NCBI RefSeq assembly: GCF_017810075.1
Contig: NZ_JADNYK010000009.1
Location: 1 to 64,000, forward strand
Length of the DNA stretch: 64,000 nt
Direction of reading: 5' to 3'
Source of the DNA: Pseudozobellia sp. WGM2
GTDB taxonomy: Bacteria; Bacteroidota; Bacteroidia; Flavobacteriales; Flavobacteriaceae
The notes beneath the pieces were generated by a model, which saw only the letters and a list, made by a program, of their open reading frames with translations, was not told the origin of the DNA and ran no database searches. The position numbers were made by a program, and so were the translations under genes. Position 1 is the first letter of the stretch. Each line of letters starts with the position of its first letter. This document shows, in pieces, positions 1 to 64,000 of this stretch.

Positions 1-57
1 AAGCATAAAGCCCTTGCTGCGCGGGATAACAAATTGATCGCTCAACCTGTTTCCTGA
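1..57 (+). CDS. Possible 3' end of a gene cut by the window edge
   Basis: Frame 1 is open from the first base and stops with TGA at 55-57, giving an 18-residue tail (KHKALAARDNKLIAQPVS). The composition looks coding and no other frame does better, but the stretch is too short to assign a family. It may be the end of a gene to the left or a chance open frame. Confidence 0.25.
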   Translation, partial: KHKALAARDNKLIAQPVS

Positions 58-202
58 AATTTCAAGGAAAAAACTTGTTTTTTGACACAGTACCTATGAT
101 TTCGTTGTGGACTTTTCCAACGGGAAATGTCCGTCTGAAATCTAGCTAATTAAAAGTGAAAATTAATGTTTAACGGTAGAAATACCACAATGAATTATAG
201 CC

Positions 203-214
203 CGTGTTGTGGTG
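203..214 (+). repeat. Left arm of a 12-bp inverted repeat
   Basis: CGTGTTGTGGTG here is the exact reverse complement of CACCACAACACG at 892-903. The two arms bracket the UDG-like gene, 8 bp beyond its stop and about 40 bp before its start. No target-site duplication was recognised. It may mark a small mobile or cassette-like unit. Confidence 0.6.
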
Positions 215-221
215 TCGTTTT

Positions 222-851
222 TTATAATATTTCATTCAATTTATCATTCACTTTGTTCCAATCATTGTCGTCGATTTTATGATAAGAGGCTCTTGACGGG
301 TGATTAATACCTAAAACTGTTATATCATTATGTATTCCTTGAACTAATAGTGATTTACCTGATTCTTTTTTTAGTAAAACCGTTTCTTTACTTGATAATT
401 TTCTGAAAGTCCCTAGTGATTCCGCAAAAATTAACTTTGGTTGAAGTTTGAATATAATCTCATCTAAAATATTAAAACAATAAGCTTCCATATTCTTCGA
501 GTCAACCAATTTGTTAAATTCATCCAAGTTTTTCGTTTTAAAGAATATTCTATTCGTTTTTACGGAATTCTTTAAAAGTGCATTTAACCTTTCTCCTTTA
601 AATATTTTGTTTCGCATAATCCTAGCTAAGTGATAGTCATATTTAAAATATTCGTGTTCAGCAGGCAGTTCCTTTTGTCTAATTGATTCAGTTCCGCCAG
701 GATTATCTCCTATTATCAGAATAGTGGGTTTGAATTTTATTGGAGAATAAAAAATCGTGTAACCAGACAGAATTGGCTCAGGTACAGAACTCCAATCTTG
801 ATTTAGCTTTCTTAAGATATTAATGCTCCAATCGTAAAGTGTATTATCCAT
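222..851 (-). CDS. Uracil-DNA glycosylase-superfamily-like protein
   Basis: This is a 209-residue soluble protein with no signal peptide. Near residue 45 there is a hydrophobic strand followed by IIGDNPGG, which resembles the UDG-superfamily motif A (GxxPG). Near the C-terminus NHPSRAS resembles the HPS motif B. The order and spacing of the motifs fit the fold, but I cannot tell a DNA glycosylase from a non-catalytic relative. The gene is AT-richer than its neighbours, stands alone, and lies between the arms of a 12-bp inverted repeat (203-214, 892-903), so recent acquisition is possible. The ATG at 851 is the first in frame and was taken as the start. Confidence 0.5.
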   Translation of the reverse strand: MDNTLYDWSINILRKLNQDWSSVPEPILSGYTIFYSPIKFKPTILIIGDNPGGTESIRQKELPAEHEYFKYDYHLARIMRNKIFKGERLNALLKNSVKTNRIFFKTKNLDEFNKLVDSKNMEAYCFNILDEIIFKLQPKLIFAESLGTFRKLSSKETVLLKKESGKSLLVQGIHNDITVLGINHPSRASYHKIDDNDWNKVNDKLNEIL

Positions 852-891
852 AAAATTGAACGATGTATCATTTATTCAGGGGTTCAAAATG

Positions 892-903
892 CACCACAAC
901 ACG
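892..903 (-). repeat. Right arm of a 12-bp inverted repeat
   Basis: CACCACAACACG pairs perfectly with the arm at 203-214. It sits about 40 bp upstream of the UDG-like gene's start codon. Confidence 0.6.
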
Positions 904-1140
904 TAAATATATACAACTCTGTATTATTTAAGTGTCTATTATTTAGTCTATTATGTTTTCTATACTTGGGTAATTTATATATCATTCTAACTTTTGATAT
1001 ACAAATTGCCTAAGTTATTTTTTACTCCATGCTACTTTTTGAACACAACGTGTCGTAAAAGAGCTGTTGGTCATTTAAATATACCAAAAAATCTAAGCCA
1101 CAACTTCAGCGATAAATACCTCTAGTATCGATAGCAACAA

Positions 1141-1166
1141 AAATAGCTGCCGATGGGCAGCTATTT
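1141..1166 (-). terminator. Intrinsic terminator of the tonB/small-ORF unit
   Basis: An 11-bp perfect stem (1141-1151 with 1156-1166, four-base loop) is followed on the minus strand by a run of T. It lies about 25 bp after the stop codon of the small minus-strand gene at 1191-1361, supporting leftward transcription of that region. Confidence 0.7.
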
Positions 1167-1190
1167 AAAAAATATAATATCAAGAAGTAA

Positions 1191-1361
1191 CTACCGTACT
1201 AATACCAATGACATCTGCCCAATAGATAGTTTTTTGCCCCAGATTTTTCTTCTTTTCTCACCAAACTCTCTTTTATAACGACCATGAGAAAGTTTCCATA
1301 CAAAAATGTAATAGCTCCAAAAAAAGGCTATAGCCAGTAGTACCATTGAAGTTTTCTCCAT
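1191..1361 (-). CDS. Small single-pass membrane protein, hypothetical
   Basis: This 56-residue frame starts with ATG at 1361. It has a hydrophobic N-terminal helix (residues about 6-22, MVLLAIAFFWSYYIFVW) followed by a strongly basic tail (RYKREFGEKRRKIWGKK), the positive-inside pattern of a single-pass membrane protein. It follows tonB by 113 bp on the same strand and ends about 25 bp before a strong terminator, so it could be the last gene of that transcript. I know no family for it. The call rests on composition and context only. Confidence 0.4.
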   Translation of the reverse strand: MEKTSMVLLAIAFFWSYYIFVWKLSHGRYKREFGEKRRKIWGKKLSIGQMSLVLVR

Positions 1362-1474
1362 GCTTAGCTGTTTTGTTCGTCTATTCTTATCGAATTAGAG
1401 TACGGCAATACGGTTTTTCGACATCGTACATCCTCTAGTAAATATGAGAAATCTAGTCTCCTCTAACCTCTTGC

Positions 1475-2188
1475 TTATTGCAACCTAAAATTGATATGTA
1501 TACTAAAGGGCACCCGAACGGCAGTGTTACGCTGTTTGCCGGGTGTCATTCGAGGCAGCTTTTCGATAATACGGCGTGCCTCTGCTTCGAGCGATTGGTC
1601 TGGGCCACGTAATTGAACACTACCGATACTTCCGTCTTTCTGTATCACGAACATTACACTGACCCTACCTTCGATTCCCATTTCTTGGGCGACCTCGGGG
1701 TACCTGAAATTTTTGTTGATGTGCTTGTTCATCATTTTTTGAAAACATGCCCGCTTGCCTTCTTCGGTCTCTTCACCTTCACAACCGGGAAATACTGGAA
1801 CATTTTCAATTAAGATGAAAGGTATTTCTTCGGGCTCGTCCAATTCTTCGGTTTCTATATCATTAACTTCCAATATTTCTTCTTCTTGGTCTGTTTCAGT
1901 AGAGATGATTTCACTTTCGATACGCTCATCTTCATCTTCCATAATTTCGATTACCGGTGGGGCTTGTACAGGTGGCGGTGGAGGGGGTGTTTTTACTTGC
2001 ATGGTTATCGGTACATCTTCAATGAGCTCATCTTCCACATTCATAGAAATTATATAGCCATGATCGTCGTCATAGGTTTTCCACTCAAAGGCCATAAGGG
2101 TGAGTGCCAGTACGAAAAGCAATCCTAATAAAAAATAAATTCCTCGATTTCTATTGAGGTCTAGTCTTGGGTTTTTCTTGGGTTTCAT
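1475..2188 (-). CDS. TonB-family energy transducer
   Basis: Inner-membrane protein that carries proton-motive energy to outer-membrane TonB-dependent receptors. It shows a short cytoplasmic basic N-terminus, one membrane helix (about residues 15-35, YFLLGLLFVLALTLMAFEW), a run of six prolines near residue 70, and a very acidic linker. The C-terminal TonB domain (last 90 residues) contains YPEVAQEMGIEGRVSVMF and ends in a beta strand. The PVFPGCE segment before the domain is typical of Bacteroidota members. I chose the ATG at 2188 rather than an upstream in-frame ATG at 2221 because relatives begin MKxKKNP. It may serve the receptor at 60546-62963, but these genomes carry many tonB genes. Confidence 0.85.
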   Translation of the reverse strand: MKPKKNPRLDLNRNRGIYFLLGLLFVLALTLMAFEWKTYDDDHGYIISMNVEDELIEDVPITMQVKTPPPPPPVQAPPVIEIMEDEDERIESEIISTETDQEEEILEVNDIETEELDEPEEIPFILIENVPVFPGCEGEETEEGKRACFQKMMNKHINKNFRYPEVAQEMGIEGRVSVMFVIQKDGSIGSVQLRGPDQSLEAEARRIIEKLPRMTPGKQRNTAVRVPFSIHINFRLQ

Positions 2189-2482
2189 ATCTAAAAATTT
2201 AAGGGTTATCGACTGTGCCAAATCTAGGGTTACGAACGCGCATTAAAAATGAAGAATGAGTAAACACGCCTTTTCGATGAGGGAAACGGTCTTCAATGCT
2301 TGCGCGTAGAGATAGAGATACCTTCTTTAGAGGAAAAAGCTTAAAAAGGAAAATGAAGGGGTATGCCTTTAGCGGTCTTGAACGGCGTAAGCATTGCTTG
2401 TAATACAGCACCTGCGTATGGCTAAAATTGCGATATTTGCGAGGTTATATATTTTGAGTATAAAGACACGATTTTTAAATCT

Positions 2483-3487
2483 ATGGGTTGGTTCGGCAAG
2501 AAAGATAAATTACAGATTATAGCATTTCAAGGTTATGGTACCGATGTTCATTTCTATGCCAGGGGGCGCGCCCTTGAAGACGAAGAGATCGACCTGGCGC
2601 AAAAAGGGGTTTTCAATTTAATATGGAATACCTATAAAAGATTCGAGACCGATGAAGTGCGAAATACTCCGGTCTCGATTACCTTTTCAGACGGTAGAAC
2701 GATCCAGGGTGAAACCGATAGCTCGGGCTACTATAAAATAAAGGCCGATCTCGAAGATCTATGTCGACTGACCAACAGTGAAGGGTGGCTGAAATTTGAA
2801 ATATCTTTTAACGATACCAATCTCAAGCGGGGTATTCTGCATGATAACAGGTTTCCTGGAGAAATGCTCATACCTTCTTCTAAAGCAAAATTCGGGGTCA
2901 TCAGTGATATCGATGATACCATTTTACATACGGGGGTCGTTTCTTCGTTAAAATGGAAAGTGATTTTCAATACCGTTTTCAAAACGGTAGATAAGCGAAC
3001 CCCCTTGGCAGGGGCGGCCGAATTTTATAAGCTGCTTCACCAAGGCAAATCGCAAGATGAAGCAAACCCCATATTTTACGTGAGCCATAGCCCCTGGAAC
3101 ATGTACCGGTATCTTGAAATGTTCTTACAGAAGAACAACTTTCCAAAAGGGCCTATTCTGCTGAGGAGCTTTCCCTTCTTCGGCAAGAAAAAGGCACCTG
3201 ACGAAAAACCGCAAAAGCAGAAAGAGATATTCAATATCTTAAAAACCTACCCCAAGCTGAAATTTATATTGATCGGTGATAGTGGTGAGCACGATGCCGA
3301 TATCTATAAAGAAATCGCAGAACTTTACCCTGACAATATTTTGGCGATTTACCTCAGAAGCGTAGCGCACAAAAAAAGAATGGAACGGGTAAAGGGGGTG
3401 TATAAAGATTACAGTACAACCCCCGTGCTTTTTGTCGAAAGCAGCGAACAGGCTATAGAGCACGCCAGAGAAAATGACTTTATCTAA
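2483..3487 (+). CDS. App1-like phosphatidate phosphatase family protein (DUF2183)
   Basis: This 334-residue protein has an N-terminal beta-rich region (about 1-135) and a C-terminal HAD-type phosphatase domain of the App1/DUF2183 family. The catalytic loop is VISDIDDTILHTG near residue 139, with the DxDxT motif intact. SHSPWN near 208 and IGDSGEHDADIY near 272 supply the later motifs. Yeast App1 is a phosphatidate phosphatase; the bacterial substrate is not established. No signal peptide is visible, so a cytoplasmic location is likely. It stands alone and is convergent with the kinase gene 36 bp downstream. Confidence 0.8.
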   Translation: MGWFGKKDKLQIIAFQGYGTDVHFYARGRALEDEEIDLAQKGVFNLIWNTYKRFETDEVRNTPVSITFSDGRTIQGETDSSGYYKIKADLEDLCRLTNSEGWLKFEISFNDTNLKRGILHDNRFPGEMLIPSSKAKFGVISDIDDTILHTGVVSSLKWKVIFNTVFKTVDKRTPLAGAAEFYKLLHQGKSQDEANPIFYVSHSPWNMYRYLEMFLQKNNFPKGPILLRSFPFFGKKKAPDEKPQKQKEIFNILKTYPKLKFILIGDSGEHDADIYKEIAELYPDNILAIYLRSVAHKKRMERVKGVYKDYSTTPVLFVESSEQAIEHARENDFI

Positions 3488-3522
3488 TTTGCTTTCTTAT
3501 AAAATAATATGAAAAAAAAGTG

Positions 3523-4137
3523 TTAGAACAGCCCGTTGATCTGCGCGTCTATTCGATTGATGATCGAGCCTAAATCTTCGGGTTTATCTACGAAATCAAG
3601 GTCATCGACATTAATTACGAGCAAGTTGCCTTTTTGGTAACCATGGATCCAAGCTTCGTAGCGTTCATTGAGCCTGCTTAAATAATCTATTGAAATACTG
3701 TTCTCATAATCACGGCCGCGTTTATGTATTTGATTGACCAGATTAGGTATCGAACTGCGTAAATAAATCAAGAGGTCGGGCGGTTGTACCAAACTCTCCA
3801 TCAGCTCAAAAAGACTTTCATAATTGCTGAAATCTCTATTGGTCATAAGCCCCATGGCATGAAGGTTAGGGGCGAAAATATAGGCATCTTCGTAGATGGT
3901 TCTATCTTGGATCGTATTCTTGCCGCTCTCTCTAATTTGAAGTATTTGACGGTAACGATGGTTTAAAAAGTAGATTTGAAGGTTAAAGCTCCAACGCTCC
4001 ATCTGATTGTAAAAATCATCTAGATAAGGGTTGTCTACTACATCTTCAAAATTGGCTTCCCACTTGTAATGTTTTGCCAATAACCTAGTTAACGTAGTTT
4101 TTCCGGCACCGATGTTCCCGGCAACTGCAATGTGCAT
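3523..4137 (-). CDS. Deoxynucleoside kinase
   Basis: Phosphorylates deoxynucleosides in the salvage pathway to dNTPs. The 204-residue protein has the P-loop GNIGAGKTT at residues 7-15, the acidic NxYLxxFY segment after the first helix (DNPYLDDFY), the DRTIYED motif near residue 98 that replaces the usual ERS signature, and a LID-like arginine-rich region (HKRGRDYE near 148). Length and motifs match the bacterial dNK/dGK group. The specificity for dA, dG or dC cannot be read from the sequence. It is transcribed away from metK, with which it shares a 331-bp divergent intergenic region. Confidence 0.88.
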   Translation of the reverse strand: MHIAVAGNIGAGKTTLTRLLAKHYKWEANFEDVVDNPYLDDFYNQMERWSFNLQIYFLNHRYRQILQIRESGKNTIQDRTIYEDAYIFAPNLHAMGLMTNRDFSNYESLFELMESLVQPPDLLIYLRSSIPNLVNQIHKRGRDYENSISIDYLSRLNERYEAWIHGYQKGNLLVINVDDLDFVDKPEDLGSIINRIDAQINGLF

Positions 4138-4295
4138 AGGGTGTATAAAATTTAATGGTTGTGATTTCTGTGTACTAGATACGAAAGTACAAGATACAAA
4201 GGATTCCGTTCGTGTAAAAAATATTATACATAAATACTTATGATAATTTTAATACTTCCTTTTGTTCGAAAATTTTTATTTCTACCTTAAATCTT

Positions 4296-4303
4296 TACTT
4301 TTG
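4296..4303 (+). promoter_or_regulatory. Predicted -7 element of the metK promoter
   Basis: TACTTTTG matches the Bacteroidota -7 consensus TAnnTTTG. Transcription would start around 4310, a few bases before the riboswitch P1 stem at 4318. No well-spaced -33 TTG was found. Confidence 0.55.
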
Positions 4304-4317
4304 TGCCTTAATAATTA

Positions 4318-4399
4318 AGAGGAAGGATTTGACTGATTGCAACCTCTAGTGCTGTCAACATATAGGTGACATTAACACTAAAAAAATGCTAAAGCAGTT
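4318..4399 (+). ncRNA. SAM-II-like (SAM-II/SAM-V class) riboswitch upstream of metK
   Basis: P1 is AGAGG (4318-4322) with CCTCT (4343-4347). Its loop carries GATTTGACTGATTGCAA (4326-4342), almost identical to the SAM-II core remembered from the Sargasso Sea metX aptamer. The 3' strand AAATGCTAAAGC (4384-4395) matches the conserved GCUAAA strand. Pseudoknot pairing GACTG (4331-4335) with CAGTT (4395-4399) is available. Between P1 and the 3' strand an extra hairpin is inserted (AGTG/CACT plus TGTCA/TGACA, 4348-4379). Position in front of SAM synthetase fits feedback by SAM. Confidence 0.75.
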
Positions 4400-4422
4400 G
4401 ATGTTGGATTTCTTCCACGTTA

Positions 4423-4467
4423 TACTTCTTTAGGGCTATTTGTCAAATCCTCATAAATAAAGAAGTA
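4423..4467 (+). promoter_or_regulatory. Start-codon-sequestering hairpin of metK (expression platform)
   Basis: TACTTCTTTA (4423-4432) is the exact complement of TAAAGAAGTA (4458-4467), which ends one base before the metK ATG at 4469. Its loop contains GTCAAATCCT (4442-4451), complementary over 10 bp to AGGATTTGAC (4324-4333) in the aptamer loop. Aptamer folding and the long-range pairing exclude each other, which suggests control of translation start. Confidence 0.55.
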
Positions 4468-4468
4468 C

Positions 4469-5725
4469 ATGTCATACCTTTTTACATCAGAATCAGTTAG
4501 CGAGGGGCACCCCGATAAAGTAGCGGACCAAATTAGCGATGCCCTGCTGGATCATTTTCTGGCTTTCGACCCAGAAAGTAAAGTAGCTTGTGAAACATTA
4601 GTGACCACGGGTCAGGTAGTACTTGCCGGTGAGGTAAAGAGCGATACCTATCTCGATGTTCAGCATATTGCCAGAGAAGTAATCAACAAAATAGGGTATA
4701 CCAAAGGCGAATACCAGTTTAGTGGAGATTCTTGTGGGGTCATTTCTCTGATTCATGAACAATCGCAAGAAATCAACCAAGGTGTCGACCGGGGCAAGAA
4801 AGAAGAGCAAGGTGCGGGGGATCAAGGCATGATGTTCGGTTATGCCACAAACGAGACTGAAAACTACATGCCCCTGGCATTGGATATTTCACATAAAATG
4901 CTACAGACTTTGGCCGATATACGTAGACAAGCTTCGGAGATAACCTATCTAAGACCAGATGCCAAAGCTCAGGTAACTATTGAATATTCTGATGATAATG
5001 TACCCGTTCGTATAGATACCATAGTAGTTTCTACACAGCATGATGCCTTTGATGCCGATGATGCCCGAATGTTGGCCAAGATCAAAAAAGATATAATCGA
5101 AATCTTGATACCTCAAGTGAAGGCGCAATTGCCCGAGAAGATCCAGGCATTGTTCGATGATGATATAAAGTACCACATTAACCCGACCGGAAAATTCGTA
5201 ATAGGCGGTCCTCACGGCGATACCGGCTTGACCGGAAGAAAAATTATTGTAGATACTTACGGAGGAAAAGGAGCCCACGGTGGTGGTGCCTTCAGTGGTA
5301 AAGACCCGAGTAAGGTTGATCGTAGTGCGGCCTACGCTGCCCGTCACATAGCCAAGAATTTGGTGGCAGCAGGGGTTGCCGATGAGGTTTTGGTGCAGGT
5401 TAGTTATGCGATAGGGGTGGTCGAACCCACATCGATATTTATTGAAACTTACGGCACCGCCAAAGTAGATTTGACCGATGGCGAAATAGCGGCACAGGTG
5501 CGCCAGTTGTTCGATATGCGACCTTTTGCAATTGAAGATCGCCTAAAACTTCGTAACCCGATTTATTTAGAATCAGCGGCTTACGGGCATATGGGTAAAA
5601 CCCCGCAAGTGGTAAAAAAAGTTTTCGAATCGCCCTACAACGGAAGAATCGAAAAAGAAGTGGAACTCTTTACTTGGGAGAAATTAGATCGAGTAGATGA
5701 GGTGAAAAAAGCGTTCAAATTATAA
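4469..5725 (+). CDS. metK: S-adenosylmethionine synthetase
   Basis: Makes S-adenosylmethionine from methionine and ATP in the cytoplasm. The 418-residue protein has all three family signatures: [13 protein letters not shown] at residues 13-25, [11 protein letters not shown] near 115, and the glycine-rich phosphate loop [19 protein letters not shown] near 271. Length is normal for the enzyme (380-420, slightly long as in other Bacteroidota). The start ATG at 4469 lies directly after a 10-bp hairpin and the SAM-II-like riboswitch. It is therefore probably repressed when SAM is plentiful. It is followed by the SAM-I-controlled metY operon on the same strand. Confidence 0.96.
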
Positions 5726-5764
5726 ATTTTTATGAAATTTAGGGGAATTTAATTTTTCCGTATA

Positions 5765-5772
5765 TATATTTG
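5765..5772 (+). promoter_or_regulatory. Predicted -7 element of the metY promoter
   Basis: TATATTTG is a perfect match to TAnnTTTG and lies 32 bp upstream of the riboswitch P1 stem, so the aptamer would be near the 5' end of the transcript. Confidence 0.55.
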
Positions 5773-5803
5773 TTTTTCCAAAAGTTCAAACACATATTGA
5801 ATT

Positions 5804-5923
5804 GTTATCAAGAAAGGTGGAGGGAATAGACCCTTTGAAGCCTTGGCAACCCTTTACCCGTTCCATTTTAGTAGGGTAGAGAAGGTGCTACGTTCTATCC
5901 CAATGATTATTGGGGCAGATAAC
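5804..5923 (+). ncRNA. SAM-I riboswitch (S box) upstream of metY
   Basis: P1 pairs GTTATC (5804-5809) with GATAAC (5918-5923). The S-box core is present in order: GGTGGAGGGA, GACCCTTTGAAGCC, GGCAACC, and then GGTGCTA with the P4 hairpin ATCCCAATGATTATTGGGG. No strong terminator was recognised between the aptamer and the metY ATG 124 bp further on, so the expression platform may act on translation. Confidence 0.92.
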
Positions 5924-6047
5924 GCAACAGATTACTTCCCGTAATTTTCGCTTTCTTATAACTTTTTGATAGAACCATACTGCTTAGTCGACAGTCTGGC
6001 GTTTGTATTTTTTAATGTATTTATAAACACTTAAAAAATCAGTTACC

Positions 6048-7322
6048 ATGAGTGATCACAAATTTTCAACCAATGCATTGCATGCTGGCCATGAACCTTC
6101 TGAAACAGCAGGCACAAGGGCCGTGCCTATTTATCAAACTTCGTCGTACGTATTTAACGATACCGACCACGCTGCCAATCTTTTTTCTTTGGCCGAGCTT
6201 GGCTTTATCTATACACGATTGAACAACCCTACCAACGAAATTCTTCAAAAGAGATTAGCGGCGTTAGAGGGCGGTATTGGTGCTGTGGTTTTCTCTTCGG
6301 GTGCTGCTGCCATTTCAACAGGTTTAATGACCTTGTTGAAAGCGGGGGATCATATTGTGGCTTCTAGCAGTCTTTATGGCGGTACTTTCAACTTATTGAA
6401 TGTGACCCTGCCTCGTTTGGGCATTACGACTACGTTTGTAGATGCTACCGATCCGGAAAATTTCGGGAAGGCGGTTCAAGACAATACCAGGGCATTTTTT
6501 GTTGAATCTTTGGGCAATCCGAAATTAGATGTTCTTGACCTTAAAGCGATAGGGGAGCAAGCGAAAACGGCCGAAGTACCTTTTATCGTTGATAATACCG
6601 TGGCAACTCCGGCTTTGTTGAACCCTATCGAATATGGGGCTAATATTGTCATTCATTCCCTGACTAAATATATCGGGGGGCAAGGTACCTCTCTTGGCGG
6701 GGCGATTATCGATGCCGGAACTTTTAACTGGGCCAATGGCAAGTTTCCTGAATTTACCGAACCTTCTGCGGGTTACCACGGTTTGGTCTACCACGAAGCA
6801 TTGGGTGCAGCTTCTTATACTTTTAAATTGATTTTAGAAGGATTGCGTGACTTCGGTGGGGCTTTGAGTCCGTTCAACGCTTTTCAAATCATTCAAGGTT
6901 TGGAGACACTGAATGTTCGTATTCAGCAACACAGTGCCAACGCCTTGGAGCTGGCTACCTGGTTAGAAGGTAGAGACGAGGTGGCTTGGGTAAATTACCC
7001 AGGGTTAAAGAGTAGCAAGTATAATGATTTGGCGAAACAATATCTACCTAAGGGGCAAAGTGGTCTCGTAACTTTTGGAGTGAAAGGTGGGTTCGAAGCC
7101 GCGAAAAAGCTAACCGATGCGACCAAGGTATTCTCATTGTTGGCCAATATCGGTGATACCAAGTCATTGATCATTCACCCGGCGAGTACTACTCACCAAC
7201 AGTTGAACGAAGAACAGCAAGCAGGTGCGGGCGTAACCCAAGATTTAATTCGCCTTTCGGTAGGTTTGGAAGATATCGCAGACCTGAAAGCCGATTTAGA
7301 GAACGCCTTTGCTTCATTATAA
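6048..7322 (+). CDS. metY: O-acetylhomoserine sulfhydrylase
   Basis: PLP enzyme that joins sulfide to O-acetylhomoserine to give homocysteine. The 424-residue protein belongs to the Cys/Met-metabolism PLP family. SSGAAAIST near residue 85 lies in the cofactor phosphate region, and [15 protein letters not shown] carries the Schiff-base lysine, Lys207. The length (about 425) and the GYHGLVYHE insert near residue 245 mark it as O-acetylhomoserine sulfhydrylase rather than cystathionine synthase. It is first in a SAM-I-controlled unit and is followed 70 bp later by the gene that makes its substrate. Sulfide would come from the cys operon at 12.7-20 kb. Confidence 0.92.
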
Positions 7323-7350
7323 TTTAGTAGAACAAAAGTAAATGCAAATA

Positions 7351-7379
7351 AGGTCCGGTCGATATCTAAGGCCGGACCT
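7351..7379 (+). promoter_or_regulatory. Hairpin between metY and the metX-thrA fusion
   Basis: AGGTCCGG near 7351-7358 pairs with CCGGACCT near 7372-7379, an 8-bp GC-rich stem with a 13-base loop. It is followed by AATTATAAAA rather than a T-run, so it is more likely an mRNA-processing, stability or translational element than a full terminator. It lies upstream of the preferred start codon at 7393. Confidence 0.5.
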
Positions 7380-7392
7380 AATTATAAAACCT

Positions 7393-10300
7393 ATGCTTCA
7401 TCACCTTAAGTTAAAGAATTATACTACCCTGAGCAACGTATCTCAAGATATTGAGCTTTCTTATCAATTGTTCGGGCAAGAACTGCATAGTGCGCCTATT
7501 GTCTTGGTCAACCATGCCCTTACGGGCAATTCGAATGTGACGGGTGACGGCGGTTGGTGGTCTGCGATTATTGGCGAGGGAAAATGTATCGATACGAAGA
7601 AGTATACCATTTTGTCTTTCAATATTCCCGGTAACGGTCATGACAAATTTGTTATCGAAAACTATAAAGATTTTGTGGCGGGTGATATGGCCCGAATTTT
7701 TCTCTGGGGATTGGAACAGCTGCAAGTTCAAAAGCTGTTCGCCATAATCGGAGGTTCTTTAGGTGGCGGGATCGCTTGGGAAATGACAGCCCTGGATCCT
7801 AATATTACCGAGCATCTTATTCCCGTGGCTTCGGATTGGAAGTCGACCGACTGGTTAATTGCCAACTGTCAGATTCAAGAGCAGTTCTTGGTCAATTCGA
7901 AACAACCGGTTCATGATGCGCGTATGCATGCGATGTTGTGCTACCGAACCCCTGAATCGTTCAAGGAACGTTTTAAGCGAAGCACCAATGAAGAGCTGCA
8001 AGTTTTTAATGTAGAAAGTTGGTTGATGCACCATGGGGAAAAATTACAGGAACGGTTTCAGTTATCGGCCTACAAACTGATGAACCAGCTCTTGAAGACG
8101 ATTGATATTATGCGCGACGGGGATCAGAATTTCATTGATCTTCAGAACAGCAATACCAATATTCACATAGTTGGGGTCGATTCTGATTTGTTCTTTACGG
8201 CCAAAGAAAATAAAGATACGTTCAAGCAATTGGCACAGGCACAGAGTAATGTTACCTATGGCGAAGTACATTCGTTACATGGTCACGATGCCTTTTTGAT
8301 CGAGTTCGATCAAATGGAGCAATTGCTGCGCCCTATTTTTAGTGAAAATGGAAAATCTAAACGTCTGAAGGTTCTCAAGTTTGGCGGTAAATCTCTGGCC
8401 AATGGTGAAGGTCTGGGTAGGGTGTTAGATATTGTAACCGATAAGGTCAATGCCGGTGAAAACATAGCCGTTATTCTTTCGGCACGGGGCAAGGCTACCG
8501 ATCAATTGGAAGAATTACTTGACAAGGCCGCTTCGGGAAAAAATTATTACAAAGATTTTGAAGCTTTTGAGAAGTCTCAGAGACATACCTTTAAGAATGT
8601 TAACCTTTCCGCAGAGTTTAAAGAACTGGCCAAATTGTTGGAGGGGGTTTCCTTATTGGGTGATTATAGTCCGAAAATAAAAGATCAGGCACTGTCTTTT
8701 GGCGAACTTATTTCGGCCAAATTGGTAAGCAAGCTTCTTATTGGTAGAGGTGTTTCCGCCGAGTTCTTAGATTCTAGAACCTTGCTCAAGACCGATTCGA
8801 ACTTTGGCGATGCCTCGGTTGATGAAGCACAATCCAAAGAAAATGTAATTAAGCGTTTCGCAAACTTAGATATGAGTATAGTGCCCGTTATTACTGGGTT
8901 TATAGCTTCTGATGAGAATGGTGAAACCACGACACTAGGTAGAAATGGCAGCAATTACTCGGCTGCGTTGTTCGCGAATTTCCTGAATGCCGATGAGCTT
9001 CAAAACTATACGCATGTAGACGGTATTTATACGGCCAATCCTGATTTGGTTCCCGATGCAAAACGTATTGAAAGTCTGTCTTACGGCGAAGCGAACGAGT
9101 TGGCGAATTTTGGTGCAACCATTCTCCATGCAAAGACCATAATTCCGTTAATCGAAAAGAATATTCCCCTGCGTATTTTGAATACGTTCAATCACGATAA
9201 CGAGGGCACCTTGATCAGTGCCAAGACGGCCAAAGGAGGTATCAAGTCGCTGTCGGTAATAGAAAATGTTTCCCTAATAAATTTAGAGGGTAGGGGCTTA
9301 TTGGGTAAAGTAGGTATAGACGCCAGAATTTTTAGAACCTTAGAACAAAATAATATTAGTGTAAGCATCATTTCTCAAGGTTCTTCTGAACGTGGTATTG
9401 GTTTGGTGGTAGATTCTGAAAAAGCTTTCAAAGCGAAAAAGGCCTTAGATGCTGAATTTGCAGGTGATTATGAGTCTAGGGATATCAACATGATCACTGT
9501 TCAAGATGAGGTTTCGGTTATATCTGTTGTGGGCCAAGATCTGAGTACCTTTCACCGACCTTTTAATGCGCTTATAAAGAATCAGATAGTTCCTTTGCTG
9601 TTCAATAACACGGTGTCTGGTAAGAATGTGAGTTTGGTCGTGAGAAAAACGGACTTGCACAAGGCGTTGAATGTAATGCACGGGCAAATTTTCGGCATCA
9701 GTAAAAAAGTCAATTTGGCGATTTTCGGACATGGAAATGTGGGTGGTACTTTAATCGGACAAATACTACGTTCTAAAAAGACCATAGAAAAACGTAAGGG
9801 TATTGATTTGAATGTATTCGCTGTGGCCAATTCAAAAAAGCTTCTTTTAGAAAAGAAAGGAGTGCCCAAGAATTGGAAAACGGCTATTGAAGATCGTGGA
9901 GTGGCCTATACCTATAATGATGTTGTGACCTACGCCAAAGAGCATCACTTAGAAAATCTTATTGCCATCGATAATACGGCGAACGAAGATTTTGTGGCCA
10001 AATATTTTGATTTTGTGGAGAATGGCTTCGATCTGGTCTCGTCAAACAAAATAGCCAATACCTTGGGCTTCGATTTCTATCAATTACTTCGTGAAGAATT
10101 GGCCAAACATCAAAAGCAATATTTATACGAAACCAATGTAGGTGCCGGTCTGCCCTTAATCGATACTATTAAATTGTTGCATTTGTCTGGGGAAAACATA
10201 ACCCAAATAAAGGGCGTTTTTTCTGGGTCGTTGAGTTATATTTTTAACACTTTTTCAGAGGTAGATAAACCATTTTCTGCCATTTTGAAAGATGCGATGA

Positions 10301-10779
10301 AGAAAGGTTTTACAGAACCTGACGCCCGTGAAGATCTTTCGGGCAATGATGTGGGGAGAAAACTATTGATTCTGGCGAGAGAGCTCGATTTGAGTAATGA
10401 GTTTTCAGACATTAGTATAGACAACTTAATACCTGAGGAATTAAGAACAGGTACGGTCGATGATTTCTTGGGTAGTCTCGATATTTTAGATGCCAAGTTC
10501 AGCGAAGTCAAAAAGAATCAGAAACCTAACCATGTGTTGCGTTATGTGGGTGATCTGCATGGCGATTTGCAAAAAGAGAAAGGTATTCTTGAAGTAAAGT
10601 TAGTATCGGTGCCCAAAGAAAGTGCTTTGGGTCAAGTAAAAGGTTCTGACTCGATAATTGAAATTTATACGGAATCTTACGGTAAAAATCCGTTAGTGAT
10701 TCAGGGTGCCGGGGCCGGTGCCGCGGTTACCGCGCGAGGGGTATTCGGTGATATTTTAAGGATTGCCGAAAAAGGATAA
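7393..10779 (+). CDS. Homoserine O-acetyltransferase / aspartokinase / homoserine dehydrogenase fusion
   Basis: One 1128-residue frame joins three enzymes. Residues 1-320 are a MetX-type alpha/beta hydrolase with nucleophile Ser122 (GGSLGG), Asp265 (VDSD) and His298 (GHDAFL). Residues about 326-770 are aspartokinase: KFGGKS near 329, TLGRNGSNYSA, DGIYTANPD and two ACT modules. Residues about 774-1128 are homoserine dehydrogenase: GHGNVGG near 780, GVFSGSLSYIFNTFS, and GFTEPDAREDLSGNDVGRK. It therefore makes aspartyl phosphate, reduces semialdehyde to homoserine, and acetylates it for MetY. Aspartate-semialdehyde dehydrogenase is not in the window. An upstream ATG at 7342 is in frame, but the 7351-7379 hairpin lies inside that extension, so 7393 is preferred. 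The metX part would be unusual only for being fused; no domain looks damaged. Confidence 0.9.
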   Translation: MLHHLKLKNYTTLSNVSQDIELSYQLFGQELHSAPIVLVNHALTGNSNVTGDGGWWSAIIGEGKCIDTKKYTILSFNIPGNGHDKFVIENYKDFVAGDMARIFLWGLEQLQVQKLFAIIGGSLGGGIAWEMTALDPNITEHLIPVASDWKSTDWLIANCQIQEQFLVNSKQPVHDARMHAMLCYRTPESFKERFKRSTNEELQVFNVESWLMHHGEKLQERFQLSAYKLMNQLLKTIDIMRDGDQNFIDLQNSNTNIHIVGVDSDLFFTAKENKDTFKQLAQAQSNVTYGEVHSLHGHDAFLIEFDQMEQLLRPIFSENGKSKRLKVLKFGGKSLANGEGLGRVLDIVTDKVNAGENIAVILSARGKATDQLEELLDKAASGKNYYKDFEAFEKSQRHTFKNVNLSAEFKELAKLLEGVSLLGDYSPKIKDQALSFGELISAKLVSKLLIGRGVSAEFLDSRTLLKTDSNFGDASVDEAQSKENVIKRFANLDMSIVPVITGFIASDENGETTTLGRNGSNYSAALFANFLNADELQNYTHVDGIYTANPDLVPDAKRIESLSYGEANELANFGATILHAKTIIPLIEKNIPLRILNTFNHDNEGTLISAKTAKGGIKSLSVIENVSLINLEGRGLLGKVGIDARIFRTLEQNNISVSIISQGSSERGIGLVVDSEKAFKAKKALDAEFAGDYESRDINMITVQDEVSVISVVGQDLSTFHRPFNALIKNQIVPLLFNNTVSGKNVSLVVRKTDLHKALNVMHGQIFGISKKVNLAIFGHGNVGGTLIGQILRSKKTIEKRKGIDLNVFAVANSKKLLLEKKGVPKNWKTAIEDRGVAYTYNDVVTYAKEHHLENLIAIDNTANEDFVAKYFDFVENGFDLVSSNKIANTLGFDFYQLLREELAKHQKQYLYETNVGAGLPLIDTIKLLHLSGENITQIKGVFSGSLSYIFNTFSEVDKPFSAILKDAMKKGFTEPDAREDLSGNDVGRKLLILARELDLSNEFSDISIDNLIPEELRTGTVDDFLGSLDILDAKFSEVKKNQKPNHVLRYVGDLHGDLQKEKGILEVKLVSVPKESALGQVKGSDSIIEIYTESYGKNPLVIQGAGAGAAVTARGVFGDILRIAEKG

Positions 10780-10835
10780 TTTAGAATAGAGAGAAGAGAT
10801 ATCGGTCTACATACAGTAGATTATTTTGAAAAAGA

Positions 10836-10854
10836 AATGACCATTACGGTCATT
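10836..10854 (+). repeat. Inverted repeat upstream of metZ
   Basis: AATGACC (10836-10842), five bases, GGTCATT (10848-10854). The 7-bp palindrome lies 18 bp before the metZ ATG and could be an operator or a small RNA hairpin. Confidence 0.4.
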
Positions 10855-10871
10855 AATAAGGAAAGAAAACA

Positions 10872-12035
10872 ATGAGCAAGAAATTTGAAACGAACGCTAT
10901 TAGAACACAATTAAATCGGTCTGAAAATCTAGAGCATTCCGTACCCATGTACGTAACCTCTAGTTTTGTTTTTGAAGATGCCGAAGACATGCGTGCGTCG
11001 TTCGCCGAAGAGAAAGAGCGAAATGTATATTCCCGCTATTCCAATCCCAATTCATCTGAATTCATAGAGAAGGTTTGTCAGATGGAGGGTGCCGAGAACG
11101 GTTTTGCCTTTGCATCGGGTATGGCAGCCGTATTTTCGACTTTGGCCGCTTTGTTAGATAGTGGTGACCATATCATCTCGTCGAGAAGTATTTTCGGTTC
11201 TACGCACTCGTTGTTCAATAATTTTTTTCCGAAATGGAATATCGACCACTCTTATTTTAAGAGTAACGAGCTTGAATCTATAGAAGAATTGATTACTCCT
11301 AAAACTAAAATTTTATATGCGGAAACCCCGACCAACCCTGGTGTAGATGTATTGGATTTGGAAGTTTTGGGAAAGATTGCCAAGAAACATAATTTAATTC
11401 TAGTAATTGATAATTGTTTTGCTTCGCCCTATTTACAACAACCGATAAAATTCGGAGCCGACCTGGTCATTCACTCGGGCACCAAGTTGATGGACGGTCA
11501 AGGTCGGGTATTGGCAGGTATTACCGTGGGTAATAAAGAACTTATAGATAAGGTGTATCGTTTTTCCCGTATTACGGGCCCTGCACTATCACCTTTCAAT
11601 GCTTGGGTGCTTTCAAAAAGTTTAGAAACTTTAGCTGTTCGTGTCGACCGGCACTGTGATAACGCGCTCAAACTGGCAGAGTTTCTAGAAGCACACGACA
11701 AAGTAAATTGGGTCAGGTATCCCTTTCTTAAATCACATCCGAAATATGAAGTTGCCAAGAAACAAATGAAAGCCGGTGGCTGTGTTGTTGCATTTGAAGT
11801 CAAGGGCGGATTGGAAGCTGGCCAGAAATTCTTTAACTCCATCAAATTACTGTCTTTATCGGCTAATTTAGGTGATTCGAGAAGTATTGTAACTCATCCG
11901 GCATCTACTACCCACAGTAAGTTGTCGACCGAAGAACGTGCCGATACCGGTATTACCGATGGTACCGTTAGAGTTTCCGTAGGCTTGGAACATATCGACG
12001 ATATTATTGAGGATATTAAACAAGCGTTAGGTTAG
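10872..12035 (+). CDS. metZ: O-succinylhomoserine sulfhydrylase / trans-sulfuration PLP enzyme
   Basis: This 387-residue PLP enzyme of the Cys/Met-metabolism family is shorter than MetY. FASGMAAVFST near residue 77 lies in the cofactor phosphate region, and HSGTKLMDGQGRVLAG carries Lys205. The DGQGRVLGG-like sequence after the lysine is the hallmark of MetZ. It would make homocysteine from an activated homoserine and sulfide. Cystathionine gamma-synthase or gamma-lyase activity cannot be excluded from sequence. Having both MetY and MetZ in one operon suggests redundant or differently tuned sulfhydrylation. It follows the fusion gene by 92 bp and probably shares its SAM-I-controlled transcript. 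Confidence 0.85.
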   Translation: MSKKFETNAIRTQLNRSENLEHSVPMYVTSSFVFEDAEDMRASFAEEKERNVYSRYSNPNSSEFIEKVCQMEGAENGFAFASGMAAVFSTLAALLDSGDHIISSRSIFGSTHSLFNNFFPKWNIDHSYFKSNELESIEELITPKTKILYAETPTNPGVDVLDLEVLGKIAKKHNLILVIDNCFASPYLQQPIKFGADLVIHSGTKLMDGQGRVLAGITVGNKELIDKVYRFSRITGPALSPFNAWVLSKSLETLAVRVDRHCDNALKLAEFLEAHDKVNWVRYPFLKSHPKYEVAKKQMKAGGCVVAFEVKGGLEAGQKFFNSIKLLSLSANLGDSRSIVTHPASTTHSKLSTEERADTGITDGTVRVSVGLEHIDDIIEDIKQALG

Positions 12036-12137
12036 AAGTGTTTAGGGAATGATTTTAGGGATTGGGGGTATTGCGAATCACAATTTTCGGTGTCGTAATC
12101 AAAATCTCTCTTTTTTAAAATTATGTATCTTCGCTTT

Positions 12138-12548
12138 ATGCTGTCTAAAAAGACCAAATATGGCCTAAAGGCCTTAACATATTTAGCTTCACAAAAGGAG
12201 AAGTTACCGGTTCAAATTTCTGAAATTGCAAAATGCGAGAACATTTCCCAGAAGTTTTTAGAGAGCATATTATTGTCGCTTCGAAAGAGTGGTTTTTTAG
12301 GTTCTAAAAAAGGAAAGGGTGGGGGCTACTACTTAATAAAAGAGCCTCAAGAAATTCTGATGACCGACGTCATGCGTATTTTAGAGGGGCCTATTGCCAT
12401 GGTACCTTGTGTGAGTTTGAATTTCTACGAAAAGTGTGCTGATTGTCCTGATGAAGCCACTTGCTCTGTAAACAAATTGATGCTCAAAGTAAGGGATGCC
12501 AACTTAGAGGTGTATCGTAACAATACCCTTGCCGACCTGATTATTTGA
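12138..12548 (+). CDS. Rrf2-family transcriptional regulator
   Basis: This 136-residue winged-helix regulator begins MLSKKTKYGLKALTYLA, the standard Rrf2 opening, and carries the recognition-helix region ISQKFLESILLSLRKSGFL. Near the C-terminus four cysteines in CVSLNFYEKC, CPDEATC could hold an iron-sulfur cluster or act as a thiol sensor. I chose the ATG at 12138 over 12123 because relatives begin M(L/F)SKK. A near-consensus -7 box (TATCTTCG, 12126-12133) lies just before it, implying a very short leader. It sits directly upstream of the sulfate-assimilation operon, whose promoter carries two matching palindromic boxes. By analogy with CymR it is a likely cysteine/sulfide-responsive repressor; this is inference. 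Confidence 0.85.
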   Translation: MLSKKTKYGLKALTYLASQKEKLPVQISEIAKCENISQKFLESILLSLRKSGFLGSKKGKGGGYYLIKEPQEILMTDVMRILEGPIAMVPCVSLNFYEKCADCPDEATCSVNKLMLKVRDANLEVYRNNTLADLII

Positions 12549-12631
12549 TAGCTTCATTTTTTTAAATAGGTCTTTTAATATCTTCACCAGTGTTGAAATA
12601 TCACCAATAAAACCTGTTATTTGTTAATAAT

Positions 12632-12652
12632 CTACTAAATCTATAGGGTAAT
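12632..12652 (+). promoter_or_regulatory. Putative Rrf2 operator, copy 1
   Basis: A 21-bp box (CTACTAAATCTATAGGGTAAT) that matches the second copy at 12712-12732 in 19 of 21 positions. Its core is a CTA...TAG dyad. It lies about 60 bp upstream of the predicted promoter -7 element. Confidence 0.5.
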
Positions 12653-12697
12653 CGTAATTTTTTTTGATTTCTGCCGTCCAACACAATAAAAATAGCC

Positions 12698-12705
12698 TAC
12701 ATTTG
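12698..12705 (+). promoter_or_regulatory. Predicted -7 element of the sulfate-assimilation operon promoter
   Basis: TACATTTG matches TAnnTTTG exactly. The second operator-like box begins six bases downstream, covering the expected transcription start. Confidence 0.55.
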
Positions 12706-12711
12706 TTTACT

Positions 12712-12732
12712 CTATTAAATCAATAGGGTAAT
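12712..12732 (+). promoter_or_regulatory. Putative Rrf2 operator, copy 2
   Basis: The box CTATTAAATCAATAGGGTAAT contains the palindrome CTATT-N5-AATAG. It overlaps the predicted transcription start of the cys operon and begins 80 bp after the start of copy 1, a layout that suits repression by a dimeric regulator such as the adjacent Rrf2 protein. Confidence 0.55.
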
Positions 12733-12749
12733 AGATTTTAGAAAAAACC

Positions 12750-13013
12750 ATGATAGTTGATCAATTGATATTAGATAAGAACGCTTCCAAAAAGAAATTT
12801 TCGGAAGACAAAAAATCGGAAAAACCTATTCGTAGCGTCGCAAAAGCGGTGAGCTGGAGGGTAATCGGCACACTAGATACATTGTTGATTTCTTATTTGT
12901 TAACCGGTGAAGTGGCTATAGCGGCATCTATCGCTTCGATAGATTTTGTAACCAAAATGTTTCTATACTTCGTTCACGAACGGGTATGGAACAAAATAAC
13001 TTGGGGTAGGTAA
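12750..13013 (+). CDS. DUF2061 membrane protein
   Basis: This 87-residue protein has a polar basic N-terminus (about 35 residues) and a DUF2061 domain beginning RSVAKAVSWRVIGTLDT, with two hydrophobic helices (about 43-60 and 60-75). Its biochemical function is unknown to me. It is the first gene of the sulfate-assimilation operon, 12 bp before cysH and directly behind the regulated promoter. That suggests a role in sulfate or sulfite handling at the inner membrane, since no classical sulfate transporter is in this operon. That role is inferred only from position. Confidence 0.8.
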   Translation: MIVDQLILDKNASKKKFSEDKKSEKPIRSVAKAVSWRVIGTLDTLLISYLLTGEVAIAASIASIDFVTKMFLYFVHERVWNKITWGR

Positions 13014-13025
13014 AAGAATTTGAAT

Positions 13026-13649
13026 ATGGATTTTTCAGAAGAATCAGTACAAGAGTTAAACAAAAAATTTGAAGGGGCTCAGCCTTCGGAAATCATTTCA
13101 TGGGCCATTGATAACGCCAAAAATGCGGTGGTTACTACCAATTTTAGACCTTACGAAGTGGCTATACTACATGCCGTGACCGAAGTGAAAAATGATATTC
13201 CCGTGGTTTGGTGCGATACCGGTTATAATACACCGAATACGTATAAACATGCCGAAGAGCTCATCGAAAGATTGAGTTTGAATGTAGATTTGTATGTACC
13301 GCTTCAGACCAGTTCGCATAGAGATGCGGTTATGGGTATTCCTCAAATTGATGATCCCAAGCATGCCGAATTTACCGAACAGGTGAAATTAGAACCGTTT
13401 AGAAGAGCTATGTCTACGCACAAACCAGATGTGTGGTTTACCAACCTTAGAAAAGGGCAGACCGCGTTGCGCGATTCGCTTGATGTGTTGAGTTTGAGTA
13501 AAGACGGAGTCTTAAAGGTGAGTCCGTTCTATAATTACAGCGATGCAGAATTAGATGCTTATTTAAACGAGCACAATTTACCCAACGAACATAAATATTT
13601 TGATCCGACCAAGGTGCTTGACAACCGTGAATGCGGATTGCACACCTAA
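13026..13649 (+). CDS. cysH: Phosphoadenylyl-sulfate (PAPS-type) reductase
   Basis: Reduces activated sulfate to sulfite. The 207-residue PP-loop-family protein ends in ECGLHT, holding the catalytic Cys203. The two Cys-Cys pairs that bind a 4Fe-4S cluster in APS reductases are absent: the only other cysteine noted is in VVWCDTG. By family rules it should be a thioredoxin-dependent PAPS reductase, yet no APS kinase (cysC) is in the operon. The ATG at 13026 is used; a TTG at 13020 is also in frame. It is 12 bp downstream of the DUF2061 gene and 55 bp upstream of cysD, clearly one operon. Confidence 0.88.
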   Translation: MDFSEESVQELNKKFEGAQPSEIISWAIDNAKNAVVTTNFRPYEVAILHAVTEVKNDIPVVWCDTGYNTPNTYKHAEELIERLSLNVDLYVPLQTSSHRDAVMGIPQIDDPKHAEFTEQVKLEPFRRAMSTHKPDVWFTNLRKGQTALRDSLDVLSLSKDGVLKVSPFYNYSDAELDAYLNEHNLPNEHKYFDPTKVLDNRECGLHT

Positions 13650-13704
13650 ATAAAGAAAACAAAAATTAGGCAGATGCCAAAGCATGCTGCAGAACTTGAA
13701 TGTT

Positions 13705-14604
13705 ATGAGAGATACATCGCATATTAACGCCTTAGAGAACGAAGCCATCTATATTTTCAGAGAGGTGGCGGCCCAATTCGAGCGTCCGGTATTACTGTTT
13801 TCCGGAGGAAAAGATTCTATAACCTTGGTGCGTTTGGCACAAAAAGCGTTTTGGCCCGCAAAAATTCCCTTTCCGTTGATGCATATCGACACTGGGCATA
13901 ACTTCCCCGAAACTATTGAGTTTAGAGATAGATTGGTAGAAGAGTTAGGGCTTGAGCTTATCGTGAGAAACGTTCAAGACTCTATAGACCAAGGTAAGGT
14001 TAAAGAAGAGACGGGTAGGTACAGCAGTAGAAACTCTTTGCAGACAACTACATTGTTAGATGCTATCGAAGAGTTTAAGTTCGATGCTTGTATCGGTGGT
14101 GCAAGACGTGATGAAGAAAAAGCCCGTGCAAAGGAGCGTATTTTTTCGGTACGTGACGATTTTGGCCAATGGGACGAGCGTAACCAGCGCCCTGAGCTTT
14201 TCGACATGTTGAACGGTCAGATCGAGTTGGGGCAGAACGTACGTGTTTTTCCAATCTCAAACTGGACCGAACTCGATGTTTGGTCTTATATCAAAGAAGA
14301 ACAAATAGAGATACCTTCTATTTATTTTGCACATAAGCGTAAAGTATTCTTGCGCGACGGCCTTATCTGGTCGCATTCTGAATATGTGTACCAAGAGGAT
14401 GATGAAGAAGTATTGGAGCGTATGGTAAGATTTAGAACCGTGGGCGATATGAGTTGTACGGCCGCAGTGTTTTCCAATGCTACCGATATTGAATCGGTAG
14501 TGGAAGAAATTAGGGATTCAAGCATTTCGGAAAGAGGTGCCCGAATCGATGATAAACGATCGGAAGCCGCTATGGAGAAGAGAAAACAACAAGGATACTT
14601 TTAA
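13705..14604 (+). CDS. cysD: Sulfate adenylyltransferase subunit 2
   Basis: Catalytic subunit of ATP sulfurylase, which makes adenylyl sulfate from sulfate and ATP. The protein (299 residues from this start) has the PP-loop FSGGKDS near residue 33, HIDTGHNFPE near 64 and GGARRDEEKARAKERIFS near 133. The C-terminal tail RGARIDDKRSEAAMEKRKQQGYF-like region is the standard CysD end. An ATG at 13684 is in frame, but family members start about ten residues before the LExEAI motif, which favours 13705. It works with CysN 39 bp downstream. Confidence 0.93.
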   Translation: MRDTSHINALENEAIYIFREVAAQFERPVLLFSGGKDSITLVRLAQKAFWPAKIPFPLMHIDTGHNFPETIEFRDRLVEELGLELIVRNVQDSIDQGKVKEETGRYSSRNSLQTTTLLDAIEEFKFDACIGGARRDEEKARAKERIFSVRDDFGQWDERNQRPELFDMLNGQIELGQNVRVFPISNWTELDVWSYIKEEQIEIPSIYFAHKRKVFLRDGLIWSHSEYVYQEDDEEVLERMVRFRTVGDMSCTAAVFSNATDIESVVEEIRDSSISERGARIDDKRSEAAMEKRKQQGYF

Positions 14605-14643
14605 GAACGGTCTACGTAAGACGAACAACGAATTTACAGCAAA

Positions 14644-15891
14644 ATGGAAGTACTAAAAATAGCAACCGCAGGTAGTGTAGACGACGGAAAAAGTACCTTG
14701 ATCGGTAGAATTCTTTATGATACAAAATCTTTGACCAGCGATAAGTTAGAAGCGATTGAAAAGACCAGTAAGAGCAAAGGGTACGATTATCTGGATTTCT
14801 CATTGGCAACCGATGGTTTGGTGGCCGAGCGAGAGCAGGGCATTACTATCGATGTGGCACATATTTATTTTTCGACCAATAAAAAGAGTTATATCATAGC
14901 CGATACTCCCGGTCACGTAGAATATACCCGTAACATGGTTACAGGGGCCTCTACTTCACAAGCGGCGATTATATTGATCGATGCTAGAAAAGGAGTAATC
15001 GAGCAAACCAATAGGCACTTTTTTATCAATAACCTATTGCGGATCAAAGATGTGGTCGTAGCGATCAATAAAATGGATTTGGTCGATTATTCAGAAGAGA
15101 CCTATAATAGTATCAAGGCTGACTTTGAAGAGTTGATGGCCAAGCGAGATTATCAAGACCAAAAGATTACGTTCATTCCCGTGAGTGCCCTAAAAGGCGA
15201 TAATGTGGTGAACAAGTCTGATAAGATGTCTTGGTATACGGGCCCTGCTTTATTGGAGCATTTTGAAGCTTTGGATCGTAAGGATATCTACAATGTGGGT
15301 ACTCCAAGGTTTCCTGTTCAATATGTAATTCGCCCTAAGACCGATGAGCATCACGATTTTCGTGGTTTCGCCGGAAAAGTTTATGGTGGCGAGTTGAGTG
15401 TAGGTGATGAGGTAATTGCACTTCCTTCACAAACACGCTCGAAAATCAAGGACATCTATTTTCACGATAAGAAATATCAAACTGCGGCAAGACGTTCGTC
15501 GGTGACGATTACCTTAGAAGATGAGATTAATTTGAGTAGAGGTGACATGTTGGTCAAGGCCGGTGATTTGCCGACTATTGAAAAACAGTTTACGGCTACC
15601 GTTTCCTGGATGGATTCAGATCAGTTGACCGCCGGTAAAAAATATGTGGTTCAACATGGTGTGAACAAGGTATTGGCGAAGGTGGATAATATTCATCATA
15701 AAATCAATCCTGATTATTCTGGTATAGATACCGAGGTCAATGGTCTGGGTATGAATGATATTGCCCAGGTTACCTTTAAGTTGAACAAGCCTATTTTTTA
15801 CGATAAGTTTAAAGACCATCGTACGAACGGTTCGTTCATCTTGGTCGATACCCAAACGAACAATACGGTGGGCGCAGGGTTTATTAGTTAA
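14644..15891 (+). CDS. cysN: Sulfate adenylyltransferase subunit 1 (GTPase)
   Basis: Regulatory GTPase subunit of ATP sulfurylase; GTP hydrolysis drives APS formation by CysD. The 415-residue protein has the P-loop GSVDDGKST at residues 10-18, the switch sequence EREQGITIDVAH, DTPGH, and NKMD. It is then followed by EF-Tu-like beta-barrel domains. There is no C-terminal APS-kinase (CysC) fusion: the protein ends at the barrel domain. It lies between cysD and the sulfite reductase gene in the same orientation. Confidence 0.94.
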   Translation: MEVLKIATAGSVDDGKSTLIGRILYDTKSLTSDKLEAIEKTSKSKGYDYLDFSLATDGLVAEREQGITIDVAHIYFSTNKKSYIIADTPGHVEYTRNMVTGASTSQAAIILIDARKGVIEQTNRHFFINNLLRIKDVVVAINKMDLVDYSEETYNSIKADFEELMAKRDYQDQKITFIPVSALKGDNVVNKSDKMSWYTGPALLEHFEALDRKDIYNVGTPRFPVQYVIRPKTDEHHDFRGFAGKVYGGELSVGDEVIALPSQTRSKIKDIYFHDKKYQTAARRSSVTITLEDEINLSRGDMLVKAGDLPTIEKQFTATVSWMDSDQLTAGKKYVVQHGVNKVLAKVDNIHHKINPDYSGIDTEVNGLGMNDIAQVTFKLNKPIFYDKFKDHRTNGSFILVDTQTNNTVGAGFIS

Positions 15892-15991
15892 AATGGCTTC
15901 CCGTTTGGCAGGGGTGCCTATAGGTAAGTAAAGACGTATTTAAAACAGTTTTTTGCTGCCGAAAAAACCTAAAAAAAATATAATAATTTTT

Positions 15992-16006
15992 GGACGGATT
16001 TCGTCC
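15992..16006 (+). promoter_or_regulatory. Hairpin in the leader of the sulfite reductase gene
   Basis: GGACG-N5-CGTCC forms a 5-bp GC-rich stem 24 bp upstream of the sulfite reductase start codon. It is preceded, not followed, by T-runs and so is not a forward terminator. It may separate cysN from sir at the RNA level or be a regulator site. Confidence 0.4.
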
Positions 16007-16029
16007 GGAGTTTATAAATAAGAAATAGC

Positions 16030-18120
16030 ATGCAAAGTTTTAGAACCGAAATAGAGAATCCTGTTGTTGAGAAGGATATCCTTGAGTTGGAAAAGAAGAT
16101 CAGACTTTTTCACGAAGGGAAGGTAGATGAGGAGAAATTCCGTAGCCTACGTTTGGCTAGGGGGGTTTACGGTCAGCGTCAGCAAGGCGTGCAGATGATT
16201 CGTATAAAACTACCCTATGGGAAGGTGACTTCACAACAGTTGAAGCGAATTTGCGATGTTTCCGATGAGTACTCTACCGGTCGATTGCATATAACCACCC
16301 GTCAAGATATACAAATTCACTACGTTGATTTGAATAGAACGCCAGAGCTTTGGGCGCAACTTGAAAAAGACGATGTGACCTTGCGTGAAGCTTGTGGTAA
16401 TACGGTAAGAAATGTAACTGCGAGTGAAACTGCTGGTATCGATGTAGATGAACCGTTTGATGTGTCGCCTTATGCTCATGGGTTGTTTCAATATTTTTTA
16501 AGAAACCCGATCAGTCAAGAAATGGGACGAAAATTTAAGGTCTCTTTCTCAGCGAGTGATGCCGATACCGGTTTATCGTACATGCATGACCTTGGTTTTA
16601 TCGCAAAAATTGAAAACGGAGTTAAAGGTTTTAAAGTGATGCTTGGTGGTGGCTTGGGTTCTCAACCCCGTCACGCCGATGTTCTTTTTGAATTTTTGGA
16701 AAGCGATAAGATTATTCCTCTTATGGATGGGGTAATTCGTGTTTTCGATAGATACGGAGAACGTAAAAGTAGAGCCAAGGCCCGTATGAAGTTCTTGATA
16801 AAGGATATTGGACTTGATGGATTTAAAGATTTATTGGCCGAGGAACAAAAGGCGGTTCCATATCAAACTTATGCTATAGACGCAGAAGCTTACCCGAAAA
16901 CAAACGTAGCTTCAGTAGAAGTTCCCAATGTGGAAATTGAAGATAAAACTGCTTTTGAAGCTTGGAAATCAACTAACATTATTCCACAGAAACAAGAGGG
17001 TTTTGTGGCCATAGGCATTAAGGTGCTTTTAGGAGATTGGTATACCGATAAGGCTAGATTATTGGCTGATTTGGTGAGCGGTTACGCCGCTGGTGAAATC
17101 CGATTGTCATTACGTCAGAATATTTTGATTCCGCATGTGAAGGAAGAATTGGTTCCTTTCTTTTACCAAGAACTTTCCAAGTTAGGTTTTGCCGAAGCGG
17201 GTTATAATAGAGCCTTAGATATCACCGCATGCCCGGGTACTGATACTTGTAATTTAGGTATCGCTAGTAGTACCGGAATTGCGGAAGAATTAGAGCGGGT
17301 CATTAAAGCAGAATATCCGCAGTACATCTCCAATGAAGATGTAGTCATAAAGATCAGTGGGTGTATGAACGCATGTGGTCAGCATAATATGGCACACATT
17401 GGTTTTCAAGGGATGAGCGTGAGAACAAAAGACAAATTGGTGGCACCGGCCCTTCAGGTATTGTTAGGTGGTGGAAATGATGGCAACGGCAACGGTCGCT
17501 TTGCCGATAAGGTGGTTAAAATACCAAGTAAGCGAGGACCTCAGGCCCTACGCTTGATATTAGATGATTATGATGCCAACGGTAAGGGTCAGTCATATGC
17601 CGATTACTATCAAGAAAAAGGGCAGATGTACTTTTACGACTTTCTAAAGCCACTTTCCGATGTGAGTGATTTAACTGCGGAAGACTTTATCGATTGGGGT
17701 AATACAGAGCGTTATGAAAAGGCTATTGGTGTCGGTGAATGTGCAGGGGTAGTTATAGATTTGATCGCCACTTTGCTTTTTGAAAGTGAAGAGAAGATTC
17801 AGAATGCCCAAGAGGCCCTAGAAGCTCAAAAATGGTCGGCCAGTATTTATTACTCCTATACCTCAATGGTAAATTCGGCAAAGGCCTTATTGACTGCCGA
17901 AAAGGCTAAGGTAAATACCCATGCCGGAATCATTAAAGATTTTGACGAAAAATTCGTGGCCTCTGGGCGTATCGAATTAGGGGGTGGTTTTCAAGATTTG
18001 GCCCTTCAATTGAATAAAAACGAGCCTACCGAAGCTTTTGCAAATAGTTATTTGAAAGATTCGCAACGGTTTTTAAAAGCTGTCGAAGCTTACAGAAAGC
18101 AAGAATTGGCAGAAGCCTAA
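16030..18120 (+). CDS. Sulfite reductase hemoprotein with C-terminal HEPN domain
   Basis: Reduces sulfite to sulfide with six electrons, using siroheme and a 4Fe-4S cluster. The 696-residue protein has the two-fold nitrite/sulfite reductase fold. STGRLHITTRQDIQIHYV (near residue 77) is the first siroheme-binding signature. Cys401 and Cys407 (CPGTDTC) and Cys445 and Cys449 (CMNAC) are the cluster ligands. After about residue 571 there is an extra helical domain of about 125 residues with the HEPN pattern (YYSYTSMVNSAKALL). Such an appendage is absent from enterobacterial CysI. Nitrite reductase is the alternative, but the cys operon context favours sulfite. The next two genes supply siroheme precursor and electrons. 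Confidence 0.88.
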   Translation: MQSFRTEIENPVVEKDILELEKKIRLFHEGKVDEEKFRSLRLARGVYGQRQQGVQMIRIKLPYGKVTSQQLKRICDVSDEYSTGRLHITTRQDIQIHYVDLNRTPELWAQLEKDDVTLREACGNTVRNVTASETAGIDVDEPFDVSPYAHGLFQYFLRNPISQEMGRKFKVSFSASDADTGLSYMHDLGFIAKIENGVKGFKVMLGGGLGSQPRHADVLFEFLESDKIIPLMDGVIRVFDRYGERKSRAKARMKFLIKDIGLDGFKDLLAEEQKAVPYQTYAIDAEAYPKTNVASVEVPNVEIEDKTAFEAWKSTNIIPQKQEGFVAIGIKVLLGDWYTDKARLLADLVSGYAAGEIRLSLRQNILIPHVKEELVPFFYQELSKLGFAEAGYNRALDITACPGTDTCNLGIASSTGIAEELERVIKAEYPQYISNEDVVIKISGCMNACGQHNMAHIGFQGMSVRTKDKLVAPALQVLLGGGNDGNGNGRFADKVVKIPSKRGPQALRLILDDYDANGKGQSYADYYQEKGQMYFYDFLKPLSDVSDLTAEDFIDWGNTERYEKAIGVGECAGVVIDLIATLLFESEEKIQNAQEALEAQKWSASIYYSYTSMVNSAKALLTAEKAKVNTHAGIIKDFDEKFVASGRIELGGGFQDLALQLNKNEPTEAFANSYLKDSQRFLKAVEAYRKQELAEA

Positions 18121-18123
18121 TTG

Positions 18124-18936
18124 ATGGATAAGAGCAACAAGACATATAACAATTTTAGGTTCGAGTCGGCAAAATGCTCCCATTCTGGCCAGCTTACAGT
18201 TGTAGGCGCAGGTCCGGGTGATGTTGAATTGATTACCCTAAAGGCGATCAAGGCGCTTGAGTCTGCCGATGTAGTTTTGTACGATGCCTTGGTAGCTTCT
18301 GAACTATTGGAGTATGCCCCTACTGCCGAACAAATTTTCGTAGGTAAACGTAAAGGTTGTTATTCGTACCAGCAAGAGCAGATCAATGAGCTCATTGTAA
18401 ATCGAGCGTTGTCTGGCAAGCATGTGATAAGATTAAAAGGAGGTGATCCTTTTGTGTTTGGCCGCGGTGCCGAAGAAATGGAGTATGCTGCCGAACATGG
18501 GTTGAAGACAGCTATGGTGCCCGGTATTTCATCATGTCTATCGGTTCCGGCATCGCAGAATATTCCGGTGACCAAAAGAGGTGCCGCAGAGAGTTTTTGG
18601 GTCATTACGGGCACGACCAAAGAACATAAGCTATCGGGCGATGTGGCATTGGCCGCTAAAAGTAACGCTACGGTCGTTATTTTGATGGGCATGTCAAAAT
18701 TAGGTCAGATAGTAGAGTTGTTCAAGAAAGAAGGTAAGTCTGAAACTCCAATAGCCATTGTTCAAAATGGTACTAGAAAAGATGAAAAAGTAGGAGTGGC
18801 CACCATGGCCACCATCGAGGCCGAAGTAGCCGAAAAAGAATTGACAAACCCTGCTATTATTATAATCGGGGAAGTAGTACGACATCGAGCCCGGTTAAAT
18901 GAAATTGTCAGAAATCAAGAATTAGAGTTAAGTTAA
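18124..18936 (+). CDS. cobA: Uroporphyrinogen-III C-methyltransferase
   Basis: SAM-dependent methylation of uroporphyrinogen III to precorrin-2, the first step toward siroheme. The 270-residue protein shows VGAGPGDVELITLKA near residue 23, the YDALVA segment, RLKGGDPFVFGRGAEE near 101 and VPGISS near 130, all SUMT signatures. The N-terminus is about 20 residues longer than usual. No HemD or CysG-type dehydrogenase domain is fused. The ATG at 18124 follows the sulfite reductase stop by three bases, so the pair is surely cotranscribed. The function is to supply siroheme to that reductase. Confidence 0.93.
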   Translation: MDKSNKTYNNFRFESAKCSHSGQLTVVGAGPGDVELITLKAIKALESADVVLYDALVASELLEYAPTAEQIFVGKRKGCYSYQQEQINELIVNRALSGKHVIRLKGGDPFVFGRGAEEMEYAAEHGLKTAMVPGISSCLSVPASQNIPVTKRGAAESFWVITGTTKEHKLSGDVALAAKSNATVVILMGMSKLGQIVELFKKEGKSETPIAIVQNGTRKDEKVGVATMATIEAEVAEKELTNPAIIIIGEVVRHRARLNEIVRNQELELS

Positions 18937-18941
18937 GCGAT

Positions 18942-20003
18942 ATGATAAAAACAGATGTATTAATAATTGGTGCAGGCCCAACAGGTCTTTTTACGGTATT
19001 TGAAGCGGGATTACTGAAACTAAAATGCCACTTAATAGATGCGTTGGCCCAGCCAGGCGGACAATGTTCTGAAATATATCCGAAGAAACCGATTTATGAT
19101 ATTCCGGCATTTCCGGAAATTCTTGCTGGTACCTTGGTTGATAACCTAATGGAGCAAATCAAGCCTTTCGAGCCCGGTTTTACGATGGGTGAACGTGCCG
19201 AAACGTTAGATAAGCAAGAAGACGGTTCATTTATCGTAACGACCAATAAGGGTACTGAGCATCATGCGGCGGTTGTTGTCATTGCTGGAGGTTTAGGCTC
19301 TTTCGAACCTAGAAAACCACCTATTTCAAATATTGTTGATTTTGAAGACAAGGGTGTGGCTTATATGATCAAGGACCCGGAAGTTTATAGAGATAAAAAA
19401 GTTTTGATAGCCGGTGGTGGTGATTCCGCTTTGGACTGGGCTATTTTCTTGGCCGATGTGGCTTCTGAAGTTTCTTTGGTTCACCGTAGAAAAGAATTTC
19501 GTGGGGCTTTAGATTCTGTTGAAAAAGCCAGAGAGCTGGCAAAATTGGGCAAAATCAAGCTTTTTACCGAAGCGGAGGTGAAAACCTTATACGGTGATGA
19601 CCACCTAGAGGCTGTTGTGGTTAAACATAACGATGCCGAGAAAGGCGAAACTTATGTTGAAGTCGATCAGTTTATACCTCTTTTCGGCCTTTCGCCAAAA
19701 TTAGGCCCGATCGGTGATTGGGGGCTTGAAATAGAGCGTAATGCCATTAAGGTTAATAATGCCAAAGACTATCAAACGAATATACCTGGTGTATTTGCCA
19801 TTGGTGATGTGAATACCTACGAAGGTAAATTGAAATTGATTTTATCCGGTTTCCACGAAGCTGCGGTAATGTGCCAATATGCCTACCAGATTATAAACCC
19901 TGACAAACGTTTTGTGATGAAGTATACTACTGTTGGTGGGGTGACCGGTTTTGATGGTTCTAAAAAAGAAGCGAAGAAAGAAGTGGTACAGAGTATTTCG
20001 TAA
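18942..20003 (+). CDS. Ferredoxin/flavodoxin-NADP reductase (thioredoxin reductase-like type)
   Basis: This 353-residue flavoprotein has an N-terminal FAD-binding motif (IIGAGPTGL near residue 7), a second dinucleotide motif for NADPH (IAGGGDSALDWA near 157) and GVFAIGDVNTYEGKLKLI near 285. It lacks the CxxC of thioredoxin reductase and has PGGQCSEIYPKKPIYDIP instead, the pattern of YumC-type ferredoxin-NADP reductases. It lies 5 bp after cobA and is the last gene of the sulfate operon. It most likely delivers electrons from NADPH, via ferredoxin, to the sulfite reductase. A terminator follows 42 bp later. Confidence 0.88.
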   Translation: MIKTDVLIIGAGPTGLFTVFEAGLLKLKCHLIDALAQPGGQCSEIYPKKPIYDIPAFPEILAGTLVDNLMEQIKPFEPGFTMGERAETLDKQEDGSFIVTTNKGTEHHAAVVVIAGGLGSFEPRKPPISNIVDFEDKGVAYMIKDPEVYRDKKVLIAGGGDSALDWAIFLADVASEVSLVHRRKEFRGALDSVEKARELAKLGKIKLFTEAEVKTLYGDDHLEAVVVKHNDAEKGETYVEVDQFIPLFGLSPKLGPIGDWGLEIERNAIKVNNAKDYQTNIPGVFAIGDVNTYEGKLKLILSGFHEAAVMCQYAYQIINPDKRFVMKYTTVGGVTGFDGSKKEAKKEVVQSIS

Positions 20004-20045
20004 GAAATAATCTTTACTTGATTAAGTTTTAATATTAGTGTAACG

Positions 20046-20078
20046 ACCTTCCGATAGCTATTGCTTCGGAAGGTTTTG
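20046..20078 (+). terminator. Intrinsic terminator of the sulfate-assimilation operon
   Basis: ACCTTCCGA (20046-20054) pairs with TCGGAAGGT (20066-20074) in a 9-bp stem followed by TTTTG. It closes the operon after the reductase gene. Confidence 0.75.
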
Positions 20079-20162
20079 TACATTTTAAAAAAAGTCGGGG
20101 TTTGCTTGTTTTTGGCTAAGCCTTGACGTTACTTTGCAGCCGTTCATTTATACACTGAAATC

Positions 20163-20269
20163 GTTATCAAGAAAGGTGGAGGGACTAGACCCTTTGAAGC
20201 CTTGGCAACCCTTTTCTTATAAAGAAGGTGCTACATTCTATCCTTGTAAATAATGCATGGACAGATAAC
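20163..20269 (+). ncRNA. SAM-I riboswitch (S box) upstream of metH
   Basis: P1 is GTTATC (20163-20168) with GATAAC (20264-20269). The core GGTGGAGGGACTAGACCC, TTTGAAGCC, GGCAACC and GGTGCTA is in the standard order and closely resembles the copy at 5804-5923. A weak hairpin with TTTTTTT follows at about 20276-20307 and could be the terminator of the expression platform. A near-consensus -7 box (TTACTTTG) lies about 40 bp upstream. Confidence 0.92.
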
Positions 20270-20407
20270 AAAATGCGACAGCTCTTGTCCGTTGGTTTTT
20301 TTCTTGCTTGATATTGATTTAACTATGAATTCATCCGTTTGCAACAGTAGTTCTTATAGATGTAATTGAGGTAGTGTTTTTGAGTGAACCTGAGAATTTG
20401 AACATTG

Positions 20408-21409
20408 ATGACAAGAATACAAGATATATTAGAGGAACGAATATTGGTTTTGGATGGTGCCATGGGTACTATGCTACAGCGCTATAAGTTTACTGAAGAA
20501 GATTTTAGGGGAGAGCGTTTCAAAGATTGGCAACATCCACTTCAAGGCAATAACGACTTGCTGTCGCTTACTCAACCAGAAGCTATAGCAGAGGTACACC
20601 GTAAATATTTTGCCGCGGGGGCCGATATTGTTGAGACAAATACGTTCTCGGGCACTACAATAGCCATGGCCGATTACCATATGGAAGACTTGGTGTACGA
20701 ACTCAATTATGAGTCGGCCAGAATCGCCAAAATGGTGGCAGATGAATTTACCGAGAAAGAACCGAACAAACCGAGATTCGTTGCCGGTAGTATTGGGCCT
20801 ACGAATAAAACGGCAAGTATGTCTCCTGATGTTAATGACCCAGGTTTTCGGGCCGTTTCTTTTGATGAGTTGAGAATAGCTTATAAACAACAGGTAGAAG
20901 CCCTACTTGATGGGGGTTCCGATATTTTATTGGTGGAAACAATTTTTGATACTTTAAATGCCAAGGCCGCACTTTTTGCCATAGAAGAAGTTAAGGAAGA
21001 GCGTAAAATAGACCCACCGATTATGGTGAGCGGTACGATTACCGATGCTTCCGGTAGAACATTATCCGGTCAAACGGCAGAAGCTTTTCTGATATCCATA
21101 TCGCATATTCCGATTTTATCGGTTGGTTTTAATTGTGCTTTAGGGGCCAATCAATTGGTACCTCACTTAGAGGTCTTGTCTTCAAAAACGAATCATGCGG
21201 TATCGGCGCACCCCAATGCAGGTTTGCCCAATGCCTTTGGTGAATATGATGAGACTCCAGAACAAATGGCGGAACAGATAAAGGAATATGTAGAAAAGGG
21301 CTTGGTGAATATTGTTGGTGGCTGTTGTGGCACTACTCCAGAACACATTACGGCCATTGCCAATCTGATCAGTAAATATGACCCCCGATCTATGATGGTC
21401 GAAAATTGA
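20408..21409 (+). CDS. metH: Methionine synthase, homocysteine-binding part
   Basis: N-terminal module of cobalamin-dependent methionine synthase encoded as its own 333-residue protein. It binds homocysteine through zinc. The ligands are visible in VGFNCALGA near residue 245 and [10 protein letters not shown] near residue 308. [10 protein letters not shown] near residue 15 is the family opening. The remaining modules are in the next gene, 105 bp downstream. The ATG at 20408 is used; an in-frame TTG lies one codon before it. Expression is probably shut off by SAM through the riboswitch at 20163-20269. Confidence 0.92.
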
Positions 21410-21428
21410 GGGTTGTTTGTTGGGTAAG

Positions 21429-21518
21429 ATGTTCGAGAAGTATACTATGGATGATAAGGCAAATAGAAAAATTAAAAATGTGTTGAATGATTTCGTCAAC
21501 ATTTATAAAAAATTATGA
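21429..21518 (+). CDS. Possible 29-residue peptide coupled to the second metH gene
   Basis: An ATG frame of 29 codons (begins [20 protein letters not shown]) fills the gap between the two metH genes. Its TGA overlaps the start codon of the second gene (ATGA, 21515-21518), the arrangement expected for translational coupling. The peptide is rich in Lys, Asn and Asp and matches nothing I know. It may be chance. Confidence 0.25.
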
Positions 21519-24205
21519 GTAACGAAAAACGTTTTCTGCGTTTAAGTGGCTTAGAGCCTTTAGTGGTCACCCCTGATACGAACTTTATCAACGTGGGGGA
21601 ACGTACCAATGTGGCGGGTTCAAGAAAGTTTTTGCGCCTAATAAAAGAAGAAAAGTTCGAAGAAGCTTTAGATGTAGCGAGAGAGCAGGTAGAAGGGGGT
21701 GCCCAGATTATTGATATTAATATGGATGATGGCCTCATCGATGGTAAAGAGGCTATGGTTAAGTTTTTGAACCTTGTTATTGCCGAACCTGATATCGCCC
21801 GTGTTCCGATAATGATCGACAGTTCAAAGTGGGAGATTATCGAAGCAGGTCTGCAAGTAGTTCAGGGCAAATCGGTGGTGAACTCTATCAGCTTGAAAGA
21901 GGGTAAGGAAGAATTTCTGCACCATGCCAAATTAATCAAACGTTACGGGGCTGCCGTTATCGTAATGGCCTTCGATGAGGTGGGTCAGGCAGATACATAT
22001 GACCGACGTATTGAAATTTGTAAGCGTTCGTACGATATTTTGGTCAACGAGGTGAATTTTGCGCCCGAAGACATTATTTTCGACCTTAATATTTTCCCCG
22101 TGGCCACAGGTATGGATGAGCACAAGCTCAATGCCATAGATTTTATCGAAGCCACACGTTGGGTACGTGAAAACCTGCCCCATGCCAATGTGAGTGGTGG
22201 GGTTAGTAACGTGTCGTTCTCATTTCGGGGCAATAACCCTGTGCGGGAAGCCATGCACTCTGTTTTTCTTTATCACGCCATAAAGGCGGGTATGAATATG
22301 GGTATTGTAAACCCGAGCATGCTCGAGGTCTATGACGATATTCCGAAAGATTTATTGGAAATGGTCGAAGATGTCATCTTGAACAGAAGAGATGACGCAA
22401 CCGAACGCCTTCTTGATTTTGCTGACTCCGTGGTGGGTAAGGCAAAAGAGAGTAAGGTCGATTTATCATGGAGGGAAGAACCGTTACAAGACAGAATTAC
22501 ACGAGCACTGGTGAAAGGTATCGATCAATACATTCTAGAAGATGTCGAGGAAGCTCGACAAGCGTCTGATAAACCCATCGAGGTAATCGAAGGTCATTTG
22601 ATGATTGGCATGAACGTGGTGGGCGACCTTTTCGGTAGCGGAAAAATGTTCTTGCCCCAAGTGGTGAAATCAGCACGGGTCATGAAAAAAGCAGTGGCCT
22701 ATCTTCTACCGTACATCGAAGAAGAGAAATTGAAAAACCCGCAGGTGGGCGACGACAAGGGAAATGGCAAAATACTCATGGCGACCGTAAAGGGTGATGT
22801 GCACGATATCGGCAAGAATATCGTGAGTGTAGTCTTGGCCTGCAACAACTATGAAATCGTAGACCTCGGTGTGATGGTGCCACCGGAGAAAATTATTGAA
22901 ACTGCCATTAAAGAAAATGTGGATATTATCGGCTTGAGTGGACTCATTACTCCTTCATTGGATGAGATGGTGCACTTGGCCAAAGAAATGGAGCGTAAGA
23001 GCTTTAAAGTGCCTTTGTTGATTGGTGGGGCGACTACAAGCAAGGCGCATACCGCGGTTAAAATCGACCCCCAATATAGCAATGCCGTAGTTCATGTAAA
23101 CGATGCCTCAAGAGCAGTGACCGTGGTGGGCGATCTTTTGCAAAAAGAAACTTCCGGAACCTATAAGAATACCATCAAGGAAGATTACAATGTATTCAGG
23201 GAAAAATTCTTGAACCGTTCACAGCATAAAGAATACAAGTCGCTTGAAACAGCAAGAAAAAACAAGTTTCAGATTGACTGGGAGCAATCAGAGATTGTGA
23301 AACCCAAGAAATTGGGCATTCAGGTTATAGAGGATATTGATATGGAAGCATTGCTTCCGTTCATTGATTGGACACCGTTTTTCAGAAGTTGGGAACTTCA
23401 TGGCCGTTATCCTGATATTCTAAAGGATAAAGTGGTTGGTGAGCAGGCCACCGAGCTTTTCGCCGATGCACAAAATATGCTGAAAGAGGTTTTGGCCAAT
23501 AAAAAGCTATCGGGAAAAGGAATTTTCGGTCTCTTCCCGGCAAATACCTTATCGAACGATGATGATATTGAAGTTGAGGTAGAAGGAGAACAATTCATCT
23601 TTAGAACCCTTCGGCAACAATTGCAACGAAGGCAAGGGGTGCCAGATTATGCCTTGGCCGATTTTATCGCCCCGAAAAGCTCGGGTAGAGAAGATTATAT
23701 GGGTTGCTTCTGTGTTACCACAGGTTTCGGAACCGAAGAAATTGCTGAAAAATACCGAAAAGACCTCGATGATTATAACTCGATTATGATCAAGGCACTT
23801 TCCGACCGATTGGCAGAAGCTTTCGCAGAGTATTTGCACGAAAAGGTAAGAACAGAGTATTGGGGCTATGCTTCGGATGAAAATTTGGATAATGAAGCCT
23901 TGATAGAAGAAAAATACAAAGGTATCCGTCCTGCTCCTGGCTATCCTGCGTGCCCTGATCATTTAGAAAAATTGACCATTTGGGATGCTTTAAAGGTGGA
24001 AGAACGAATTGGAGTGAAATTGACGGATAGTTTGGCCATGTTGCCTGCTTCTTCGGTTTCGGGCTACTATTTCGGTAATGCTGAATCACGTTATTTTGGG
24101 TTGGGTAAAATAAAAGAGGATCAAGTTCGAGATTTTGCCAAACGAAAAAATATTGATTACGAATATGCCGCCAAATGGCTTGCCCCGAATATTGCGGACA
24201 ATTAA
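21515..24205 (+). CDS. metH: Methionine synthase, folate/cobalamin/activation part
   Basis: An 896-residue protein carrying the other modules of cobalamin-dependent methionine synthase, which transfers methyl from methyltetrahydrofolate to homocysteine. In order: pterin-binding domain ([14 protein letters not shown] near residue 26, then DINMDDG), helical cap, B12-binding domain with DVHDIGKN near residue 429 whose His ligates cobalt, SGLITPS, and the C-terminal SAM-dependent reactivation domain ([12 protein letters not shown] near 805). It must assemble with the separate homocysteine-binding protein encoded upstream. MetF, further downstream, supplies methyltetrahydrofolate. Confidence 0.95.
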
Positions 24206-24215
24206 AGGTTGTGAA

Positions 24216-24458
24216 ATGAAAAAATTTATAGAGGTTCATTTGGGCAGTCACAGTATCAGCCATGGCTACGATGAAAATAATGTAGAGGTTGAAGAAAGTG
24301 TATCGGTAAAGGGGTTTTCAAAGAAATTGGTTGCTGTAGATAGAATAAAATCGTTGAGCGATAAACACCTGCTTACCGATTATTTAGATGGGCGATGGAT
24401 TTATTGGGAGTACCAAGAAGAGTATAACGAGCTGAGAAAATTGCTTTTGGAAGATTAG
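24216..24458 (+). CDS. Small hypothetical protein in the met operon
   Basis: This 80-residue soluble protein starts at the ATG at 24216, 10 bp after the metH stop. It is acidic, with a hydrophobic core pattern (KKFIEVHL, KKLVAVDRIKSL, WIYWEYQEEYNELRKLLLED). It has no cysteines, no signal peptide and no motif I recognise. The start shown avoids a longer frame that overlaps metH. Position between metH and metF suggests co-expression with methionine synthesis. No function is proposed. Confidence 0.6.
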   Translation: MKKFIEVHLGSHSISHGYDENNVEVEESVSVKGFSKKLVAVDRIKSLSDKHLLTDYLDGRWIYWEYQEEYNELRKLLLED

Positions 24459-24463
24459 ATAAG

Positions 24464-24550
24464 ACTAGCGCTAGGGATAGAGGCGGTATCTTTTGAGTTT
24501 TGAAACTCAAAAATAAAGACGAAAGCCCGGCCGCATGGCAGCGCCCAAAA
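24464..24550 (+). ncRNA. Structured intergenic element, resembling a recurrent Flavobacteriaceae motif
   Basis: An outer stem GCGCT (24468-24472) with AGCGC (24540-24544) encloses a perfect 10-bp hairpin TTTTGAGTTT/AAACTCAAAA (24491-24500, 24503-24512). The flanks GCGCTAGGGATAGAGGCGG and GAAAGCCCGGCCGC resemble, from memory, a repeated intergenic element in Flavobacteriaceae genomes, possibly the Flavo-1 RNA family. The variable inner hairpin and fixed flanks fit that picture. It lies between the small hypothetical gene and metF. Confidence 0.5.
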
Positions 24551-24591
24551 TAAGTAGATAAAAGAAAGAGTTTAGCAGATATTCAAATTCA

Positions 24592-25545
24592 ATGAAGATA
24601 ACCGACCATATTAATAATGCAAAAGGGAAAACCTTATTTTCCTTTGAAATTATACCGCCTGTTAAGGGGAAGAACATTCAAGAGCTTTATAATAACATTG
24701 ATCCGTTGATGGAGTTTAAACCTCCGTTTATTGATGTGACCACTTCACGTGAAGAATATGTTTATATCGATAGAGATGGGCTGTTAGATAAAAAATTGAC
24801 CAGAATGAGACCGGGTACGGTCGGTATTTGTGCATCGATCAAACATAAATATGAAGTCGATACGGTACCGCATGTGCTTTGTGGTGGTTTTACTAAAGAA
24901 GAAACAGAGTACCTTTTGGTCGATTGCCATTACTTAGGTATCGATAATATTATGGCTTTGCGTGGAGATGCCATGCGTGAGGAGCAATATTTTAAACCGA
25001 CCAAAGGCGGGCATAACTATGCGGTCGATTTGGTTAAGCAAGTACACGAGTTGAACTGCGGCAACTATTTGCACGATATGGTCGAAACCGACAATTGCGC
25101 CAATTTCTGTATTGGTGTCGCCGGCTACCCTGAAAAACATTTAGAAGCGCCTTCTTTGAAATCAGATTTAAAGCGATTGAAGGAAAAGGTAGATGCGGGT
25201 GCCGATTATGTGGTAACCCAAATGTTCTTCGATAATCAGAAATATTTTGAGTTCGTAGAGGCTGCCAAAGCGATGGATATCAATGTACCGATTATACCGG
25301 GCATAAAACCTATTGCCGTAAAAAGGCATCTACAGCTGTTGCCACAAGTTTTCAAAATTGATTTGCCTCAAGACCTTATCGATGCCGTTGATGCTTGTAG
25401 TACAAACAAAGAAGTACGGCAAGTGGGGGTGGAGTGGTGCATTCAACAATCTAAAGAATTGAAAGATGCCGGCGTACCTGTACTGCATTATTATTCTATG
25501 GGTAAATCTGATAACATCAAGGCTATCGCCGATAAATTATTCTAA
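24592..25545 (+). CDS. metF: 5,10-methylenetetrahydrofolate reductase
   Basis: Reduces methylenetetrahydrofolate to methyltetrahydrofolate, the methyl donor of MetH. The 317-residue TIM-barrel flavoprotein has FSFEIIPPVKG near residue 16 (the catalytic Glu region), DVTTSRE, NIMALRGD near 121 and VVTQMFFDN near 205. Length is typical of the bacterial enzyme. It follows metH and the structured element on the same strand and ends just before a strong terminator, so it is probably the last gene of the SAM-I-controlled metH unit. Confidence 0.95.
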   Translation: MKITDHINNAKGKTLFSFEIIPPVKGKNIQELYNNIDPLMEFKPPFIDVTTSREEYVYIDRDGLLDKKLTRMRPGTVGICASIKHKYEVDTVPHVLCGGFTKEETEYLLVDCHYLGIDNIMALRGDAMREEQYFKPTKGGHNYAVDLVKQVHELNCGNYLHDMVETDNCANFCIGVAGYPEKHLEAPSLKSDLKRLKEKVDAGADYVVTQMFFDNQKYFEFVEAAKAMDINVPIIPGIKPIAVKRHLQLLPQVFKIDLPQDLIDAVDACSTNKEVRQVGVEWCIQQSKELKDAGVPVLHYYSMGKSDNIKAIADKLF

Positions 25546-25565
25546 TCACTACGGTGAAGATTTAG

Positions 25566-25592
25566 GCGGCCCAATCGGGCCGCTTCTTTTTT
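25566..25592 (+). terminator. Intrinsic terminator after metF
   Basis: GCGGCCC (25566-25572), AATC loop, GGGCCGC (25577-25583), then TTCTTTTTT. It is a compact, GC-rich stem with a T-run. Confidence 0.9.
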
Positions 25593-25626
25593 GAGAAAGG
25601 GTGCTTTCTATTTCGATGTAGCTGTT

Positions 25627-25634
25627 TAACTTTG
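25627..25634 (+). promoter_or_regulatory. Predicted -7 element, near-leaderless promoter
   Basis: TAACTTTG matches TAnnTTTG and lies only seven bases before the ATG at 25641, so the mRNA would begin at or next to the start codon. Confidence 0.55.
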
Positions 25635-25640
25635 CCTCCC

Positions 25641-26735
25641 ATGAATCTTAGGGTATTTCTGCTTATATTTTTTTCGATTGCTTCTATTTTTTCGCAAGAG
25701 AATGAACGGCTACATAGCTATAGCTTTGATGCGAGTCCGTTTTATGGTTCGATTATCTTGCACAATCCTGATATTTCACATTTGATATCTGAGCATCCGA
25801 CTGGGGTTATACTGGGTTACAACAGAAAAACGTTCGGTTTAGAAGAATGGCAGCAGTGGTATAACTACCCTGATTTAGGGGCGTCGTTCATTTATCAAAA
25901 CTCACATAACGAGACGCTCGGTGATGCCTATGGGTTGTACGCTCATTTCAACTTCTACTTCTTTAAGCGCAACCTTCAGTTTCGTATAGGTCAGGGTGTT
26001 TCGTATGCTACCGACCCCTATGACAGAGCTACTAATTTTAGAAACAATGCCTACGGTTCTCGTTTATTGAGTTCTACCTTTATGATGTTCAATTATCAGA
26101 AAGAAAATATCTATAAGAATCTGGGACTGAAATTGGGGTTGTCGGTAATTCATTATTCCAATGCCAATATAAAAGCTCCGAATACCTCGACCAATACTTT
26201 GGCATTCAACGCTGGTTTGGTATACACGCTAGACGGTGACGTAACAGAATACATAAGAAGGGAAAAGGAAAGAATTACCGAGCCGGTAAAATACAATCTT
26301 GTTTTTCGAACAGGGGTAAATGAAAGTGATAATATTGGGCACGGACAATATCCGTTTTATATATTTTCCGGATATGCGGATAAACGTGTAGGTCGAAAAA
26401 GTGCCCTACAACTGGGGGCCGATGTGTTTTTTAGTAATTTTTTAAAGGAGTTGATCGAGTTTCAATCCATTTCATTTCCCGAAAACAATATCGACGCCAA
26501 TACCGATTACAGACGAGTGGGGCTTTTTGTTGGCCATGAACTTTTTATCAATAAACTTTCAATTGGCACCCAGTTGGGGTATTATGTGTATTACCCCTTC
26601 GATTTTGAAGGGAAGGTGTACAACCGTTTTAGCTTGAAACGTTATTTTGGAGATACCTTTTTCGGAGTGGTCAGTCTAAAATCACATGGTGCTGCCGCGG
26701 AAGCGGTTGAATTCGGAATAGGAGTGCGCTTATGA
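25641..26735 (+). CDS. PagL-like lipid A deacylase / acyloxyacyl hydrolase family outer-membrane protein
   Basis: This 364-residue protein has a signal peptide (about residues 1-18, MNLRVFLLIFFSIASIFS) and alternating beta-barrel strands. VIHYSNANIKAPNTSTN near residue 170 matches the PagL His-Ser catalytic segment (HxSN). PagL removes the 3-O acyl chain of lipid A in the outer membrane. The protein is longer than Pseudomonas PagL, as in other Bacteroidota, and lipid A remains an assumed substrate. The ATG at 25641 is chosen because the promoter -7 box lies immediately upstream. Its stop overlaps the next gene's ATG. Confidence 0.7.
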   Translation: MNLRVFLLIFFSIASIFSQENERLHSYSFDASPFYGSIILHNPDISHLISEHPTGVILGYNRKTFGLEEWQQWYNYPDLGASFIYQNSHNETLGDAYGLYAHFNFYFFKRNLQFRIGQGVSYATDPYDRATNFRNNAYGSRLLSSTFMMFNYQKENIYKNLGLKLGLSVIHYSNANIKAPNTSTNTLAFNAGLVYTLDGDVTEYIRREKERITEPVKYNLVFRTGVNESDNIGHGQYPFYIFSGYADKRVGRKSALQLGADVFFSNFLKELIEFQSISFPENNIDANTDYRRVGLFVGHELFINKLSIGTQLGYYVYYPFDFEGKVYNRFSLKRYFGDTFFGVVSLKSHGAAAEAVEFGIGVRL

Positions 26736-27562
26736 AAAATCAATTGATAAAATTGAACAAGAAAATAATCACATCAAGACGAAGTTTTGAAATGGTAATG
26801 GCACAGAGTCTCAAAAAGGTATGCGCACTTTTTGCGCTGTTCATAATATTAGTGGGGTGCAATAATGAATCGGCTCCCGACTGTCTTCAGAACTCCGGTG
26901 ATTTGGTTCGTGAAGAAGTTCTTGTGGCAGATTTCGATAAGATTACTGTTTTTGAGAACGTATCATTGGTGCTAAAGCAGGGTGATGAGCAGAAAGTTGA
27001 AGTAGAAACCGGTGAGTTCTTATATGATGAGGTAAGTACTGAGGTTAAAGAGGGGCGCTTGCTTCTAAGAGATACGAATGACTGTAATTATTTTAGAGAT
27101 TATGGACTAACAACTATATATGTTACATCCCCGAATATTACTGAAATTAGAAGCAGCACGGGTTGGGGTATTGAGAGTGATGGTGTTTTGGCATATGCTA
27201 ATTTGTCCTTGATTTCAGAGAGTTTTATTAATCCCCAATCGGAAACTACCGATGGCGAATATAATTTACAACTGAATTCTCAGAGTTTGAGTGTGGTGGT
27301 TAATGGTATCGCTTATTTTCAATTGAGCGGAACAGTCGAAAATCTAAGTTTAAATATTGCGGCGGGAGATTCACGTATAGAAGCCGATAAGTTGACGGCT
27401 CAAAATGTAAGTGTCAACCACCGCGGATCAAATGATATGTTGGTAAATCCACAGGCATCGATTCGAGGTGCCATTCGCAGTACGGGAAACGTAATCAGTA
27501 AGAACAGGCCCAATATTATCGAGGTTCAAGAAATCTACAAAGGTCGATTGCGGTTCGAATAA
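26732..27562 (+). CDS. DUF2807 (head GIN domain) lipoprotein
   Basis: A 276-residue lipoprotein with lipobox LVGC, Cys43 from this start. The mature part is a repetitive beta-solenoid-like DUF2807 domain (DFDKITVFENVSLVLKQGDE, then ITEIRSSTGWGI and later repeats). Function is unknown; such proteins are envelope-located adhesin-like modules. The ATG at 26732 overlaps the upstream stop (ATGA). Starts at 26792 or 26798 would give a signal peptide of more normal length and are quite possible. Confidence 0.75.
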   Translation: MKNQLIKLNKKIITSRRSFEMVMAQSLKKVCALFALFIILVGCNNESAPDCLQNSGDLVREEVLVADFDKITVFENVSLVLKQGDEQKVEVETGEFLYDEVSTEVKEGRLLLRDTNDCNYFRDYGLTTIYVTSPNITEIRSSTGWGIESDGVLAYANLSLISESFINPQSETTDGEYNLQLNSQSLSVVVNGIAYFQLSGTVENLSLNIAAGDSRIEADKLTAQNVSVNHRGSNDMLVNPQASIRGAIRSTGNVISKNRPNIIEVQEIYKGRLRFE

Positions 27563-27601
27563 GACCTAATACCTTTAGGGGCAGCTCTCGAATGCAGAAA
27601 T

Positions 27602-28711
27602 ATGAACCCTATTCAGAAATACCTTAGAAGTTTTTTTGCAAAAAAAAGGATAGTTGGTGATACCCCGCTTCAAGGTTTGGCGGCAGCGGATGCTTTATTG
27701 TCCGATTTAGTGAACGAGAAAAAGGTTCCGGGGCTTGCCTTAACCGTCATGAAAAAGGGAGAAGTTTTTTTTCAGAGAGGGTATGGTCATGCAAATTTGG
27801 AAAGTCGCATACCTGCCGATCCAAAGAATACTATTTTTAGAATAGCCAGCGTGTCCAAGCCTATTGCTGCCACCGCTTTGGCGACCATGGTACATGACGG
27901 AACTATACATCTTGATGCTTCCTTCTATGAGTATGTGCCGTACTACCCTAAAAAGAAATGGGACTTTACCATTCGTCAATTGGCCAGCCATACCGCTGGT
28001 ATTCGAGGCTATCGCGGAATAGAATATGGGTTGAACCAAGCCTATTCTATTAAAGATAGCATTGCAATATTTCAAGATGACGACTTACTGTTTGAACCCG
28101 GAACGGGGTATCAATACAACAGTTTTGATTGGGTAATGATTTCGTTGACCATGCAAGAAGCAAGTGGTATGCCTTTTGAAAAGTATGTCGAGACTAAAGT
28201 CTTAGGGCCGTTAGCCATGAACCATACCTTTGCCCCAAACGTCAAAAATAGAATTGATACGCAATTGGAAGAAGCCCGAAGAGAATCACCGGATTTACAT
28301 CTGGCACAATGCTATTCAAAGAATAGGTCTGGTTTTAGAGATGCTATTTCTGTAAACAATCATTACAAACTTGCAGGTGGAGGGTACCTCTCTACCACTG
28401 AAGATATCGCGAAATTGGGCCAAGCGTATCTCGATAATAAAGTTCTCCCCCCCGAAATTAAAAACCAATTTTTAACGGCTCAAGAAGTAAATGGGCAATC
28501 TACATACTACGGCTTAGGGTGGCAGGTAAGCAGTGATATACATGGGCGACCTTATTACGGGCACGTGGGTAATGGGGTAGGGGGGTATTCCAATTTTTAT
28601 GTATACCCTGAGCACGAAATGGTTTTCTCTATTCTTATCAATTGCACTGACCCTAAAGTGCAAGATGACTTAGATAAAATAGTGAACGCCCTCTTCACGC
28701 CAAGTACATGA
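27602..28711 (+). CDS. Serine hydrolase of the beta-lactamase/DD-peptidase (class C) family
   Basis: This 369-residue protein has the SxxK motif in RIASVSKPIAAT near residue 83, a YxN-type motif in YQYNSFDWV near 172 and HVGNGVGG near 322 in place of KTG. These are the three active-site elements of the penicillin-binding-protein-like hydrolases. No clear signal peptide is present, although a short N-terminal hydrophobic patch exists. The substrate (peptidoglycan fragment, ester or beta-lactam) cannot be inferred. It stands 39 bp after the DUF2807 gene and may share its transcript. Confidence 0.82.
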   Translation: MNPIQKYLRSFFAKKRIVGDTPLQGLAAADALLSDLVNEKKVPGLALTVMKKGEVFFQRGYGHANLESRIPADPKNTIFRIASVSKPIAATALATMVHDGTIHLDASFYEYVPYYPKKKWDFTIRQLASHTAGIRGYRGIEYGLNQAYSIKDSIAIFQDDDLLFEPGTGYQYNSFDWVMISLTMQEASGMPFEKYVETKVLGPLAMNHTFAPNVKNRIDTQLEEARRESPDLHLAQCYSKNRSGFRDAISVNNHYKLAGGGYLSTTEDIAKLGQAYLDNKVLPPEIKNQFLTAQEVNGQSTYYGLGWQVSSDIHGRPYYGHVGNGVGGYSNFYVYPEHEMVFSILINCTDPKVQDDLDKIVNALFTPST

Positions 28712-28818
28712 TTATCAATATTTCTAAATGTGTGTTTCTTCGGAATAAAAAGTAATCGAGAAGATAAACTCATTACTTTGTTTAAAGATTATTAATTAAT
28801 TTTAAACAAAAAACAGTT

Positions 28819-29283
28819 ATGAAAAAGAATATTCTATTTGCACTATTTGCTATTGTCGTATTTGCTCAAACTACAATGGCCCAAGAGATAACGGTTTTTC
28901 AGGGTATGTGGGGGCCGGAATTTTACCAAGATCAAGAAAAATTGACTTGGAAAGAGATCGATAAAATCATGACCGAAAGCCAAGTGGCCCAAACGAACTG
29001 GCAAAAATCTAAGAAAAACCTGTTGGGAGGCATGTTGGTCGGCACGCTCAATTTCGGCTCGGGAGTTTGGTTTATCGTCAACGAAACGGACAACAAACCT
29101 GTAACTGGGCCTGTAATCGCCTTTGCCGCGACGGGATTAGTGGGTTCTATATTTTATCATGCCGCACTTAAAAATAAAAAGAAGGCTATTCTGAACTATA
29201 ACGAAAGATTAGATAATACAACTTCATTTCGTTTGGTGCCGACCAGTAATGAAAACGGAATAGGGTTGGCATTAAAGTTCTAG
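28819..29283 (+). CDS. Hypothetical secreted/membrane protein
   Basis: This 154-residue protein has a signal peptide (about 1-21, ending TTMAQ) and two hydrophobic stretches (about 75-88, GMLVGTLNFGSGVWF; about 96-115, VIAFAATGLVGSIFYHAA) that look like membrane helices. The C-terminal segment is polar. I do not recognise a family. The ATG is preceded by an A-rich leader as in other genes here. It ends four bases from the convergent gldA stop. Confidence 0.65.
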   Translation: MKKNILFALFAIVVFAQTTMAQEITVFQGMWGPEFYQDQEKLTWKEIDKIMTESQVAQTNWQKSKKNLLGGMLVGTLNFGSGVWFIVNETDNKPVTGPVIAFAATGLVGSIFYHAALKNKKKAILNYNERLDNTTSFRLVPTSNENGIGLALKF

Positions 29284-29287
29284 AAGT

Positions 29288-30199
29288 TTATAACGTCTCG
29301 GTAGGCCTAGCAGTAAGTTCTGAAAATAAGCTTTCCAGATTTTTGTTCTTTCTGCTCAATTGCAAGGTCTTCAGCTTATTGTCGTGGGCAAAGTCGAAAA
29401 CCGCAGGGCGCATGTCCGTGGCAGTGCTAAAGGTGATTTCATAGACAAACCCTCCAGAGTTTTTTACATTTTTTACGTGGGGTAAACGCTGTAGAAAAGC
29501 TTCTTCTACTCGGTAATCAAACTCTACTTCGATAATCTGTTCATCGTCCTCTCGAAGTTCTGCCAATTTTTTATCGGCTACCAGATTCCCTTGGTTAATG
29601 ATTAGCACTCGATCGCAAACGGCTTCCACCTCTTTCATAATATGGGTAGATAGTAGTATGGTTTTTTCTTTCCCAATTTCCTTAATAAGCTTACGTATTT
29701 CAATTAGTTGATTGGGGTCAAGGCCCGTTGTAGGTTCATCAAGAATCAATACTTCAGGGTCGTGCAATAATGCTGCCGCTAGCCCCACCCGTTGACGATA
29801 TCCTTTAGAAAGTTGTCCAATCTTTTTATGTGCTTCAGGTGATAGCCCCGTTTGTTCTATGACTTCTGCAATTCGGTTTTTATCCGTTTTATAGACATCC
29901 GCATTGAATGCGAGATATTCTTTAACGTACATTTCTAAATAAAGCGGATTGTGTTCCGGTAAATATCCAATACTTCTTTGAACATCTTTTCTGTGAGTTG
30001 AAACATCATAAGAGTTCACTTGGGCTTCTCCCTCATCAGCTTGATGATAGGTGGTCAAGATTTTCATCATGGTCGATTTACCTGCCCCATTCGGCCCCAA
30101 AAAACCAACTATTTCTCCTTTTTCAAGTGTGAAAGAGATACGGTCAAGCGCTTTTTGTGTACCAAAAGTTTTTGAAATGTTCTTGACAACGATGGACAT
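29288..30199 (-). CDS. gldA: Gliding motility ABC transporter ATP-binding protein GldA
   Basis: ATPase subunit of the GldA-GldF-GldG ABC transporter needed for gliding in Flavobacterium. The 303-residue protein has Walker A GPNGAGKST near residue 35, the signature LSKGYRQRVGLAAAL near 131, Walker B LILDEPT and the H-loop STH. The C-terminal 80 residues form the usual extension. The ATG at 30199 (MSIVVKNISKTFG) is preferred to 30238 because ABC domains start there. gldF and gldG are not adjacent. Confidence 0.85.
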   Translation of the reverse strand: MSIVVKNISKTFGTQKALDRISFTLEKGEIVGFLGPNGAGKSTMMKILTTYHQADEGEAQVNSYDVSTHRKDVQRSIGYLPEHNPLYLEMYVKEYLAFNADVYKTDKNRIAEVIEQTGLSPEAHKKIGQLSKGYRQRVGLAAALLHDPEVLILDEPTTGLDPNQLIEIRKLIKEIGKEKTILLSTHIMKEVEAVCDRVLIINQGNLVADKKLAELREDDEQIIEVEFDYRVEEAFLQRLPHVKNVKNSGGFVYEITFSTATDMRPAVFDFAHDNKLKTLQLSRKNKNLESLFSELTARPTETL

Positions 30200-30343
30200 G
30201 ATATGCGTTTTTAAGTAGGATGAATAATCGGAATTCAAGCAAAAATGAGGGTTCTACCTGAAATCTCAATTCAAAAATAGCTAATATCTCCTGTAATTTT
30301 AGGCTGTATTGGCTTTCTAATTAAAAAAATAAGTTCTGACAAT

Positions 30344-30372
30344 TTGATTTTTAAATATAATTGTTACTTTAG
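30344..30372 (+). promoter_or_regulatory. Predicted promoter of the phe/tyr operon
   Basis: TTG (30344-30346), 18-bp spacer, TACTTTAG (30365-30372), one mismatch from TAnnTTTG. Transcription would begin near 30378, about a dozen bases before the leader-peptide ATG. Confidence 0.55.
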
Positions 30373-30390
30373 CCGAAGTTTAAGTGTACA

Positions 30391-30462
30391 ATGTCAAATC
30401 AATATTTCTTTAACGGTTTTTATTTCTACTTCTTTTTTAAAAGAGGTGTGGGACTGTTATAG
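30391..30462 (+). CDS. Phenylalanine/tyrosine-rich leader peptide
   Basis: This 23-codon frame starts with ATG at 30391 and stops with TAG at 30460-30462. Residues 5-16 read YFFNGFYFYFFF, so seven Phe and three Tyr lie within twelve codons. The tail is KRGVGLL. It precedes pheA-aminotransferase-tyrA and a terminator, exactly as the pheL peptide does in enterobacteria. The codons serve as sensors: ribosomes slow when charged Phe or Tyr tRNA is scarce. The sequence is not homologous to PheL beyond that bias. Confidence 0.85.
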   Translation: MSNQYFFNGFYFYFFFKRGVGLL

Positions 30463-30518
30463 AATATTGAAACCAAGATATTATGTAGAAGTCCCGTGAA
30501 AAACGGGACTTTTTTTAT
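30448..30518 (+). terminator. Attenuator: antiterminator and intrinsic terminator
   Basis: The terminator stem is AAGTCCCGT (30489-30497) with ACGGGACTT (30503-30511), nine base pairs, followed by a T-run to 30517. The alternative antiterminator pairs GTGGGACT (30448-30455), inside the last codons of the leader peptide, with AGTCCCGT (30490-30497). A ribosome that reaches the stop codon masks the first strand and lets the terminator form. A ribosome stalled on the Phe/Tyr codons leaves it free to antiterminate. Confidence 0.85.
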
Positions 30519-30547
30519 TTAAAACTAATTGATTTTTTAACCGACAG

Positions 30548-31375
30548 ATGAATTTAAAGATAGCCATACAGGGAATCAAAGGCTCTAACCACCATCAGGT
30601 AGCCAAAGAGTATTTTCATGATGATAGCCAATTGGTAGAATGTATGTCTTTTGATTTTTTGGTAGATAGACTATTGGATAAAACCGCTGATGTCGGAGTG
30701 ATGGCCATAGAGAATTCGATTGCGGGGTCAATCATTCCGAATTATGCTCTTGTATATCACCAAAACCTACACATTATCGGAGAACATTACCTGAATATCA
30801 ACCACAATTTGATGGTGCTGAAAGGGCAAGGTATCGACGATATTGAAGAGGTGCGATCACACCCGATGGCTTTGTTGCAGTGCAAAGAGTTTTTTAGAGA
30901 TTACCCTAAGGTCAAGTTGGTAGAAGATGTTGATACGGCAGAGACTGCCAGGTGTATTCAAGATGGAAAATTGAAGCATGTGGCGGCAATCGCCCCCCAA
31001 GTTGCGGCCGACCTATATGATTTGGACATCGTAGCGCCAGAGATACAAACCATCAAGAATAATGCAACTCGTTTTATTATTGTAAAGACAAAAAATAAGG
31101 AGTTACCAAAGGAGGAAATCAACAAGGCTTCGGTACGTTTCGTTACAGGGCATAAGCGCGGTAGTTTAGCGGCTGTGCTTAATGTTATGAGTGACTGTCG
31201 ATTGAGTTTGACCAAGATTCAGTCATTGCCCATAATCGAGACTCCTTGGAAGTATTCCTTTTTTGTTGATGTCACTTTTGAAGATTACGAATACTTTGAG
31301 AAATCGAAGTCGCTGTTGAACATCATGGCGGAAGACTTTAAAGTTTTAGGAGAATATAAAAATGCCAGAATATGA
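30548..31375 (+). CDS. pheA: Prephenate dehydratase
   Basis: Converts prephenate to phenylpyruvate in phenylalanine synthesis. The 275-residue protein has the periplasmic-binding-like catalytic domain with AIENSIAGSI near residue 57 and NATRFIIV near 177, whose Thr is catalytic. It is followed by an ACT regulatory domain (TGHKRGSLAAVLNVM near 199; LPIIETPWKYSFFVD). It has no chorismate mutase domain, which in this operon is fused to DAHP synthase. It is first behind the Phe/Tyr attenuator, and its TGA overlaps the next ATG. Confidence 0.94.
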   Translation: MNLKIAIQGIKGSNHHQVAKEYFHDDSQLVECMSFDFLVDRLLDKTADVGVMAIENSIAGSIIPNYALVYHQNLHIIGEHYLNINHNLMVLKGQGIDDIEEVRSHPMALLQCKEFFRDYPKVKLVEDVDTAETARCIQDGKLKHVAAIAPQVAADLYDLDIVAPEIQTIKNNATRFIIVKTKNKELPKEEINKASVRFVTGHKRGSLAAVLNVMSDCRLSLTKIQSLPIIETPWKYSFFVDVTFEDYEYFEKSKSLLNIMAEDFKVLGEYKNARI

Positions 31376-32520
31376 TACATACGGCAAATCGTTTACATAC
31401 AGTTGAAGAATATTACTTCTCTAAAAAATTGAGAGAAGTACGTGGCCTAATGGCCGAGGGTCGCCCGATTATCAATATGGGTATCGGTAGCCCTGATTTG
31501 GCACCCTCCAAAGAAATTATAGAAAGCATTCAGAATGCCGTGCTCGAAGGCGGGGCACATCAATATCAAAGCTATCAGGGTTTGCCCGAACTTCGTGAGG
31601 CCATCGCCAATTTTTACAATACTAAGTTTGAGGTAATCGCTGATCCGGCGACTGAGATATTGCCATTAATGGGATCAAAAGAGGGTATCATGCATATAAG
31701 TTTGGCTTTCTTGAACGAAGGCGATGCCGTGTTGATCCCTAATCCCGGTTATCCGACCTATACCTCTGTGGCAAAATTGGTGGGGGCAGAAGTAAAGTAT
31801 TATAACCTAACTGCCGAAGGGGGTTGGTTTCCTGATTTGGAGGCACTTAGCGAGCGTGACCTGTCAAACGTAAAAATCATGTGGGTAAGTTATCCACATA
31901 TGCCGACAGGGGCAACGGCAACGACGGCACAGTTCGAAGAATTGGTAGCTTTTGCCAAAGAGAAAGACATCCTTTTGGTAAACGATAACCCATACAGCTT
32001 CGTATTGAATGATTCTCCGGGCAGTATTTTATCGGTCGCTGGAGCGAAAGATGTGGCATTGGAACTTAATTCTCTGAGCAAAACCTTTAATATGGCCGGT
32101 TGGCGTGTGGGGATGGTCTTAGGTAGTGAAGACCACATCAACGCCGTACTCAAGGTGAAGAGTAATATGGATTCTGGTATGTTCTACGGAATTCAAAAAG
32201 GTGCAATTACCGCCTTAAAGAGCGACCAGAGTTGGTTCGATTCGTTAAAGGAGGTTTATAGTTCACGAAGAAATCTGGTTTTTGAGCTGGCCGATAAGTT
32301 GAACTGTTCTTATGAGTCGCAAGCAGTTGGAATGTTCGTTTGGGCTAAGCTGCCCGCAGGAAGCAAATCTGCAGAAGAATTTATCGATGAAGTGTTATAC
32401 GATAAGAACATTTTTATCACCCCTGGAACCATTTTCGGAAGCAATGGTGAAGGGTATATACGCTTCTCCCTATGCGTGACCGAAGATAAGATTAGAGAAG
32501 CGATAAGTCGATTTAATTAA
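31372..32520 (+). CDS. Aminotransferase, class I, aromatic-acid type
   Basis: This 382-residue fold-type I PLP aminotransferase contains MGIGSPDLAPS near residue 36, NPGYPTY near 124, the NDNPYSF motif near 204, and SLSKTFNMAGWRVG near 228, whose Lys binds PLP. Embedded between pheA and tyrA, it most likely transaminates phenylpyruvate and hydroxyphenylpyruvate to Phe and Tyr. Sequence alone would also allow LL-diaminopimelate or alanine aminotransferase relatives. Its ATG overlaps the pheA stop by four bases. Confidence 0.85.
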   Translation: MIHTANRLHTVEEYYFSKKLREVRGLMAEGRPIINMGIGSPDLAPSKEIIESIQNAVLEGGAHQYQSYQGLPELREAIANFYNTKFEVIADPATEILPLMGSKEGIMHISLAFLNEGDAVLIPNPGYPTYTSVAKLVGAEVKYYNLTAEGGWFPDLEALSERDLSNVKIMWVSYPHMPTGATATTAQFEELVAFAKEKDILLVNDNPYSFVLNDSPGSILSVAGAKDVALELNSLSKTFNMAGWRVGMVLGSEDHINAVLKVKSNMDSGMFYGIQKGAITALKSDQSWFDSLKEVYSSRRNLVFELADKLNCSYESQAVGMFVWAKLPAGSKSAEEFIDEVLYDKNIFITPGTIFGSNGEGYIRFSLCVTEDKIREAISRFN

Positions 32521-32538
32521 AGTTGAAGAGAAGATAAC

Positions 32539-33399
32539 ATGAACGTTTTCATTATAGGTATCGGGTTGATAGGAGGTTCTTTTGCGAAAGATATTAAGCG
32601 TTTGCGCCCCGATACCAATATTTATGGTGTTGATACGAGCGAAAGCCATTTAGATGAGGCGCTGCAATTGGGCATTATCGATAAAAAGACTGAGTATTCA
32701 GAACTGGCCGTGGCCGATATGGTGATAGTTACCATTCCGGTCGATGTGATGGTCGATGAGCTTCCTAAAATTCTAGATGCCGTAAACGACGATTGTGTGG
32801 TTTTTGATGGAGGTTCAACGAAGAGTCTTATTTGTAGCGTAGTAGAGAACCATCCGAAGCGAAGAAACTTTTTGGCAGCTCACCCCATTGCGGGAACGGA
32901 GTTTTCAGGCCCATCTGCAGCTATAGAAAATTTGTATGCTGGCAAGACCAATATTATTTGTGAGGTAGAGAAGACCGCTTTTAAATTGCAAGAGCGTGCT
33001 TTAGAGCTTTTTCAAGAAATGGGAATGCGTATTCGGTATATGAATCCGCAGGCTCATGACAAGCACATTGCCTATGTGTCGCATTTGTCACACATCAGCT
33101 CGTTTATGTTGGGAAAGACGGTTATAGAGAAAGAGAAAAATGAACGTGATATTTTTGACATGGCGGGCAGTGGTTTTGAGAGTACGGTCAGGCTGGCCAA
33201 GAGTTCACCGGCCATGTGGACGCCTATTTTCAAGCATAATAAAGAGAATGTGGTGGAGACCTTGGAGGAATATATACAGAACCTTCAAGAATTTATGCAG
33301 CTGCTGAAAAGTGATGATTATGAGGGAATCTATAAGGAAATGAACGATACGAATAAAATAAAGGAAATTTTAAACGGAATACCATTAAACAATAAGTAA
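32539..33399 (+). CDS. tyrA: Prephenate dehydrogenase
   Basis: Oxidative decarboxylation of prephenate to hydroxyphenylpyruvate in tyrosine synthesis. The 286-residue protein opens with the NAD-binding IGIGLIGGSFAKDI and has the HPIAGTEFSGP motif near residue 115 and the helical domain motif YVSHLSHISSFM near 180. There is no ACT or chorismate mutase domain, so it is the short, stand-alone form. It is 18 bp after the aminotransferase gene. Confidence 0.93.
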   Translation: MNVFIIGIGLIGGSFAKDIKRLRPDTNIYGVDTSESHLDEALQLGIIDKKTEYSELAVADMVIVTIPVDVMVDELPKILDAVNDDCVVFDGGSTKSLICSVVENHPKRRNFLAAHPIAGTEFSGPSAAIENLYAGKTNIICEVEKTAFKLQERALELFQEMGMRIRYMNPQAHDKHIAYVSHLSHISSFMLGKTVIEKEKNERDIFDMAGSGFESTVRLAKSSPAMWTPIFKHNKENVVETLEEYIQNLQEFMQLLKSDDYEGIYKEMNDTNKIKEILNGIPLNNK

Positions 33400-33493
33400 A
33401 ACTAGAGAACAAGTACAAAGTCAAAAAGGAAGAGTAGAAGCCCCACGCGTTTTTTAACGACCTTGCTGTCTTTATTGCAGAAAAATCAAAACA

Positions 33494-34576
33494 ATGGAAA
33501 ACAAGAAAGAAATGAGAAAATGGTTGGATGATTTAGGCTTAGATCATCCACTGGTAATAGCTGGCCCTTGTAGTGCTGAGACCGAAGAACAAGTATTGGG
33601 TATTGCCCACTCTCTAAAAGATACCGATGTAAACTATTACCGTGCCGGTATTTGGAAACCCCGTACACGCCCAGGTAATTTTGAAGGTGTGGGGGCCCTT
33701 GGTCTTAAGTGGTTACAGCGAGTTAAAGAAGAAACCGGTATGAAAACAGCTACCGAGGTAGCGAACCGTGCCCATGTTGAGTTGGCTTTAGAGCATGATA
33801 TCGATTTATTGTGGATCGGTGCCCGTTCAACGGTTAGTCCGTTTATCGTTCAAGAAATTGCCGATGCCCTAGAAGGTACCGATAAAGTGGTTTTGATCAA
33901 AAACCCGGTAAACCCTGACCTTTCATTGTGGTTGGGTGCCGTTGAGCGTTTATATACTGCAGATATTAAGAATTTGGGTGTAATTCACAGAGGTTTCTCT
34001 ACCTATGCTAAAACGAAGTATCGTAATATACCTGAGTGGCAAGTAGCTATCGATTTGCAGACCAGATTTCCTGATTTGCCTATCATCAATGACCCATCGC
34101 ATATTACAGGTAAGCGAGATATGATTTTTGATGTTTCCCAAACGGCTCTAGATTTAAATTTTGATGGTTTAATGATAGAGACCCATCACGACCCTGATAA
34201 TGCATGGAGTGATGCTGCACAGCAGGTAACACCTGATAGTTTAGTTCAGATCATGACAGATTTGAGAATAAGAAAAGAAACCGACAGTGAAGCGGAGTAC
34301 AACTCTAAGCTTGATAATTTGCGTGCTCAAATCGATATTCTTGATGGTCAATTGATTGAGACCATGGGCAATCGAATGAAGATTTCAGACAGTATCGGTG
34401 AATTGAAAAAGCAAAAGAATGTTGCTGTACTTCAATCGAACCGTTGGAATCAAATTTTAGGAGCTATGATTCTAGAAGGAGAATCTCAAGGTTTGAGTGA
34501 AGAGTTTGTTTTGAAAATGTTCAAGGCCATTCACCAAGAATCTATAAATCACCAAGAAAAAATTATTAACGGATAA
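33494..34576 (+). CDS. DAHP synthase fused to chorismate mutase
   Basis: Bifunctional enzyme: residues 1-265 are a 3-deoxy-7-phosphoheptulonate synthase of the KDSA-related type (VIAGPCSAE near residue 21, RAGIWKPRTRPGNFEG, DPSHITGKRD). Residues 270-360 are an AroQ chorismate mutase (LRAQIDILDGQLIETMGNRM). It performs the entry step of the shikimate pathway and the branch step to prephenate, so feedback by prephenate or chorismate is plausible, as reported for this fusion in Bacillus. The fusion order here is synthase first. A strong terminator follows. Confidence 0.92.
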   Translation: MENKKEMRKWLDDLGLDHPLVIAGPCSAETEEQVLGIAHSLKDTDVNYYRAGIWKPRTRPGNFEGVGALGLKWLQRVKEETGMKTATEVANRAHVELALEHDIDLLWIGARSTVSPFIVQEIADALEGTDKVVLIKNPVNPDLSLWLGAVERLYTADIKNLGVIHRGFSTYAKTKYRNIPEWQVAIDLQTRFPDLPIINDPSHITGKRDMIFDVSQTALDLNFDGLMIETHHDPDNAWSDAAQQVTPDSLVQIMTDLRIRKETDSEAEYNSKLDNLRAQIDILDGQLIETMGNRMKISDSIGELKKQKNVAVLQSNRWNQILGAMILEGESQGLSEEFVLKMFKAIHQESINHQEKIING

Positions 34577-34601
34577 TTGATTCGAGAATAATTAGGTATT
34601 G

Positions 34602-34651
34602 AGCAATCTGTTTCTACACCGTAAAGGTCAGAAACAGATTGCTTTTTTTTT
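34602..34651 (+). terminator. Intrinsic terminator of the phe/tyr operon
   Basis: A 14-bp perfect stem (34602-34615 with 34630-34643), 14-base loop and a run of at least eight T. Confidence 0.93.
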
Positions 34652-34838
34652 GCCGATCTTTTCTGGAATCATATACGGTAATGAATATGATTTTACCGCT
34701 GGCTGAGGTGTTTCATGATTTAATTATGTGCTTATTATGAAGATGTTAGCGATGAATAAGGCAGTATAAGCACAGACAGTAGTCTTTAAATCGCTTTATA
34801 TAAAAGTATTGCTTTTCTTTGCATTGTAAATCAAATGA

Positions 34839-35792
34839 ATGATAGGAACCGTATATAAATCTACAGGCAGCTGGTACACCGTTAAGAATGATAGCGGTAC
34901 TTTTTTCGAGTGTCGTATTAAGGGTAAGTTCCGTATTCAGGGTATTAAAAGTACCAATCCGATCGCGGTGGGCGATATCGTAGAATTTGATGTTGAAAAG
35001 TTAGGTGACGATACGGTAGGTATCATTCACGAAATAAAAGACCGTAAGAACTATATCATCCGTAAATCGGTCAACCTCTCCAAGCAAACACATATTATTG
35101 CGGCTAACCTAGACCAGGTTTTTCTTTTGATTACGCTGAACAACCCTACAACATACACCATATTCATAGACCGATTTTTAGCTACTGCCGAGGCCTATGA
35201 GGTGCCGGTTGTTCTTCTGTTCAATAAAATAGATGCCTATGATGATGAAGAACTGGGCGAAATAAAATTTCTAGCGGCACTTTATCGTGAAGTAGGCTAC
35301 ACTTGTATCGGTATTTCGGCAAAAACGGGGAAAAATGTAGACAAGGTAAAAGAACTGATGACCGAAACGACGAGTATGTTCGCAGGGCATTCGGGAGCCG
35401 GTAAGTCTACTTTAGTCAATGCCCTTGAGCCAAATTTAAAGTTGAAGACCGCAGAAATATCCGAACAGCATTTGCAAGGCCAGCACACTACTACTTTTGC
35501 TGAAATGTATGATATGGATTTCTCAGGAAGAATTATCGATACCCCTGGTATAAAGGGCTTTGGTATCGTTGACATGGAAAAGGAAGAAATAGGAGACTAT
35601 TTTCCAGAGTTTTTTGCGCTTAAGGGTGATTGTAAGTTCAACAATTGCTTGCATATCGATGAACCTAAATGTGCCGTAAAGGAAGCGCTGGAGAATGAAG
35701 AAGTCGCGTGGAGCAGGTATAAAAGTTATGTGCAGATGGTGTCGGGCGAAGATGAAAATTACAGGGTAGATATACACGATACCAAAAAGTAA
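34839..35792 (+). CDS. rsgA: Ribosome small-subunit-dependent GTPase A
   Basis: Circularly permuted GTPase that helps late 30S assembly. The 317-residue protein has an N-terminal OB fold (to about 85), then the G4-type FNKIDAY near 128, the Walker A GHSGAGKST near 187 placed after it, DTPGIKGFG near 233, and a C-terminal zinc site (CKFNNCLHIDEPKC). The order G4-G1-G3 is the mark of the family. It starts at the ATG at 34839 and is 13 bp upstream of dtd. Confidence 0.95.
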   Translation: MIGTVYKSTGSWYTVKNDSGTFFECRIKGKFRIQGIKSTNPIAVGDIVEFDVEKLGDDTVGIIHEIKDRKNYIIRKSVNLSKQTHIIAANLDQVFLLITLNNPTTYTIFIDRFLATAEAYEVPVVLLFNKIDAYDDEELGEIKFLAALYREVGYTCIGISAKTGKNVDKVKELMTETTSMFAGHSGAGKSTLVNALEPNLKLKTAEISEQHLQGQHTTTFAEMYDMDFSGRIIDTPGIKGFGIVDMEKEEIGDYFPEFFALKGDCKFNNCLHIDEPKCAVKEALENEEVAWSRYKSYVQMVSGEDENYRVDIHDTKK

Positions 35793-35805
35793 TTAACGAT
35801 TATAT

Positions 35806-36258
35806 ATGCGTGCAGTAATACAAAGAGTCGCTTGGGCCAGTGTTTCGGTCGATGGCCAAAAGATAGCTGAAATTAAAAACGGTCTTCTAATTTTACTGGG
35901 TATCGAAAATGCCGATAGCCAAGAAGATGTTGAATGGTTATCTCGTAAAATGGTAAACCTAAGAATCTTCAATGATTCTGAAGGAGTCATGAACGAATCG
36001 TTACTTGATATTAACGGAGATGCCATTGTTGTAAGTCAATTTACATTGCATGCAGCTACCAAAAAAGGAAATCGCCCATCTTATATTAAGGCGGCCAAAC
36101 CTGATGTAGCTATACCACTTTACGAATCTTTTGTTCGACAAATAGAACTTGATTTGGGTAAAAAGGTGGGCACGGGAGTTTTTGGAGCCGACATGAAAGT
36201 CGAATTATTGAATGATGGGCCAGTAACTATAACGTTTGATACGAAGAACAAAGAATAG
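35806..36258 (+). CDS. dtd: D-aminoacyl-tRNA deacylase
   Basis: Removes D-amino acids from mischarged tRNA. The 150-residue protein starts MRAVIQRV and contains SQFTLHA near residue 77, the KGNRPSY motif near 87 and the GVFGADMKVELLNDGPVTI end segment, which are all conserved in the family. Normal length. It is probably cotranscribed with rsgA. Confidence 0.95.
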   Translation: MRAVIQRVAWASVSVDGQKIAEIKNGLLILLGIENADSQEDVEWLSRKMVNLRIFNDSEGVMNESLLDINGDAIVVSQFTLHAATKKGNRPSYIKAAKPDVAIPLYESFVRQIELDLGKKVGTGVFGADMKVELLNDGPVTITFDTKNKE

Positions 36259-36339
36259 TACTATTTTGTCGAGTATTTCTTGATTTATGTAAGAAAAATA
36301 GGTGATTTGTTGGGTGATTAATTACCAACCGACTCACTA

Positions 36340-38250
36340 ATGCGCTACTTCTTCTTACTTCCTTTTTATTTCTTAAGTCTTCTAGGCTTTTCTCAAGACT
36401 CTGATTATCAGTTTGATTTGTTGGATTCTGAACTTGTCGAAAATGCGAATGCAATATTTAGGCAAGATGAGATGATCATAAGTATACTTTCAAAAAAAGA
36501 CTTGGTATTAAGACGCAAGAAAGTCATTACTGTGTTGAACGAATTGGGTGACCAATACGCAATGGCTTATGTGGGTTACGATAATAGTCGTAAAATTAAG
36601 AGTATTAGTGCTACGGTATACGACTCATTTGGTAACAGAATAGAAAAGATTAAAGAGAAAGATTTTCAAGACTTTAGTGCTGTTGATGGTAACACCCTTT
36701 ATTCAGATTCTAGAGTAAAATATTACCGGTATACTCCAATTCAATATCCCTATACCCTTGAGCTCAATTACGAGGTGTCTACCAAGAACACTGGTGAAAT
36801 TCCTGCCACTTGGCTTTTTTTAAAAGATTTTATGGTGAGTACCGAGCAAAGCAATTTGGTTATCAACTTTGCCAGCCCCGATTTAGAACCTGTTTTAAAA
36901 GAGAAAAATTTAGAGGGAATTGAGGTATTGAAAAATAAAACTACCCAAAGTATTCAATACAGTGTGGGGAAGGTAAGGGCGTTCAAAGAAGAAAGCCTGT
37001 GCCCTTCTTTTGAAAAGTTGGCACCGCACATTAAAATAAGACCGGTCAACTTTCACTATGAAGGTTATGACGCTTCTATTAATAATTGGTCCGATTTGGG
37101 AATTTGGATGTCTGAAAACCTACTCAGAGGCAGAGACGAACTTCCGGCAGCAACAATATCTAAAGTAAAAGCCTTGACCAGTGGAATTGATGATAATCTG
37201 GATAAGGCAAAAATTGTGTATAAATACGTTCAGGAGAACACAAGATATATCAGTGTTCAAGTGGGTATTGGGGGTATACAGCCCATAAGTGCCATTGACG
37301 TAGATAGGGTAAAATATGGTGATTGCAAGGGGCTTTCCAATTATACCAAAGCCCTGTTGAAGGCCGTAGGGGTAGAGGCCTACTATGTGCATGTAGAAGC
37401 GGGTAGAGATCAGGTGAACTTTGATCAAGACTTTCCTGATTTAGCTCAGGGCAATCATGCAATACTTGCCATACCATACAATAATCAATACTATTGGATA
37501 GATTGTACTTCTCAGGTACATCCTTTTGGTTTTATCGGCGATTTTACCGATAACAGAAAAGTATTTGTAATTAAGCCCGATGGAGGGGAAATAGTTACTA
37601 CTTCCTCTTATCTCAATGAACAGAACTTTCAACTCACCGAAGGTTTGTATACCCTTTTCGAAGATGGCAGTATTCAAGGAGAGCTAGAAATAAGCACAAA
37701 GGGTATTCAGTATGATGATAGATTTACTTTGGCTGATCAATCCGAAGAAAAAATTGAAAAGCATTATAAGAAACATTGGAATAATATCAACAACTTGAAT
37801 GTAGGCTCTTACCAGTTTGAAAATAATCGAAACGAGGTGCGTTTTACAGAGCAACTATCTCTAAGTGCAGCGAATTATGCCTCTAAAAGCGGAGATAGAT
37901 TACTCTTTGCTGCCAATGTTTTCAATAAGCAACAATATATTCCGGCGCGTTATAGAAACCGTAAGCTTCCCTTTGAAATTCAGCGAGGTTTTTTAGATGA
38001 AGATAAGTTTACGATAAGCATTCCCATTGGTTTTGGTATAGAAGCAATACCTGAGGCGATAAACATTGATAATAAATATGGCTCATACAACTTGTTGATT
38101 GAAGAGATAGACGGCAAAATAATTCTTAAAAGAAAATTGTTGGTCAAATCTGGAACCTACGCCAATACCGATTATTCGGGGTTCCGAGATTTTATGAAGA
38201 ACGTTTCAAAATACGACAACTCTAAAATTGTGATAAAACCTATTCTATGA
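36340..38250 (+). CDS. DUF3857/transglutaminase-like secreted protein, catalytic triad present
   Basis: This 636-residue protein has a signal peptide (about 1-18). The N-terminal DUF3857 beta-domain (about 40-230) is followed by a transglutaminase-like domain with a complete Cys-His-Asp triad: Cys329 (YGDCKG), His373 (GNHAIL) and Asp388 (YWIDCTS). A beta-rich DUF3858-type tail follows. The protein is likely periplasmic or surface-exposed. Substrate is unknown; protease, amidase and non-enzymatic roles are possible. Its stop codon overlaps the start of the next gene, a paralogue without the Cys. Confidence 0.85.
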   Translation: MRYFFLLPFYFLSLLGFSQDSDYQFDLLDSELVENANAIFRQDEMIISILSKKDLVLRRKKVITVLNELGDQYAMAYVGYDNSRKIKSISATVYDSFGNRIEKIKEKDFQDFSAVDGNTLYSDSRVKYYRYTPIQYPYTLELNYEVSTKNTGEIPATWLFLKDFMVSTEQSNLVINFASPDLEPVLKEKNLEGIEVLKNKTTQSIQYSVGKVRAFKEESLCPSFEKLAPHIKIRPVNFHYEGYDASINNWSDLGIWMSENLLRGRDELPAATISKVKALTSGIDDNLDKAKIVYKYVQENTRYISVQVGIGGIQPISAIDVDRVKYGDCKGLSNYTKALLKAVGVEAYYVHVEAGRDQVNFDQDFPDLAQGNHAILAIPYNNQYYWIDCTSQVHPFGFIGDFTDNRKVFVIKPDGGEIVTTSSYLNEQNFQLTEGLYTLFEDGSIQGELEISTKGIQYDDRFTLADQSEEKIEKHYKKHWNNINNLNVGSYQFENNRNEVRFTEQLSLSAANYASKSGDRLLFAANVFNKQQYIPARYRNRKLPFEIQRGFLDEDKFTISIPIGFGIEAIPEAINIDNKYGSYNLLIEEIDGKIILKRKLLVKSGTYANTDYSGFRDFMKNVSKYDNSKIVIKPIL

Positions 38251-40232
38251 AAACTTCGAAAGAACTGATGTGCATGGTCGGTCTATTTCTATTGACGACC
38301 GTTCAAGCCCAAGAAATTGAATTCGGTAAAATAAGCAAAGAAGAATTGCTTGAAAAAGAATATGCACTTGACCCTGAGGCTGAAGCCTTAGTACTATACC
38401 GAGGTCAAAATACCTATTTGCAATCAGCAAGCGGTATTACCAGAATGATTACCGAAGTTCATGAACGTATTAAAATTTACTCGAAGAAGGGCTTTTCACA
38501 TACTACCGAAAGTATCAATTTATACAATAGAGGGTCAGATAGAGAAGAGGTAAGAAAACTGAAGGCCTTTACCTATACACTAGAAAATGATAAAATAGTT
38601 GCCTCGGAACTTGACAAGGATCAAATTTTTGAAAATGAATATAGTTATAACTATGATCAAGTGAAGTTTACGATGCCGAATGTCAAAGAAGGTTCTGTAG
38701 TTGAATTTAAATATAGTATTAGCTCTCCGTTTATTTGGAATATAGATGAGTTCCGTTTTCAGCGAGATATACCTATAAAACACCTGAAGGCCGAATTAAG
38801 AACCCCTGAAGGTTTTAACTTCAAGCAAACGCAAAAAGGGTTCTTTCGACTAAATGCCAAAATCAGTAAAAAGCGTGACCATAGATTAGGTAGAGATGTA
38901 GTTATAACGAGCTTTGACTTAAGTAACATTCCGGCGCTTAAGGCCGAGAGCCATGTTGACAATATCGACAACTATAGAGCTGGTGCCATGTTTGAGCTGG
39001 TCTCTATCGATATACCTGGCGTACCCTATAAAAGTTATGCGCAAAGTTGGGCCGATGTAGCTAAAACGATAGGTAGCTCAAGCGATTATAAAAATGAGCT
39101 CGACAAGACCCGCTCTTTTAAGAATGAACTGGAAAGCATGTTAGTGGGTAAAACCGATTACCTAGAAATTACAAACTTGCTTTTTAAATATGTGAAAGAC
39201 AATACCGAATGGAACGGGCTTGATGGTAGTTCGTTTCAGAACGGTCTGAAAAAAACCCTCAAAGAGAAGAAGGGAAATGCTGCTGATATAAATCTGCTGT
39301 TGGTGGCTATGTTAAGATATGCAGGGGTCAAAGCAAACCCTGTCATACTGAGTACGAAAGAGAATGCCATTCCCATGTTTCCGACCCTCGATAGGTTGAA
39401 TTATGTAATTGCCCATGCTTCCATTGATGGCAGGGATTTTTATATGGATGCCACCGAAGAATTCAGTGATATAAATCTATTACCGATCCGTGATTACAAT
39501 TGGGGCGGTCTATTGGTCGATAACCACAATAAGGTTTGGAAGCATATTTCACATATTGCGCCGAAAAAAGCGGAAAATATTTATTCGGTCAATTGCCAAA
39601 TAAATGAAGATGGTTTCGCTGAAGGTAGTTACAAATCGAGATTGACCAACCACAGCGCCTACCAATTTCGTGAGAAGTTTAAAGGTTATGACCTTGATGA
39701 GTTCTTGAACGAACTCGAGAGTATATATTCAGGTATTGAGATTTCGGAATATGATGCAAAAAATACGGACACTTTTGATGGACACCTGACTGAAACATTT
39801 GCTTACGAAACTGAAAATGGGGCTGATATTATTGGTGATAAACTATATGTAAATCCCCTTTCCTTTTTAAGAATAGAAGAAAATCCGTTTAAAACGGATA
39901 AGCGTGAATATCCTATAGATTATGGTTTCCCGTTCAGGGATCGATATATGATTACTATTACAATTCCGGAAGGTTACGCAGTTGAATCACTTCCCGCGAA
40001 TCTGCACATGAATCTGCCTAACGATTTAGGTACTTACAAGTACGTTATAAAAAATGTTGGTAATAAAATTCAATTATCCGTTACCTTTGAAATAAATAGT
40101 GCGGTAATATCAGCACTGAATTATTTAGAGTTAAAGGAGTATTATAATCAGATGATAATAAAAGGTTCGGAACAAGTTGTTCTGACCAAATCGACGGATG
40201 AGTATAAAGAAAGCGCAGCAGGAAGTAGATAA
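38247..40232 (+). CDS. DUF3857/transglutaminase-like secreted protein lacking the catalytic Cys
   Basis: A 661-residue paralogue of the upstream protein: signal peptide (about 1-21, ending TVQAQ), DUF3857 domain, transglutaminase-like fold. Where the first protein has GDC, this one has GNAADIN, with Ala345 at the catalytic Cys position, so it is probably not a thiol enzyme. His and Asp (AHASIDGRDFYMDAT) remain. It overlaps its partner by four bases (ATGA) and the MazG-like gene by 35 bases, so the three are surely one transcript. A binding or regulatory partner of the catalytic paralogue is a fair guess. Confidence 0.83.
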   Translation: MKTSKELMCMVGLFLLTTVQAQEIEFGKISKEELLEKEYALDPEAEALVLYRGQNTYLQSASGITRMITEVHERIKIYSKKGFSHTTESINLYNRGSDREEVRKLKAFTYTLENDKIVASELDKDQIFENEYSYNYDQVKFTMPNVKEGSVVEFKYSISSPFIWNIDEFRFQRDIPIKHLKAELRTPEGFNFKQTQKGFFRLNAKISKKRDHRLGRDVVITSFDLSNIPALKAESHVDNIDNYRAGAMFELVSIDIPGVPYKSYAQSWADVAKTIGSSSDYKNELDKTRSFKNELESMLVGKTDYLEITNLLFKYVKDNTEWNGLDGSSFQNGLKKTLKEKKGNAADINLLLVAMLRYAGVKANPVILSTKENAIPMFPTLDRLNYVIAHASIDGRDFYMDATEEFSDINLLPIRDYNWGGLLVDNHNKVWKHISHIAPKKAENIYSVNCQINEDGFAEGSYKSRLTNHSAYQFREKFKGYDLDEFLNELESIYSGIEISEYDAKNTDTFDGHLTETFAYETENGADIIGDKLYVNPLSFLRIEENPFKTDKREYPIDYGFPFRDRYMITITIPEGYAVESLPANLHMNLPNDLGTYKYVIKNVGNKIQLSVTFEINSAVISALNYLELKEYYNQMIIKGSEQVVLTKSTDEYKESAAGSR

Positions 40233-40524
40233 TTGGATCAACAATCACGGGGTTCGATATTTCAACGAACTTACTAACATGGCCCAACTGACAGAAGAGG
40301 TCGGTGAGGTTGCACGTATTATTGCCCGTAGGTACGGTGAACAGAGTGAAAAGGAGTCTGATAAGCAAAAAGACTTGGGCGAGGAATTGGCAGACGTGCT
40401 ATTCGTTACTCTTTGTTTGGCCAATCAGACCGGGGTCGATTTACAAGATGCTTTTGATAAAAAATTGGAGTTGAAGACTCGCCGCGATCATGACCGTCAT
40501 CATAACAATGAAAAGCTCAAATAG
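40198..40524 (+). CDS. MazG-like nucleotide pyrophosphohydrolase
   Basis: This 108-residue all-alpha protein has the metal-binding EEVGEVAR near residue 32 and GEELADVLF near 61 (ExxE and ExxD motifs). It hydrolyses non-canonical or excess nucleoside triphosphates. The gene overlaps the 3' end of the DUF3857 gene by 35 bases. Its His/Asp-rich C-terminus (DHDRHHNNEK) is variable in the family. The length fits the short single-domain form. Confidence 0.85.
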   Translation: MSIKKAQQEVDNWINNHGVRYFNELTNMAQLTEEVGEVARIIARRYGEQSEKESDKQKDLGEELADVLFVTLCLANQTGVDLQDAFDKKLELKTRRDHDRHHNNEKLK

Positions 40525-40640
40525 TAGTATATTTGCCGCTTAATTCAGGCCGTTGTTTTTAGATAGTCGAGAAGCGTTCTTATTTTTAATCGTCGCTTTT
40601 TCAGAAAATTTAAAATGAGGCCATAAACCTCTGATTACTC

Positions 40641-41873
40641 TTGAAGTTACATTTATCAGCCCCTGCCAATTTATTATTGCAATCGAAAATTCAGATTACC
40701 GGATCTAAAAGTGAAACCAATCGGTCATTACTGTTACAGGCCCTATACCCGAATGTGAAAATAGAAAACATCAGCAATTCAGATGATGCTGAGGTAATGC
40801 AAAAGGGTCTTAATATTTCTAATGGTGTGGTCGATATTCACCATGCCGGTACCGCCATGCGTTTCTTAACGGGGTATTTCGCTTCTCAAGAGCATAAAGA
40901 GGTTGTTCTCACGGGTTCTCAGAGAATGACCGAGAGACCGGTAAAAGTATTGGTAGAAGCTTTACGCAGTTTAGGGGCAGATATCACTTATGAAAAAAAT
41001 GAGGGCTACCCGCCGATCAAGATAAATGGTAAAAAACTTTCTGAAAGTAAAGTAAGTCTGCCGGCAAATATTAGCAGTCAGTATATTTCGTCATTATTGC
41101 TTATGGCGCCGAGCCTAGAAAACGGACTCGAATTGGAGTTGGTCGGTAAAATTACTTCAGTGCCATATATAAAAATGACATTGGCATTGTTGTCGCAGCT
41201 AGGCATAGAAAATTCTTTCTCTGGCAATACGATTATCGTCGCTCCCAAGAAATCGGTCGATGATGCTACCTTGGTTGTAGAGTCTGACTGGAGTTCAGCT
41301 TCCTATTTTTATAGTATAGCCGCCTTATCTGATATTGGGTCGACCATTAAATTATCTTCGTATAAACAAAACAGTTTACAGGGCGATAGTGTATTGGCTA
41401 AAATTTACGAAAAGTTGGGCGTAGAAACTGTTTTTGAAGAGAATTCTATCCTCTTGAAAAAAACAGGGCAGCCTGAAATGAAAAGTCTTAATGTTGACCT
41501 GGCCGATGCACCTGATATTGCCCAAACTATTTCAGTTACTTGTTTTGGATTAGGTATAGGCTGTCATTTAACCGGTTTGCATACCCTTAAAATTAAGGAA
41601 ACCGACCGCTTAGAGGCACTATATGTCGAACTTTCTAAACTTGGGGCTCCTATTTCGGTAACCGATAAAGACTTGACCTTGCAGCCTTCCGGCAATATAA
41701 AAAGTGGAATAGCTATAGATACTTATAACGATCACCGTATGGCCATGGCTTTTGCACCTTTGGCCCTTAAGACAGAGCTTCTTATTAATGATGCCGAGGT
41801 TGTTTCAAAGTCCTACCCCGATTACTGGAACGATTTAAAACTTCTACAGTTTAAAATTCAAGAGATTCGTTAA
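40641..41873 (+). CDS. aroA: 3-phosphoshikimate 1-carboxyvinyltransferase (EPSP synthase)
   Basis: Shikimate-pathway enzyme joining phosphoenolpyruvate to shikimate 3-phosphate. The 410-residue protein has GSKSETNR near residue 22, HAGTAMRFLTGYFA near 73, MTERPV near 95, LKIKETDRLEAL near 320 and YNDHRMAM near 360, all family signatures. An in-frame stop at 40632 forces the start to the TTG at 40641; the resulting MKLHLSAP matches the usual flavobacterial N-terminus. It feeds the chorismate branch at 30.5-34.6 kb. Confidence 0.93.
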   Translation: MKLHLSAPANLLLQSKIQITGSKSETNRSLLLQALYPNVKIENISNSDDAEVMQKGLNISNGVVDIHHAGTAMRFLTGYFASQEHKEVVLTGSQRMTERPVKVLVEALRSLGADITYEKNEGYPPIKINGKKLSESKVSLPANISSQYISSLLLMAPSLENGLELELVGKITSVPYIKMTLALLSQLGIENSFSGNTIIVAPKKSVDDATLVVESDWSSASYFYSIAALSDIGSTIKLSSYKQNSLQGDSVLAKIYEKLGVETVFEENSILLKKTGQPEMKSLNVDLADAPDIAQTISVTCFGLGIGCHLTGLHTLKIKETDRLEALYVELSKLGAPISVTDKDLTLQPSGNIKSGIAIDTYNDHRMAMAFAPLALKTELLINDAEVVSKSYPDYWNDLKLLQFKIQEIR

Positions 41874-41963
41874 TCTTTCACCTATTTTAACACTTTATTT
41901 TAGAGTAACTCAGCATATAATCGAGCTGCTAAATATCTCCAAGTAATATAATCATCGATTTAC

Positions 41964-41995
41964 TTGACAACGCCTATCTGCACATCGTATATTTG
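41964..41995 (+). promoter_or_regulatory. Predicted promoter of queA
   Basis: TTG (41964-41966), 21-bp spacer, TATATTTG (41988-41995): a full match to the Bacteroidota -33/-7 pattern. About 100 bases of leader separate it from the queA ATG; no known riboswitch was recognised there. Confidence 0.7.
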
Positions 41996-42099
41996 CAGCC
42001 GCAAAACTTTTAACTTAGGCGTATTACGTAAATCTGTCTCCTATATTTTGGAGCTGTTTTTTGATAAACGCTTTTAGATAGAAAAACTAATAACCCAAT

Positions 42100-43149
42100 A
42101 TGAAATTATCACACTTCAATTTTGAGCTTCCTGACAATTTGTTGGCCGAGTACCCTGCAGAGAACAGAGACGAGTCAAAACTTATGGTCATTCACCGAGA
42201 AACGGGAAAAATTGAGCATAAAATGTTCAAAGACTTGATCAATTATTTTGATGAAGGCGATGTTATGGTATTGAACAATACCAAGGTTTTTCCGGCACGT
42301 TTGTATGGAAACAAGGAAAAAACAGGCGCTCGTATCGAGGTGTTTTTGTTAAGGGAATTGAACGAAGAACAACGTCTTTGGGATGTGTTGGTCGACCCTG
42401 CACGTAAAATCAGAATCGGTAATAAATTGTATTTCGGTGATGATGAGACCTTGGTAGCAGAGGTTATCGATAATACTACTTCACGAGGTAGAACACTTCG
42501 TTTTTTATATGACGGTTCTTACCTTGATTTTAGAAGAAAACTAAGAGATTTGGGTCAAACTCCGCTTCCGAAGTATATCAAAAGAGATGTAGAGCCAGAA
42601 GATGAAGAGCGGTACCAAACCATTTATGCCAAGTACGAAGGTGCCGTTGCTGCGCCGACTGCAGGCCTTCACTTTTCGAAGCACTTGTTGAAACGTTTAG
42701 AGATTAAAGGTGTAGACTTTGCCGAGGTAACCCTACACGTAGGTTTAGGTACTTTCAACCCGGTAGAGGTCGAAGATTTGTCTAAACATAAAATGGACAG
42801 CGAAGAGCTGGTTATCGATGAGAAGGCCATCGAGACCGTAAATCAGGCCAAAAAAGAAAAGCGAAGGGTTTGTGCTGTTGGTACAACAGTAATGAGAGGT
42901 CTTGAGAGTGCCGTATCTTCGGAGCATACACTCAATACTTTTGATGGTTGGACGAACAAGTTCATTTTCCCTCCATACGATTTTAGTATTGCGAATTGTA
43001 TGATTACTAATTTCCATTTGCCGAAATCTACCTTGTTAATGATGGTTTCTGCTTTTATGGGGCATGATTTAATGAAAAAATCGTACAAAGAAGCAATTTT
43101 AGAGCAGTATAAGTTCTATTCGTACGGTGATGCGATGTTGATCATCTAA
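42100..43149 (+). CDS. queA: S-adenosylmethionine:tRNA ribosyltransferase-isomerase
   Basis: Transfers the ribose of SAM to preQ1 in tRNA, forming epoxyqueuosine. The 349-residue protein begins [15 protein letters not shown] and has [10 protein letters not shown] near residue 58, [14 protein letters not shown] near 178, HVGLGTF near 214, and [15 protein letters not shown] near 305, all of the QueA family. It is preceded by a well-formed promoter and followed by a strong terminator, so it is probably monocistronic. Confidence 0.95.
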
Positions 43150-43198
43150 TATATTATTCCGCTATTTCGAAAAAATCGGAATTGAAGCGGTAACTACT

Positions 43199-43248
43199 AA
43201 AAATCCCTTCTTTATCATTAATTGAAAATAGAGAAGGGATTTTTTTTA
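43199..43248 (+). terminator. Intrinsic terminator between queA and rlmN
   Basis: ATCCCTTCT (43203-43211) pairs with AGAAGGGAT (43232-43240), flanked by A-tract and T-tract. The T-run ends only 12 bases before the rlmN start codon. Confidence 0.88.
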
Positions 43249-43259
43249 CTTTTCAAACT

Positions 43260-44300
43260 GTGGAGGCAAAGAAGAAAGACATACGGGCACTGACCAAAGA
43301 GCAGCTGAGAGATTTCTTTGTTTCTCAGGGAGATAAGGCCTTCCGAGGCAACCAAGTATACGAGTGGCTTTGGCAGAAATCTGCGCATTCGTTCGAGGGT
43401 ATGACCAACCTTTCGAAAGCTACGCGAGATATGTTGGAGGCCAATTTCGTGATCAATCACATTAAGGTGGATCAGATGCAACGAAGTAACGATGGTACCA
43501 TAAAAAATGCCGTTCGTTTGCATGACAATTTGGTAGTAGAGTCGGTTTTGATACCCACAAGTTCGAGAACCACGGCATGTGTTTCAAGCCAAGTGGGTTG
43601 CAGCCTAGATTGTCGTTTTTGTGCTACAGCTAGGTTAAAACGTATGCGCAACTTGAATCCTGATGAGATATATGATCAGGTTGTGGCTATAGATAATGAA
43701 AGTAGGTTATATTTCGACCGGCCGCTAAGCAACATAGTTTTTATGGGGATGGGTGAACCCTTGATGAATTATAACAATGTGCTCAAGGCTATCGATAAGA
43801 TTACCTCTACAGAAGGCCTGGCCATGTCTCCTAAGCGTATTACCGTGTCTACTTCGGGTGTACCCAAGATGATCAAGAAAATGGCAGACGATGGGGTCAG
43901 GTTTAAATTGGCGGTATCGCTTCATTCGGCCATAGATGAAATACGTACTCGAATAATGCCTTTCAATGCGACCTTTACCTTGGCCGATTTGCGGGAAGCT
44001 TTGGAGTATTGGTATGCTAAGACCAGAAGTAGAATTACCTACGAATATGTAGTTTGGAGGGGCATTAACGACACCCAAAAAGATGTGGATGCCTTGGTCG
44101 ATTTTTGCAGGTTTGCACCTTCAAAAGTAAACCTCATCGAATACAACCCTATTGATGATGGCGAGTTTCAACAAGCATCGAATTCGGCCATCGATATGTA
44201 TGTGAATACGTTGGAAAGAAACGGTATTACGGTAACTGTTAGACGTTCACGGGGTAAAGATATTGATGCCGCTTGTGGGCAATTGGCTAACAAACAGTAA
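43260..44300 (+). CDS. rlmN: 23S rRNA (adenine-2503) C2-methyltransferase
   Basis: Radical-SAM enzyme methylating A2503 of 23S rRNA and A37 of some tRNAs. The 346-residue protein has CSLDCRFCAT near residue 118 (CxxxCxxC cluster), the GMGEPLMNYNNV segment near 162, and a C-terminal Cys (AACGQLA near 338) that forms the methyl-thiol intermediate. The start codon is GTG at 43260, giving MEAKKKDIRALTKEQL, the standard beginning. A TACTTTTC box lies just upstream inside the T-run of the previous terminator, implying a very short leader. Confidence 0.94.
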   Translation: MEAKKKDIRALTKEQLRDFFVSQGDKAFRGNQVYEWLWQKSAHSFEGMTNLSKATRDMLEANFVINHIKVDQMQRSNDGTIKNAVRLHDNLVVESVLIPTSSRTTACVSSQVGCSLDCRFCATARLKRMRNLNPDEIYDQVVAIDNESRLYFDRPLSNIVFMGMGEPLMNYNNVLKAIDKITSTEGLAMSPKRITVSTSGVPKMIKKMADDGVRFKLAVSLHSAIDEIRTRIMPFNATFTLADLREALEYWYAKTRSRITYEYVVWRGINDTQKDVDALVDFCRFAPSKVNLIEYNPIDDGEFQQASNSAIDMYVNTLERNGITVTVRRSRGKDIDAACGQLANKQ

Positions 44301-44437
44301 TTTAAGTTTACTTGTGTTTTTAAGACCAGTTTGTATGGTCAATTTGATTTTCCATTCTGCGGATATAGCGGTATACTGAAGCAATTTTTCCTAAATTTAC
44401 CCTTTCACTTTTAAATCGTGAGAATAAACCGAACTGC

Positions 44438-45415
44438 TTGAAAATTGTAGCGCAAATAAAAGAACCGGTAAGTCAAGAAATGGAACTTTTTGAAACAAAG
44501 TTTCGAGAGGCCATGTCTTCAAAAGTGGCGCTATTAAATAGAATTACCTATTACATCGTAAACAGAAAGGGCAAGCAAATGAGGCCCATGTTCGTTTTTT
44601 TAACGGCGAAATTGCTTAGTGATGGGGAGGTGAATGACAGAACCTATCGAGGTGCTGCAGTAATCGAATTGATTCACACGGCTACCTTAGTGCATGATGA
44701 TGTGGTTGATGAAAGTGGTAAACGTAGGGGGTTCTTTTCAATCAATGCACTGTGGAAAAATAAGATTGCAGTTTTAGTTGGCGATTATCTTTTATCTAAA
44801 GGCCTATTGTTGTCAATCGACAATGAAGATTTTGACCTTCTTAAAATTATTTCCGTAGCAGTGCGAGAAATGAGTGAAGGGGAGCTTTTACAAATCGAAA
44901 AGGCAAGACGCCTTGATATTACCGAAGAAGTGTACTATGATATTATTCGCCAAAAAACGGCTACGCTTATTGCAGCTTGCTGTAGTCTAGGTGCTTGTTC
45001 GGTAAAACCGGAATCTTCAGATGTAGAGAATTTTCGCGAATTTGGTGAACTCTGCGGTATGGCTTTCCAGATTAAAGATGATCTTTTCGATTATGGGGAA
45101 GCAAAAATCGGCAAACCAACAGGTATTGATATTAAAGAACAAAAAATGACCCTGCCGCTCATTTATACCTTGAACAATTGCTCAAAGGCAGAAAAGCGAT
45201 GGCTTATCAATTCCGTTAAGAATCATAATAAAGATAAAAAGCGTGTCAAAGAAGTGATAGCTTTTGTGAAAGATTGTGGCGGTCTCGAATATGCAGTTGA
45301 AAAAATGCTAGAGTTTAAAGAGAGGGCGCTTGCTCTTTTAATGGCCTATCCTGAGTCTGAATATCGAAGTTCTCTTGAGCTAATGGTCAATTATGTAGTC
45401 GACCGAAAAAAGTAA
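44438..45415 (+). CDS. Polyprenyl diphosphate synthase
   Basis: Makes the long isoprenoid chain of menaquinone from FPP or GGPP and IPP. The 325-residue all-alpha protein has the first Asp-rich motif LVHDDVVDES near residue 86 and the second FQIKDDLFDYG near 212. The start is the TTG at 44438; it gives MKIVAQIKEPV, the usual flavobacterial N-terminus, and no in-frame ATG is nearby. Chain length (hexa-, hepta- or octaprenyl) cannot be read off with confidence. Confidence 0.9.
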   Translation: MKIVAQIKEPVSQEMELFETKFREAMSSKVALLNRITYYIVNRKGKQMRPMFVFLTAKLLSDGEVNDRTYRGAAVIELIHTATLVHDDVVDESGKRRGFFSINALWKNKIAVLVGDYLLSKGLLLSIDNEDFDLLKIISVAVREMSEGELLQIEKARRLDITEEVYYDIIRQKTATLIAACCSLGACSVKPESSDVENFREFGELCGMAFQIKDDLFDYGEAKIGKPTGIDIKEQKMTLPLIYTLNNCSKAEKRWLINSVKNHNKDKKRVKEVIAFVKDCGGLEYAVEKMLEFKERALALLMAYPESEYRSSLELMVNYVVDRKK

Positions 45416-45503
45416 AATCGTCTTTTCACGTATAATTTTATTGCCTAGGCAACCTTTTTCAATTGAGCTGCGTCTATCTTTATAGAGACCATCACCTGAA
45501 CCA

Positions 45504-46064
45504 TTGAAAATTATTTCTTTATACAATAACGAGAAACAGCTGATACGCAAATCGATTTCTGGAAAGCGTGAAGCTCAACAACGGCTTTATGATAAATATT
45601 CGCCGGTGATGCTAAGTGTATGCAGACGTTATGTGAAAGATATACATTTTGCCGAAGATGTTATGGTTTCCGGTTTTGTCAAGGTATTTAAGAGTTTGAA
45701 AAGTTTTAGGGGAGAAGGCAGTTTTGAGGGGTGGATACGCAAAATTATGGTGAGGGAATGCATTTCACATCTACGCAAAAATCAATTTGTAGTTTTTGAT
45801 GATTGCGCTTTTGAAAAATTAGATTTTAAGACCCAAAATGAAAATCAATTTGATGCCGAGTATATACAGCATTTAATCGATGCGCTGCCCGACGGTTACC
45901 GTACAGTGTTCGTGCTCTATGCGGTAGAAGGCTACAAACACCACGAAATAGCACAAGAACTTGGTATATCACAAAGTACCTCTAAATCACAACTGTTCAA
46001 GGCCCGTAAATGGCTTCAAGAAAAATTAAAAGAACAAAATAGTATAGGTCATGCAACCAGATAA
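45504..46064 (+). CDS. ECF-type RNA polymerase sigma factor
   Basis: This 186-residue sigma-70 family protein of the extracytoplasmic-function type has region 2 at about 28-95 (AQQRLYDKYSPVMLSVCRRY, FRGEGSFEGWIRKI) and region 4 at about 120-172 (LPDGYRTVFVLYAVEGYKHH, then LGISQSTSKSQLFKARKWL). The start is the TTG at 45504 (MKIISLYNNEKQLI), as in flavobacterial relatives. The following gene overlaps by 14 bases and encodes a membrane protein that may restrain it. Confidence 0.9.
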   Translation: MKIISLYNNEKQLIRKSISGKREAQQRLYDKYSPVMLSVCRRYVKDIHFAEDVMVSGFVKVFKSLKSFRGEGSFEGWIRKIMVRECISHLRKNQFVVFDDCAFEKLDFKTQNENQFDAEYIQHLIDALPDGYRTVFVLYAVEGYKHHEIAQELGISQSTSKSQLFKARKWLQEKLKEQNSIGHATR

Positions 46065-46800
46065 ATTTGATGAGTATATAAAGAATAGGCTGGATCAGCG
46101 AAAGTTGCAACCGTCTACCGATGCTTGGGAACGAATTCAAAAACAACTTGAAATCAGTCCGAAGCCTGTTCGAAAGCCCTATTTTAAATATACCGTGGCT
46201 GCCAGTTTAATTGGTTTTCTACTGGTCTCGATTAGCTATTTTAAAGACAGACAAGGGGCGAAAGAGCCAGTAAAGGTGGTTGATACGGAGAAAATGGAAA
46301 CTCAACTTGATAATTCAGTAACGACCCAAGAAAGTGAAATCGTGGTCAAAAATCTTGAAATGGATGAGGTGGCGAAGAGCCGTAACCATGAACAAGAGCA
46401 AATTGTGAGTGTGAACTCTGAATATACTTCTCCACCAAATGCTGGGCATGTGATGGTCGAAGATCATGTGAAAGACGATTCAAAAGAGATTTTACTCGCC
46501 ATAGACACCTCTGAAGTGCTCATAGATACTAAAATCGAAGAGGTCATAGCCCAGGTTGAACTTCTAGAAAAAGGCGACACTACTGTTTCAGATGCTGAAA
46601 TAGATTCTTTGTTGCAAGAAGCGCAACGTGAAATTGTTCTACAAACCACAATTCACCATAGTGACGGTAAAGTAGATGCAATGGCTCTGTTGGCAGGTGT
46701 CGAAGATGAATTGAATCAATCGTTTAGAGATCAGATTTTCGAGACCCTTAAAGATCGTTTTCTCAGGGTGAAAACAGCAGTGGCCACAAGAAATCAATAA
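46051..46800 (+). CDS. Single-pass membrane protein, putative anti-sigma factor
   Basis: This 249-residue protein has a cytoplasmic N-terminus of about 48 residues (MQPDKFDEYIKNRLDQRKL, then TDAWERI), one membrane helix (about 49-64, YTVAASLIGFLLVSISYF) and a long acidic periplasmic part. The architecture and the 14-base overlap with the sigma gene suggest an anti-sigma factor. No ZAS zinc motif is seen, so the assignment rests on layout. The next gene encodes a candidate outer-membrane partner. Confidence 0.65.
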   Translation: MQPDKFDEYIKNRLDQRKLQPSTDAWERIQKQLEISPKPVRKPYFKYTVAASLIGFLLVSISYFKDRQGAKEPVKVVDTEKMETQLDNSVTTQESEIVVKNLEMDEVAKSRNHEQEQIVSVNSEYTSPPNAGHVMVEDHVKDDSKEILLAIDTSEVLIDTKIEEVIAQVELLEKGDTTVSDAEIDSLLQEAQREIVLQTTIHHSDGKVDAMALLAGVEDELNQSFRDQIFETLKDRFLRVKTAVATRNQ

Positions 46801-46882
46801 ATTAATATCATAAAGTTTTCGACCTCGTTCACTATGGGGCAGGGCGGAGTTTGTTCATCAATCACTAATCAAATCAAAAATC

Positions 46883-47956
46883 ATGAAAATTATTTTTACT
46901 TACTTACTGTTACTTATGCTCACTTTTTTGTGCCAACAGCTAGTTGCCCAAGAAGACGAGGCCCTAGCTTTTAAGATCCAACAACTTGAAGGTAAGAAAG
47001 AGGTGATAACCGTGAATGAGCGAGAGGCCCTTAAAAAAGAAGTAGAGTCGATCAATAATCGATTGAATAATGAGGAGTTAAGTCTTGAGGAAGCGGATTC
47101 TCTGAAAAAGAAGGTCGCAGAGAAGAGAGCAAAAAACATTGAAAATAAGTTGGCTATAATCGACAATTCTATAGAACTATTAAAGAGAAACGGAACTACA
47201 GATTTGAATTTAGAAGTTAGTAATGTTGAAATAGCGATTGGTGGTAAAGACGAAGGTGGAGATGTGCTATTTGGGGTTAAGTATAATTCCGGAAATCAGA
47301 AAAAAATAGTTTATGATAAGCGAACGTATAGCGATCCTGTAGTTGCTATTGGTCTGAACAATGCTGTAATTGACGGGCAGTCGTTAGATGATTCGCCATA
47401 CAAAATAGGAGGTAGTCGTTTTTTTGAATTGGGATGGATGTGGAGAACAAGAGTATTCAAAAACTCAAACGCCCTACGTTTTCACTATGGAGCATCAATT
47501 CAATTTAACGGATTAAAACCCATAGATAACCAGTACTTTGTTATGGAAGATGGGCAAGTTCAATTGCAAGTTTTCGATACCGACCTTAAAAAGTCGAAGT
47601 TGAGAATGGATAATCTTGTTTTACCCATAAATTTTGAATTTGGCCCCTCAAAATTTTCAAGTTCAGATGAGAAAATCCGTTATGACATTCACAATCAATT
47701 CCGAATCGGTTTCGGGGGGTATGCCGGGGTGAATTTAAGTACCCGTCAGAAAATCAAGTACGATGTAGATGGTGAGACCGTCAAAGAAAAATTAAAGCGC
47801 AGCTATAATACCAGTAATTTTATCTACGGACTTAGCGCTTATATCGGTTTTGATTCGGTTCAGTTGTACGCCAAGTACGATTTAAATCCGATTTTTAAAG
47901 ATGCTGCCGTTGACCAAAGGAATGTTTCGTTAGGTCTACGATTCGATTTGGATTAA
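46883..47956 (+). CDS. Outer-membrane beta-barrel-like protein with N-terminal coiled coil
   Basis: This 357-residue protein has a signal peptide (about 1-22, ending QQLVAQ), a charged coiled-coil segment (about 28-100, KKEVESINNRLNNEELSLEE) and a C-terminal beta-rich region with alternating aromatic strands ending SLGLRFDLD, typical of outer-membrane barrels. No family name is known to me. It follows the sigma/anti-sigma pair by 83 bp and could be the envelope element the system monitors. Its 3' end overlaps the convergent zinc-ribbon gene by 21 bases. Confidence 0.65.
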   Translation: MKIIFTYLLLLMLTFLCQQLVAQEDEALAFKIQQLEGKKEVITVNEREALKKEVESINNRLNNEELSLEEADSLKKKVAEKRAKNIENKLAIIDNSIELLKRNGTTDLNLEVSNVEIAIGGKDEGGDVLFGVKYNSGNQKKIVYDKRTYSDPVVAIGLNNAVIDGQSLDDSPYKIGGSRFFELGWMWRTRVFKNSNALRFHYGASIQFNGLKPIDNQYFVMEDGQVQLQVFDTDLKKSKLRMDNLVLPINFEFGPSKFSSSDEKIRYDIHNQFRIGFGGYAGVNLSTRQKIKYDVDGETVKEKLKRSYNTSNFIYGLSAYIGFDSVQLYAKYDLNPIFKDAAVDQRNVSLGLRFDLD

Positions 47957-48187
47957 ACCTTTCTCCATTTCCTCGGTAAACTCATTTTCAAAATAGGTCC
48001 TTTTGCAATGAGAACACTCAGCTATTTTTTTAGATGATACTTTAAAAATGCGAATCCAAAATATATGGAACCAATTGCTGGTTCGTGAAATAATCAATGT
48101 GCCTGTCTGTTCACAATAAGGGCATGAAACATGAGGCAGCTGTTTAGTTTCAGTTTTGCCCGGTCTGGTTCCAAAAAATAGAATCAT
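47936..48187 (-). CDS. Small zinc-ribbon protein
   Basis: This 83-residue protein has two CxxC pairs (CPYC near residue 22; CSHC near 58), the layout of a zinc ribbon, with an aromatic-rich stretch (NWFHIFWIRIF) between them. Function is unknown; such proteins occur as stand-alone small ORFs in Bacteroidota. The start ATG at 48187 is the only one that gives both CxxC pairs. It overlaps the 3' end of the convergent barrel gene by 21 bases. Confidence 0.7.
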   Translation of the reverse strand: MILFFGTRPGKTETKQLPHVSCPYCEQTGTLIISRTSNWFHIFWIRIFKVSSKKIAECSHCKRTYFENEFTEEMEKGLIQIES

Positions 48188-48242
48188 ATAAAAGCATAAT
48201 TATTGATGTAGGATAAAATTAATCAAATAACCAGTGATGATC

Positions 48243-48266
48243 AAAGCACTTGTGAAAAAGTGCTTT
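48243..48266 (-). terminator. Hairpin downstream of the DUF983 gene
   Basis: AAAGCACTT (48243-48251) and AAGTGCTTT (48258-48266) form a 9-bp stem between two minus-strand genes. The T-run is better on the plus strand than on the minus strand, so terminator activity is uncertain. Confidence 0.5.
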
Positions 48267-48299
48267 TCCTTTATTCCAATGGTAAGTTTATAGTCACCC

Positions 48300-48683
48300 C
48301 TAGTGCAGATGCCCCTTGTTATAAGGCATAAAAATATTGATCCAAATATTTCTAGAGATGCGAAGAATAATGGGTAGAGCAAAGAGCATGACTACCACTA
48401 TAACACAGTAGGTGCTTATCAAATCTAGGCCAAAAACAAGATAACATAGAATAAATGCTGCAGTGGCAAAAGTTAAACCTACCGGGTAACTGACATACAT
48501 GGCGCCATAAAAGAAGGAAGGCTCGATTTTGTATTTGGTGTTGCAGACACCACATCGTTCTTTCATTTTAAGTGTGCTTTTAAGTTTGTAGGGGTTTTTC
48601 TTTAAAAACATGCTTTCATTTTGGCATGCGGGGCAGGTGCCTGTAAAGATGCTATAGAGTTTGGTGCCTTTTAAAAATGCCAT
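48300..48683 (-). CDS. DUF983 membrane protein
   Basis: This 127-residue protein begins with a zinc-ribbon-like part (CPAC near residue 17, CGVC near 44) and continues with two strong membrane helices (about 66-85 and 88-108). This is the DUF983 layout. Function is unknown. Its neighbour on the same strand also carries a CxxC zinc ribbon. It is divergent from the AraC-family regulator at 48818, with 134 bp between start codons. Confidence 0.85.
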   Translation of the reverse strand: MAFLKGTKLYSIFTGTCPACQNESMFLKKNPYKLKSTLKMKERCGVCNTKYKIEPSFFYGAMYVSYPVGLTFATAAFILCYLVFGLDLISTYCVIVVVMLFALPIILRISRNIWINIFMPYNKGHLH

Positions 48684-48817
48684 CTTATGTTTTTTACTGT
48701 CTGGCTACGCCAATAATTTTTATCGATATTATATTGCAAAATTAAGACATATAATTTCCAGATAAGGGCTAAAAATTCGCTTATAATGGTAACTTTGAGA
48801 CATTTTATAAAGTTGCT

Positions 48818-49699
48818 ATGATTCCTGTTCTCCATATTGAGCAATTTGAAAAAGCCGTAAACCTTACGGAAGTATATGTCAATGACTTGGCGGTTCATTT
48901 GCGAAGAAATAAAGAATTGGTATATACCGCCCACAAGCATGATTTTTATCTGTGTGTCTTTTTTAGAAAAGGCACGGGAGTACATGAAATTGATTTTAAT
49001 AGTTTTCCAATTTATCCTGGAAGCGTATTTTTTCTTAAACCCGGACAAACTCACTTATGGAAGTTTAGCGAACAGCCAGAGGGCTTGATATTTTTTCATA
49101 CCAAAGAATTTTTTGAACTGGGCTTTACGCACATTAAAATAGAGCAATTCCCATTTTTTAGTTGGAATGGGAATCCGCCACACTTGCATCTACAAAAGGA
49201 GGAAATGGTTTATGTGGAAAGCTCATTCAAGAATATTTATGAAGAGTATTTGGAGAATAGAAGTTTAAAGGAGCAAAAAATGAGGAGTCTCATACATTTA
49301 TTGTATGTAGATTTAAGTAGGTTGTACACCAGTAGGGCTGACTATCAATTAATAGAATCCAATACATATTTGGCCACTTTACAAAAGTTGAACGAAACCA
49401 TACAGGAAAATTTTAAACAACAGAAGTCGGTTTCCTTCTACGCCGATCAACTTCACATTACCCCTAAACATTTAAACCGAATTACGGCCGCTACCCTGGG
49501 AAAAACACCATCGAACTTAATAAATGAGCGACTTTTATTGGAGGCGAAACGACAATTGGTACATAGCAATGCCACCCTGTCTGCCATTGCCACTGACTTA
49601 GGTTTTGATGATAATTCTTATTTCTCCAAAGTATTCGTTCGTAGGGTAGGGGTTACACCATCAGCCTTTCGTAAAGCCTACAAAAACCTCTTGAAGTAG
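48818..49699 (+). CDS. AraC-family transcriptional regulator
   Basis: This 293-residue protein has an N-terminal cupin-like sensor (about 30-110, SVFFLKPGQTH near 68) and a C-terminal AraC DNA-binding domain (about 190-290) with VSFYADQLHITPKHLNRITAA and LGFDDNSYFSKVFVRRVG, the two helix-turn-helix units. The ligand cannot be inferred. It is divergent from the DUF983 gene and may regulate it. A hairpin terminator follows at 49711-49741. Confidence 0.88.
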   Translation: MIPVLHIEQFEKAVNLTEVYVNDLAVHLRRNKELVYTAHKHDFYLCVFFRKGTGVHEIDFNSFPIYPGSVFFLKPGQTHLWKFSEQPEGLIFFHTKEFFELGFTHIKIEQFPFFSWNGNPPHLHLQKEEMVYVESSFKNIYEEYLENRSLKEQKMRSLIHLLYVDLSRLYTSRADYQLIESNTYLATLQKLNETIQENFKQQKSVSFYADQLHITPKHLNRITAATLGKTPSNLINERLLLEAKRQLVHSNATLSAIATDLGFDDNSYFSKVFVRRVGVTPSAFRKAYKNLLK

Positions 49700-49710
49700 T
49701 TGGTAAATGA

Positions 49711-49741
49711 AAAATCCCGATTTGATTTTTCAAACCGGGAT
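49711..49741. terminator. Bidirectional terminator between the AraC-type regulator and the SIMPL gene
   Basis: ATCCCG (49714-49719) pairs with CGGGAT (49736-49741), extended after one mismatch by TTTGA/TCAAA around a four-base loop. It lies between two convergent genes. Confidence 0.75.
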
Positions 49742-49766
49742 AGACAACAAGTTAATGCGTTTTATT

Positions 49767-50375
49767 TTATTGCAACTCGAAAGTTACTGAAATGTAGTAA
49801 TCTCTATTGGTTTTAATATTACCATAGTATAGTGACTCTTGAATTTTAGAATGATTGGTATCACTGATTACCATGGCCTTACCCACTTTTCTACCCACCT
49901 TGGTTGCAATGGCATTTGCTTTTTTCTTTGCATTTTCAAAGGCCTTTTCGGCATAAGTGGCAGCTTGTTCCTGATCGAGTTCAAACTCCAAGCTCGATTC
50001 TGACCTCGATACCCCAATGCTTTTGACACTCAAAAACTTTTTCATTTCTTCCATAGATTTTGTCCTGAATTCAACAATGGTTCCTTCTTTTTCGTAACCC
50101 AAAAGATTATAGGCAAATATGTCTTCTTTTAAAGTACTCGAAGAAATTCCGGCCTTTTCCAACTTATCGTAGTACCCGCTTTTTACTTCCGATAAACTAA
50201 TGGTTTGCGCGTCATAATACACATTATTAAGACTTACCACCATTTTACTAATATATTCGGGACCCATGTTGTACTCGAAGGTACCATTTACAGTAATGCT
50301 GTGGGTATCTGTTTGTGCCTGTATAGTGCCCAATGAAATGATTGTTAATGCAATTGATAGAAAAAGCTTTTTCAT
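49767..50375 (-). CDS. SIMPL (DUF541) domain protein
   Basis: This 202-residue protein has a signal peptide (about 1-21, ending GTIQAQ), followed by the SIMPL domain. Typical features are the early VNGTFEYNMGPEYI strand, and EKAFENAKKKANAIATKVG near residue 142, which resembles the A-rich helix of the family. The proteins are periplasmic or outer-membrane-bound, and no single biochemical function is agreed. The gene is convergent with the AraC-type regulator. Confidence 0.85.
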   Translation of the reverse strand: MKKLFLSIALTIISLGTIQAQTDTHSITVNGTFEYNMGPEYISKMVVSLNNVYYDAQTISLSEVKSGYYDKLEKAGISSSTLKEDIFAYNLLGYEKEGTIVEFRTKSMEEMKKFLSVKSIGVSRSESSLEFELDQEQAATYAEKAFENAKKKANAIATKVGRKVGKAMVISDTNHSKIQESLYYGNIKTNRDYYISVTFELQ

Positions 50376-50452
50376 AAATGTAGTTTTTGAAAGACCCTTC
50401 GGCCTATATTAATTTACTAATAGGTTAACGGTAGCGGATGTATAATCTTATA

Positions 50453-50872
50453 TTAAAGAAATAGAAAGGATGCAGTAATCATCCAAATGCCAATAAAGAT
50501 GCCCACTAGACCTAATTTACCTTGTTTTGGGGCAATTTTTTCACGTAGTTCGGCAGCCTTGGCTTGGGCGTGTGCGTTATTGGATAATATCATTTTGTTG
50601 ATCAAACTTGAACCCAATAAAAAGCCAAGGCTGACTGAAACTAGGTTGCCTGTTAACAAGGTTGCCCACCAAATCGGCGCTGAGCTTAACCAATTAAGGT
50701 TCAAAATGGCGGTAATAATTCCCCAAAGCCCCCAGAAACAAAAAACGATACCTATCCATCCTTGATAAGGTTCTATTTTTTCAAGAAGCTCCTGGGCATT
50801 TGGTTTTTTTGATAGTAATAAAGAAGGTACTGCGATAATACTTAAAAGTATAAGTGAAATTCCCCAAATCAT
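50453..50872 (-). CDS. Hypothetical four-helix membrane protein with an internal duplication
   Basis: This 139-residue, mostly hydrophobic protein has about four membrane helices (near 1-20, 37-57, 66-88 and 119-139). The loop-helix unit at about 26-58 ([19 protein letters not shown]) recurs at about 104-136 ([19 protein letters not shown]), so it arose by duplication or is a pseudo-two-fold repeat. I do not know the family. It is upstream of the SIMPL gene on the same strand (77 bp gap) and divergent from the sugar dehydrogenase gene. Confidence 0.65.
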
Positions 50873-51100
50873 AATTTTAAAATTTGTGACCCTAAAGGTC
50901 GGTTGTGGTTAATATTATTTTGTTTTCTTACGTACAAAGATGGTGTGATAAGGTCTGCTACATTACCCTAATACTAGTGAAAATAACATCCCTGAAAACA
51001 GGGTAGATAACATCAAGCCGTCTTGTTAAATTAATCTTAAACGGCTGTCTTCACTTGAGGTGTATGGGTTTAAACCTTACCTTGTTTTAAAACAAGAACA

Positions 51101-52372
51101 ATGAAAAAAATAGGGTTATTTATATTAAGCTTTACGGTCTTTATGGCCTGTAAAGAAGAAAAAAAGGTCTCGGAAGAGACAAAGGAAAATCTGGCTGAAA
51201 GTGGTCCGGTTACTGTAGAAACGGCAATTGGTCCCTTAGAGTTGGCAGCTCCGTTTTCGTCTGAGTCTGTAACCAAACAGAGTAAGGTAATTGGTTGGGA
51301 AGGTGACAAAAAACCAATTGCTCCTCAAGGTTTTACAGTTACTAAATTTGCCGATGAGCTCAAGCATCCTAGGTGGACGTATATTGCACCTAACGATGAC
51401 ATATTCGTGGCCGAGTCTGATACAAAGAACAGCGCAGACCAGATTACATTGCTGCGTGATACGAACAGCGACGGAGAGGTCGATGAACGTCACATTTTTG
51501 CTGATGGCCTTAACCAAAACTTTGGGATGTTGGTTTTAAACGGATATTTTTATGTGGCCAATACTGATGGTCTCTACCGTTATCCTTATAAGGAAGGACA
51601 AATTAAGCTCGAGGGCGAAGGAGAGAAAATTGTTGAACTTTCTGCTAGCGGATACAATAATCATTGGACACGAAATATTATCACCAATAAAGAGGGTACG
51701 AAAATTTACATTTCTGTAGGGTCTGCCAGTAATGTAGGTGACCAAGGTATGGAAAAAGAGGAGCGTAGAGCTAACATCTTAGAAGTGAATCCTGATGGTA
51801 GCGGTGAGATTGTCTATGCTGACGGATTGCGTAATCCTGTAGGTATGGACTGGAATCCGATTACAGGAGAACTTTGGACAGCCGTGAACGAACGTGATAA
51901 AATAGGAAACGATTTGGTGCCTGATTATATAACCAGCGTGCAAAAAGGGGGCTGGTACGGTTGGCCTTATAGTTATTATGGCGACATTAAAGACCCGAGA
52001 TGGAAAGATGATCCACACCAAGAGATGGTAGATAAAGCAATTGTACCTGATGTGCCGGTAGGTAATCACACCGCATCTTTAGGCTTGGTGTTCTATGGTG
52101 CAGACCAGTTTCCCGCGAAATATAAGAACGGGGCGTTTGTAGGGCAACATGGTTCATGGAACCGTGCAGTTTTTTCTGGGTATAAGGTTTTGTTTGTTCC
52201 TTTTGAAAATGGAAAACCACAACCTCCACAAGATTTCTTAACCGGCTTTATCGCCGATGAAGAGGCTGGTGAAGTTTATGGCCGCCCTGTATGTGTTGCT
52301 GTAGCTACAGATGGTTCATTATTGGTAAACGATGATGATAGCGGAGTTATATGGAAGGTTAGCGCCGAATAA
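51101..52372 (+). CDS. PQQ-dependent sugar/sorbosone dehydrogenase-type lipoprotein
   Basis: This 423-residue protein has a lipoprotein signal (lipobox FMAC, Cys17) and a six-bladed beta-propeller of the glucose/sorbosone dehydrogenase family. Visible blade motifs include DTNSDGEVDERHIFADGL near 125, NHWTRNI, ADGLRNPVGMDWNP near 245 and FVGQHGSWNRAVFSGYKV near 344. It would oxidise an aldose with PQQ at the envelope; PQQ genes are not in this window, so the cofactor may be imported. Its substrate is unknown. A strong terminator follows. Confidence 0.82.
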   Translation: MKKIGLFILSFTVFMACKEEKKVSEETKENLAESGPVTVETAIGPLELAAPFSSESVTKQSKVIGWEGDKKPIAPQGFTVTKFADELKHPRWTYIAPNDDIFVAESDTKNSADQITLLRDTNSDGEVDERHIFADGLNQNFGMLVLNGYFYVANTDGLYRYPYKEGQIKLEGEGEKIVELSASGYNNHWTRNIITNKEGTKIYISVGSASNVGDQGMEKEERRANILEVNPDGSGEIVYADGLRNPVGMDWNPITGELWTAVNERDKIGNDLVPDYITSVQKGGWYGWPYSYYGDIKDPRWKDDPHQEMVDKAIVPDVPVGNHTASLGLVFYGADQFPAKYKNGAFVGQHGSWNRAVFSGYKVLFVPFENGKPQPPQDFLTGFIADEEAGEVYGRPVCVAVATDGSLLVNDDDSGVIWKVSAE

Positions 52373-52394
52373 GCCAAAATCAATCTTAGAATGT

Positions 52395-52430
52395 AAATAG
52401 TGCCTATCTTTAGGCACTATTTTCTTTTTT
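52395..52430 (+). terminator. Intrinsic terminator after the sugar dehydrogenase gene
   Basis: AAATAGTGCCTA (52395-52406), four-base loop, TAGGCACTATTT (52411-52422), then CTTTTTT. The dnaG start codon lies only ten bases further on. Confidence 0.9.
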
Positions 52431-52440
52431 ACCAATTACA

Positions 52441-54420
52441 TTGATATCAAAATCTAGCATAGACCAAGTTTTCGAAACCGCCCGTTTGGAGGAGGTAATC
52501 GGTGATTTCGTACAATTAAAAAAATCGGGTTCGAATTTTAAAGGTCTGAGTCCCTTTACCGATGAACGCACACCAAGTTTTATGGTCTCGCCGGTCAAGC
52601 AGATTTGGAAAGATTTTAGTAGCGGAAAAGGAGGCAATGTAGTTGCGTTCTTGATGGAACATGAACATTTCACCTACCCTGAGGCCATTAGATATTTGGC
52701 TAAAAAGTACAATATCGAGATAGAGGAAACTGAACGTACCGATGAGCAGAAGCAAGAAGCTGATGAGCGCGAGAGCATGTACTTGGTTTCCGAATTCGCC
52801 CAAAAGCACTTTGCTGAAATGCTTTGGGAAACGGAACTGGGCAAAGCGATAGGCCTTACGTATTTTAAAGAACGGGGCTTCACACCCGATACTATTAAAA
52901 AATTCGGCCTAGGGTATTGTTTGGATCAGTGGGATGGTTTTACAAAGGCCGCTCTGGATCAGGGGTACCGACTGAACTATTTAGAAAAAACAGGCCTGAC
53001 CATAGTCAAAGAAAATTCTCAAAACCCTGGTGACCCTCGAAAATTCGATAGGTTTAAAGGCCGGGTAATGTTTCCGATACACTCTATGAGTGGTAGGGTG
53101 CTTGGTTTCGGGGGTAGAATATTGACCAACGACAAAAAGGCTGCAAAATATCAAAATTCACCTGAGAGTGATATTTATCATAAGAGCAAAGTACTTTATG
53201 GTATTTATTACGCAAAACAGGCCATTGCCAAAGAAGATAATTGCTTTTTAGTTGAAGGGTATACCGATGTCATTCAATTGCATCAAAGAGGTATTGAAAA
53301 TGTAGTTTCTTCTAGTGGTACGGCATTAACTTCTGAACAGATTCGATTAATCAATCGTTTGACCAAGAACATCACCGTACTTTTCGATGGTGATGCAGCA
53401 GGATTAAGAGCTTCTCTTAGGGGTATCGATTTGATTTTGGAGCAGGGCATGAACGTTAAAGTCTGCACCTTTCCTGAAGGAGAAGACCCAGATAGTTTCG
53501 CAAAGAGCAATGAGCTTGAAGAGGTAAATCGCTACTTGGCAGACCATGCCAAGGACTTTATTCAGTTCAAGGCGAACCTTTTGGCCAAAGAAGCAGCGAA
53601 CGACCCAATTAAAAGGGCGGAAACCGTTCGTGATATCGTCAATAGTATTGCGAAGATCCCTGACGGTATCAAACAAGAAATTTATATTCAGGAGTGCGCG
53701 GGAATCATGAATGTTTCTGAATCGGTACTGTTCAGTACCTTGGCGCAGATTGGGAAAAAAAACCAGAACGAGGCATCGAAAAAACCAGCCCGGGAAGAAA
53801 AGGCATTCGATGTCGTAAAGAATGATGCTACAGTTGAAAAGGTCGATGTTCAATACGAGCTTGAGCGAAAAATTATAGAGATTCTCTTATTGTACGGTAA
53901 CAATACCGAAAATTTTGAAGATTTGGTACTTAAAGAAAGTGAAGAGGGTGATTTGATTTTAGAGCCTGAGTCGATAAAGTCCAAAGTATATGAGAAAATT
54001 TTTCTTGACTTGCAAGATGACGAAATAGAACTTGCGAACGAGCATTTTAGGTCTATTTACTACAAATTGATCGAGGCCTTGAACCAGACTGAAGATTTTA
54101 AGCTAAGTTCATTTTTATCTGGTCTTGATCAAACCATGGTAGCTGAGGTTTCTTCTATTATGATGGAGGAAGAAAAATATACTTTGCACAATTGGGAGCG
54201 TAAAGATATTTACCCGAAAGGCAAAAAAATAGGCGTAGCACAACTGGCAAGTGAGACAATTTTGACCTTACGGTGTTTCTTGATTAAAAAACGAATGTTG
54301 GCTTTACAGAGTAACACAAAAGAAAGTGTCGAAGATAATCGAGAGACTTTAGAAGAGATTATGAACTATCTTCATCTAAACAAACTTTTGAATAAAAAAC
54401 TGAATAGGGTATTATCTTAA
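52441..54420 (+). CDS. dnaG: DNA primase
   Basis: Makes RNA primers for replication. The 659-residue protein has the N-terminal region KGLSPFTDERTPSFMVSP near residue 35 with KDFSSGKGGNVVAFLM following; the usual zinc-ligand pattern is reduced, with no obvious CHC2 cysteines. RFKGRVMFPIHSMSGRVLGFGGR is near 200, the TOPRIM catalytic core VEGYTDVIQLHQRG near 267, and LFDGDAAGLRAS near 313. The start is the TTG at 52441 (MISKSSIDQVFETARLEEVIGDF), which matches relatives and has no ATG competitor. It is convergent with the response regulator across a shared terminator. Confidence 0.92.
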   Translation: MISKSSIDQVFETARLEEVIGDFVQLKKSGSNFKGLSPFTDERTPSFMVSPVKQIWKDFSSGKGGNVVAFLMEHEHFTYPEAIRYLAKKYNIEIEETERTDEQKQEADERESMYLVSEFAQKHFAEMLWETELGKAIGLTYFKERGFTPDTIKKFGLGYCLDQWDGFTKAALDQGYRLNYLEKTGLTIVKENSQNPGDPRKFDRFKGRVMFPIHSMSGRVLGFGGRILTNDKKAAKYQNSPESDIYHKSKVLYGIYYAKQAIAKEDNCFLVEGYTDVIQLHQRGIENVVSSSGTALTSEQIRLINRLTKNITVLFDGDAAGLRASLRGIDLILEQGMNVKVCTFPEGEDPDSFAKSNELEEVNRYLADHAKDFIQFKANLLAKEAANDPIKRAETVRDIVNSIAKIPDGIKQEIYIQECAGIMNVSESVLFSTLAQIGKKNQNEASKKPAREEKAFDVVKNDATVEKVDVQYELERKIIEILLLYGNNTENFEDLVLKESEEGDLILEPESIKSKVYEKIFLDLQDDEIELANEHFRSIYYKLIEALNQTEDFKLSSFLSGLDQTMVAEVSSIMMEEEKYTLHNWERKDIYPKGKKIGVAQLASETILTLRCFLIKKRMLALQSNTKESVEDNRETLEEIMNYLHLNKLLNKKLNRVLS

Positions 54421-54423
54421 AAC

Positions 54424-54453
54424 AAAAAACCCGAACAAGTGTTCGGGTTTTTT
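54424..54453. terminator. Bidirectional terminator between dnaG and the response regulator
   Basis: A 14-base A-rich/GC stem (54424-54437 with 54440-54453), with CCCGAACA/TGTTCGGG at its core and T-runs in both directions. Confidence 0.92.
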
Positions 54454-54471
54454 AGTATGCTAGTTTTTTGC

Positions 54472-55101
54472 TTAGTAAAGCTCTAAAGCTTTAGCTTGTT
54501 GCAAAAGGTCGACCATATTGTCAACGTTTAATTTTTTCATTAAACGTGCTTTGTAGGTGCTCACCGTTTTTTCATTAAGGTTCAAACCAATGGCAACATC
54601 TTTGTTACGCTTACCGCTTGCCAAAAGTTTCAAAACCTCTACCTCACGGGTAGATAGTTTTCTGAAGAATCTTCTTGGTTTTTGAGTGCCTTCATCGAAA
54701 GCCAATCTTTGGGCAAGTTCATTGGTAATGAACATGTTTCCTTCACTTACTTTTCTTACCGCCGAAATAATGTAGTCAATGTCAGAAGCTTTTGAAAGGT
54801 AACCGAAAGCTCCAGCTCTAATGGTGCTTAAGGCATAAACATCTTCTGATTGCCCACTGTACATGAGTACTTTTACATCTGGATTTTCTTTCTTCAATTT
54901 TCTTAGAGTGGCAATTCCGTTAATTTCAGGAATATCCATTTCTAACATAATTACATCGGGAGTAACTTTTTCAAGTTTTTCGAAAAGTTCCGAAGTTGTT
55001 GAAGCCGTGTCTACTACTTCAAACCCTGATGCCTCTTCCAGAACATTGGTAACACCCATTCTAACAATGGGGTGATTGTCCGCAATTAATACTTTAATCA
55101 T
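54472..55101 (-). CDS. LuxR-type response regulator with an atypical receiver domain
   Basis: This 209-residue protein has a receiver domain (about 1-120) and a LuxR/NarL helix-turn-helix (about 145-205, LSTREVEVLKLLASGKRN, then LNEKTVSTYKARLMKKL). The usual phospho-acceptor Asp is Glu54 (VIMLEMDIP where VLLDLRMP is standard), and the first acidic pair is Asp8-Asn9. Ser82 and Lys104 are kept. A Glu at this site often mimics phosphorylation, so the protein may be constitutively active or signal by another route. The ATG at 55101 (MIKVLIADNHPIVRMG) is chosen over 55161. No histidine kinase gene adjoins. Confidence 0.85.
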   Translation of the reverse strand: MIKVLIADNHPIVRMGVTNVLEEASGFEVVDTASTTSELFEKLEKVTPDVIMLEMDIPEINGIATLRKLKKENPDVKVLMYSGQSEDVYALSTIRAGAFGYLSKASDIDYIISAVRKVSEGNMFITNELAQRLAFDEGTQKPRRFFRKLSTREVEVLKLLASGKRNKDVAIGLNLNEKTVSTYKARLMKKLNVDNMVDLLQQAKALELY

Positions 55102-55273
55102 TTTGATAGTTTTTATTCTAGATAATAAACTTTCGGTTCGGGCGTGAATAAATACTGACACGCAATGTAAGGTTTAATAATCTAATTACTTGGGCAAATG
55201 TCATATTTTTTTCACAAAAACGGCCGTTTTCCTGAATATATTCGTTTAGTTTACACCTATTTAGGTCAAATTG

Positions 55274-56062
55274 CTATTTTAACTTATCAGGTATTTCACA
55301 TACAGGTATAGGAAGCATTTTATGCCTATTGGCCGTATTAAAACGTATAAAGATACGAAATACTTCTTTTTCTCGGCCAGAAAAATCGCTTTCACTTTTT
55401 CCTTTGTCCTTCATGGCCATGGCCCACTCCAATTCAGGGTAAGATGCACCTATTTGGTCTTCATCCGTTCTATCATCTCCCCATAATCCATCGGTAGGTG
55501 CTGCTTTTATTATTTCTTCATTTACGCCTAAGTGCTTGGCGATTTCATAGACTTCGGTTTTTAGCAAATCAGCTATTGGGCTCAGATCAACACCTCCATC
55601 ACCATATTTGGTGTAAAAACCTACACCGAAATCTTCGACTTTATTTCCGGTTCCTGCAACAAGGTAGCCTTGTAAGGCGGCAAAGTAGTAAAGGGTGGTC
55701 ATACGTAGGCGTGCCCTGGTGTTCGCTAAAGACATAAAACGCTCCTCTTCATTTTCAACGGTAGGCAATGATGCAACTAGGCTATCGAATACAGGAGTTA
55801 GGTTTACAGACTGCCGTTTCACATTTTCGAAATTGGCAATTAGCCAGTCGATATGTCTTGATGCGCGGCCAACCTGATTCTCGGCCTGATGTATAGGCAT
55901 TTCTAAACACAACAGGTCTAAGCCGGTTCTTGCACATAAAGTAGAGGTGACCGCGGAATCTATCCCCCCTGATATTCCGATTACAAATCCTTTAATATTG
56001 GCATTGGTCGCATAATCTTTTAACCAATCGATGATATGGTCGGTTACCTTTTCTGTCTGCAT
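55274..56062 (-). CDS. nadE: NAD+ synthetase, ammonia-dependent
   Basis: Final step of NAD synthesis, amidating deamido-NAD. The 262-residue protein has the PP-loop GISGGIDSAV near residue 29, the GTGNKVEDFGVGFYTKYGDG region near 137, and TDGLWGDDRTDEDQIG near 190, all standard. No glutaminase domain, so ammonia-dependent. It is transcribed divergently from gldB, with 69 bp between start codons. No regulator site was recognised there. Confidence 0.94.
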   Translation of the reverse strand: MQTEKVTDHIIDWLKDYATNANIKGFVIGISGGIDSAVTSTLCARTGLDLLCLEMPIHQAENQVGRASRHIDWLIANFENVKRQSVNLTPVFDSLVASLPTVENEEERFMSLANTRARLRMTTLYYFAALQGYLVAGTGNKVEDFGVGFYTKYGDGGVDLSPIADLLKTEVYEIAKHLGVNEEIIKAAPTDGLWGDDRTDEDQIGASYPELEWAMAMKDKGKSESDFSGREKEVFRIFIRFNTANRHKMLPIPVCEIPDKLK

Positions 56063-56131
56063 AAGATGTTCTTTAGTGAAGATCGATTAACTTTACCCGT
56101 TAAAATTAATGTGTACCGACTAAATATTAAA

Positions 56132-57115
56132 ATGTATCAGAGAATACTTTCATTACCAAGGTCTATTTTTGCGATATTACTGATTATCACGTTGGTTTAT
56201 GGTTGTAATGAGACCGATAAGGTAGAAGAGGAAATTCAAAAGATAGATGTCGATTTGAGGGTTTTGCGGTTTGACCGTGAATTTGCCGAGGCATCTCCTT
56301 TAGATATTCCCGTACTTAAAGAATCATACCCCTATCTATTTCCTGCACAGTACACCGATAGTGTGTGGGTGGCAAAATTGCAAGATACGTTGCAGGTCGA
56401 ACTTTTAGAAGAGGTTCATGGTGTATTTGCCAACTTCGATGATGTACAAAATAATCTTGAAGATTTGTTCAGGCATGTGAAATACTATTTTCCAGAGTAT
56501 CAAGTACCGGAAGTCGTCACCTTGACTTCTGATGTTCAATATGAAAATCGCATTATTTTGACCGATAGTTTGCTATTGCTCGGTCTAGATAATTACCTGG
56601 GAGCTGAACATAAGTTTTATAGAGATATTCAGCAGTACATCAAAGCAGGGTTCGATAAAAAATACTTGGTCAGTGATGTGGCGAGTGCTTTTGTTAAACA
56701 AGTGGTGCCAAGAGCAGAGAACCGGTCTTTTTTAGCTCGTATTATTTATTATGGAAAAGAGCTTTATGTAAAGGATAAGCTTATGCCCAATTCGGCAGAC
56801 CATCTGAAAATTAATTATTCGGAAGATGAACTTGAATGGGCCAAAGCCAATGAAGAACCTATATGGCGTAACTTTATTGAACAAGAATATTTGTACAGTA
56901 CCGATATGAAGCTATCGCGTCGGTTTTTGGAACCCGCGCCATTTTCGAAATTCGGTCTTGAACTCGATAACGAATCACCTGGTCGCTTGGGCCGATTTAT
57001 AGGTTGGGAAGTGGTTAAAGCCTTTATGAATAAAAATGATATATCGCTTCAACAAATGCTGAATTTGCCCTCGGAAGAAATTTTTAAGAAATCGAATTAT
57101 AAACCTGCAAAATAA
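56132..57115 (+). CDS. gldB: Gliding motility lipoprotein GldB
   Basis: Inner-membrane or periplasmic lipoprotein essential for gliding motility in flavobacteria. The 327-residue protein (start ATG at 56132, MYQRILSLPRSIFAIL) has a lipobox VYGC with Cys25, the early signature VDLRVLRFDREFA and the late segment SPGRLGRFIGWEVVKAF, both remembered from GldB. Longer in-frame starts at 56036 give no sensible signal peptide. gldC follows one base after the stop, which is the standard gldB-gldC pair. Confidence 0.9.
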   Translation: MYQRILSLPRSIFAILLIITLVYGCNETDKVEEEIQKIDVDLRVLRFDREFAEASPLDIPVLKESYPYLFPAQYTDSVWVAKLQDTLQVELLEEVHGVFANFDDVQNNLEDLFRHVKYYFPEYQVPEVVTLTSDVQYENRIILTDSLLLLGLDNYLGAEHKFYRDIQQYIKAGFDKKYLVSDVASAFVKQVVPRAENRSFLARIIYYGKELYVKDKLMPNSADHLKINYSEDELEWAKANEEPIWRNFIEQEYLYSTDMKLSRRFLEPAPFSKFGLELDNESPGRLGRFIGWEVVKAFMNKNDISLQQMLNLPSEEIFKKSNYKPAK

Positions 57116-57116
57116 A

Positions 57117-57452
57117 ATGTCAAAACTACATACATCGGAAATTACCCTAAAGGTAGGACTAGATGAAAATCGTGTACCGGAAACTCTAAATTGGTCTGCA
57201 CAAGATGGGGGAGTCGACAATGAAGAGGCCAAGGCGATGTTGCTTTCGGTTTGGGATAGCAAGAACCAAGAATCGCTTAAAATTGATTTATGGACCAAAG
57301 ATATGCCCGTTGATGAAATGAAGACTTTCTTTCACCAGACCTTGGTTTCTTTGTCAGATACATTTATGAAGGCAACACAAGATGAAAAGATGACAGCCAC
57401 CATGAAAGACTTCTGTGACTATTTCGCCGAGAAATTGGAGTTGAAAGGGTAG
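57117..57452 (+). CDS. gldC: Gliding motility protein GldC
   Basis: This 111-residue soluble protein enhances gliding in Flavobacterium johnsoniae. It shows SEITLKVGLDENRVPETLNW near residue 7, WSAQDGG, and a C-terminal helix with MKDFCDYFAEKLELKG, the usual GldC ends. It directly follows gldB and is certainly cotranscribed. It is convergent with the broken reductase gene, only four bases away. Confidence 0.93.
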   Translation: MSKLHTSEITLKVGLDENRVPETLNWSAQDGGVDNEEAKAMLLSVWDSKNQESLKIDLWTKDMPVDEMKTFFHQTLVSLSDTFMKATQDEKMTATMKDFCDYFAEKLELKG

Positions 57453-57456
57453 CCCT

Positions 57457-57990
57457 TTAATATAGAACTTCGTATGTTATGGTGGTCAAACCATCATTAT
57501 AGGTCTTACTTTCGGTCCGGTTCAATCGATATGCTTTTTGTGAAGTACCAAAAAGGCGAATACCATTACCTAAAATCAGGGGATTCAACTTTATTTTCAA
57601 CTTATCGATAAGTTCATTTTCCAAAAGCCAACCGGTAAATTGACCGCCACCGCATAAGTAGATATCGGTTTCCGAAGTTTTCTTCAATTCTTTAATGATA
57701 TTGAGATTCAAGTCACAAAGGGTCAACTGGTCGCTTTAATTTTCGAATTTCAATGTTTTGGAAAAGATAAAATGCTGCATGTGCGAATAAGCAGGTTGAC
57801 CAGGCTCAAGACCATATGTATAACCGAATTCATAAGTTCGACGACCCATGATCACTGTTTTGAAATCTTTCAAATCTTCTAAATATTGAGATACCCCATC
57901 ACCAGTAGCCTTGAAACCACTAGTGTCATCATTGGGTCCCGCAATAAAGCCGTCGATTGAAATTGCTACGTAGTGAACTATTTGAGCCAT
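57457..57990 (-). pseudogene. Dihydrofolate-reductase/RibD_C-family gene interrupted by an in-frame TAA
   Basis: Read as one frame the locus encodes a 177-residue RibD_C/DHFR-like protein: ISIDGFIAGPNDD near residue 10, VIMGRRTYEFG near 47, then IYLCGGGQFTGWLL near 110 and KLNPLILGNGIRLF near 135. A single TAA at 57736-57738 splits it between FEN and SDQLTL, in the same frame on both sides, with no frameshift. Both halves are otherwise well preserved, so the lesion is recent, or the base is a sequencing error, or read-through occurs. The downstream half has no ATG near its start. Confidence 0.8.
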
Positions 57991-57998
57991 AAGTTCAA

Positions 57999-58508
57999 TT
58001 ATTCTTTTAGCTTGGCATATCTATGCTCATCCCAAAATGCATCGTTCTTGAAAATTGCTTTGCGCGAAACACCCTCTTTTTCAAAACCGTTCTTCTCCAA
58101 AACTCGCATCGAGCCTATATTGTATTCAAAAACACCTGCGTAAATTCGAATCAGTTTCAATTCGTCAAAAGCATACGAGACAATTAATTCAAGCGCCTTT
58201 GTCGCAATGTCTTTACCCCAAGAAGGCTCACCGATCCAATAACCGATTTCAGCCGATTTTCGATAGACGTCTTTTTGGAAAATCAAACCAATTAGCCCAC
58301 AGAATTTACCATTACAATCTATGGCGAAAACCTTTTCCGTATCATTTTTGGCTTGGCGTTGAATGAATTCTTCCGCATTTTTTTCGGTATAGGGGTGGCC
58401 AAAACCGTCCCGAACATTGTCCCAAATTTTTTTATTGTTGGCGAGTAGGGCCATCTGGATTTTGTCGGAGGGTTCAAGCGCACGTAATTTTACCTCTATC
58501 ACAGGCAT
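57999..58508 (-). CDS. GNAT acetyltransferase, RimJ/RimL type
   Basis: This 169-residue protein matches the GNAT_acetyltran_3 pattern: RALEPSDKIQMALLANN near the start, VFAIDCNGKFCGLIGL near 66, EIGYWIGEPSWGKDIATKAL near 88, and VLEKNGFEKEG near 135. These transfer acetyl from acetyl-CoA to amino groups of proteins or antibiotics. Substrate is unknown. It is eight bases upstream of the broken reductase gene on the same strand and may share its transcript. Confidence 0.88.
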   Translation of the reverse strand: MPVIEVKLRALEPSDKIQMALLANNKKIWDNVRDGFGHPYTEKNAEEFIQRQAKNDTEKVFAIDCNGKFCGLIGLIFQKDVYRKSAEIGYWIGEPSWGKDIATKALELIVSYAFDELKLIRIYAGVFEYNIGSMRVLEKNGFEKEGVSRKAIFKNDAFWDEHRYAKLKE

Positions 58509-58557
58509 TGTTTTTTAAATAATCTATAGGTTATTATATTACTTTCTTATCCGATAA

Positions 58558-59607
58558 TTACTCAAACTTCAAATAGGTATCAAAAAAAGGCAACATATCA
58601 TTCAAGGCCCGCCCATCATCGGTCCACAGTTTGTTGCCATGGTCGCCTATGTATTCTTCGGCATAATGGTTAACACCCAAATTTTCCAACTTTTGACTAA
58701 ATATTCTGCAAGTTATTGGCACGTGGGGGTGTTCTTCGTTTCTACCCCAATCTAATTTTAATGCCTTTAGACTTTTTAGTTGGTCCACATAATTATCTAC
58801 CATTCCAATGATTGATTTTTTTTGCCATATTTCCAGTACATCTTCGTTGATAATTAAGCTATCTCCTTCATAAGTGAAAGGTAAATCTGCGTAAAAGGGT
58901 GGTTTGTCCGGGTTCGGGGTATAGGCGCGTCCCACGGCTACCACTACATTCGGACGAAATTCGCCATAACCTGTAACCAATTCTTCCCTTGTTTGAATTT
59001 CATGAATACGTTTATAGGCGGCTCCCTTAATCCCAAATTCTTTTAATATGCCCAAAGTTCCAGGGGAAAGGGCATAAACGCTTGAAAAAACCTTCGGGAA
59101 AAGCATCCCCATCCTTATCGCTCCTTGGCCACCCATTGAATGGCCTGCAATACCCCTGCTTTCACTGTTGGGTATCGTTCGAAATTTTTTATCAATAAAT
59201 GCCACAAGATCCTTTCCCGTAAAATCGGCCCATTTGCCAGTGAGTGTTGAATTGGTGTACCAGCTACCTCGATATAAAGTATATTGATCGGGCATAACTA
59301 TAATTACAGGCTCTATTTTTCTGGTCGCAATAGCCTTATCTAATAATTCATCAAATTTATCTACTGCAATTGCCAGACTATCATTCCATGTAAACCCATG
59401 TAGATAATAGATTACTGGGTATCTTTTTTCGCTTTTGTCATATCCCGGAGGAAGATAAACCGTCACTCTTCGGGTTGGGTTTTCCCCACCGGGGTTTTCC
59501 AAGTTGGCGGAATACAGATGATCGACAATAACCTTTCCTTTTGTTTCCTGCCCTTGTCCTAAATTGATGATTGCAGAAAAGAGTACCGTTAGTAGTAATT
59601 TTTTCAT
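58558..59607 (-). CDS. Secreted esterase, enterochelin esterase/esterase D family
   Basis: This 349-residue protein has a signal peptide (about 1-19) and an alpha/beta-hydrolase fold of the PF00756 group. VYLPPGYDKSEKRYPVIYYLHG near residue 50 is the family opening, GHSMGGQGA near 154 has the nucleophile Ser, and a late His lies in GDHGNKLW near 322. It could act on siderophore, carbohydrate or phenolic esters. It lies downstream of a receptor and an outer-membrane protein on the same strand, which suggests processing of an imported ester. Confidence 0.82.
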   Translation of the reverse strand: MKKLLLTVLFSAIINLGQGQETKGKVIVDHLYSANLENPGGENPTRRVTVYLPPGYDKSEKRYPVIYYLHGFTWNDSLAIAVDKFDELLDKAIATRKIEPVIIVMPDQYTLYRGSWYTNSTLTGKWADFTGKDLVAFIDKKFRTIPNSESRGIAGHSMGGQGAIRMGMLFPKVFSSVYALSPGTLGILKEFGIKGAAYKRIHEIQTREELVTGYGEFRPNVVVAVGRAYTPNPDKPPFYADLPFTYEGDSLIINEDVLEIWQKKSIIGMVDNYVDQLKSLKALKLDWGRNEEHPHVPITCRIFSQKLENLGVNHYAEEYIGDHGNKLWTDDGRALNDMLPFFDTYLKFE

Positions 59608-59696
59608 TTTAGTAGAATTAATTAATAATTGTATGACGAGGGAAGTTATATTTCTGATTTACAGCATATTACTTTAAAGTATTAATTTCATTCGGT

Positions 59697-60494
59697 TCAA
59701 AAAGTATAGGTCATTCCAACGTTCCACGAAAATCCGGGATTGGGCGAAATAGAGGTGACCATAGGTTGGTTCATTTGTGTGGATAAAAACAATGGAAACT
59801 TTTTATGCCCAATACCCGCGACACCGGAAACAAAAAGGCTATCCGTATCACCATCCAAATTCAAATAGAAAACTTGCGGGAAAAAGCTGCAATACAATTT
59901 TTCTGATAGACGTAGTTTGGTAATGTTCCCGACCAATGATATAAAGTGCATCTGTTTCAACGAACCTTTATCAAAGCCGCGGCCTACGAAAACGGCCGAT
60001 CCTAGACTGAATTTTTCTGAAAGCTTATATGTTGGTACAAACTCAAAGACCACATAGCGCTCCGCCTTCGCGATGGTCTTTGTTAGACCATTCTCAATGA
60101 CTTCCGTATAACGATGCGAAATGCTCCAATTTGCCGACACCACTACACCAAAGTTCTTTTTGGCTAAGATTCGATACCGAAAACAACTATTCATAAACCA
60201 TGGGTTGCCCTCAGTAGAATAGGCAACCTCGGGATCGAAACTAAACCTGTTCTTCCGCAGTGAAAAGAAACCCATGATTGCGGGTTTCCCTAATGAAAAG
60301 GCTGGTACCCGTGAAATACCGTTGGAGTTGAGACCGATGGTACCCGAAAATTTGAATCTGTTAGATGAGATTTCTCCTGTCTCTTGTGCCGTCAAGACTA
60401 AATAGCAGAAAAATAAATAAAAGCATAGAGACAATTTTCGTCTAGATTCCCCTGCTATATTTAAATGTCCAGTTACACTTTTCGATTTTTTCAT
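59697..60494 (-). CDS. Hypothetical outer-membrane protein
   Basis: This 265-residue protein has a hydrophobic signal-like segment near residues 20-37 (KLSLCFYLFFCYLVLTAQ) after a long basic lead, then alternating beta strands ending in a terminal aromatic (GMTYTF), as in small outer-membrane barrels. I recognise no family. It lies 51 bp downstream of the TonB receptor and 89 bp upstream of the esterase. A shorter start is possible because the N-terminal lead is unusually long. Confidence 0.6.
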   Translation of the reverse strand: MKKSKSVTGHLNIAGESRRKLSLCFYLFFCYLVLTAQETGEISSNRFKFSGTIGLNSNGISRVPAFSLGKPAIMGFFSLRKNRFSFDPEVAYSTEGNPWFMNSCFRYRILAKKNFGVVVSANWSISHRYTEVIENGLTKTIAKAERYVVFEFVPTYKLSEKFSLGSAVFVGRGFDKGSLKQMHFISLVGNITKLRLSEKLYCSFFPQVFYLNLDGDTDSLFVSGVAGIGHKKFPLFLSTQMNQPMVTSISPNPGFSWNVGMTYTF

Positions 60495-60545
60495 TTGGTT
60501 CCGATTTCATTTTTTGCCACCTATTTCCATGCAAAAAGAATGATT

Positions 60546-62963
60546 TCACATGCGATCACGCTCTTCCTGCGAACCTGTCTTCCGATTTCTTTTTTCCTTT
60601 ACTTTTTGATTCCCGAACGGGAAGGAATAGGTCAACTGAAAGACCCTTTCCGAAAAATTATTTTTACCATAAGTATTTATCCCCAATTCGGGTTGGTCAT
60701 ATTCCCATTCATCTATACCGCCTGTGGCCGTGATGTCTTGTACGCTGAACGTTATTGAGCTTTCGTTCTTGAATTTTTTGCTCACCCCAAAGTTGATATA
60801 GTGGTGTATGTACTGCACTTGGTCTCCGTCTATGTGCGGACTCATATACCTGCCGTCGATGTTGGCGGTCCATGAGTTGCTCAATTTAAAAATATTGGTA
60901 AGTTGTGCCGTAATGGTGAAAATGCCTTTTTCAAATGGCAAGGGCCTGTTCGATGAATCTTTGACTTTTTTGTAGGCACCATCTAAATTCCAGTTCATTT
61001 TCCAGATTTCACTAATTTTTATCGGGAAGCTTATATTCAACAAGTACCCATCCATTCGGTCAAAATTAATGGGCATACTGGTCTGCAAGCCTCTTTCCTT
61101 ATCAACGGTGTTGTAAAATGCGATGGTTCCATTGGCCCTATTGATTTCAAAAGCAATCAGAAGAGAATTATGATTGTACGCCAATCTTGCCGCATTGGTA
61201 AACGATGGTCTAATGCGTGTGTTTGAACTGACAAACAGTGAAGGGTCTATTAAAAAATAGAAACCGGCTAAATGAAAAAAGGACGGGCGTTCGATTCGTC
61301 GGTTCATAGATAAAGTAAGCGACTTGGTAGAATCAATAGCGTAACTTGTTCTGACGACCGGAAAGAGATTGTTATAAGTAACGCTAAAGTCGCTCTCTCC
61401 CGAGGTATCATCGAGTTCATAATTATAATGCTCTAGTCGAAGGCCTAAATTACTTTCCCATTTTCCGTTCCATTTTTGGTAAAAGGAAGCATAGGCAGCC
61501 AAGACCTTTTCGGCAATATCATCGTTCGTAGAGAATGCTTCGTCATCCCCTGAAATATCTGCTATTCTATTCTGGATCAGTGATTCGGTATTGGAGTTGT
61601 TAAAGGTGCCCTTAACACCCGTCTCCAGCTTGTTGCCCGCTTGGTTTTTCCATTCAAAATCTGCCCTGACCGTGCTAATTTTAAATTGTGATTCACGATT
61701 GGCAGTAGTTTTTTCAATAGCTTCTTCAGAATTAAGATTATTTAAATCTGAAGTGTTTTGTACACCTAGTATCACCCTGTCTACATCAATATTTAGGGAA
61801 CTATTAGCACCAATTTTTCGAAAATAATTAAGATTGATGAAGGTGTTGCGATTCGGATTATTTATGTCAAGTAGAAATTGTGATTCGGTATACGGTACCG
61901 CATTAACAGTGCCTTTAGATATACTGGAAAAATTATGGCCTCTCAAATTGTTTCTCGAATATCCAAAAAGCCCCCCGACAATATTATTTTTATCAATTTC
62001 AAAATCGGCACCTACTGTAATACCTAACGAATTATTGGCGGGGTTTTCAAATCTCAACTTGTTCTCGTAGTAATAATTATCTCCTTGATATTCATAATTT
62101 CTATAATGGTTTACCGTCGCCTTGGGCATTCTGTTATGAAATCCGGTTACATTACCATAAATATTTATGCGATTGTTACGATAATTCAGGTCGGTACTGC
62201 CGTTAAACTTTTCGCGTTGCCCCATACCGACGGTGAGGCTTGCGTTTCCGTTAAGACCATAGGTGTTATTTTCTTTCATAACAATATGAATAATTCCGGA
62301 GGCATTATCGGAATCGTATTTTGCCCCGGGCTGATGTATGAGCTCAATACGGTCAATGTTTTCGGCCCGCATTCCCTTTAACTGCTGTATCAAATTAGCT
62401 TTGGGTATACGAGAGACCCTATCGTTTATCATAATCAATACTTCGCCCTTATTGTTTACGCTTATACTGTTCGAATTCTCCTGCACAATTACTCCCGGTG
62501 CCTTTTGCAGTACTTGTAGCGCATTGTTGCCGCTAAAAGTGGGCTGCGACCCTACATTGAGTATCAATCTGTCGCTTTTTTGTTGGTACAGCGCTTTTTG
62601 GCCTACCACTTGAACGCCCTGTAATTGCTGATCCATAGTTGTCAACTGGATGGTTCCCATAGAGAGTTCTTTGGAATCGTTGATAGATACTGATTTGAAA
62701 TACGGTTCGAAACCCAATAATGAAATGTTAAGCACATAGTTTCCTATCGCAATTTCTTCCATCTTAAAACGGCCTTTCGTATCAGTGGTTACTCCCTTAA
62801 TCATTACGGAGTCGTGATGCTGCAATAAAAGCACATGGGCAAATGCCATTACTTCGTCTTGAGCATCAATTACTTGCCCAGTTATAATTGCCTGCTGTGA
62901 AGAAAGTGGAAGCCATAGGAGCAATGTAATCCCCTTCAGATATTTGATTAAATACCGATGCAT
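60546..62963 (-). CDS. TonB-dependent-receptor-like outer-membrane protein (OMP_b-brl_3 type)
   Basis: This 805-residue protein has a signal peptide (about 1-24), a carboxypeptidase-regulatory-like domain (about 27-110, ITGQVIDAQDE, TTDTKGRFKMEEI, YVLNISLLGF), a plug region (about 125-225, GEVLIMINDRVSRIPK, then IDRIELIHQPGAKYD), and a large outer-membrane barrel to the C-terminus. The plug lacks the usual SusC TonB box that I would expect in SusC proteins, and no SusD gene follows, so it is the simpler outer-membrane beta-barrel receptor class. The ligand is unknown. It is first of a three-gene minus-strand unit with the small OMP and the esterase. Confidence 0.85.
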   Translation of the reverse strand: MHRYLIKYLKGITLLLWLPLSSQQAIITGQVIDAQDEVMAFAHVLLLQHHDSVMIKGVTTDTKGRFKMEEIAIGNYVLNISLLGFEPYFKSVSINDSKELSMGTIQLTTMDQQLQGVQVVGQKALYQQKSDRLILNVGSQPTFSGNNALQVLQKAPGVIVQENSNSISVNNKGEVLIMINDRVSRIPKANLIQQLKGMRAENIDRIELIHQPGAKYDSDNASGIIHIVMKENNTYGLNGNASLTVGMGQREKFNGSTDLNYRNNRINIYGNVTGFHNRMPKATVNHYRNYEYQGDNYYYENKLRFENPANNSLGITVGADFEIDKNNIVGGLFGYSRNNLRGHNFSSISKGTVNAVPYTESQFLLDINNPNRNTFINLNYFRKIGANSSLNIDVDRVILGVQNTSDLNNLNSEEAIEKTTANRESQFKISTVRADFEWKNQAGNKLETGVKGTFNNSNTESLIQNRIADISGDDEAFSTNDDIAEKVLAAYASFYQKWNGKWESNLGLRLEHYNYELDDTSGESDFSVTYNNLFPVVRTSYAIDSTKSLTLSMNRRIERPSFFHLAGFYFLIDPSLFVSSNTRIRPSFTNAARLAYNHNSLLIAFEINRANGTIAFYNTVDKERGLQTSMPINFDRMDGYLLNISFPIKISEIWKMNWNLDGAYKKVKDSSNRPLPFEKGIFTITAQLTNIFKLSNSWTANIDGRYMSPHIDGDQVQYIHHYINFGVSKKFKNESSITFSVQDITATGGIDEWEYDQPELGINTYGKNNFSERVFQLTYSFPFGNQKVKEKRNRKTGSQEERDRM

Positions 62964-63300
62964 ACTATTATCTTTAAAGGGGGCTAGAAATAGAAGTAGT
63001 ACTACCTTCCAATTTCGGCCATCATATCCCCAATGTGGACAATGGCAACTGTAACTGGTTAACCCATTAATGTCGGTGGAAGTACTTTCCTTTAGGTAAT
63101 TGATTGAAACATACGGTCGTCCCCTTAATCAACCTGAGCACGCATTAACGTGTTTGAGTTTTACATCCTAGTCTAAATGTTTTTTTATTCATTTTCACTC
63201 TAGTTGGTCTTAACGTATTTCATTCTATGTCTATTTAATCGAGAGGTTCACCTATAGAACAATGGTTACTTAGAAACTGGGTAGTAAACCATCAACACTT
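62964..63300. other. Non-coding stretch between receptor and acetyltransferase genes
   Basis: No convincing gene was found on either strand; the only frames are short. It must contain the receptor promoter (minus strand). I recognise no riboswitch, repeat or terminator in it. Confidence 0.5.
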
Positions 63301-63732
63301 CTAATGCAAGTATTTCTTATAATAAGCAGCTTTTGAAAAATAAGCTAGATTTTCATAAAAACCTCTAGCTTTAGAGGTAGCCAATGAAATCAAGACACAA
63401 TCATTTGTCTTAGAAATTCTTTCAAATTCTAACATCAACTTTTTTCCAACACCAGTTCCCCTATTATTTGTGTTAACAACTATTTCGTCGACATAAGCTG
63501 TTTTTCCGTTAGCGTAAATGGTTAGATGCAAATAACCGGATAGGTAACCTACAATCGCATTTTCAAACTCTGCAATTAAAATCTGGTGGTTTTTGTCAAG
63601 AACTAATTTTTGAAAATTCTTTTCCAATAATTCTTTTTTAATGGTGACCGATCGACTTAACTGAGTCGCTAGCGCATAAACCATTTCTACATCATTTGTT
63701 CGAGCCTTTCTTATTTTGATTTTCTGCTGCAT
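63301..63732 (-). CDS. GNAT acetyltransferase
   Basis: This 143-residue single-domain protein begins KIRKARTNDVEMVYALA and has the acetyl-CoA-binding motif RGTGVGKKLMLEFE near residue 91, with AYVDEIVVNTNNRG just before it and ATSKARGFYENLAYF near 119. Substrate unknown. It is AT-richer than its neighbours and lies nine bases upstream of the acyl-CoA dehydrogenase 3' end on the map, in the same orientation, so it probably follows that gene in one transcript. Confidence 0.88.
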   Translation of the reverse strand: MQQKIKIRKARTNDVEMVYALATQLSRSVTIKKELLEKNFQKLVLDKNHQILIAEFENAIVGYLSGYLHLTIYANGKTAYVDEIVVNTNNRGTGVGKKLMLEFERISKTNDCVLISLATSKARGFYENLAYFSKAAYYKKYLH

Positions 63733-63741
63733 AAAATTCGA

Positions 63742-64000
63742 TTACCTAGGCTGAAAATCGGGATCAAGACCTAGCATGGCCTTGGCCAGAAATTCACGGG
63801 ATAAGTAGCCGTTCGCTGGATGGATTTTACCTAAACGAGCATCGCGGAACAAACGTTCAAAACCTGCTTTTCGAAGCAGACCGTAGCCTCCCATAATATC
63901 CATAGCCTTATCAACAACCCGCCAAGAGCCTTCAACGGAACGGCATTTGGCCGCAACGATTTTTATGCCCCAAGCCGGACCATAGTCTTTGCCCTCACTC
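63742..64000 (-). CDS. Acyl-CoA dehydrogenase, C-terminal part (cut by window edge)
   Basis: The minus strand is open from the right edge to TAA at 63742-63744. The 85 visible residues include VVDKAMDIMGGYGL and ERLFRDARLGKIHPANG, the FAD-binding C-terminal helices of acyl-CoA dehydrogenases, which oxidise acyl-CoA to enoyl-CoA. The catalytic base and substrate pocket lie outside the window, so chain-length class cannot be given. Confidence 0.85.
   Translation of the reverse strand, partial: SEGKDYGPAWGIKIVAAKCRSVEGSWRVVDKAMDIMGGYGLLRKAGFERLFRDARLGKIHPANGYLSREFLAKAMLGLDPDFQPR

Follow-up and report, generated by a model that had tools for sequence, protein, structure and literature searches.

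A predicted leader-peptide attenuator with Phe and Tyr codons ahead of pheA in Pseudozobellia sp. WGM2 and related Flavobacteriaceae

Transcription of a row of aromatic amino acid genes in Pseudozobellia sp. WGM2 is very probably controlled by a ribosome-mediated attenuator of the pheL/trpL type, as judged from comparative analysis and RNA folding. The genes lie within a 64,000-nucleotide stretch of contig NZ_JADNYK010000009.1 (hereafter the window), all on the plus strand, and were assigned by Pfam: pheA, encoding prephenate dehydratase (30548–31375; PF00800), a class I/II aminotransferase gene (31372–32520; PF00155), tyrA, encoding prephenate dehydrogenase (32539–33399; PF02153, PF20463), and a gene for DAHP synthase fused to chorismate mutase (33494–34576; PF00793, PF01817). 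We infer that the four genes share one transcript, and likewise infer where it starts, that the leader is translated, that polymerase and ribosome are coupled and that amino acids elicit a response; amino-acid supply is proposed as the signal because of the codon content of the leader and the functions of the genes. Among named relatives, the closest PheA was that of Pseudozobellia thermophila (Flavobacteriaceae; 93% identical), in a scan that may omit the WGM2 genome itself.

Results

Ahead of pheA, a 23-codon reading frame on the plus strand, MSNQYFFNGFYFYFFFKRGVGLL, runs from an ATG at 30391 to a TAG at 30460–30462. Seven Phe and three Tyr codons fall within codons 5–16, exactly as the preliminary description of this DNA had it, and we annotate the frame (30391–30462) as a putative leader peptide gene on the basis of its reading frame, conservation and codon-level variation. 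It is followed by a predicted intrinsic terminator (30488–30518, plus strand), found by terminator scan, folding and pair counts, with arms at 30488–30497 and 30503–30512 and a T-rich tail to 30518; the ATG of pheA at 30548 lies 29 nt further on. Both scan and sequence agree here with the earlier placement of a T-run terminator at 30489–30518, some 30 bp before pheA. The scan gave 11 pairs at this site against a shuffle mean of 0.2, and the leader RNA (30376–30520) folded at −40.9 kcal/mol (z −5.2), a value that none of 200 shuffles equalled. The upstream neighbour, an ABC ATPase gene, is on the opposite strand and directed away from pheA, and the terminator is thus most likely part of the pheA transcript.

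Upstream of the reading frame is a promoter-like TTTG-N18-TACTTTAG (30343–30372, plus strand), matched with a relaxed pattern, which resembles the Bacteroidota −33/−7 promoter type. The relaxed pattern, TTT?[GT]-N17-22-TAnnTT[AT]G, was loosened post hoc and occurs in 110 of 134 leaders (called by the strict rule given below) versus 54 of 2680 shuffles; a stricter one, tried earlier, matched 16 of the 134 versus 67 of 2680.

A PheA was identified in 178 of the 199 Flavobacteriaceae genomes searched, each from a different genus, and the DNA upstream of pheA was compared for 150 genera among the matches listed (sets of 30 and 120 stretches, the WGM2 genome included). Our strict rule demanded a reading frame of 10–45 codons, of which 6 or more, making up no less than 25%, encode Phe, Tyr or Trp, with its stop 5–50 nt before a terminator-like stem. 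This arrangement was present in 134 of the 150 regions, in none of 450 dinucleotide shuffles and in 2 of the 150 reverse strands, and the distance from stop to stem was confined to 21–26 nt in 101 of the 134. Among the 16 misses, 13 show a leader and terminator by eye (in an unblinded inspection), one of which, L104, has its start beyond the contig end. Leader and terminator were not seen in three genera (L121, L153, L174) within the upstream stretches examined; in the genome of L121, an RNA model match of 43.9 bits lies about 0.5 kb upstream of pheA, outside that stretch. In the first set of loci, the aromatic reading frame was present at 31 of 31, in L008 only at −457.

The count in shuffles bears on one alternative, namely that T-rich intergenic DNA yields Phe codons by chance and that the terminator is left over from the upstream gene. 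The region is indeed AT-rich. However, none of the 450 shuffles reproduced the arrangement, the upstream gene points away on the other strand, so that no known upstream transcript would end here, and the covariation of the stems and the joint change of terminator core and leader described below would be left unexplained. We consider the probability of a chance origin negligible.

A second collection of 80 named loci, 79 of them with upstream DNA, overlaps the per-genus set (L244 and L003, for example, are one genome) and is not independent of it. Many of its loci are from Flavobacterium species, with peptides like MSNNRFYFSNSFYFFFSRSEDCAMVI. The aromatic reading-frame rule was passed by 78 of the 79, including L289, where the frame counted is a short chance one; in L286, which fails, the true leader is visible by eye. 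A terminator was also present in 49 of the 79 by the same scan and in 79 of 79 by a relaxed search.

An RNA model of the element, R1, which was built from 30 of the 199 family genomes searched, matched 143 of them, many weakly near E 1e-4 and some away from pheA. Weak second matches off pheA (G025:C2:2861463, G057:C1:261844, G109:C1:534109 and G153:C6:64877) may reflect chance or further leaders rich in aromatic codons. Across the phylum, R1 matched 29 of 296 genomes, and pheA was present at 18 of the 30 loci fetched. Outside the family, all eight R1 loci with pheA, which lie in families f3, f4 and f8 and were chosen through the model match itself, have an aromatic leader and a terminator. At 54 further non-family pheA loci, the rule was passed with a terminator at 11 (f3, f4, f5, f16 and f19) and without one at a single locus (f9), an aromatic frame of chance-like appearance and without terminator was found at four, and no leader was found at the remaining 38.

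Variation among the leaders has the pattern of a coding sequence. In an alignment of 30 leaders, from which the evidence on translation was drawn, departures from the consensus over codons 5–16 numbered 17, 33 and 65 at codon positions 1, 2 and 3, and single-base codon changes were synonymous in 36 cases versus 17 non-synonymous. The changes at second positions were mostly swaps among Phe, Tyr and Trp; codon 7, for instance, is aromatic in all 30 leaders (Trp in 19, Phe in 6 and Tyr in 5). Because of this codon-level patterning we regard the short frame, rich in codons for the amino acids made by the genes that follow, as probably translated.

Every one of the 134 leaders called by the strict rule has both Phe and Tyr codons, and a single switch fed by both amino acids, as the preliminary description suggested, therefore fits the codon content. 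A Trp codon is present in 82 of the 134, the leader of the WGM2 window itself having none. One attenuator responding to Phe, Tyr and Trp alike would suit the gene row, because the row also encodes DAHP synthase; we hold this extension to Trp as a possibility a little short of an even chance. If the Trp codon counts, one leader would read three branch products at the shared entry of the pathway.

The leader RNA can be divided into four regions that form alternative stems. Region 1 (30408–30421, plus strand; from RNAalifold, pair counts and masked folding) is the predicted partner of 30450–30462 on a leader free of ribosomes. Region 2 (30450–30468), located by comparison and folding like region 3, would be the 5′ arm of the antiterminator; it has the core GGGACU at 30450–30455 and overlaps the last codons and the stop of the frame. 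Region 3 (30477–30496) would form the 3′ arm, and its end, AGUCCCG, doubles as the 5′ arm of the terminator, which pairs with region 4. An antiterminator strand within the last codons, at 30448–30455, had been proposed earlier, and GTGGGACT is found there. The protector stem 1:2 was absent from that description.

RNAalifold on the aligned leaders returned stems 1:2 and 3:4. In the 30 leaders, 93.9% of the cells of stem 1:2 and 99.6% of those of stem 3:4 were paired, each with a covariation score above that of all 500 shuffles, while the number of doubly changed pairs in stem 1:2 was matched by 77 of 500 shuffles. For stem 2:3, 94.8% of cells were paired versus 6–58% when the strands were slid against each other, and no covariation beyond that of shuffles was detected in the 30-leader alignment (131 of 500 reached its score; one double change), since this clade hardly varies there. 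When regions 2 and 3 were folded in isolation, the closing pairs of the antiterminator formed in 30 of 30 leaders (mean z −3.3 against mononucleotide shuffles). In 117 of the 134 leaders, 8–12 nt separate the end of the last aromatic codon from region 2. The leader of L030 has an earlier in-frame stop inside its GGGUAGGGACU region-2 sequence; the leader ends 12 nt further upstream and region 2 is retained.

Coupling between region 2 and the terminator became visible across clades. The terminator core falls into classes, and region 2, despite being coding, follows it, giving the pairs GGGAC/GUCCC, GAGAC/GUCUC and AGGAU/AUCCU. A locus's own region-3 core was exactly complemented in region 2 at 80 of 132 loci versus 24 of 528 tests with the cores of other classes; the exact 5-base complement was absent from the other 52. 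For the named loci, the corresponding figures were 66 of 79 versus 15 of 395. By class, loci with GUCCC had GGGAC in 31 of 37 cases and GAGAC in none of the 37, those with GUCUC had GAGAC in 41 of 72 and GGGAC in 3 of 72, those with GUCCU had AGGAC in 6 of 16, and Flavobacterium-type AUCCU loci had AGGAU in 28 of 29. Only one of four GUUCC loci matched its own core; three of the four have GGGAC, which pairs through one G-U. A 6-base test that tolerates G-U discriminated poorly (own core at 59 of 133, other classes at 32%). In a structure-blind alignment of the 134 leaders, 60.9% of 2:3 cells were paired, rising to 71.5% when slid by one column, which we read as a register difference between clades.

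These counts overstate the number of independent switches, as loci of one class are related and the core changes are not independent events: 29 of the 79 named loci make up the single AUCCU class and are mostly Flavobacterium. L024 and L272 (one genome), with GUCUC and GAGAC inside the first clade, look like a switch of their own from their sequence. Taken with the aromatic codons and the narrow stop-to-stem distance, these mutually exclusive stems that change together support the pheL/trpL-type logic advanced in the preliminary description; of the conservation in relatives that it had proposed as a check, these three features were recovered and covariation of 2:3 within the 30-leader alignment was not.

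A mechanism can be proposed from these features. RNA polymerase would transcribe the leader with a ribosome trailing behind. A shortage of charged tRNA-Phe or tRNA-Tyr would stall the ribosome on codons 5–16, where it would block the pairing of region 1 and leave region 2 (from 30450) free, so that 2:3 could form before region 4 is made and transcription would continue into pheA. When both charged tRNAs are plentiful, the ribosome would reach the stop at 30460–30462 and cover region 2; region 3 would then pair with region 4, and transcription would end at about 30512–30518. With no ribosome on the leader, 1:2 would form, and the terminator with it.

Masked folding of the window leader, which assumed a ribosome edge 11 nt past the A-site codon, behaved in this manner. 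With a stall at codon 16, the antiterminator formed at 30450–30495 (−16.6 kcal/mol), and stalling at codon 5, 7, 10 or 13 preserved it; once the ribosome occupied the stop, the terminator alone was left (−16.5 kcal/mol). Folded without a ribosome, the leader formed 1:2 and the terminator together. Folding and comparison thus predict an intrinsic terminator between leader and pheA, an antiterminator exclusive with it, whose 5′ arm would be covered at the stop and free during a stall at the control codons, and a 1:2 protector stem.

A stalled ribosome could also arise in another way: the nascent FYFYFFF chain might be a conserved arrest peptide that stalls the ribosome on a free aromatic amino acid, as TnaC does, rather than on uncharged tRNA. 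The peptide sequence, roughly FWNGFYFYFFFKRGTGLF across the first clade, is indeed conserved to a degree uncommon among leaders. However, part of this conservation is due to RNA pairing, codons 6–10 pairing with the end of the frame and its stop; codon 7 swaps among Trp, Phe and Tyr, and the last residues shift with the terminator (KRGTGLF to KRNETLYV). Such changes would not be expected of an arrest peptide dependent on fixed residues. We thus regard stalling by the peptide itself as very unlikely, and favour attenuation through stalling at aromatic codons.

Discussion

The element resembles the Phe_leader family (RF01859; enterobacterial pheL/pheA) in having a Phe-rich leader, an antiterminator and a terminator before the gene for prephenate dehydratase. 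Of 17 matches, that of RF01859 to the window scored highest, spanning the full model with 33.4 bits, and the gathering score of 55 was not reached; on 20 other loci it gave three matches at E up to 1, the best at 36.1 bits. The pheA site is hence not a member of Phe_leader by gathering score, although it looks built to work alike. The leader of E. coli pheL is Phe-only. Here, unlike in pheL, the Phe codons are interspersed with Tyr codons and frequently with Trp codons as well, and the products of the gene row extend to Tyr and the shared precursor.

Bacteroid-trp (RF01692; gathering score 49 bits) shares the phylum and the type of leader, and differs in having Trp codons, another operon and another RNA family; at the pheA site (30300–30600) it gave no match up to E 10. 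Of 100 family genomes, 63 gave a score above its cut-off, among them that of Pseudozobellia sp. WGM2, where the one match (C2:74235–74350; L328, C2:73200–75200) lies before the gene for anthranilate synthase component I and contains a terminator-like hairpin as well as a reading frame in which three Trp codons stand in tandem (MYNNSINTWWWNNSRQTS). By these features this element is a trp leader, a putative sister attenuator of the one before pheA. If the pheA leader does read all three amino acids, one multivalent leader and the trp leader would together set much of the aromatic supply in such bacteria.

Attenuators in Bacteroidetes/Chlorobi were reportedly mentioned by Vitreschak et al. in 2004. 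In a 2010 report, the authors stated that they knew of no leader-peptide system outside Proteobacteria and Actinobacteria, to which they themselves added Firmicutes (PMC2965389). Bacteroid-trp is listed among the cis-regulatory motifs of Bacteroidetes (PMC2864571), and short reading frames reminiscent of attenuation leaders have been described in Bacteroides thetaiotaomicron (PMC7366714). For Flavobacterium psychrophilum, a 2021 study reported that a structured 5′ element precedes pheA, occurs in further genera of the Flavobacteriaceae and matches nothing in Rfam; it also described strong indications of attenuation by leader peptides ahead of operons for amino-acid biosynthesis (PMC9723704). 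That pheA element is very probably the one analysed here; the passages of the study compared here give neither its anatomy nor its codon content and do not name pheA among the leader-peptide cases. The cautious suggestion that the attenuator may be new for the phylum hence does not stand as worded, Bacteroid-trp being catalogued and present in the same genome and a pheA 5′ element being named in the text of PMC9723704.

In the literature searched, largely open-access main text, no Phe/Tyr(/Trp) leader was found described for Bacteroidota. What we add is the anatomy of the leader, its multi-amino-acid codon content and its distribution. The principle is a textbook one; here it appears common to most of the bacterial family examined, and pheA leaders, at a site where no Rfam family exceeds its threshold, are given a defined four-region anatomy. 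Attenuation coupled to translation thereby becomes testable in Bacteroidota at one well-conserved site.

The usual position of a structured 5′ element ahead of an amino-acid operon would suit a ligand-binding riboswitch or a T-box-like tRNA sensor, the reading frame being incidental. No such family, however, matched the site at its gathering score, nor did any match 30300–30600 up to E 10; the frame varies like coding sequence, and the stems found are those of an attenuator. The T-box model in particular had no match in the window at gathering score, where only SAM and SAM-II models did, or at the site up to E 10. We judge a direct sensor of this kind extremely unlikely, and attenuation by a translating ribosome remains our preferred reading.

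The SAM matches, at 4313–4402, 5802–5925 and 20161–20271 (plus strand), are one SAM-II and two SAM-I riboswitches. The SAM-II riboswitch stands before a gene for S-adenosylmethionine synthetase, while one SAM-I riboswitch precedes a gene for a PLP enzyme of Cys/Met metabolism and the other a homocysteine methyltransferase/B12 methionine synthase run. Two classes of SAM-sensing RNA thus occur inside the window, over a span of 16 kb.
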